Source of the DNA: Candidatus Saccharimonadota bacterium
GTDB lineage: Bacteria; Patescibacteriota; Saccharimonadia; Saccharimonadales; Saccharimonadaceae
Direction of reading: 5' to 3'
Length of the DNA: 32,249 nucleotides
Assembly (NCBI GenBank): GCA_009787015.1
Contig: WRGU01000045.1
Location: forward strand, 1 to 32,249
The translations under genes were made by a program, and so were the position numbers. The stretch's first letter is position 1; each line of letters opens with the position of its first letter. The notes beneath the pieces are model-generated. The model was given only the letters and a program-made list of their open reading frames with translations. It did not search any database and was not told the DNA's origin. This document shows, piece by piece, positions 1 to 32,249 of this stretch.

Positions 1-19
1 CTCTGAGGATAATGACGAT

Positions 20-808
20 ATGATCGCGGTTTTTCGACGCGATTTGATTGAGGAGGTGATCCGGAAACTGGACGATCCCGAATGTGATAACCCCGAAAAC
101 CGCGCCATGCTCCGCAAGGAAACTAATCGTTTATTTTATGACAGGAGGGTAGAGGGATCTTTATTGCATATCGGGCGGAATTATCCGGGCGATCACGTGC
201 CCGTGCAAGATTTGGCTATTCAGCAACCTTTTTCCGAAGGTGTCTATATTGATCCGAATGGGATTAGATCGATTGTTTATGTTTTGCCAACAGAAAATAA
301 TCCGACCGGAACATTGGAAATGTCATATTCTGAAACCAAAAGAGTGTTTAAGCGCACCGGTTATGCGCGTCCGCATATCGAGAGTACACTCAAAGATCAA
401 GTTATTTACGAAGAAGACCCATCCATTCTGCCGTCGCTTCGAAATTCGATCGTCGGCGATCCAGAGGATTTAGCGGGTGATATTTTGACTCCGCGCAACG
501 AATTATTGCGCGAAGCCTTTGCTTGGCGCAATTTTGAATGCAGTATTTTGCGCGATATACAAAAATTCGGTCGGGCGCGATTCGAGTCCGAGTTAAAAGC
601 TTCTGGAACATTGGACGAAATTCGCGCGCGTTGGGATGAAACTATCGAAATCCTAAACCGAACATACGATAGCGACGAAAGGTCAGCAGAATATTTAACT
701 TTAGTCCTAAATCAAATGAGCGACATGATTACACTGCTAAGATCAGGAAACGGCACTGCGGACGTGATAGCGCGTTCGGCGATGCAGTTATTTGGATTGA
801 ACGACTAG
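20..808 (+). CDS. hypothetical protein (frame is open upstream to the window edge, so probably the 3' part of a longer gene)
   Basis: 262-aa ORF; codons upstream of the ATG (tct gag gat aat gac gat) are also open; no family recognised. Confidence 0.6.
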   Translation: MIAVFRRDLIEEVIRKLDDPECDNPENRAMLRKETNRLFYDRRVEGSLLHIGRNYPGDHVPVQDLAIQQPFSEGVYIDPNGIRSIVYVLPTENNPTGTLEMSYSETKRVFKRTGYARPHIESTLKDQVIYEEDPSILPSLRNSIVGDPEDLAGDILTPRNELLREAFAWRNFECSILRDIQKFGRARFESELKASGTLDEIRARWDETIEILNRTYDSDERSAEYLTLVLNQMSDMITLLRSGNGTADVIARSAMQLFGLND

Positions 809-1762
809 AAAAACAATATAAGCAACGTAAATCACCACAAAAATCACGCCATTCCACCGACCAATTTTATGTTTATTAAATAATAGAATCGCCCACAGCA
901 ATAGCGTTGCGCCAATCGCCACAAATAAATCGATCAGCGAATTGGCGTTAAACGGCAGTGGTCGAATTAGCGACGATACGCCCAAAATCCATAGGGCGTT
1001 AAAGATATTCGATCCGACCACGTTGCCGATGGCGATATCGGCATTTTTGCGCCACGCCGCCACTGCGGAAGTCATCAGTTCGGGCAGCGACGTGCCGACC
1101 GCGACGATGGTCAAACCAATCAAACCCTCCGACACGCCGAACGTTGCGGCGATTTCGGTTGCGCTGTCCACGATCAATTTGCCGCCGATGGTTAAACCTG
1201 CTACGCCGGCAACAATCATTAACCACGATTTACCAATCTTGATTTCCTTGACGCTTTCCGATTCTTCTTTTTCTAGTTTCCGGTCAGGATGTTTTTTAGT
1301 TTGACGAAAAATATAGAACATGAAACCAGCAAATCCGAGCAGTAAAATTGCGCCATCGAAACGCGATATAAACATCGAATTGCCGCCGAAGAACTGATCA
1401 GAAATTACGAGGATCGCCAGCAAAATCATCGCGCCGACCGCGAAACTCATTTCATAACGCACGGTTTGACTTTTGGCGACGAGCGGGAAAATGATCGCCG
1501 AAATACCTAAAATCAGCAAAATATTCGCGACATTTGAGCCAACAATGTTCCCGATCGCGAGGGCTTGCGAACCTTGGATCGACGCGAAAATATTAACAAT
1601 CAGTTCCGGCATCGATGTGCCAAACGCCACGATTGTCAGTCCAATAATCAGCGGCGAAACCCCGATTTTCTTCGCGACCGACGATGCGCCCTCGACCAAC
1701 CAATCCGCGCCCTTGATCAGTGCCGCAAACCCGATGATCAAAAATGAAATCGTTAAAAACAT
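788..1762 (-). CDS. calcium/sodium antiporter, CaCA family (YrbG-like)
   Basis: Two alpha-repeat motifs: GLTIVAFGTSMPELIVN...GNIVGSNVANILLILG and GLTIVAVGTSLPELMTS...GNVVGSNIFNALWILG. Confidence 0.93.
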   Translation of the reverse strand: MFLTISFLIIGFAALIKGADWLVEGASSVAKKIGVSPLIIGLTIVAFGTSMPELIVNIFASIQGSQALAIGNIVGSNVANILLILGISAIIFPLVAKSQTVRYEMSFAVGAMILLAILVISDQFFGGNSMFISRFDGAILLLGFAGFMFYIFRQTKKHPDRKLEKEESESVKEIKIGKSWLMIVAGVAGLTIGGKLIVDSATEIAATFGVSEGLIGLTIVAVGTSLPELMTSAVAAWRKNADIAIGNVVGSNIFNALWILGVSSLIRPLPFNANSLIDLFVAIGATLLLWAILLFNKHKIGRWNGVIFVVIYVAYIVFLVVQSK

Positions 1763-1783
1763 GAGAATATTGTAGCACAGATT

Positions 1784-3025
1784 TTAGTACGGATCTTTCC
1801 AATGCGGTTGTTGCGATTCGGGGGCGAAAAAGTTGGTTTTCGGGTCGATGCCGTCGGGTAAATAGGACACGTTCGACATTCTAAAGCCCGGTTTCCATTG
1901 TTGTTTTTCGCCGGACTGTGATCGTCCGAAACCTAATTCGCCCATCAATTTCGTGTCGGCGTTGCGCAGGTGCAACGGGACGGGGAGGTGCGCGGTTTGT
2001 TTGGCGAGGTTTTTGGCTTCCGCCCAAGCCTCGTAACTCTCGCGCGATTTTTTGGCTTTCGCCAACGCGGCGGCGACGTGGCTCAAGATGATTCCGCCCT
2101 CTGGCATGCCGACGCGTTCGATGGACATGAATGCGGATAATGCCAAATTCAGCGCGCCATTTCCCGCCAAACCGATGTCCTCGCTCGCGAAAATGACCAT
2201 GCGACGGGCGATGAATTTCGGATCTTCACCTGCCTCGACCATACGTGCGAGGTAATATAATGTTGCGGTTGGGTCGCTGGCGCGCATGGATTTAATGAAC
2301 GCGGAAATGTGATAGGAATGTTCGCCGCCGGTTTTGTTATAGTTCGGCTGCCGTCGTCCGACCGCCTGTTCGACGATTTCGGGCGTGACTTTTTCGGTCA
2401 TGCCGAGTGCCAGTTCGAGATTTCCCAGCGCCGTTCGCGCATCGCTGCCCGACATCGCAACTAATAAATCGAGAGCTTTCGGCGTGACGCGTTTGACGGC
2501 TTTTTCGGATTTTATCGCACGCTGTAAAATTTCGCGAATATTTTCCGTGGTCAGAGGTTCGAGCACCACCACGCGCGAACGCGATAATAGCGGCGAAATA
2601 ACTTCAAACGACGGATTTTCAGTAGTCGCGCCGATCAAAATTATCAGACCTGATTCCACGTGGGGCAGGAACGCGTCCTGTTGGGCTTTGTTGAAACGAT
2701 GAATTTCGTCGACAAACAGGATCGTGCGGATTTGCAGATTCCAGTTTTGCCGCGCGCGGACGATGACGTCCTCAACGTCGGCTTTTTTGGCGATAACGGC
2801 GGAAATTTCGATGAAATCCGCGTCCATTTCGCGCGCAATAATTCGCGCCAAAGTCGTTTTACCCGTACCCGGCGCACCCCAAAAAATCAATGAAACAGGT
2901 TCTTTCTTGTCGACAATTTTGCGCAAAATACCATCGCTGCCGACCAACTTTTCCTGACCAACCACATCGTTCAGCGTTTGCGGGCGCATACGTTCCGCCA
3001 AAGGAACTGCTCTCTCGTTCTCCAT
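1784..3025 (-). CDS. rarA: replication-associated recombination protein A (RarA/MgsA), AAA+ ATPase
   Basis: PLAERMRPQTLNDVVGQEKL, Walker A GAPGTGKTTLA, Walker B LFVDEIHRFNKAQQDAFLPHVE, IGATTENPSFEV. Confidence 0.95.
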   Translation of the reverse strand: MENERAVPLAERMRPQTLNDVVGQEKLVGSDGILRKIVDKKEPVSLIFWGAPGTGKTTLARIIAREMDADFIEISAVIAKKADVEDVIVRARQNWNLQIRTILFVDEIHRFNKAQQDAFLPHVESGLIILIGATTENPSFEVISPLLSRSRVVVLEPLTTENIREILQRAIKSEKAVKRVTPKALDLLVAMSGSDARTALGNLELALGMTEKVTPEIVEQAVGRRQPNYNKTGGEHSYHISAFIKSMRASDPTATLYYLARMVEAGEDPKFIARRMVIFASEDIGLAGNGALNLALSAFMSIERVGMPEGGIILSHVAAALAKAKKSRESYEAWAEAKNLAKQTAHLPVPLHLRNADTKLMGELGFGRSQSGEKQQWKPGFRMSNVSYLPDGIDPKTNFFAPESQQPHWKDPY

Positions 3026-3051
3026 GCTACCATTCTATCACAAAATATGTT

Positions 3052-3873
3052 ATGATGTCCGACATGAGCAAAATAAATTGGGATATGATACAGGGCGTCG
3101 ATCGCGAGCGTCCGGCGGAACTACAAAATCGTTGGGACGCGGCGCTAGGTGAAACGGCGATGACGCTTTTTCCGGGCGTGAATTGGGGGGGGGTTGATTT
3201 AGTCGCTGAGCTCGAAAAACTGACTCACGCGAATTTTCATCGTGAACACGAAAAATTAATTCTCGGGCTTAATGGTCCAGGCGCATCGGGTAAGGGCACG
3301 TTTGGGCGTCATATTCTGACAACTAAAGGTTATCTGAAAATCGTCAATGACACAACCCGCGCCAAGCGCGATGGCGAGGTTGAAGGTGAAGATTATTATT
3401 ACATCAGCGAGGAAGAATTTTTTAAACGGCGCGATGCGGGCGAATATTTAATGACTCTCGAGCGGCCAGGTCGCGGTTGGTATGGCACACGAATCAGCGA
3501 AGTTGCTCTAAAACTGGCGCAATCCAGGAAGGGTGTCTTGTTCGAGGATAATCCGGAAAATCAAATAAAATTATTTAACAGTGATTTTATTAGGGAACAA
3601 AAGAATGTTGATCTGGCGACAATGGAGATTTTGCCGCGAACACCGCTCATCGAAACATCGATCATTCAATTGCAAAAACGCCTATCGGAAGAACCTGATC
3701 CGGCAAAACGAATTCTCACCCAACCGGTTTTCGAGGCAACTCTCGGCGACCGGCAAGTCGACGAATTCATGCATTTCGAAAAGTTAGCGCAACAGCCCGG
3801 CGTCCAACCCGTTGTCGTAATGAGCGGCGACGCCGATCGTGCCAAACATTTGATCGATCGCCTGCCACTCTAA
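3052..3873 (+). CDS. divergent guanylate-kinase-like P-loop kinase
   Basis: P-loop GLNGPGASGKGT; DTTRAKRDGEVEGEDYYYISEEEFFKRRDAGEYL resembles the GMP kinase TRPPRxGEVDGxDYxFxSxEEF region. The track ORF begins at 2890, but the start is more likely ATG 3052 (or 3064) because 2890 lies inside rarA. Confidence 0.75.
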   Translation: MMSDMSKINWDMIQGVDRERPAELQNRWDAALGETAMTLFPGVNWGGVDLVAELEKLTHANFHREHEKLILGLNGPGASGKGTFGRHILTTKGYLKIVNDTTRAKRDGEVEGEDYYYISEEEFFKRRDAGEYLMTLERPGRGWYGTRISEVALKLAQSRKGVLFEDNPENQIKLFNSDFIREQKNVDLATMEILPRTPLIETSIIQLQKRLSEEPDPAKRILTQPVFEATLGDRQVDEFMHFEKLAQQPGVQPVVVMSGDADRAKHLIDRLPL

Positions 3874-3933
3874 GTAATTTTGCGCACAAGGAAGATTTTC
3901 GCAAGATCTAGGTCTATGTTATAATCGTTCATT

Positions 3934-6927
3934 ATGAAACGTTACAATCCATCTGAAATCGAGCCGAAATGGCAAAAAATTTGGGAAGAGGGCGAGTCTT
4001 TCGCGGCGCAGGACAATTCCACCAAACCAAAAAAATATGTCGCGGGACAATTTCCGTATCCGTCAGGTGCGGGTTTGCACGCTGGTCACACGCGGGTTTA
4101 TAGCATCGTCGATGCTACGGCGCGTTTTTATCGCCAAAATGGCTACGAAGTTCTGAATCCGATGGGCTGGGATACGTTCGGTATGCCGGCGGAAAATTAT
4201 GCCATCAAAACCGGCATTTCGCCCCAGGCAGCGACCAAAACCAACATTGCGAATTTTAAACATCAGTTCAAACGTCTCGGTGTTTCGATCGATTGGGACA
4301 GGGAAATCAACACTTCGCACCCTGAATACTACAAATGGACGCAGTGGATTTTTGCGCAGTTATATAAAAAGGGTTTAGCGTATCGCGCGGAAAATTATCA
4401 GTGGTGGTGTCCGATCGACAAAACCGTTCTCGCCAACGAACAGGTCGAAAACGGCAAATGTTGGCGTTGCGGATCAGAGGTCGAAAAGAAAAAAATGCGC
4501 CAGTGGTTTTTCCGAATCACCAAATATGCGGAAGAATTGTTGGCTGGACTCGACGATCTCGATTGGCCTGAGGGTGTTAAGGCGGCGCAGCGCAACTGGA
4601 TCGGTAAATCGACCGGTGCCGAAATCGATTTCGAGGTCGAGGATTACCCGCATTTTATTGACAAACGAAATCCCCTGCGGTCCGATAAACCGTTCACTAA
4701 ACGCAAAATTATTCAAGCCTTCGTTCATGATCCGAAAACCAACAAATATTTGTTCGTAAAGTGGAAAAAATTCCCCTGGACGTCGTGCGTGATCGGTGGC
4801 ATCGAGGGCGACGAGGACGCCGTGGCAGTGGCACGACGCGAAATCCTTGAGGAAACTGGGTATAAAAACCTGAAATTTGAACGGGTTTTGGGTAAGTTAA
4901 GGTCGGAATTTTACGCGGCGAATAAGGAAGTAAATCGCGATACTGATGCGACACAAGTTTTGTTTACATTAGAAAACGACGAACGCGCTAAAGTATCGGC
5001 GGAAGAGGATGCGATCCAAGAGCCGGTTTGGCTGGACCGTAGCGAGTGTCAATACGATGACATGCCAAACTATGACGAAACGATGTTGGCGTTCGAACGC
5101 ATCGACGGCAAACGCCCGACGCACAAAATCACGACATTTACAACGCGACCCGACACGATGTTCGGCATTACTTTCCTGGTCCTCGCACCCGAACACCCGA
5201 TGGTTGGGAAAATTACCACCGAGGAATACGCCCGCGAAGTCGAGAAGTATCGCGCCGCAACTCTGAAAAAATCCGACATCGAACGCCAGGAAAACAAAGA
5301 AAAAACCGGCGTATTCACCGGCGCATACGTGATTAATCCGGCGAATGGTGAACGCGTGCCGGTTTGGGCCGGTGATTTCGTTATTGCCGGCTATGGCACA
5401 GGCGCGATTTTGGCGACGCCGGCGCACGACGAACGCGACTGGGAATTCGCCGTGAAATTCAACCTCCCGATCAAAGTAGTCCTAAATCCGACGTCGATTG
5501 ATTCGAAAGATCTATCGCAGGAAATCCAAAAAATGACAAATGGCGACGAATTCAATCACGCTTTTCATGATGAAGGTGTGATGGTTAATTCTGGCGAATT
5601 TAGCGGTCTGTCGTCGCCCGAAATGCGCGAAAAAGTCGTCAAATGGTTGGCACAGCGCGGTGCGGCGCGGTTCAAAACGACTTATAAAATGCGCGATTGG
5701 CTGATTTCACGCCAGCGTTATTGGGGCGCGCCGATTCCGATCGCGTATGATAAGGACGGCAACGAACATCTGATCCCCGACGATCAATTGCCGGTAATTC
5801 TGCCGAAAATTGACGATTACAAACCGGACGATTCGGGTCGGTCGGCGCTCGCCAAATCGCCAGAATTTACGAAAGTTATCATCGATGGCATCGAGATGAC
5901 CCGCGAAACTGACACGATGGACGGATTCGCCTGTTCGTCATGGTATCTGCTACGTTACGCCGATCCGCGCAATGGTCAACACGCGTGGGATCCAAAAAAA
6001 GTTAATTTTTGGAATCCGGTCGACTATTACGTCGGCGGCGAGCATTCGACGACGCATATGTTATATGTTCGAATGTGGACGATGTTTTTCCGCGAACTCG
6101 GGTTAACGGACTTTTCCGAACCGATCACGAAATTTATGAAAAATGGTCAGATTTTGGCGGCGGACGGCACAAAAATGTCCAAATCGAAAGGCAACACCAT
6201 CGACCCCCTCGAAGTCATCGATTCCGGATACGGCGCGGACGCGCTCCGCACCTATATCCTATTTATGGTCCCACCCGATATGGACGCAGCGTGGAGCTTG
6301 CAGGGTCTAGGTGGCGTCCATCGTTTCCTCGGGCGGGTGTGGAATCTGGTGCAGGAGTATGTAGAATTGAGCGACGCGAGCCGTTTCGGACCGCCGACCT
6401 CTTGCTCTGTGAGTGAGGCGGGACGAAATGGTGAGAAGGAGCGGGATAATGACGGTCTTAATCGTATCATTCACAAAACCATCAAAAAAGTCACGAACGA
6501 CATGCGCCGCAGTAGTTTCAATACGGCGATTGCGGCGTTGATGGAATGCACGAACGAGCTGTACAAATTAAAGGAAAATGGCTTTAATGATGAGTGGCGA
6601 AAGGCGCTGTCGGACATGATGCTGCTGCTCGCGCCGTTTGCGCCCCATATGGCGGCGGAATTGTTCGAACAACTCGGCAACAAGGAAATGGTTGAACAGG
6701 CTACCTATCCGACTTGGGACGAGAAATACCTAGTTTCCGACGTGATGACGATCGCGGTCCAGGTCAACGGCAAACTCCGCGCCACCATCACCGTTCCCGT
6801 CGACGCCGATCGCGCCGAAATCGAAAAAACCGCCCTCGCCCACGAAAACGCCGCCAAATTCATCGGTGGCAAAAAACCGAAAAAGATCATCTACGTGCCG
6901 GGCAAAATCGTGAACGTTGTGATCTAA
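3934..6927 (+). CDS. leuS: leucyl-tRNA synthetase with an inserted NUDIX domain in CP1
   Basis: HIGH-region PYPSGAGLHAGHTRVY, editing motifs TTFTTRPDTMFG and GYGTGAILATPAHDERDWEFA, KMSKSKGN; internal Nudix box GGIEGDEDAVAVARREILEETGY. Confidence 0.97.
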   Translation: MKRYNPSEIEPKWQKIWEEGESFAAQDNSTKPKKYVAGQFPYPSGAGLHAGHTRVYSIVDATARFYRQNGYEVLNPMGWDTFGMPAENYAIKTGISPQAATKTNIANFKHQFKRLGVSIDWDREINTSHPEYYKWTQWIFAQLYKKGLAYRAENYQWWCPIDKTVLANEQVENGKCWRCGSEVEKKKMRQWFFRITKYAEELLAGLDDLDWPEGVKAAQRNWIGKSTGAEIDFEVEDYPHFIDKRNPLRSDKPFTKRKIIQAFVHDPKTNKYLFVKWKKFPWTSCVIGGIEGDEDAVAVARREILEETGYKNLKFERVLGKLRSEFYAANKEVNRDTDATQVLFTLENDERAKVSAEEDAIQEPVWLDRSECQYDDMPNYDETMLAFERIDGKRPTHKITTFTTRPDTMFGITFLVLAPEHPMVGKITTEEYAREVEKYRAATLKKSDIERQENKEKTGVFTGAYVINPANGERVPVWAGDFVIAGYGTGAILATPAHDERDWEFAVKFNLPIKVVLNPTSIDSKDLSQEIQKMTNGDEFNHAFHDEGVMVNSGEFSGLSSPEMREKVVKWLAQRGAARFKTTYKMRDWLISRQRYWGAPIPIAYDKDGNEHLIPDDQLPVILPKIDDYKPDDSGRSALAKSPEFTKVIIDGIEMTRETDTMDGFACSSWYLLRYADPRNGQHAWDPKKVNFWNPVDYYVGGEHSTTHMLYVRMWTMFFRELGLTDFSEPITKFMKNGQILAADGTKMSKSKGNTIDPLEVIDSGYGADALRTYILFMVPPDMDAAWSLQGLGGVHRFLGRVWNLVQEYVELSDASRFGPPTSCSVSEAGRNGEKERDNDGLNRIIHKTIKKVTNDMRRSSFNTAIAALMECTNELYKLKENGFNDEWRKALSDMMLLLAPFAPHMAAELFEQLGNKEMVEQATYPTWDEKYLVSDVMTIAVQVNGKLRATITVPVDADRAEIEKTALAHENAAKFIGGKKPKKIIYVPGKIVNVVI
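6369..6443. repeat. in-frame repeat insertion inside leuS (family C)
   Basis: Reverse complement CCGCTCCTTCTCACCATTTCGTCC...ACGGCTCGCGTCGCTC matches the intergenic copy at 27539-27624. Confidence 0.75.
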
Positions 6928-7017
6928 AATGTCCCTAAATGACTATGACCAACCCCCGTTAAAGTGACCAAAAAGCGACTACGAGAATGTCCCTAATAAT
7001 GTCCCTGTAAAAAACTG

Positions 7018-7046
7018 TTGCGCAAAATAAAAAAACGTGCTAAAAT
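7018..7046 (+). promoter_or_regulatory. sigma70-type promoter for the ribosomal operon
   Basis: TTGCGC - 17 nt - TAAAAT, upstream of rplC. Confidence 0.6.
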
Positions 7047-7170
7047 GTTCACGAAATATTAGACAACGTTCTCGGGACGTTCGTAAGTCCTCTGTTAAAT
7101 TGACATCTCACGCGTCGATGAAACAGTGGAAACTGCAAATCTCGGGACGTTTTAAGTGGAAAAGGGAAGT

Positions 7171-7794
7171 ATGAAAAGTATATTCGGTACCAAACTTGGT
7201 ATGACCCAGATCATCGGCGAGAATGGCGTAATGATTCCCATTACGTTGCTTCAGGCCGCCCCTTGCACTGTAACTCAAGTCAAAACTGTCGAAAATGACG
7301 GTTATACAGCAGTGCAGGTCGGTTTTGGTGATGGGAAAAACTTGAGCAATGCCGTCGCCGGACACGTCAAGGAATCTGGCGTTACTCCTAAAACCTTGCG
7401 TGAAATCCGCATTGATGACAAGGAGTTAGGGGAAATCAAAGTCGGCGATAAAATATCCGCCGACATTTTTTCTGTTGGCGACAGCGTAGACGTCAGCGGG
7501 ATCAGCAAAGGTAAAGGCTGGGCGGGTACGATCAAACGCTACAATTTTAAACGCCATCGCAAAACGCACGGCGGTAAGGGTAACACCCGCAAGGTCGGTT
7601 CGATCGGCTCGATGTATCCGCAAAAAGTCATGAAAGGTCATCCAATGGCAGGTCAAATGGGCGCGGAAAATACCACTGTCAAGAATTTGACCGTGGCTTA
7701 TTTAGATACAGAGCGAAATCTGATCGGTGTTAAGGGCGCAGTGCCCGGTCCGAAAAAAGGCATCGTCGAGATCAATGGAAAGGAGACGAAGTAA
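7171..7794 (+). CDS. rplC: 50S ribosomal protein L3
   Basis: MKSIFGTKLGMTQII...GHPMAGQMGAENTTVKNLTV; ATG at 7171 preceded by aaaaggga (the track GTG start at 7156 is less likely). Confidence 0.96.
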   Translation: MKSIFGTKLGMTQIIGENGVMIPITLLQAAPCTVTQVKTVENDGYTAVQVGFGDGKNLSNAVAGHVKESGVTPKTLREIRIDDKELGEIKVGDKISADIFSVGDSVDVSGISKGKGWAGTIKRYNFKRHRKTHGGKGNTRKVGSIGSMYPQKVMKGHPMAGQMGAENTTVKNLTVAYLDTERNLIGVKGAVPGPKKGIVEINGKETK

Positions 7795-8399
7795 TGGCTG
7801 ACGTTAAATTAGACAAATCAGTATTTGCCGTCGAAGTTCCGAATCATGAACTGTTGAAATTGGCATACGAAGCGCATTTGGCGGCGAATCGTCAAGTCGG
7901 CGCGAAAACTCTGCGTCGCGGCGAGGTTAGCGGCGGTGGCAAGAAACCGTGGCGACAAAAAGGTACAGGTCGAGCCCGTTTCGGTTCGTCCCGCAACCCG
8001 ATTTGGCGCGGCGGTGGTGTGGCGTTCGGTCCTCTCGGGATTGAGAACTACAACAAAACTATCGCGAAGAGCGCGAAACGCGTCGCATTGCGCCAAGCAT
8101 TAACTTTGGCGAATCAAGACAAGAAGATTGTCATCATCGACACATTTGCTTGTCCGAATGGCAAAACCAAAGAAACTGTGGCGCTTCTAAACAAGTATAA
8201 AGTTTCCGATCAAGAGAACGTTTTATTGGTCGTCAGTGTCAAAGATGATTTGGTCATTCGCGCCACGAGCAATTTGCAAAATGTTAAGGTGGTCAATCCG
8301 ACGTACTTGAGCGTATTCGACATCTTAAACGCCGACAAAATTTTGATCAGCGAGAAGGCTTTGCCGATGATCGTTGAATGGCTGAAAGGAGATAAATAA
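7794..8399 (+). CDS. rplD: 50S ribosomal protein L4
   Basis: KPWRQKGTGRARFGSSRNPIWRGGGVAFGP. Confidence 0.96.
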   Translation: MADVKLDKSVFAVEVPNHELLKLAYEAHLAANRQVGAKTLRRGEVSGGGKKPWRQKGTGRARFGSSRNPIWRGGGVAFGPLGIENYNKTIAKSAKRVALRQALTLANQDKKIVIIDTFACPNGKTKETVALLNKYKVSDQENVLLVVSVKDDLVIRATSNLQNVKVVNPTYLSVFDILNADKILISEKALPMIVEWLKGDK

Positions 8400-8815
8400 T
8401 GTTAATTACTCCACGCATTAGCGAAAAAAGTTACAAATTGACGGTCGGAAATATTTACGTTTTCGATGTGCCAGTTTCCGCGAATAAAGCGGAGGTCATC
8501 GCAGCGATCAAAGCGCAGTATCCGGACGTTAAAATCGCGGATGTGCGATTGATGATTACGAAAGGCAAAGCTAAAGCCGTAAATCGCGGCAAGCGATCAC
8601 GCCCAGGCGTTGCCACACGCAAGGACGTCAAGAAAGCGTACGTCACAGTGCGCGAGGGCAAGATCGAAATTGCGGCGTTCAACGAAGTCGCGAATCAAAT
8701 GCAATCTGAACCGACCAAGGAAACTAAGGTCGAATCCAAAGTAAAGGCTGGGGCGGAAACGAAGAAAGCAGGTTTGCTGACACGTCGCCGCACTGGCAAC
8801 AGAGGAGATAAATAA
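8399..8815 (+). CDS. rplW: 50S ribosomal protein L23 with C-terminal extension
   Basis: LITPRISEKSYKLT...YVFDVPVSANKAEVIAAIKAQY; position between L4 and L2. Confidence 0.93.
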   Translation: MLITPRISEKSYKLTVGNIYVFDVPVSANKAEVIAAIKAQYPDVKIADVRLMITKGKAKAVNRGKRSRPGVATRKDVKKAYVTVREGKIEIAAFNEVANQMQSEPTKETKVESKVKAGAETKKAGLLTRRRTGNRGDK

Positions 8816-9660
8816 TGGCTATTACTAAAATGAAACCAACTACACCGGCGCGTCGCGGTATGACGACTGCTGATTTAGACAGCATCACCACCAAGAAGCC
8901 GGTTAAATCGCTGGTCACGGTCAAGAAAAAAACCGCGGGTCGCAATAATCAGGGTCGCATCACTACCCGTCATCACGGCGGCGGTGCGAAACAATTTTTG
9001 CGCAATGTGAATTTTAACCTCGCACCCGGGTCGGTTGCGACAATCGAACATATTGAATATGATCCGAATCGCAGCGCCCGCATCGCTCGTGTTCGCGACG
9101 AGAGTGGCGAATTGCACTATATTATCGCGGCGAACGGTATGACACAGGGTCAGAAGGTCCGCGTTGCCGGCGATTCCGCGGTCGCGGTCGAAACTGGCAA
9201 CCGTATGATGTTGCGAGATATTCCGACCGGCGCCACGATCCACAATATCGAAATTACGATCGGCAAGGGCGCGCAAGCGGTTCGTGCCGCTGGCGCTCGC
9301 GCTCAGCTAACCGCCAAAGAGGGCGATTACGCGATGGTCAAAATGCCATCGGGTGAAGTCCGCAAATTTCGTTTGGAATGTATGGCAACGATCGGCGCGG
9401 TCGGCAACGAACAGCACCAAAACATTAAAATCGGCAGCGCTGGACGCAAACGTCGCATGGGCATCCGCCCAACTGTTCGCGGTGTCGTCATGAACGCCGT
9501 CGATCACCCGCACGGTGGTGGTGACGGTGGTCGCCATGGTACTGGCAAAGCACCGCGCACGCCGTGGGGTCAATTGACCATCGGCTATCGCACGCGCCAT
9601 CGTAAATCAACTAACAAGATGATTGTCCGTAGTCGCCACGAAGCGAAGAGGAGGAAATAA
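8815..9660 (+). CDS. rplB: 50S ribosomal protein L2
   Basis: GRNNQGRITTRHHGGGAKQ...GVVMNAVDHPHGGGDGG. Confidence 0.97.
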   Translation: MAITKMKPTTPARRGMTTADLDSITTKKPVKSLVTVKKKTAGRNNQGRITTRHHGGGAKQFLRNVNFNLAPGSVATIEHIEYDPNRSARIARVRDESGELHYIIAANGMTQGQKVRVAGDSAVAVETGNRMMLRDIPTGATIHNIEITIGKGAQAVRAAGARAQLTAKEGDYAMVKMPSGEVRKFRLECMATIGAVGNEQHQNIKIGSAGRKRRMGIRPTVRGVVMNAVDHPHGGGDGGRHGTGKAPRTPWGQLTIGYRTRHRKSTNKMIVRSRHEAKRRK

Positions 9661-9663
9661 GAT

Positions 9664-9927
9664 ATGAGTAGAAGTTTGAAAAAAGGTCCATTTATCGACG
9701 CGAAGTTGGCGAAGAAAGTCGCTGCGTTGAGTGCTGATGATCGCACGGTCATCAAGACTTGGGCGCGCGCCTGCACGATTTCGCCGGAGATGGTCGGAAA
9801 AACCATCGCCGTTCACAATGGTCGCGTTCACGTTCCAGTTTTCATCAGTGAAAACATGGTCGGTCATAAATTAGGCGAATTCGCGCCAACCCGCAAATTC
9901 CGCAAACACGGAGGTAAGCAGAAATGA
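9664..9927 (+). CDS. rpsS: 30S ribosomal protein S19
   Basis: [15 protein letters not shown]...[21 protein letters not shown]. Confidence 0.97.
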
Positions 9928-10328
9928 ACGAGTTAACAACTGTTCGCGCATACCTTAAAGAGTTGCGCATGACCCCGCGCAAAGTCGCGTTGGTCGCTGC
10001 CTTAGTCCGTGGTCGCACGGTCGAGGACGCGTTGGTTATCTTGAACCACACGCCGAAACGCGCCGCTAAACCGCTCGCGAAATTGATCGCCAGCGCGCGT
10101 GCGAATGCAACAAATAATCACGGCTTAAAGGCTGAAGGTCTGAAAATCACCACGTTGTCGGTAACGAGTGGTTCACGTTTGAAGCGATTTCGTCCGGTGT
10201 CGCGCGGTATGGCGCATCCGTTCCAGAAACGCACATCGAACGTTTTAATCGAAGTTTCCGGCGAAATTAAACCCGCCAAGAAACCAACGAAAACTCCTGA
10301 AACAGAGGATAAGAAAGGAGATAAATAA
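9924..10328 (+). CDS. rplV: 50S ribosomal protein L22
   Basis: [30 protein letters not shown]...; syntenic position. Confidence 0.95.
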
Positions 10329-10960
10329 TGGGACAAAAAGTTAGCCCGATTAGCATGCGGTTGCAAGTAACCAAAGACTGGGCAAGTAAGTGGTTTGCTC
10401 CCGGCAAGAAAGAATACGCCAAAACTTTGGCGAATGATTTGAAATTACGCGCCGCGATTGAAAAGAAATTTGAAACGCGTGCTGTAATCAATAACATCGA
10501 CATCGAACGCAGTGCAAATTCGACCACTGTTACAGTGTGGACGAGCAAAGCCGGTATCGTGATCGGTCGCGGTGGCGAGGGCGTGCAGGCTCTGCGCGCA
10601 GAACTCGAAAAGATTGCCGGTGAACCGATTCGTTTGAATATCGAAGAGATCCGAAAACCCGACCTCGCCGCGAAAATTGTCGCCGAAAATATCGCCCGAC
10701 AATTGGAGCATCGCATCAATTTCCGTCGCGCGATGAAAATGGCGCTGCAAAATGTGATGGCAGCGGGTGCAAAAGGTATTCGCATCGAGGTTGCTGGTCG
10801 TTTGAATGGCGCGGAAATGTCGCGTCGCGAGAAGATGATCGACGGCAGCGTTCCGCTGCACACCCTGCGCGCGAATATCGATTATCACTTGGCGGTCGCC
10901 AAAACTCCCGCCGGCACAATCGGTATTAAAGTTTGGATAAACAAAGGGGAGCGAAGATAA
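10328..10960 (+). CDS. rpsC: 30S ribosomal protein S3
   Basis: [32 protein letters not shown]-domain [16 protein letters not shown]. Confidence 0.97.
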
Positions 10961-11373
10961 TGTTATTACCAAAGAAGACTAAATTCCGCAAGGCGTTCAA
11001 GGGACGCAATAACGGCGTCGCAACGCGTTGCAATTACGTGGCGTTTGGCGATTACGGTTTGCAAAGTTTGGACAACGAACGCATTTCGTCGCGCCAAATC
11101 GAATCGGCGCGCCGCGCGATGAGCGGACATACTAAACGCGGCGGCAAGATCTGGATCAGGATTTTCCCGCAAACCCCAATTACCCGCAAGCCACTGGACG
11201 TGAAAATGGGCGGCGGCAAAGGCTCGCCGGAATTTTGGGTTGCCAAAGTTAAAAAAGGCACAGTTATGTTTGAAATGAACGGTGTCGACGAGGAAACTGC
11301 ACGCGAAGCCATGCGCCTCGCGGGGCATAAATTGCCGGTTAAAGTACGATTCGTGAAACGGGAGGAGGCATAA
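10960..11373 (+). CDS. rplP: 50S ribosomal protein L16
   Basis: [19 protein letters not shown]...; true start ATG 10960, overlapping the rpsC stop (the track ORF starts upstream at 10933). Confidence 0.95.
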
Positions 11374-11672
11374 TGGCGAAGAAAGAAGTTAAAGAAGCTG
11401 AAGTCGCGAAAAAGGTTTCGGCAAAAGACGTCAAGAAAGACGCTGCTAAGGTCGCTAAAGCCGTTTCGGAAACCGCGAAAGATTTGCGCGCGCTAACCGA
11501 ACAGCAATTGCAAGGATTGCTTCAGACCGCGAAAGCGGATCTGTTACGAGCGCAAAAAATGTTGAAATCGAACGAATTACCGGCATCGCATGTGATCCGA
11601 AAAACGAAAAAACTGATCGCGCGCATTCACACGGTATTAGTTGAAAAAAGTAATGAGAAGGAGGCGAAATGA
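11373..11672 (+). CDS. rpmC: 50S ribosomal protein L29 with Lys/Ala-rich N-terminal extension
   Basis: C-terminal LRALTEQQLQGLLQTAKADLLRAQ...RKTKKLIARIHTVL; position between L16 and S17. Confidence 0.88.
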   Translation: MAKKEVKEAEVAKKVSAKDVKKDAAKVAKAVSETAKDLRALTEQQLQGLLQTAKADLLRAQKMLKSNELPASHVIRKTKKLIARIHTVLVEKSNEKEAK

Positions 11673-12007
11673 GTAAGCGCACAATTACCGGTGTTGTAAC
11701 ATCGGACGGTAGTGACAAAACCATCGTGGTGACGCGCACAACGCGCGAAACTCACCCGCTGTATGGCAAGAAATTCACCGCCAGTCGCAAATTCCACGCT
11801 CATGACGAGAAAAATGAAGCCAAAAAAGGCGACATTGTCGTGATCGAGGAGAGCCGACCGATTTCCAAGACTAAAACTTGGACGTTAAAATCCATCGTCC
11901 AACACGGTCAGGAAGAAATCGAGATCAAGAAAACTGCGGTTGAGGAAGAAATGGAAGCCGCAAATACTGAAACCGTCGAGTCGGCGGAAGAAAAGGAGGT
12001 CGAATGA
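11669..12007 (+). CDS. rpsQ: 30S ribosomal protein S17 with acidic C-terminal tail
   Basis: [66 protein letters not shown]. Confidence 0.94.
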
Positions 12008-12372
12008 TCCAACCTCAAACAATGTTAAAAGTTGCTGACAACAGCGGCGCAAAGTCCATCATGTGTATTCACATTTTGGGCGCGACGCGAGCGCGTTATG
12101 CTCGCGTGGGCGACGTCTTTGTCGGCAGCGTTAAGGTCGCCGATCCGCGCGGCAACACCAAGAAAAAGGCTGTTGTGCGTTGCGTGGTCGTCCGCACCAA
12201 CGAAAAAATCCGCCGCAAGGACGGTTCGACGATTCGTTTCGACGAAAACGCTTGCGTGTTAATTAACGACGACAAGACGCCAAAAGCCACCCGCGTATTC
12301 GGTCCGATCCCGCGCGAGTTGCGCGATCTCGGTTACGCTAAAATTGTGTCGCTCGCACCGGAGGTACTATGA
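12004..12372 (+). CDS. rplN: 50S ribosomal protein L14
   Basis: [25 protein letters not shown]...[27 protein letters not shown]. Confidence 0.97.
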
Positions 12373-12683
12373 AACGAATTGTTAAAGACCAGTTAGTGAA
12401 AATTATCGCCGGAAATAACAGGGGCAAAATCGGAAAAGTTACTCGAGTTAGTGATAATCAGGTTTGGGTTGAGGGCATAAATAACCGCGAACGACACGTT
12501 CGCGCGACGCAATACAACCCGCGTGGCGGCAAAAAAGACATTCAACTCCCCGTCGATGTTTCCAATGTCGCATTAGTGGTGGAAAATGTCAAAGACGCCG
12601 AAAAAACCAGCAAGATTTCGTTCCAAGTCAAAAATGGCGCGAAAACTCGCGTGGCAAAACTCAATAATAAGGAGGTCAAATAA
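12369..12683 (+). CDS. rplX: 50S ribosomal protein L24
   Basis: [23 protein letters not shown] (KOW motif); synteny. Confidence 0.94.
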
Positions 12684-13354
12684 TGGCTGAAGTTAAGAAG
12701 AAAACTGTGGCTGTCACCCCGAGTAAAGCTGAAGAGTCCAAAAAAGATTCCTCGACTAGCGCTCGGAATGACAAAAAGCCTGTGGCGACTGCCAAGTACA
12801 CGCCGCGCCTCAAAGCGCTGTATCGCACTAAAATCGTGCCGGAACTCCTTAAAGAACTGGATGCGAAAAATGTGCATCAATTGCCGCGGCTCACGAAAAT
12901 CGTGGTCAGCAGCGGTACGGGTCGCAACAAAGAAAACAAGTCGTATCAGGCAGCGGTGCTCAACACCCTGACGCGCATCACCGGTCAAAAACCAGTGGCG
13001 CGTTTGGCGAAGAAATCCATCGCGACATTCAAAATTCGCGCCAAAATGGGTGCGCCGGTCGGTGTCAATGTGACATTGCGTGGTGAAAAAATGTTTGAAT
13101 TCCTCGATCGTTTGATCAACGTGGCGATGCCGCGCATCCGCGACTTCCACGGCGTTTCGGCGAAAGCTTTCGATAAAAACGGCAACTATAATTTAGGTCT
13201 GCTCGAACAATCGATCTTTCCCGAATTAACATTCGAAGAAACCGCGATTTTGCATGGTTTGCAGGTTACTTTTGCCATCCAAAACGGCGCACCTGAAAGT
13301 TCACGCAAATTACTCGAAAAATTCGGAATTCCATTTGAAAAGGAGGCTAAATAA
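12683..13354 (+). CDS. rplE: 50S ribosomal protein L5 with repeat-derived N-terminal extension
   Basis: [20 protein letters not shown]...[47 protein letters not shown]. Confidence 0.95.
12712..12773. repeat. in-frame palindromic repeat inside rplE (family A)
   Basis: TGTCACCCCGAG...GATTCCTCGACTAGCGCTCGGAATGACA; right arm matches the reverse complement of 19536-19562. Confidence 0.8.
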
Positions 13355-13623
13355 TGGCTAAAAAATCAATTTTGGCACGTGATGCCAAGAAGCAGAAGAT
13401 GATTGAACAGTACGCCGCGAAACGTGCGGAATTAAAAGCCGCCGGCGACAACGAAGCGTTGCAAAAACTGCCGCGCAACTCGTCACCGACGCGCGCGAAA
13501 AACCGCTGCGTCGAAACCGGTCGACCGCATTCATACATGAGAAAGTTCGGATTAAGTAGAATAAGTTTCCGCGAACACGCGTCGAAAGGCGAAATTCCCG
13601 GAGTAATAAAGTCAAGTTGGTAA
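13354..13623 (+). CDS. rpsN: 30S ribosomal protein S14 (non-zinc, C- form)
   Basis: [20 protein letters not shown]...[49 protein letters not shown]. Confidence 0.96.
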
Positions 13624-13642
13624 GAAAGGAGAAAGAAAAGAT

Positions 13643-14044
13643 ATGAGTTTACAAAGTACAGATCCCATTGCTGACCTCTTGACTCGCATTCGAAATGCCA
13701 TCGCGGTCGGCAAAAACGAAGTTCGTTTGCCCAGCAGTAAAATGAAACTAACGATCGCTAAAGAGTTGGTCAAAAACGGTTATTTGGCGGATGTCAAAAC
13801 CGAAAAGAAATCGCCGCGCGATGAGTTGATCGTGCTGATCAATAAAGAGGGCGAAAGTCCCGTTATCACCGAAATCGACCGCGTCAGCAAACCGGGTCGC
13901 CGCGTTTACGCCGGCGTATCCGAAATTCCCAAAGTCAAATCAGGTCGCGGTGTCATGATCGTTTCGACATCAAAAGGTATCATGACCGGCACAGAAGCCA
14001 TCAAAAATCGCCTCGGTGGCGAGTTAATATGTAAGGTTTATTAG
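13643..14044 (+). CDS. rpsH: 30S ribosomal protein S8
   Basis: DPIADLLTRIRNAIAVGK...SKPGRRVYAG...GVMIVSTSKGIMTGTEA. Confidence 0.97.
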   Translation: MSLQSTDPIADLLTRIRNAIAVGKNEVRLPSSKMKLTIAKELVKNGYLADVKTEKKSPRDELIVLINKEGESPVITEIDRVSKPGRRVYAGVSEIPKVKSGRGVMIVSTSKGIMTGTEAIKNRLGGELICKVY

Positions 14045-14060
14045 GAAAGGAAAGGAAGAA

Positions 14061-14600
14061 ATGTCAAGAATCGGAAAACTGCCAATCGCCATTCCGGCGG
14101 GTGTGACAATCACGGTTGAACCTGATTTCATCACCGCAAAAGGGGCGAAAGGCGAATTAAAACAATTCACATTGCCAGAAGTCGACGTGAAGGTTGAGGG
14201 CGATCAAGTGATCGTTACTCGCAAAAACGATGAAAAGTTAGCACGCAGCCAACACGGTTTAATGCGCGCACTGATCAATAACATGGTCATCGGTGTGAGC
14301 AAGGGTTTTGAAAAGAAACTCGAGGTCAACGGCGTCGGTTTTCGTTTGGTCGGAAAAGGACCGCAGGAAATCGAAATGTCGCTCGGTTTCTCGCACCCCG
14401 TGACCTATAAAGCGCCGCAGGGCGTGACGCTCGCGACCAACAAAATGGAAATCACCGTCAGCGGTATTTCTAAACAACAGGTTGGACAGGTTGCCGCCGA
14501 AATCCGCGCACTAAAGAAACCTGAACCATACAAGGGCAAGGGCATTAAATACAGCGGTGAAACAATTTTGCGCAAAGCAGGAAAGGCAGGGAAGAAATAA
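14061..14600 (+). CDS. rplF: 50S ribosomal protein L6
   Basis: MSRIGKLPIAIPAGVTITVE...EPYKGKGIKYSGETILRKAGKAGKK. Confidence 0.97.
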   Translation: MSRIGKLPIAIPAGVTITVEPDFITAKGAKGELKQFTLPEVDVKVEGDQVIVTRKNDEKLARSQHGLMRALINNMVIGVSKGFEKKLEVNGVGFRLVGKGPQEIEMSLGFSHPVTYKAPQGVTLATNKMEITVSGISKQQVGQVAAEIRALKKPEPYKGKGIKYSGETILRKAGKAGKK

Positions 14601-14941
14601 TGGCACAATTATCTAATTTACAGTTGCGCAAGAATCGCGTGCGCGCCCGCGTCGGCGGCACAGCGGAAAAACCGCGTTTAACGGTGCTGATTTCCGCGAC
14701 CAACGTGTCCGTCCAATTGATCAACGATGTTGAGGGTAAAACTTTGGCATCAGCGACCACGATTGGCAAGAAAATGACCGGTACATTAACCGAAAAAGCC
14801 GCAAAAATCGGTGAAGAAATCGCCGTGGCCGCGAAAAAGGCGAAGATCAAAACGATCGTGTTCGATCGCAACGGTCGAAAATATGCGGGACGATTAAAAG
14901 CGTTGGCGGACGCCGCGCGTAAAGGAGGCTTGGAGTTTTAA
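14600..14941 (+). CDS. rplR: 50S ribosomal protein L18
   Basis: RVRARVGGTAEKPRLTVLISATNVSVQLIND...VFDRNGRKYAGRLKALADAARKGGLEF. Confidence 0.96.
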   Translation: MAQLSNLQLRKNRVRARVGGTAEKPRLTVLISATNVSVQLINDVEGKTLASATTIGKKMTGTLTEKAAKIGEEIAVAAKKAKIKTIVFDRNGRKYAGRLKALADAARKGGLEF

Positions 14942-14943
14942 TT

Positions 14944-15780
14944 ATGAGTGAAGAAATTAAGAATTTAGAAGCACAAGAGGTCGCAGTGGAAAAATCAAGC
15001 GGAAGCGAAACTACTTCTCGCGCAGGCTCTGCGGTTACGACCGCAGTGGCAGCAGCCGAACCCCGTAACGACGGGCGTGAGGATACGGTGCGCGAAAGTA
15101 GTGAGGTGGAAGCGGTAAAATCTAGCAGACCAGACGCTCCTGCGTCTGCCAAAAACGGCGAGCGCCCAACGCGCAAGTTCGGCACTGGCAGCAATTTCAG
15201 CAGCGAAAACATGACCGCTGAAAAAGGCAGACGCGGTGAACGCAGTCGCGGTGAGCGCGGCGGCAAAAACAATCGCCGCGGCGACAACAAACCCGCCGAA
15301 GCAAAAATCTTTGAAGAGCAAACCATTTCGGTCGATCGTGTATCGCGCGCCGTCAAAGGCGGCCGCCGTTTCCGCTTCAAAGCATTAGTTGTCGTCGGCG
15401 ACAAGAAGAACAAAGTTGGCGTCGGCGTCGCCAAGGGTCAAGACGTCCAGGCGGCAGTTCAAAAAGCCAGCGAAACCGCCAAAAAACACCTGATCAATAT
15501 CCCGATCGTCAACAACACAATTCCGCACGAAGTCGAAATCAAACTCGGTGGCGCGCGCGTGTTATTGAAACCCGCCGCTCCTGGTACGGGCATCATCGCC
15601 GGTGGCGTAGTGCGTTCGGTCATCGGTGTTACGGGCATCACAAACTTGCTAAGCAAATCGCTCGGCTCAACCAATAAAGTCAATATCGCCTATGCGACCG
15701 TTGACGCCCTGCGCTCTCTCGTTCCAAAATCCGAATGGATCACTAACGATAAAAAACCCGCGAAAAAGGAGACGAAATAA
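14944..15780 (+). CDS. rpsE: 30S ribosomal protein S5 with a long repeat-bearing N-terminal extension
   Basis: Core: RVSRAVKGGRRFRFKALVVVGDKKNKVGVGVAKGQDVQAAVQKA; about 115 aa precede the core. Confidence 0.96.
   Translation: MSEEIKNLEAQEVAVEKSSGSETTSRAGSAVTTAVAAAEPRNDGREDTVRESSEVEAVKSSRPDAPASAKNGERPTRKFGTGSNFSSENMTAEKGRRGERSRGERGGKNNRRGDNKPAEAKIFEEQTISVDRVSRAVKGGRRFRFKALVVVGDKKNKVGVGVAKGQDVQAAVQKASETAKKHLINIPIVNNTIPHEVEIKLGGARVLLKPAAPGTGIIAGGVVRSVIGVTGITNLLSKSLGSTNKVNIAYATVDALRSLVPKSEWITNDKKPAKKETK
15010..15102. repeat. in-frame inverted-repeat insertion inside rpsE (family D)
   Basis: Arms ACTACTTCTCGCGCA / TGCGCGAAAGTAGT; core CCCGTAACGACGGGCGTGAGGA shared with typA. Confidence 0.75.
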
Positions 15781-16271
15781 TGAAATATAACGATTTACAA
15801 ACGAACAGCACGAAAGACCGCAAACGCGTCGGTCGCGGCATCAGTTCCGGATACGGCAAAACCGCCGGACGTGGCACGAAGGGTCAAGGCGCACGCACGG
15901 GCAAGAAACTGCGCCCAACATTCGCCGGTGGACAATTACCAATTGTCCAAGGTGTTCCGAAACTGCGCGGTTTCAAGAGCAAGCGCGTTCCGGCACAGGT
16001 CGTTTACACCGATCAATTAAACACTGTCAAGGGCGCGAAAATCGACAACTTTGCGTTATTCGACGCCGGTTTGATTTCAACACCGTATCATGCGGTTAAA
16101 GTCATCGCCCGCGGTGAATTGACATGTAAAGCTACTGTCGAAATCTCGGCAATGAGCAAATCGGTCATCGAAGTTTTGGCTAGTAACGGTGGAAAATTTG
16201 TAAAAACCCCCGTCCCCATCAAAAAATCTACCAAACCCGCCGAAGATAAGCCGGAAAAAGTCGAAAAATAG
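15780..16271 (+). CDS. rplO: 50S ribosomal protein L15
   Basis: RKRVGRGISSGYGKTAGRGTKGQGARTGKKLRPTFAGGQLPIVQGVPKLRGF. Confidence 0.96.
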   Translation: MKYNDLQTNSTKDRKRVGRGISSGYGKTAGRGTKGQGARTGKKLRPTFAGGQLPIVQGVPKLRGFKSKRVPAQVVYTDQLNTVKGAKIDNFALFDAGLISTPYHAVKVIARGELTCKATVEISAMSKSVIEVLASNGGKFVKTPVPIKKSTKPAEDKPEKVEK

Positions 16272-16279
16272 TTTCGGTC

Positions 16280-16373
16280 CGTCATTGTCGGACTTAATCC
16301 GACAGTCCAGTTATATTATGTCGCCTTTGGCGACTCATCATCGACTGGATTCCGCGTCAAGCGCGGAATGACG
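16280..16373. repeat. intergenic palindromic repeat (family E)
   Basis: CGTCATTGTCGGACTTAATCCGACAGTCCAGT ... ACTGGATTCCGCGTCAAGCGCGGAATGACG with central hairpin GTCGCCTTTGGCGAC. Confidence 0.82.
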
Positions 16374-16400
16374 AGCAAGAAGAGCAACTGACTGCTCCAA

Positions 16401-16426
16401 ATCCCCGCAAAAACGGGGATTTTTTG
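16401..16426 (+). terminator. Rho-independent terminator after rplO
   Basis: ATCCCCG-CAAAAA-CGGGGAT followed by a T-tract; identical core to the terminator after rpsI. Confidence 0.88.
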
Positions 16427-16453
16427 TTATTTCCAAAAATCCGCATTTATCCA

Positions 16454-16482
16454 TTGCATTTTTTTGTAAAGTGTGCTATAAT
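16454..16482 (+). promoter_or_regulatory. extended -10 promoter
   Basis: TTGCAT - 17 nt - TATAAT with TGTGC preceding the -10 box. Confidence 0.75.
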
Positions 16483-16525
16483 GGTAAGAGAAGATAATGT
16501 TAATTTTAGAAGTTTAGGAGCAAAT

Positions 16526-17245
16526 ATGTCGAGAGAGAGTATAAAAATAATCAACAGCGACACTCATCACGGGTTATTTAGTAAAAATGCGCTTACTAAC
16601 CCCCCCGCAGATGCGAAATCGGTACACTGGTCGAGGGGTATACGCAGACCGGCGCAAAACGATGAGGGTAAGTGGTATTTAGAAGTCCGTTGCCCTTTTT
16701 CTGATCGTGATATAGACACCGACGAAGAAGACGATAAAGATTATCTGAAAGATGACGGTGGATACAATACCCGAGTCAATAAAGATCCGTGCGAACCGGC
16801 GGTTATAACGGCGGCGTGTGCAGCCATGGCAAAATACCGGCAATCACAGATTGAAGACGCTCAAGCCAAATTGCATCCGACCAAGAGTTGGCTTCAAGAG
16901 AGATTTCCAAAATTGTTCCCATCAGAGAGTGCGCCAGAACTGGAGCATAAGTATGTTAAGACAGCGACAGTGGGCGAGGTGATAGAAATAGACTATCAAG
17001 CGATCAGAAATGATAATTTATGTATAGGTGCGTTGTGCGGTAAATACAAGGAACGTCTAGTTGACAGATTGCAAGCAATCTATTCTAAGGCCCGTAGCGA
17101 AAATGATAGACCATTTACGAAAGAGGAGAGAGTCGAAGTGGGTTCTCTGATGGATACGATTGCCGATTTGGAAAATGGCGTCGATATATTCGAGATGACT
17201 CCGGAAGAAGAAGCCTGGATCAAATTGGCGAACGGCGAAGTTTAA
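16526..17245 (+). CDS. hypothetical protein (orphan between rplO and secY)
   Basis: ATG 16526 preceded by aggag; about 239 aa, no family recognised; own promoter at 16454. Confidence 0.8.
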   Translation: MSRESIKIINSDTHHGLFSKNALTNPPADAKSVHWSRGIRRPAQNDEGKWYLEVRCPFSDRDIDTDEEDDKDYLKDDGGYNTRVNKDPCEPAVITAACAAMAKYRQSQIEDAQAKLHPTKSWLQERFPKLFPSESAPELEHKYVKTATVGEVIEIDYQAIRNDNLCIGALCGKYKERLVDRLQAIYSKARSENDRPFTKEERVEVGSLMDTIADLENGVDIFEMTPEEEAWIKLANGEV

Positions 17246-17262
17246 TCTTAATCTCGTATCGT

Positions 17263-17291
17263 TTGATTTTTTTCGCGTAATCATGTAAAAT
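17263..17291 (+). promoter_or_regulatory. promoter for secY
   Basis: TTGATT - 17 nt - TAAAAT with preceding TG. Confidence 0.65.
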
Positions 17292-17324
17292 GTTCCCTAG
17301 ACAATTTTAGAGAAGGGGAAAACA

Positions 17325-18737
17325 TTGAATTGGCGTATAATTTTCAGGTCACTCAAGAATCGCGACATGCTGCGGCGGGTGTTAGCGGTGCTCGGTATCA
17401 TTATCATTTATCGGTTTTTGGCGAATATACCCGTGCCGGCGGCGGAACCGAAAGTTTTGAAGGATATTATTGATCAGGCGCTCGGTAATAATAACTTTAC
17501 TGGATTTTTGAATCTATTGTCTGGCGGCGCGTTGTCGTCGTTTTCGATTATGATGGTCGGCATGTCGCCGTACATTACGGCATCGGTCATCACACAACTC
17601 CTAACGAAAGCTGTGCCGAGGTTGGAGGAAATGAACAACGATGGTGAATCGGGTCGCCGCAAAATCAATCAATGGACGCGTATTATTGCATTGCCGCTGG
17701 CGATTTTGCAATCGGTGGCGTTTATTTTTATCCTGCGTTCGCCCGGTAATCCGCTCGACGGGATTGCGATGTCGACGAATCAATGGGTGATTGCGGTGGC
17801 GGCGATGGCGGCGGGGGCGATGATGTTGATGTGGCTCGGTGAAATTATCACGGAAAAGGGTGTCGGAAACGGTATTTCGCTGATCATTTTTGCGGGTATT
17901 ATTTCGCAAATGCCGAAAACGTTGGGCAGTTTGGGCATGGCGATGTTCAATGTGCCGAACGCAGATCAAGCGTTTCATCTGTTTAACTGGTTCACGATCC
18001 CGTTTCTAAATAACGCGGCAACGTGGTTGACACTTGGACTCGGGATAATTAGTTTGGTGGTGTTGTATCTACTGGTCAAGATTAACGAAGGTCAACGTAT
18101 TGTCACAATCAATTACGCCAAACGCGTGCACGGCAACAGCGCGTATGGCGGCATCAAATCAATTTTGCCAATCAAGTTAATTACAGCGGGCGTGATCCCG
18201 GTGATCTTCGCGGTGGCGTTTTTGGCGTTGCCGGCATTTGTCGGACAATTATTGGTTGCGACCAAAACCAATGTGGAACTGGGTCAGAATCTGATTTTGT
18301 GGTTCCAGCGTTCGGGTTCGGGGACTTTCACGCCGGGCGGTGACATAACACAGTTTATCTATCCGGTGGCGTATTTTGTATTAGTGGTCGCATTCACGTA
18401 TTTCTACACCTCAATCGTGTTTAACGCCAACGAAATCGCCGATAATTTACAAAAACAGGGCGGTTTTATCGAGGACGTGCGTCCCGGCAAACAGACCGAA
18501 AAATATCTGAAAAAGATTGTGAATCGTTTGACATTGTTCGGATCGATCGCGCTCGGATTGATTGCAATTTTGCCGTTCGTGTTTGAATATGTTTTTATCC
18601 AACTCGGACTCGGCAACGAGGCGCGGAATTTGGCAATTGGCGGTACGGGGTTGCTCATCGTGATTTCGGTCGCGCTTGAATCACTGCGGCAACTCAATTC
18701 GCGCGCATTAATGGTAACTTACGACGAGTATAAATAG
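17325..18737 (+). CDS. secY: preprotein translocase subunit SecY
   Basis: SSFSIMMVGMSPYITASVITQLL...FTYFYTSIVFNANEIADNLQKQGGFIEDVRPGKQTEKYLKKI; TTG start after gaagggg. Confidence 0.97.
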   Translation: MNWRIIFRSLKNRDMLRRVLAVLGIIIIYRFLANIPVPAAEPKVLKDIIDQALGNNNFTGFLNLLSGGALSSFSIMMVGMSPYITASVITQLLTKAVPRLEEMNNDGESGRRKINQWTRIIALPLAILQSVAFIFILRSPGNPLDGIAMSTNQWVIAVAAMAAGAMMLMWLGEIITEKGVGNGISLIIFAGIISQMPKTLGSLGMAMFNVPNADQAFHLFNWFTIPFLNNAATWLTLGLGIISLVVLYLLVKINEGQRIVTINYAKRVHGNSAYGGIKSILPIKLITAGVIPVIFAVAFLALPAFVGQLLVATKTNVELGQNLILWFQRSGSGTFTPGGDITQFIYPVAYFVLVVAFTYFYTSIVFNANEIADNLQKQGGFIEDVRPGKQTEKYLKKIVNRLTLFGSIALGLIAILPFVFEYVFIQLGLGNEARNLAIGGTGLLIVISVALESLRQLNSRALMVTYDEYK

Positions 18738-18748
18738 GAGAAAATAGG

Positions 18749-19531
18749 GTGGTAAAAAAGCGTCTCAAACTCAAACCTGCGAAAAAGTCCGGTGGCATAT
18801 TTTCGAAAATGGTCACGGTTTTGCTGTCGATACTGCTATTTTGCGGGTTTGTGGTATGCAGTTTCTTGCTCATAAGATTTTTCACGAGCGACGATCGACC
18901 AAACGATGACGGCATCGACGCCACCGAGGTCTTGAATCTGGATACCAAGGAAGTTACAGAGGAGGATAAGGACGAATATACGGTTGCGCCCAACCGTCCG
19001 CGATATTTATTTATGCCGTCGATTGGCGTTGAGCGCGCGCGGGTCAAGGAAATCGGTCTCAAACAACCGAATGCACAGGGTTTTCAGCAGATGGAAGCTC
19101 CCAGCAACATCTATGACGTTGGTTGGTATAATTGCCAGAAAAATCCGGTCGTGGCGCAACGTTGTCTCGCCGAACCGGGCGGTGAACCGGTCGTGCCGGG
19201 CGGCGGCGACATGGAAAACGCTGTGATTATGGACGGTCATACTTGTTTTTCTAAAACTTTCGTCTGTATTTTTGATAATTTGAGTAATTTGAAAGCGGGC
19301 GATACCGCCACGGTTCAGTTGGGCGATGGCACAAAAATTAATTACGTAGTCAAAAAAGTCGAGATCAAAAATTTGGACGATGTCGATATGGTCGCGCTCT
19401 CGCACCCAATCGAATCCGGCAAAGAGGGAATGAATCTCATCACCTGTATCGGTCGCTACAACGGCGCAACCGACGCCAACGGCGCCCTAACCGCCAGCCA
19501 ACGCGTGTTGGTTTGGACGGTTCGCGAATAA
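18749..19531 (+). CDS. sortase (membrane-anchored transpeptidase)
   Basis: N-terminal TM; catalytic-type signatures MDGHTC, LITCIG and ASQRVLVW (His-Cys-Arg). GTG start. Confidence 0.88.
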   Translation: MVKKRLKLKPAKKSGGIFSKMVTVLLSILLFCGFVVCSFLLIRFFTSDDRPNDDGIDATEVLNLDTKEVTEEDKDEYTVAPNRPRYLFMPSIGVERARVKEIGLKQPNAQGFQQMEAPSNIYDVGWYNCQKNPVVAQRCLAEPGGEPVVPGGGDMENAVIMDGHTCFSKTFVCIFDNLSNLKAGDTATVQLGDGTKINYVVKKVEIKNLDDVDMVALSHPIESGKEGMNLITCIGRYNGATDANGALTASQRVLVWTVRE

Positions 19532-19535
19532 GTAA

Positions 19536-19646
19536 TGTCATCCCGAGCGCAGTCGAGGGATCGTTCGCTAGTAATGTCACTACCCGACTTGTTCGGGTAA
19601 TCCATTAACTTACTCATGGATATTCGGAACAAGTCCGAATATGACA
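19536..19646. repeat. intergenic composite of a family A half-element and a family E palindrome
   Basis: TGTCATCCCGAGCGCAGTCGAGGGATC (19536-19562), then TGTCACTACCCGACTTGTTCGGGTAATCCAT...ATGGATATTCGGAACAAGTCCGAATATGACA (19575-19646). Confidence 0.8.
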
Positions 19647-19655
19647 ATAAAACTT

Positions 19656-20582
19656 TCAATCAAACAGCGGTGTGCTAAAATAGCGTTCGCCAGTGTCGGG
19701 GAGGAGAGTGACGACGGTTTTGCCTGGTCCCAGTTTACGGGCGAGTTTTAGGGCGGCGGCGATATTTGTACCGCTGGATATGCCGCAAATTAAACCCTCT
19801 AACCTTGCCAAATCTTTCGATGCCTGAACGGCTTCCGCGTCGGTGACGACCTCGACGTGGTCGTAAATTTTTTGGTTGAGGTTATCGGGAACTAAACCAT
19901 CGCCGATTCCCATTTGAATGTGCGTGCCGATTTTTCCGCCCGATAAAATTGCGCTATTTTCGGGTTCGAGTGCCCAAATTTCGACGTCAGGGTATTTTTC
20001 CCGAATATGACCGCCAACACCGCTGATGGTGCCGCCTGTGCCGATACCGGCGCAAAAACCGTGGATCTCTTTACCGACCTGTCGCAGAATCTCCGCACCA
20101 GTTTTGCGATAATGCACAGCGGGGTTGTCCGGATTTTCGAATTGCATCGGGGTGAACACTTTGGGATTTTCGGATTTCAGGCGGTGAAGCGTTTGTAAAC
20201 ACTCGTCAATGCATTTACCAATGTCGCCATCGTCTTTGACGAGAATGACTTCCGCGCCATAGGCTCTGATTAATTTGCTGCGTTCTTCGCTGACTGAATC
20301 GGGCATAATGATGATCGTTTTGTAACCCCGCACCGCACCAACGAGCGCCAGACCGATACCTTGATTACCGCTGGTGACCTCGACGATCACGCTGTCCGGT
20401 TGGATGTCGCCGCGCAGTTCCGCTTCGCGAATCATACCGAACGCTGTTCGCGTTTTGATTGAACCGCCGATATTGACGCCCTCGAACTTCACCAAAACCT
20501 CAGCGTCATTTTTGCTCGTCATTTTGTTCAACCGAATTATCGGCGTGTTGCCAATGGCTTCTAAAACGTTGTTATAGATCAT
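19656..20582 (-). CDS. cysteine synthase / PLP-dependent beta-replacement enzyme (CysK/CBS family)
   Basis: GNTPIIRLN, PLP Lys in GGSIKTR, EVTSGNQGIGLA, GIGTGGTISGVG, CGISSGTN; start preceded by aaaggggga. Confidence 0.9.
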   Translation of the reverse strand: MIYNNVLEAIGNTPIIRLNKMTSKNDAEVLVKFEGVNIGGSIKTRTAFGMIREAELRGDIQPDSVIVEVTSGNQGIGLALVGAVRGYKTIIIMPDSVSEERSKLIRAYGAEVILVKDDGDIGKCIDECLQTLHRLKSENPKVFTPMQFENPDNPAVHYRKTGAEILRQVGKEIHGFCAGIGTGGTISGVGGHIREKYPDVEIWALEPENSAILSGGKIGTHIQMGIGDGLVPDNLNQKIYDHVEVVTDAEAVQASKDLARLEGLICGISSGTNIAAALKLARKLGPGKTVVTLLPDTGERYFSTPLFD

Positions 20583-20654
20583 ATTAAAAAATCCCCCTTT
20601 GTTTATTTACGTGGGGATATTTTAGCACAAAATCGATTTTGCGTCGAAAAACAA

Positions 20655-20746
20655 CGTCCTATCTTACCATTATATTTTATATAATGGTTCGTATATTCGG
20701 AAAATTGTGAATAAATTCACATTTTCACTCATATCCTCCCATTATA
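20655..20746 (-). ncRNA. candidate structured 5' leader upstream of the cysK-like gene (copy B)
   Basis: Minus strand: GAAAATGTGAATTTATTCACAATTTTC hairpin (20700-20726) and CCATTATATAAAATATAATGG hairpin (20667-20687), with the same flanks as copy A. Confidence 0.6.
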
Positions 20747-20769
20747 GCACACTTTAATCAAGAAGTCAA
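20741..20769 (-). promoter_or_regulatory. promoter of the cysK-like transcript
   Basis: On the minus strand: TTGACT - 17 nt - TATAAT (extended TGTGC). Confidence 0.8.
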
Positions 20770-20853
20770 CCCCAAAATCAAAATATCTGAAAATATCCGG
20801 TCAAACTCTTTACTTTTTATTTTTTTTCTGTATAATGGATCCCTGTAGTTAAT

Positions 20854-21132
20854 ATGGCCGAGTCAAAAGAAGTCATCAAGATTGTTGGCGTTGTGGTTGA
20901 AATACTTCCGAGCGCCAAATTTCGCGTTGAACTCGAAAACGGTCATACAATTATCGCCCACGTGTCAGGAAAGATGCGCAAGAACTACATTAAGTTAGTT
21001 CCGGGTGATAAAGTCGAAATTGAGATGACCCCTTACGATCTCACGAAGGGACGAATCACTTTCAGACTACGTGACGAAAAAAGTTTTAATCCTGCACCGT
21101 ATGGTCAGGGGAAGGGAAATGGCCGCCGATGA
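20854..21132 (+). CDS. infA: translation initiation factor IF-1
   Basis: [60 protein letters not shown]. Confidence 0.97.
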
Positions 21133-21245
21133 AGGTATCAGCCAGCGTAAAAAAACGCAGTCCTGATGACAAAATTGTACGCCGCAAAGGGCGACTGCGT
21201 GTCATAAACAAAAAGAAACCACGTAACAAACAGAGGCAAGGTTAA
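21129..21245 (+). CDS. rpmJ: 50S ribosomal protein L36 (cysteine-free form); absent from the ORF track because it is short
   Basis: Manual translation: [42 protein letters not shown] overlap with infA. Confidence 0.95.
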
Positions 21246-21246
21246 G

Positions 21247-21639
21247 ATGGGCGGTGTAGAAATACCAGCACCCGCCGGTCCGTCGGAGGAGGATTTTGAT
21301 CCGTCGCAATACGGTGATGGAGGTCATATGTTCGACGGTATAGCCGAGGAATTCGTGAAAGAGTTCAGTGGCGGCGATTATCAACCCGTTGGCAGTGTGG
21401 ACGCGGAAATCGCAGCGGCGCGCGGTGCTGAGGGTATGCCGGCGTTTCCAGAGGACAGCTCGACAACACACGAAAATTTGTTGGGTAATTTGGCGGAGAT
21501 TACGCGAGAGAACGTGCATCAGTTTTCTGTATCAAATAATGTACCGCTGGGAATCGCCCTGCGCGTTTCGGCGGCAGCATTAAAAGAAATGCTGGCAGAA
21601 CAGAAAGAAACGAAAGAGGAAGGAAAGGAAGAGGAGTAA
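21247..21639 (+). CDS. hypothetical acidic protein between rpmJ and rpsM
   Basis: 130-aa ORF in tight operon context (stop immediately before the rpsM ATG); no family recognised. Confidence 0.75.
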   Translation: MGGVEIPAPAGPSEEDFDPSQYGDGGHMFDGIAEEFVKEFSGGDYQPVGSVDAEIAAARGAEGMPAFPEDSSTTHENLLGNLAEITRENVHQFSVSNNVPLGIALRVSAAALKEMLAEQKETKEEGKEEE

Positions 21640-22026
21640 ATGGCAAGATTTGCAAACGTAGAAGTTCCCGCGGACAAGCAGATCCAGATTGCGTTGACCT
21701 ATGTTTATGGCATTGGTCCGAAATTTGCCGCCGATATTTTACACGGCGCAAAGGTTGATCCGACCAAACGCACGAAAGATCTGACGGAAGCGGAAGAAAA
21801 GAAAATTCGCGACATTATCGACGCTAATTACGTGGTCGAGGGTGATTTGCACCGGGTCGTGACTAATAATGTTAAACGGTTGAAGGATATCGGCACTTAT
21901 CGTGGTTTACGCCACAAATTGAATTTGCCGGTTCGCGGTCAACGCACGCGCACCAATGGTCGAACCAAGCGCGGCAAGCGTATCGCCGTCGGTGGCAGCC
22001 AACCAAAAGCAGCGAGTAAGACATAG
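21640..22026 (+). CDS. rpsM: 30S ribosomal protein S13
   Basis: IQIALTYVYGIGPKFAADIL...GLRHKLNLPVRGQRTRTNGRTKRG. Confidence 0.97.
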   Translation: MARFANVEVPADKQIQIALTYVYGIGPKFAADILHGAKVDPTKRTKDLTEAEEKKIRDIIDANYVVEGDLHRVVTNNVKRLKDIGTYRGLRHKLNLPVRGQRTRTNGRTKRGKRIAVGGSQPKAASKT

Positions 22027-22041
22027 GATATTAGGAGAGAT

Positions 22042-22446
22042 ATGGCAGAAGAAGTTAAGAATAAGAAAGTCGCCGTCAAGAAAAAGGCTCGCCGCAGCGT
22101 TCCGCTCGGTCAGGTCCATATTCAAGCGACGTTTAATAATACAATCATCAGTTTTACCGATGATAAAGGCAACGTTTTGAGCGCCAGTTCAGCCGGCGCG
22201 TGCGGTTTCCGTGGCAGCAAAAAGGGTACGGCATATGCCGCGCAGATTGCGACCGATAAAGCCGCTGATATTGCGAAAGATCAATATGGTCTAACCAAAG
22301 TCGATGTGTATGTTAAAGGTGTTGGTCAAGGTCGCGATGCGGCAATCCGCGCCGTCACAACACACGGCATGATTATCGAGAGCATCAATGACAAGACAGG
22401 CGTCCCGCACGGCGGAGTTCGTCCGAAACGTGAAAGGAGAGCATAA
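22042..22446 (+). CDS. rpsK: 30S ribosomal protein S11
   Basis: GQVHIQATFNNTIISFTDDKGNVLSASSAGACGFRGSKKGTAYAAQ. Confidence 0.97.
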   Translation: MAEEVKNKKVAVKKKARRSVPLGQVHIQATFNNTIISFTDDKGNVLSASSAGACGFRGSKKGTAYAAQIATDKAADIAKDQYGLTKVDVYVKGVGQGRDAAIRAVTTHGMIIESINDKTGVPHGGVRPKRERRA

Positions 22447-22447
22447 G

Positions 22448-23059
22448 ATGGCGAGAGATAATTCACCAATCGTTAAACAGAGCCGCCGCGAGGGTTACGC
22501 ATTACATCCGAAAGCGCACAAAATCATGGCGCGCAAGAGCGGTATTCCGGGTCAACACGCTGGCGCACGCCAGGGCAAAGCATCACTGTACCTGACTCAG
22601 TTGCGTGAAAAGCAAAAAGTGCGCCGCATTTACGGTTTGCTCGAAAAGCAGTTCGCGCGCCTGATGAAGGACGCCGAACATATGCAGGGGCTGTCAGGTG
22701 AAAACCTGTTGCAGTTACTGGAACGCCGTTTGGACAACGTGGTTTATCGCGCAGGATTCGCCACATCGCGTCGTCAAGCGCGCCAGTTGGTTGGTCACGG
22801 GCACTTCACCCTGAACGGTCGCCGCGTCGACATTCCGTCGATCAGCGTCAAAGCCGGCGATATTGTCGCGGTGCGCCCGAAATCCTTAACCTCGGAATAT
22901 TTTGCCGAGGCGAAGAAAAATATGAATGGCACACAAACTGCGGGTTGGCTGAAATTAAATGTCAGCAAAATGACCGTCGAAGTAACCGGTTTGCCGGCAC
23001 GCACGGACGCAGAATCAGATATCAATGAACAGTTAATCGTCGAGTATTACTCGCGCTAA
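22448..23059 (+). CDS. rpsD: 30S ribosomal protein S4 (cysteine-free N-terminus)
   Basis: LREKQKVRRIYGLLEKQF...LLQLLERRLDNVVYRAGFATSRRQARQLVGHGHFTLNGRRVDIPS; start ATG 22448. Confidence 0.97.
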   Translation: MARDNSPIVKQSRREGYALHPKAHKIMARKSGIPGQHAGARQGKASLYLTQLREKQKVRRIYGLLEKQFARLMKDAEHMQGLSGENLLQLLERRLDNVVYRAGFATSRRQARQLVGHGHFTLNGRRVDIPSISVKAGDIVAVRPKSLTSEYFAEAKKNMNGTQTAGWLKLNVSKMTVEVTGLPARTDAESDINEQLIVEYYSR

Positions 23060-23073
23060 ATAGGGAGGACAAA

Positions 23074-23994
23074 ATGAGTAAAACAATCTTAAATCCAACA
23101 ATTTCAGACATCGAAATCGGTGACAATAATAGCGCGACGATCACGGTCAAACCGATCGCCAGCGGCTATGGTCAGACACTGGGCAACTCGTTGCGCCGCG
23201 TGTTGTTATCGAGCATCGAGGGCAGCGCCATCACGGCATTCCGCATCGACGGTGTCGGGCACGAATTTATGGCGATCACCGGTGTCAAGGAAGATGTCGT
23301 GGAAATCATGCTGAACATTAAAGCGATCAGCCTGAAATGTTTCAGCGACAAACCGGTCGAAGTCAGTTTAGTCAAAAAGGGCGGCGTTGTCACGGCGGGC
23401 GATATTAAAGCCACCGCGGACATCGAAATCGTCAATCCTGATCAATTGATCGCGACCATTGACGACCCGGGCGTCGAATTAAAAATCGATTTTGTCATCG
23501 AAAACGGTCGGGGTTACCAAAGTATCGAGGAAAGTTCCGCACGCCGCGTTCACAGCGACATGATCGCCTTGGACGCCGTTTTCTCGCCGGTGCGCCGAGT
23601 GCGTTATTCGGTCGAAAAAACCCGTGTTGGCGACAATGTCGACCTCGATCAATTGGTCATGATCATTGACACTGACGGTTCAATCACGCCGGTTGATGCT
23701 CTTGAACAGGCAGCGGCGATTTTGGTCGAACAGTACAGCGCCTTGGCAGGCAACGCTCTCGCGAAAATCGAGAAAACTGCTGCGCCCAAGAGTGAGGAAG
23801 ACAACGATTTGTTGAGCCTGCCGATCGAAGAACTGAACATGAGCGCTCGCACCACGAACGCCCTGATCGGTAACGAGATCAAAACGGTTGGCGAACTAGT
23901 CAATTTGAGCGACGAAGAACTGTCAAACCTCAAAGGTTTCGGCGCAAAAGCACAGGAAGAAGTTAAAGAACGGGTGGCGGAGTTGGAGTTTTAA
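23074..23994 (+). CDS. rpoA: DNA-directed RNA polymerase subunit alpha
   Basis: GYGQTLGNSLRRVLLSSIEGSAITAFRIDGVGHEF...; C-terminal LNMSARTTNALIGNEIKTVGELVNLSDEELSNLKGFGAKAQEEV. Confidence 0.97.
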   Translation: MSKTILNPTISDIEIGDNNSATITVKPIASGYGQTLGNSLRRVLLSSIEGSAITAFRIDGVGHEFMAITGVKEDVVEIMLNIKAISLKCFSDKPVEVSLVKKGGVVTAGDIKATADIEIVNPDQLIATIDDPGVELKIDFVIENGRGYQSIEESSARRVHSDMIALDAVFSPVRRVRYSVEKTRVGDNVDLDQLVMIIDTDGSITPVDALEQAAAILVEQYSALAGNALAKIEKTAAPKSEEDNDLLSLPIEELNMSARTTNALIGNEIKTVGELVNLSDEELSNLKGFGAKAQEEVKERVAELEF

Positions 23995-23996
23995 TT

Positions 23997-24485
23997 ATGC
24001 ATAGACACGGATATAAAGGACGAAAATTTGGACGCGAACGCGACCAGCGCAATGCGCTGACTCGCGGTCTGACCCGGGCACTGATCATTCATGGTCAGAT
24101 CACCACCACGGTACAGAAAGCCAAAGAAATCCGTCCGATCGCAGAAAAATTGATCACGAAAGCGAAAGTTGGCGATTTAAGCGCACGCCGCGCGGTAATC
24201 GCAACTCTCGGCAACGACGTGGCAACCGGTCATTTATTGGTTGACGTCGTCGCAAAACAAATCACTCGCGACAGCGGTTATTTGCGCATTGTCAAAGTTG
24301 ACAACCGCGTTGGCGACAATGCCGAAATGGCGCGCGTAGAATTCGTCGATGAAATCAAATACGGCGAAAAAGAAGATGTCGTTGCGAGCGTAGCGAAGCA
24401 ATCTAAACCTGCGAAAGCAGGAGATCGCCGCGCCGACAAGTCGGCTCGCGATGACAAAGTTTCTGACACGAAGGGAGATAAATAA
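23997..24485 (+). CDS. rplQ: 50S ribosomal protein L17 with repeat-derived C-terminal tail
   Basis: MHRHGYKGRKFGRERDQRNALTRGLTRALI. Confidence 0.96.
   Translation: MHRHGYKGRKFGRERDQRNALTRGLTRALIIHGQITTTVQKAKEIRPIAEKLITKAKVGDLSARRAVIATLGNDVATGHLLVDVVAKQITRDSGYLRIVKVDNRVGDNAEMARVEFVDEIKYGEKEDVVASVAKQSKPAKAGDRRADKSARDDKVSDTKGDK
24377..24456. repeat. in-frame palindromic repeat forming the rplQ C-terminus (family B)
   Basis: TGTCGTTGCGAGCGTAGCGAAGCAATCT...GAGATCGCCGCGCCGACAAGTCGGCTCGCGATGACA. Confidence 0.82.
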
Positions 24486-24934
24486 TGCTATTCAAAACAT
24501 TTAGCAAAAAAGCCGGCGAAGTCGAGCACAAATGGGTGTTAATCGACGTGGCGGACATGTCGGTCGGTCGCGCGGCGACGTTCATCGCGACGCGCCTGTC
24601 GGGCAAATACGATCCGAAATTTACTGCTCACATGGACAGTGGCGACAATGTAGTCGTCATCAACGCCGATAAATTGGTGTTAACGGGTAATAAATTGGAC
24701 GCCAAAAAGTACTATCGCCACAGCGGTTACATCGGCAATCTGCACGAAGAATCGGCATCTGACGTTCCGATGACGAAAATCTTGGAACGCGCCGTTTACG
24801 GCATGTTGCCAAAGAACAAGTTGCAAGCCGATCGCATGGCGCGCCTGCGCATTTTTGCGGACGCAGAACACGATCACGAGGCGCAAAAACCCCTCGCACT
24901 TGCTGTACCGAAATCTAGAAAGGAGACTAAATAA
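24485..24934 (+). CDS. rplM: 50S ribosomal protein L13
   Basis: KWVLIDVADMSVGRAATFIATRLSGKYDPKFTAHMDSGDNVVVINADK...KKYYRHSGYIG. Confidence 0.96.
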   Translation: MLFKTFSKKAGEVEHKWVLIDVADMSVGRAATFIATRLSGKYDPKFTAHMDSGDNVVVINADKLVLTGNKLDAKKYYRHSGYIGNLHEESASDVPMTKILERAVYGMLPKNKLQADRMARLRIFADAEHDHEAQKPLALAVPKSRKETK

Positions 24935-25332
24935 TGGCTGATAAATCTTACTTTTACGGTCTAGGTCGCCGCAAAGAAGCCACCGCTACCGCACGTTTAT
25001 ATGCCGGTAAGGGCGACATCAAGATCAATGACAAACCGGCAGCGGAATTCTTGAACAACAACAAAACTCTGCTCGCCGAAATTACCGACCCGCTAGCCTT
25101 GGTTAGTAAACAAAACGACTTTGACATCACGATTTTGGTCAAAGGCGGCGGCGTTTCCGGCCAAGTTGACGCGGCAAAACTGGCAATTTCCAAAGCCCTC
25201 GCGTCGATCAACGACGATTTGAAGGGTGCTTTGAGCAAAGCCGGTTATCTCAACCGCGACTCGCGCATGGTCGAACGCAAAAAATACGGCCTCAAGGGCG
25301 CGCGCAAACGCGAACAGTTCAGCAAACGCTAA
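24934..25332 (+). CDS. rpsI: 30S ribosomal protein S9
   Basis: YFYGLGRRKEATATARLYAGKGDIKIN...GYLNRDSRMVERKKYGLKGARKREQFSKR. Confidence 0.97.
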   Translation: MADKSYFYGLGRRKEATATARLYAGKGDIKINDKPAAEFLNNNKTLLAEITDPLALVSKQNDFDITILVKGGGVSGQVDAAKLAISKALASINDDLKGALSKAGYLNRDSRMVERKKYGLKGARKREQFSKR

Positions 25333-25356
25333 TTTTACGAGCACTGACCGCTCTAA

Positions 25357-25381
25357 ATCCCCGCAAAAACGGGGATTTTTT
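25357..25381 (+). terminator. Rho-independent terminator after rpsI
   Basis: ATCCCCG-CAAAAA-CGGGGAT then T-tract. Confidence 0.88.
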
Positions 25382-25423
25382 GAGTGTGTAACAGAGGTGG
25401 AGAAAAATCTCGCGTTTACCCTA

Positions 25424-25452
25424 TTGCTTTTTTTATTAAAGTGTGCTATAAT
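25424..25452 (+). promoter_or_regulatory. promoter of the typA transcript
   Basis: TTGCTT - 17 nt - TATAAT, extended -10 TGTGC. Confidence 0.78.
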
Positions 25453-25545
25453 GGTAGGATATGAGTGAAAAGAAAACTCGTTTTCTTTTCCGAATAGACG
25501 CCCCATTACATGGGTGCGAAGCAGCCATATAATGGCAGGATAACC
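25447..25545 (+). ncRNA. candidate structured 5' leader upstream of typA (copy A)
   Basis: Hairpin 1 GAAAAGAAAA-CTCG-TTTTCTTTTC (25467-25490); hairpin 2 CCATTACATGG...CCATATAATGG (25503-25535); paralogous to 20655-20746. Confidence 0.6.
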
Positions 25546-25547
25546 TT

Positions 25548-27470
25548 TTGTATTTTATGAATAAAGATCAAATTCGCAACATTGCAATCATTGCACACGT
25601 CGACCATGGGAAAACCACGCTGGTCGATGCACTTTTGAAACAGTCGAACACTTTTCGCGAGAATTCAGCGGAATTTGCACAAACGTTGATCATGGACAGC
25701 GGCGATCAGGAGCGCGAACGCGGCATCACGATCACCGCTAAAACTACCGCCGTCGAATATAACGGTTACAAAATCAACATCGTGGATACGCCCGGACATG
25801 CTGATTTTTCCGGTGAAGTCGAACGTACGCTCAACATGGCGGACGGCGTTTTGTTAGTGGTCGACGCCGCCGAGGGTCCAATGCCGCAAACCAAATTTGT
25901 GTTAAGCAAGGCATTGGAATTAGGATTGAAACCGATCGTCGTGATCAACAAAATCGACAAACCGGCGCGCCGTATCGACGAGGTTGAGAACGAAATCGCC
26001 GATCTGTTCCTCGAACTCGCGGTCGATGATGATCAGCTATTATACCCGATCTATTACGCTACCGCGCGCGATGGCAAATCATGGTCGGAAATGCCCGACA
26101 ATGTCGATCGACACGCCGATTTAACGCCGATTTTCGACGCGATTATTTCCGAAATCCCCGCGCCAAACGTGACGACCGACGGAGATTTCCAGATGTTGAT
26201 TTCTGCACTAGCGTACGACAGTTTCATGGGCAAATATGCGATCGGCAAAATCGCCCGCGGGAAAGTCAAATCGGGCGATGCGTTAGTTTTAGTTAAGACA
26301 GAGTCAGAACTTGATGCTGCGCGACTATCGAAGGGTGGCGAGAGAGTCAGTGAGGAAACCCGTGACGACGGGCGTGAGGAACGGCGCAGTATCAATGTTC
26401 TGACGACTCCGACCAAATTTGACAAAATCTTCACTTATCAAGGACTTTCTAAAACCGAGGTCAAAGAAGCAAGCGCGGGCGACATCGTGGCGATCAGCGG
26501 TGTTTCGGGCGCGAAAATCGGCGAAACATTGGCGAGCGCGAGCAATCCTGAACCGCTACCGACAATCCAGATCGAAAATCCGACGCTGTCGATCTACCTT
26601 GGTCCGAACACTTCGCCATTCAAGGGTCGCGAGGGCGAATTTACGACATCACGTCAAATCGGCGATCGTTTGATGCGCGAACTCGAAACTAACGTGGCGC
26701 TAAAAGTCGAACCGGAAGGCATCGGTTTTAAAGTTTCAGGGCGCGGCGAATTGCATTTGTCGGTGTTGATCGAACAGATGCGCCGCGAAGGTTACGAATT
26801 TGAGGTCGGTCGACCGCAAGTCGTCACGATCGAGAAAAACGGCGAAACGCTTGAACCGGTCGAAGAAGTTTTCGTCGAGGTTTCGCCGGAATTCGTCGGT
26901 GTAATTTCCCAAGAATTCGGCACGCGACGCGCGGAATTATTAAATCAGGAAACCACATCGCAAGGCACAATTCGCACCGATTACCGAATTGCAACGCGCA
27001 ATTTGATTGGTCTGCGCAATCTGCTATTGACTGCAACGAAGGGGACGCTAATCATGAATAGCTTACCGGCGGGTTATCAGGCGCTCGCGCCGAGTTTGCA
27101 ACAATTGCGCAACGGCGCGCTAATTTCGTTTGAAACGGGCGTTTCGACGCCGTATTCGCTGCAAAATGCCGAAGCGCGCGGGGAATTATTTATCGGACCG
27201 GCGGTCGAGGTTTATGCGGGTCAGATCATCGGGCTGAACAATCGTCGAGAAGATTTGGAAGTCAACGTTTGCCGCGCGAAAAATCTGACCAATATGCGAT
27301 CGAAATCATCGGACGGGGTCGTGCAATTGACGCCTTATACCGATTTATCATTGGAGCAATGTTTGGATTTCATCGAAAACGACGAATTATTAGAAGTCAC
27401 GCCACAAAATTTGCGCCTGCGCAAAACCGAACTCGACCCCATCAAGCGCAAACGCGCCGCGCGACAATAG
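25548..27470 (+). CDS. typA: translational GTPase TypA/BipA
   Basis: [60 protein letters not shown] start 25548 (aggata SD) or ATG 25557. Confidence 0.95.
26305..26402. repeat. in-frame inverted-repeat insertion inside typA (family D)
   Basis: Arms CAGAACTTGATGCTGCGC / GCGCAGTATCAATGTTCTG; core CCCGTGACGACGGGCGTGAGGA shared with rpsE. Confidence 0.75.
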
Positions 27471-27475
27471 ACCGC

Positions 27476-27624
27476 CGTCACTGCGAGCGTGCCTTTAGCC
27501 CCGGGCTCGATCCGGGGGAAGCAGTCTATTTAGGATTTCCGCTCCTACTCACCGTTCTGTCCGTCTCACCCCGGATGTAGAGGGGTTTAAAGGGTTCGCC
27601 GTTCCAGAACGGTTCGCGTCGCTC
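27476..27624. repeat. intergenic composite of family B (27476-27530) and family C (27539-27624)
   Basis: CGTCACTGCGAGCGT...GAAGCAGTCTAT, then CCGCTCCTACTCACCGTTCTGTCC...AACGGTTCGCGTCGCTC. Confidence 0.75.
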
Positions 27625-27681
27625 TCTCGTGTGATACAGCAGGTGGACATCTTCGCCCATATCGTGTAAAATATTCAAGTT

Positions 27682-29319
27682 ATGAAGAAATTAAATTACA
27701 AAGGACCAGTCGTTTTGGTGATTATGGACGGCGTGGGTTTGAGTTCGCATCGCGAAGGCAACGCGCTACTGCAAGCCCATACAGAAAACTTGAACAAATT
27801 AATGACGGATTATCCGTTTCTCGAAATCGGCGCATCGGGCAAATACGTTGGTTTGCCGAACGGACAAGTGGGAAATTCAGAGGTCGGACATTACGTCATG
27901 GGTTCGGGTGTGATCCCGAAATCATCGATCATGTTGGTCGATGACGCGTTCGCAACCGGCGCGATTTGGCAGGGTGAAACTTGGAAGTCGGCGGTCAAAA
28001 ACGTGTTCGATCACGATTCAACAATGCATTTTATCGGCATCATGAGCGACGGTCGAGTACACGGCGACATGTACCACATGTTCAAAATGATCGAACAGGC
28101 CGACAAAGAAGGCATCCAAAAAGTTCGCGTGCATTGGTTGAGTGACGGACGCGACGTGCCGGCGCGTTCTGAGCCGAAATATTTGAACATCGCCGAGGAA
28201 TTTTTGGGCAAATTCTGTGCCAAGGGGCGCGATTACATCATCGCCAGCGGTGGCGGTCGCGAATTTGTCACAGCAAACCGTTACTGGAGCGATCCGGACA
28301 TGTTAAAACGCGGTCTCGCGGCGCACGTCAACGGCACAGCGCGTCCGTTTCGTTCGGCGAATGAGGCAATCCAGACTTTCAAACAGGAAAATTCCGAAGT
28401 CGACGATCAATGGCTGCCGGAATATACTATCGTTGACGAAAATGGTCAGCCCGTCGGCAAAATGGAGGATAATGACACGGTTATTTACAACGATTTCCGC
28501 GCCGATCGCGCTATTCAATTCGGCGAAATGATGGAACTGCCAGATTCAGAATTTCCGTATTTCGATCGCGGTAAATTACCGAAAGTTTACTATGCTGGCT
28601 TGGTGGAATATGATCAGGATCGTCATCTGCCATCACATTCGTTGGTTGGAACTGATACCGTCAAAGATCCGTTGGCGGAGTTTGAAGTGAATAGCGGTTT
28701 GCATCGCTATGTGATTTCTGAATCAATCAAGTTTGGTCATGTTACGTTTTATTTCAACGGCAACAAGAAGGGCAGATTTAACGACGATACGGAAGAATAC
28801 GTCGACGTCCCGAATAAAATCAGCGCGCAACCTTGGCAATCGCCATGGATGCGATCGGATGATATTACTGATCAATTGATCGATGCCATTAAATCGGGCA
28901 AATATCAATCAATGTTGATTAATTATCCAAACGGCGACATCATCGGTCACGAAGCGATTATGGAACCCTGTATTGTGGCGGTCGAAGCGGTCGACATCGC
29001 TCTCGGTCGTTTGATGCGAGCGATCGACGAAGTCGGCGGCGTGATGCTGATTACGTCGGATCACGGCAATGTCGAAGAAAACTTTTATCTCGACGAAAAC
29101 GAAGTGCCGAAAAAAGACGACACGGGCGAAGTTATGCGCAAAACCTCACATTCGAGCAACCCGATTCCGTTCATTATCTATGACAACACCGAAAATCGCG
29201 ATAAATACGAACTGAAAAAGGGCGATTTCGGATTGGCGAACGTGGCGTCAACCGTCGCCCTGTTTGAGGGTCTCGAACCGCCATCGCAGTGGGAAGAGCC
29301 GCTGATCGACCTTAAATAA
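27682..29319 (+). CDS. gpmI: 2,3-bisphosphoglycerate-independent phosphoglycerate mutase
   Basis: VVLVIMDGVGLSSHREGNAL, GLPNGQVGNSEVGH, HWLSDGRDVPARS, LITSDHGNVEENF. Confidence 0.93.
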   Translation: MKKLNYKGPVVLVIMDGVGLSSHREGNALLQAHTENLNKLMTDYPFLEIGASGKYVGLPNGQVGNSEVGHYVMGSGVIPKSSIMLVDDAFATGAIWQGETWKSAVKNVFDHDSTMHFIGIMSDGRVHGDMYHMFKMIEQADKEGIQKVRVHWLSDGRDVPARSEPKYLNIAEEFLGKFCAKGRDYIIASGGGREFVTANRYWSDPDMLKRGLAAHVNGTARPFRSANEAIQTFKQENSEVDDQWLPEYTIVDENGQPVGKMEDNDTVIYNDFRADRAIQFGEMMELPDSEFPYFDRGKLPKVYYAGLVEYDQDRHLPSHSLVGTDTVKDPLAEFEVNSGLHRYVISESIKFGHVTFYFNGNKKGRFNDDTEEYVDVPNKISAQPWQSPWMRSDDITDQLIDAIKSGKYQSMLINYPNGDIIGHEAIMEPCIVAVEAVDIALGRLMRAIDEVGGVMLITSDHGNVEENFYLDENEVPKKDDTGEVMRKTSHSSNPIPFIIYDNTENRDKYELKKGDFGLANVASTVALFEGLEPPSQWEEPLIDLK

Positions 29320-29322
29320 CCG

Positions 29323-29414
29323 GTGGGTAATTTCAAAAAATAGACACTACCTGTAGTGTGCGTGTGGGTAATTTCAGATTTTCGACACTACAGGTAGTGT
29401 GTTAGTGGGTAATT
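29323..29414. repeat. tandem repeat, period 41 bp, about 2.2 copies
   Basis: GTGGGTAATT at 29323, 29364 and 29405; palindrome ACACTACCTGTAGTGT in unit 1 and its exact reverse complement ACACTACAGGTAGTGT in unit 2. Confidence 0.92.
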
Positions 29415-29415
29415 G

Positions 29416-30363
29416 CTAATCTAGTGATTCGCGCGCTTGTTTTAGAACTTCGGCGGAATTTTGTAGTGCCGCAATTTCATCGTCGGTTAGTTTTGGCGTC
29501 AGAATTTTCTTGACCCCGCGTTCGTTCAAAATTACCGGGAGCGACAGGTAAACATCGTGAATTCCATATTCACCATTTAACATCACCGACACCGGCAAAA
29601 TTCGATCTTCGTTGCGCACGATAGCTTCCGCGATTTTCATCGCCGCCATCCCAATGCCGTAATAGGTCGCACTCTTGCGATTGATGATCTCATAGGCGGC
29701 GTTTTTCACCTCGTTGGCGATAGCGGTGTACGAATCGTCGGTAAAACATAGACCGAACATACACGACGCTTCCTCGAGGTTCATACCCGCAATTCGGGTC
29801 AACGACCAAGCGGGGAATTCGCTGTCGCCGTGTTCGCCTAAAATATATCCGTTAACGTCGCGTGGCGCGATGTCAAAAGTTTTTGCGATTGCATAGCGGA
29901 AGCGCGAACTGTCGAGCACCGTGCCCGAACCGATTACGCGGTGTTTCGGAAAACCGGTGACTTCGCGTGCGATGTATGCCATGACATCGACAGGGTTGGA
30001 AATAACCATGATGATCGTGTTGGGCGAAAATTCGGCGACTTTTTGTGCAACATCACGCATGATGGCGGCATTGCGCTTGATTAAATCGATCCGTGTTTCA
30101 CCTGGTTTTTGATTGGTACCCGCGGTGATGATCACTAAATCTGAATTCGCGGTGTCGGGATAACCGCCCGCCCGCACCACCGACGTGGATTTTGCGAGCG
30201 CCGCCCCATGACCAATATCCATCGCTTCGCCCTCGGCACGATCGTTATTAGCGTCGACCAATACGATGTCGCTCGCAGTGCCTCCCGCCATCATCGTGTA
30301 CGCGATCGTCGACCCCACAAATCCCGCCCCGATAATCGAAATTTTAATTGCTGTCCTTGCCAT
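29416..30363 (-). CDS. ldh: L-lactate dehydrogenase
   Basis: ISIIGAGFVGSTIAYTMMAGG, VISNPVDVMAYIA, GSGTVLDSSRFRYAIA, GEHGDSEFPAWS. Confidence 0.94.
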   Translation of the reverse strand: MARTAIKISIIGAGFVGSTIAYTMMAGGTASDIVLVDANNDRAEGEAMDIGHGAALAKSTSVVRAGGYPDTANSDLVIITAGTNQKPGETRIDLIKRNAAIMRDVAQKVAEFSPNTIIMVISNPVDVMAYIAREVTGFPKHRVIGSGTVLDSSRFRYAIAKTFDIAPRDVNGYILGEHGDSEFPAWSLTRIAGMNLEEASCMFGLCFTDDSYTAIANEVKNAAYEIINRKSATYYGIGMAAMKIAEAIVRNEDRILPVSVMLNGEYGIHDVYLSLPVILNERGVKKILTPKLTDDEIAALQNSAEVLKQARESLD

Positions 30364-30547
30364 ATTTTTCCCCTTCCATTAAGTTTAATAACATTATAGC
30401 ATAATTATTTTGATTAGCAAGCATGCGAAAATGGGTATCTAGCAACAAATATCGTAAAACAATTTCAGTATGTAACTACTTTTTCCCCCAATCCACCCCT
30501 GTTGTTCTATGTGTCCATTGTTCAGTATGTAACATCAATTATTCGGC

Positions 30548-30576
30548 TTGCAATTTCTACCCAAACCCTCTATAAT
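30548..30576 (+). promoter_or_regulatory. promoter of the surface-protein gene
   Basis: TTGCAA - 17 nt - TATAAT. Confidence 0.7.
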
Positions 30577-30642
30577 TATTTACGACAATCATACAAAAAA
30601 TCTATTAACTAATTTTAATTATATGGAGGGTTCACAGAACTT

Positions 30643-32249
30643 ATGTTAAAGACAACCAACTCAAAAGCCTCGGGGGTCGGCACTTTAGGAATTGTTAGCG
30701 CGCTTTTGTTCGCAACACTTTTATTTTTTACTGTGCCGACCTATGCTGTTGGTGATGGTTCTCCCACTACGTCGCATACGGTTAAGATCAACATCTATGA
30801 TTCGACCGACCTGACGACCATTGTGGAGAGCTGCGAAAGAATTAAAGCTGATCAGGCGCAAAATCACACATACACCGAGGAATCATATAACGCGCTGTTG
30901 GAAAAATGCGAAGCAGGACAGGAAACGCTGGATTGCTTGGCGCAGGCGAATGATACGTCCGAATGCGCCAATCCCGACGACAAGAAGGACGACATCGAGG
31001 ACGCCATAGAGGGGCTGGAAGTGGTTCAACCCGATCCTGATTCTTGCACAATAAACCCGAGTGCTCAAGGTTGCCAAAATCCCGATCCCGATCCCGATTG
31101 CACCGCCAACCCACATGCCCAGGGCTGTTCAAATCCTAATCCAGATCCGAACAATGGTGGAGGTAATACTACTCCCACACCAACAGGCAAACCTTTACCT
31201 CCCAACACCGGCACGTGGACCATTAAGTTATTTAATATAACTTACCAGTTGCCAATATTGCCTTTCATTATGCTTTCCTTTGCTACATTACTAACTATTG
31301 GTTTAGTTATCTACCTTATTCAAAGACGTATTAAGGAAAAAGGAATTGGTGGAGTAAGAATCAAGAATCCTTGGAATAAGGATAGTTACGAAATGGTATA
31401 TGAAGGTAAGTTAGTAAAGAAGCATGAAAGTGACCCTCTTACGGAAATTATTGATGTAAGTCAAATAGTCAGGAAATACAGGATTAAGTTTGTGCTGTGG
31501 CATAGTATTCCCGCAGTTGCCATTATCTTTGCATTTCTCGGTTTAGTTCTGGTTACTGCGCCGACGAAAGCATGGCCACCGTTTCCCAGCACCGGTAGCG
31601 CAATAACTATTCAACCGATAAACGATGTCGTCATAAATATTGATAAGAAAAATGAAGATCCTGCGATTGATATGGCTAAAACGACCACTATAACGACAAA
31701 TGTGGCATACGCTTCTACTTGGGGCTATACGATGACGGTTCGATTGATTGCTAATCAAACTACTACGGATGCGGTTGGAGCGGGTATCACGGCGGAAATG
31801 AATACAAAGAATCTAACAACCACAATGATAGATATTTATTTCAACGACGACAGCACCAGCCCAGACATTCAGGGACACGAATTTGTTATTGCGGTTCCGT
31901 TTAATATCGAACTCGGGGTATATCAGTTGACATTACAATACAACGTGTCGGATAATCCCATATTTCAACCCTCGCCGCTATCATGTAGCGCTGGCGGTAA
32001 AGATTGGGGTTGGGTCGATGCGATGCAATACACTACGTCGTCAACTTTTGCATCCTGGAATGTGGGAGATTACGGTACGGTTGGGGATATTCGTAATTCT
32101 CAAGAATACGTGGTGTGTAAAATGCCCGACAACCACGTGTGGATGTTAAATAATCTCAAGCTCGGCTCCACCACCTCCACAACCCCATTAACCCCGGCGA
32201 ATACAAACATCACCAGCAACTGGACTCTACCGCAACTCGTAGTGTCTGG
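30643..32249 (+). CDS. large secreted/surface protein, 3'-truncated by the window end; signal peptide, internal LPxTG-like signal with TM, second TM, FISUMP-like C-terminal segment
   Basis: Hand translation is open for 535 codons: MLKTTNSKASGVGTLGIVSALLFATLLFFTVPTYA...KPLPPNTGTW...IQRRIK...; GDIRNSQEYVVCKMPDNHVWMLNNLKL resembles FISUMP (Fibrobacter succinogenes major paralogous) domains. Confidence 0.88.
   Translation, partial: MLKTTNSKASGVGTLGIVSALLFATLLFFTVPTYAVGDGSPTTSHTVKINIYDSTDLTTIVESCERIKADQAQNHTYTEESYNALLEKCEAGQETLDCLAQANDTSECANPDDKKDDIEDAIEGLEVVQPDPDSCTINPSAQGCQNPDPDPDCTANPHAQGCSNPNPDPNNGGGNTTPTPTGKPLPPNTGTWTIKLFNITYQLPILPFIMLSFATLLTIGLVIYLIQRRIKEKGIGGVRIKNPWNKDSYEMVYEGKLVKKHESDPLTEIIDVSQIVRKYRIKFVLWHSIPAVAIIFAFLGLVLVTAPTKAWPPFPSTGSAITIQPINDVVINIDKKNEDPAIDMAKTTTITTNVAYASTWGYTMTVRLIANQTTTDAVGAGITAEMNTKNLTTTMIDIYFNDDSTSPDIQGHEFVIAVPFNIELGVYQLTLQYNVSDNPIFQPSPLSCSAGGKDWGWVDAMQYTTSSTFASWNVGDYGTVGDIRNSQEYVVCKMPDNHVWMLNNLKLGSTTSTTPLTPANTNITSNWTLPQLVVS

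Follow-up and report, generated by a model that had tools for sequence, protein, structure and literature searches.

A dispersed, structured hairpin element with a site-complementary arm at promoters and RNA genes of Saccharibacteria

Two copies of an insert at a stock promoter

Why should cysK and typA, which are functionally unrelated, be preceded by the same promoter and the same pair of hairpins? Both genes lie in the window, i.e., the whole 32,249-nt stretch of Saccharibacteria DNA analyzed here, and the original prediction had offered two readings, a structured cis-regulatory leader or a promoter-carrying mobile palindrome. The two copies are real and as described, at positions 20667 to 20769 of the minus strand (cysK) and 25424 to 25545 of the plus strand (typA), and a repeat search of the window recovered them as an inverted repeat pair of 48 nt with 90% identity. 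They have in common ATTAAAGTGTGCTATAATGG(T/G)AGGATATGAGTGAAAA, with one mismatch in 37 nucleotides. In both, the promoter leads directly into GGNAGGATATGAG, hairpin 1, CCGAATANACG, CCATTA, hairpin 2, and another TATAATGGNANGATA; downstream of hairpin 1, the sequence reads TTTTCCGAATA(T/G)ACGNNCCATTA, followed by the second hairpin and by ATATAATGGNANGATA. The stems of hairpin 1 differ between the copies yet pair in both, as had been noticed.

Upstream of typA, a strong sigma-70-type promoter (TTGCTT-17-TATAAT) occupies positions 25424 to 25452 of the plus strand, with the −35 box TTGCTT at 25424 to 25429, a 17-nt spacer, and the −10 box TATAAT at 25447 to 25452. The left copy of the target (A, TATAATGG; 25447 to 25454) forms the 5′ strand of a stem, P1, which covaries across copies and pairs here with 25503 to 25508. 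The conserved core (25455 to 25500; R2 match, 7.7e-16) consists of AGGATATGAG, a bulged T, a hairpin at 25467 to 25490, and CCGAATAGACG, and column counts place two tandem G-A motifs in it. The complementary arm (A′, CCATTA; 25503 to 25508), assigned from sequence, fold, and alignment, is both the 3′ strand of P1 and the left arm of hairpin 2, which carries a GC(GAA)GC tip (25509 to 25535) and ends in the right target copy TATAATGG (25528 to 25535). On the minus strand, cysK is preceded by a promoter of the same strong type (TTGACT-17-TATAAT; −35 box at 20764 to 20769, −10 box at 20741 to 20746), the left target copy TATAATGG (20739 to 20746, within an R1 match), the core (20690 to 20738) with hairpin 1 at 20700 to 20726 (67.9 bits with R1; 3.3e-9 with R2), A′ (CCATTATA; 20680 to 20687), and the right target copy TATAATGG (20667 to 20674), which forms hairpin 2 with A′ around a loop shorter than that of typA. 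Folded as single-stranded DNA, the typA copy reaches −17.5 kcal/mol, in comparison to −6.1 kcal/mol for dinucleotide shuffles (z = −6.0), and the cysK copy has a z value of −5.1; the RNA fold of the typA copy is also stable (z = −4.7 in comparison to dinucleotide shuffles).

The typA copy contains a small open frame on the plus strand (25461 to 25532; direct translation, MSEKKTRFLFRIDAPLHGCEAAI and a stop), which begins 2 to 3 nt past the predicted transcription start and was considered as a leader peptide. This 23-codon frame is open in four of the five close copies. It is treated as probably incidental because a 4-nt indel shifts it in the copy of contig C38, with the hairpin pairs kept, and because class-B copies have no such frame.

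The first 20 nt of the shared stretch are the stock promoter of this genome, since AAAGTGTGCTATAATGG occurs with at most two mismatches at 45 places in its 858 kb, in comparison to none for the reversed-pattern control. The insert is present at just 5 of these 45 promoters, those of cysK, typA, a tRNA-Ala gene (contig C38), and two hypothetical genes (C40 and C43), where TATAATGGNAGGATA borders it on the left and a further, less constant TATA(A)ATGGNARGATA borders it on the right. The other 40 lack the element, and one element-free example, located by pattern search at 16468 to 16484 on the plus strand of the window, provides a comparison. The duplicated promoter of the original prediction is therefore shared by both loci but is not specific to them, because the same stock promoter stands at 45 places. 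The notion that the palindrome carries a promoter is largely incorrect: the promoter serves as the target, and further copies lie at −35 boxes, at terminators, and at the 3′ ends of tRNA genes and the starts of rRNA genes.

The stock promoter is a very uniform extended −10 promoter (AAAGTGTGCTATAATGGTAAGATG-like at the 45 loci, including window positions 16468 to 16484), often with a start codon directly after it. At many of the 45 sites, an open reading frame starts straight after TATAATGGTAAG, leaderless or nearly so, suggesting that leaderless mRNAs are widespread in this genome. Thirteen of the 45 stock promoters are followed, at a distance of no more than 300 nt, by a poly-G or poly-C run of 7 to 11 nt (e.g., a G9 run at window positions 3185 to 3193, and loci L004, L011, L012, L024, L026, and L035 to L038), in comparison to 8 such runs in the other ~97 kb sampled; these runs are candidates for slipped-strand phase variation of leaderless genes. 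Further repeats of the window include a tandem 41-nt repeat (29323 to 29404; 76% identical) with the palindrome CACTACCTGTAGTGTG, which is intergenic after a 545-residue open reading frame (27682 to 29319), and two terminator-like stretches of 40 nt (ATCCCCGCAAAAACGGGGATTTTTTG; 16387 to 16426 and 25343 to 25382; 95% identical) located after two different operons.

A dispersed family with a conserved core and a site-specific arm

The genome that contains the window carries three close copies beyond those of cysK and typA (C38, C40, and C43) and six or seven diverged ones, for a total of 11 to 12. An alignment of 14 copies (A1) provided the covariance model R1, which includes P1 (positives at E ≤ 0.01), and a core-only alignment of 59 copies (A3) provided the model R2, which ignores the flanking arms (positives at E ≤ 0.001). 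With model E values that are rough, and in genomes that are mostly metagenome assemblies, R1 was positive in 118 of the 392 genomes of the order, 117 of which belong to the window's own Saccharibacteria family, with up to 13 copies per genome; of the 384 phylum genomes scanned with R2, 31 were positive, with at most 14 copies each, and 22 of these belong to other, distant lineages and nine to the window's family. The exact core pattern was found in 14 GTDB stretches, all labeled Saccharibacteria or, in two cases, Nomurabacteria, and it matched none of the viral contigs. The element is therefore dispersed, and the further copies and the covariation whose absence would have refuted the original prediction both exist.

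The general layout is target flank A, the bulged hairpin core, the arm A′ complementary to A, hairpin 2, and often a second A. In A3, the core is a single interrupted stem made of a G-C pair, a tandem G-A/A-G, about 3 variable base pairs, a second tandem G-A, a G-C pair, an unpaired base, a GAAAA...TTTTC stem, and the tip. The second tandem G-A is almost invariant (57 and 56 of the 59 copies) and lies in a YGAR context. Double-sided changes fill 153 cells of the alignment in comparison to 44 ± 5 after shuffling, every slid control being far lower. On the element strand, G·T pairs outnumber A·C pairs 17 to 3, indicating that the single-strand fold is maintained on the plus strand of the element. 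Of the 53 copies with a readable tip of hairpin 1, the majority (34) have CTTG or TTTA and none has GNRA or UUCG, and GC(GNA)GC tips close several second hairpins. Tips of the CTTG/TTTA and GC(GNA)GC types are stable in single-stranded DNA. The hairpin tips favor DNA over RNA as the folded strand, short of proof.

P1 is formed by pairing between the 8 nt on either side of the core, and the stem varies by site (e.g., TATAATGG/CCATTA, TATAGCAC/GTGCTA, GATAATTC/GAATTATC, and GACCATAC/GTATGGTC). In A1, P1 is 98.6 to 100% paired, and three of its positions are changed on both sides in 7 to 8 of the 14 copies with no broken pair. Because R1 itself contains P1, the flank-pairing test was repeated on core-only matches. 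Among 66 distinct R2 matches, the longest flank-to-flank helix averaged 5.38 bp, in comparison to 2.55 ± 0.16 bp when right flanks were shuffled between copies, and the best of 2,000 shuffles reached 3.18 bp. The pairing of A with A′ is thus statistically site specific, and the arm is complementary to the 5′ flank. The 5′ strand of P1 is host sequence, namely, −10 boxes in forward or reversed (ATTATAGCAC) orientation, −35 boxes, tRNA 3′ ends with their CCA, 5S-like sequences, and the beginning of 16S rRNA (TGGAGAGTTTGAT). Alternatively, template switching at quasi-palindromes may create or mend the complementarity of A and A′, with neither guide function nor selection.

Two variant arrangements were seen. 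A partial second 5S rRNA gene that lies downstream of the intact 5S gene and holds the element inside recurs in four genera (G015, G020, and G021 at L057 to L059, and contig C22 of the window's own genome, G000, at L134), the intact 5S gene being seen in G015, G020, and G021. Enlarged cruciform copies at L319 to L326 and L331 (genera g11 and g2) combine the core stem and a right hairpin with an outer stem (e.g., GTAGGAGATG/CATCTCCTAC) and, on the left, an additional GAAC..GTTC hairpin.

Three Rfam searches, at the gathering score and at permissive E values, revealed no family that fits the element, the only matches beside copies being tRNA and 5S and 23S rRNAs, and the open-access literature yielded no account of an element of this kind from either Saccharibacteria or Patescibacteria, which is weak negative evidence. 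From Rfam and that literature, the family is apparently undescribed.

Mobility and the origin of the copies

The clean filled/empty comparison comes from a single locus, a tRNA-Cys site. In G804 and G805, this site is empty (...aaaaatggaggtgcc|TACCGGAATTG) and is continuous with the joined flanks of the filled site at 91% identity. In G212 and G349, it holds an insert of ~95 nt together with a direct duplication of ~15 bp, reading ...tggaggtgcca-TACCGTCG-core-CGATGGAAGG-TCCTCCAAAATctcAATTTTGGAGGTGCC-TACCGG in G349; insertion can thus be accompanied by a target duplication of this length. Orthologous sites differ elsewhere: the typA promoters inspected in relatives are plain, without the element, and of the 14 species of genus g7 in which the region of one particular promoter was readable, 3 have the element there and 11 do not. 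The cysK gene is missing from 30 relatives. Where one filled copy has an empty counterpart in a sister species, TATAGCATAACGACC may represent the original target or the scar of direct-repeat recombination. The element is mobile, and the inserts of cysK and typA are copies of a dispersed, structured family of mobile hairpin elements of ~80 to 100 nt. Multiple copies in multiple genomes, presence and absence at orthologous sites, and the filled/empty pair show that the predicted mobile palindrome before unrelated genes was right in essence. At the 3′ end of tRNA-Cys in G300 (L367), a ~20-bp duplication of AAAAATGGAGGTGCCTACCG brackets a short insert of different sequence, ccccttgggacgcggaaggcccggaattttcgtaag, possibly another or a decayed insertion at this hot spot.

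The right copy looks different in origin between the window's subfamily and the tRNA-Cys locus. The right copy and the nucleotides upstream of it (GCARCCA+TATA(A)ATGG) are common to three loci of the window's genome with promoter left flanks that differ from one another, the related GTAGCCG+TATAGTGG (GTAGCCGTATAGTGG) stands at a fourth, and two loci have the identical altered TATAAATGG. In the window's subfamily, the right copy looks element-borne, by analogy with the cleavage site of IS608. In contrast, the 15 bp duplicated at the tRNA-Cys gene are host sequence and are not element-borne.

No autonomous form enclosing a gene was found: when the open frames near 79 loci were compared all against all, no transposase or other protein family recurred beside the copies. 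The window's genome encodes one RAYT-type Y1 protein (contig C46, L177, positions 1332 to 1949), which was considered as the resident mobilizer and is not linked to the copies. No element copies lie near the five Y1/RAYT-type loci examined. Y1_Tnp was present in 13 of the 31 R2-positive genomes in comparison to 190 of 384 overall, with no co-occurrence and with no match at all in 18 of the 31; G458, G501, and G629, which are rich in copies, lack a Y1 transposase.

A structured 5′ leader, such as a riboswitch, an RNA thermometer, or an attenuator, that controls cysK, typA, and other genes is suggested by the five close copies, in which the folded strand is the sense strand, the hairpins directly follow a strong −10 box and form the first ~80 nt of the predicted transcript, and the RNA fold is stable (z = −4.7 for the typA copy). 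Across the family, this pattern does not hold: among 83 copies, the folded strand is antisense to both neighbors in 27, sense to both in 17, divergent in 16, and convergent in 7, the remaining copies having a neighbor missing on one side. The antisense excess, and the fact that the five close copies precede unrelated genes, leave the predicted cis-regulatory role with no general support. Sites across the family are functionally unrelated, many copies flank tRNA or rRNA genes or sit upstream of a −10 box on the opposite strand, the typA genes of relatives lack the element, and Rfam contains no match, so that we regard regulation of this kind as very unlikely. A local effect on leader structure is possible at typA and cysK, where the insert would be transcribed. 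Leader-like hairpins in these genomes should accordingly not be taken for riboswitches.

A REP-like element mobilized by the resident RAYT/Y1 transposase of contig C46 is suggested by the presence of that protein in the same genome, and bulged hairpins are typical substrates of RAYT/Y1 enzymes. The missing linkage and the missing co-occurrence across the phylum make this explanation rather doubtful, and the GTAG/CGTC tags known from REPs beside a palindrome of 20 to 40 nt (PMC3733652) appear not to describe the fold of the element. We give a similarly low weight to a transposase-free origin, in which DNA palindromes would form and multiply locally at a conserved protein-binding core through replication template switching, tandem duplication, and recombination. 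The A-core-A′-A layout, the tandem arrays with a truncated last unit (L116, L139, L295, and L334), the variable length of the duplicated flank, and perfect hairpin 2 arms made of flank sequence (L135) all fit such a process; against it, template switching alone does not bring the same core to new sites, and the core, which is strongly conserved phylum-wide, turns up at numerous unrelated positions, one of them a clean new insertion. Finally, tandem sheared G-A pairs and variable flanking arms recall box C/D guides, and TIGR systems, which are found in parasitic bacteria, consist of ~36-nt units in tandem arrays beside tas genes with two spacers that do not covary (PMC12045711). A TIGR array was considered for the tandem G-A pairs and set aside since its layout does not fit: the copies are dispersed and mostly single, their two arms are mutually complementary, and no protein family recurs beside them. 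A component of this type, or of another box C/D-like guide RNA, is extremely improbable.

We consider it probable that the family is a non-autonomous, single-strand palindromic element, mobilized in trans and equipped with a target-pairing arm, that has spread through Saccharibacteria and other lineages of the phylum. The selected strand would act in single-stranded form, most likely as DNA that is opened at replication forks or in promoter bubbles, and its core would be bound by an enzyme acting in trans. KANMA-type 5-mers (e.g., TATAA, GATAA, GACCA, and TACCA) may serve as targets with which the A′ arm pairs, with insertion just 3′ of them, and the arm would thereby direct insertion much like the guide sequences of IS200/IS605 elements. 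Insertion at a −10 box would spare the upstream promoter and add a folded leader of ~80 nt before typA and cysK, which is probably near neutral. More tentatively, and with less than even confidence, minimal protein-less elements of ~80 to 100 nt may operate phylum-wide by choosing, or writing into themselves, the complement of each site, with an enzyme-bound hairpin core and a single programmable arm, a preference for −10 and −35 boxes and for tRNA and rRNA gene ends, and a mechanism unlike that of known transposase classes.

Relation to known elements

Saccharibacteria and their relatives have very small genomes, yet a structured repeat with one and the same core recurs across far-apart lineages of the phylum, where it lies at promoters, at tRNA ends, and at the starts of rRNA genes. 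If the arm steers insertion, the element would be a very small base-pairing-guided mobile element, pointing to an unrecognized enzyme of single-stranded DNA; should insertion itself generate the arm, the arm would be a fossil record of the insertion chemistry. Either reading yields a covariance model, testable sites, and empty/filled pairs.

The element is of the REP/MITE-like kind. Similar to REPs, BIMEs, and REPINs of the GTAG and CGTC superfamilies, it is a short, dispersed, intergenic palindrome, often paired or in tandem, tolerated near genes, and probably non-autonomous; CGTC REPs likewise lack a dedicated transposase (PMC3733652). Unlike REPs, its core has YGAR tandem G-A motifs, a bulge, and the GAAAA/TTTTC stem, and it appears to follow no GTAG/CGTC tag rule. 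TAGG/GTAGG and CGACG do occur in many copies, but AACGA, AAACA, AGTGT, and others can take their position, and the fold engages the bases there in pairs. The element is also set apart from REPs as described by having an arm that complements its own host flank. Palindromes of the CGTC REP-like type (ATCCCTCGGCTTCGCTCGGGATGAC) are present in the window's genome as well, at L046, upstream of the C43 copy, and at L006, downstream of cysK.

With the ends of IS200/IS605 elements (e.g., IS608) and their miniature derivatives, the family has in common a folded single strand with a bulged hairpin and a position beside a short sequence that pairs, statistically, with an internal arm, which may guide insertion or be produced by it; in IS608, the target tetranucleotide is recognized by base pairing and can be reprogrammed (PMC5934647). 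The putative guide of the present element differs in lying between two hairpins, which appear to share it, and in a complementarity of 5 to 8 nt or more that varies by copy. IS200/IS605 elements generate no target site duplication, in contrast to the ~15 bp duplicated at tRNA-Cys, and the element has no associated Y1 gene. Bacterial MITEs and other small mobile sequences, such as RU elements (PMC2759123), are likewise non-autonomous and intergenic, with 100 to 200 bp and sometimes short open frames. Unlike MITEs, the element has no constant terminal inverted repeats, its terminal arms being site specific. Strong covariation and a conserved single-strand fold are features that it shares with the structured RNAs of Rfam, although it matches no family there.
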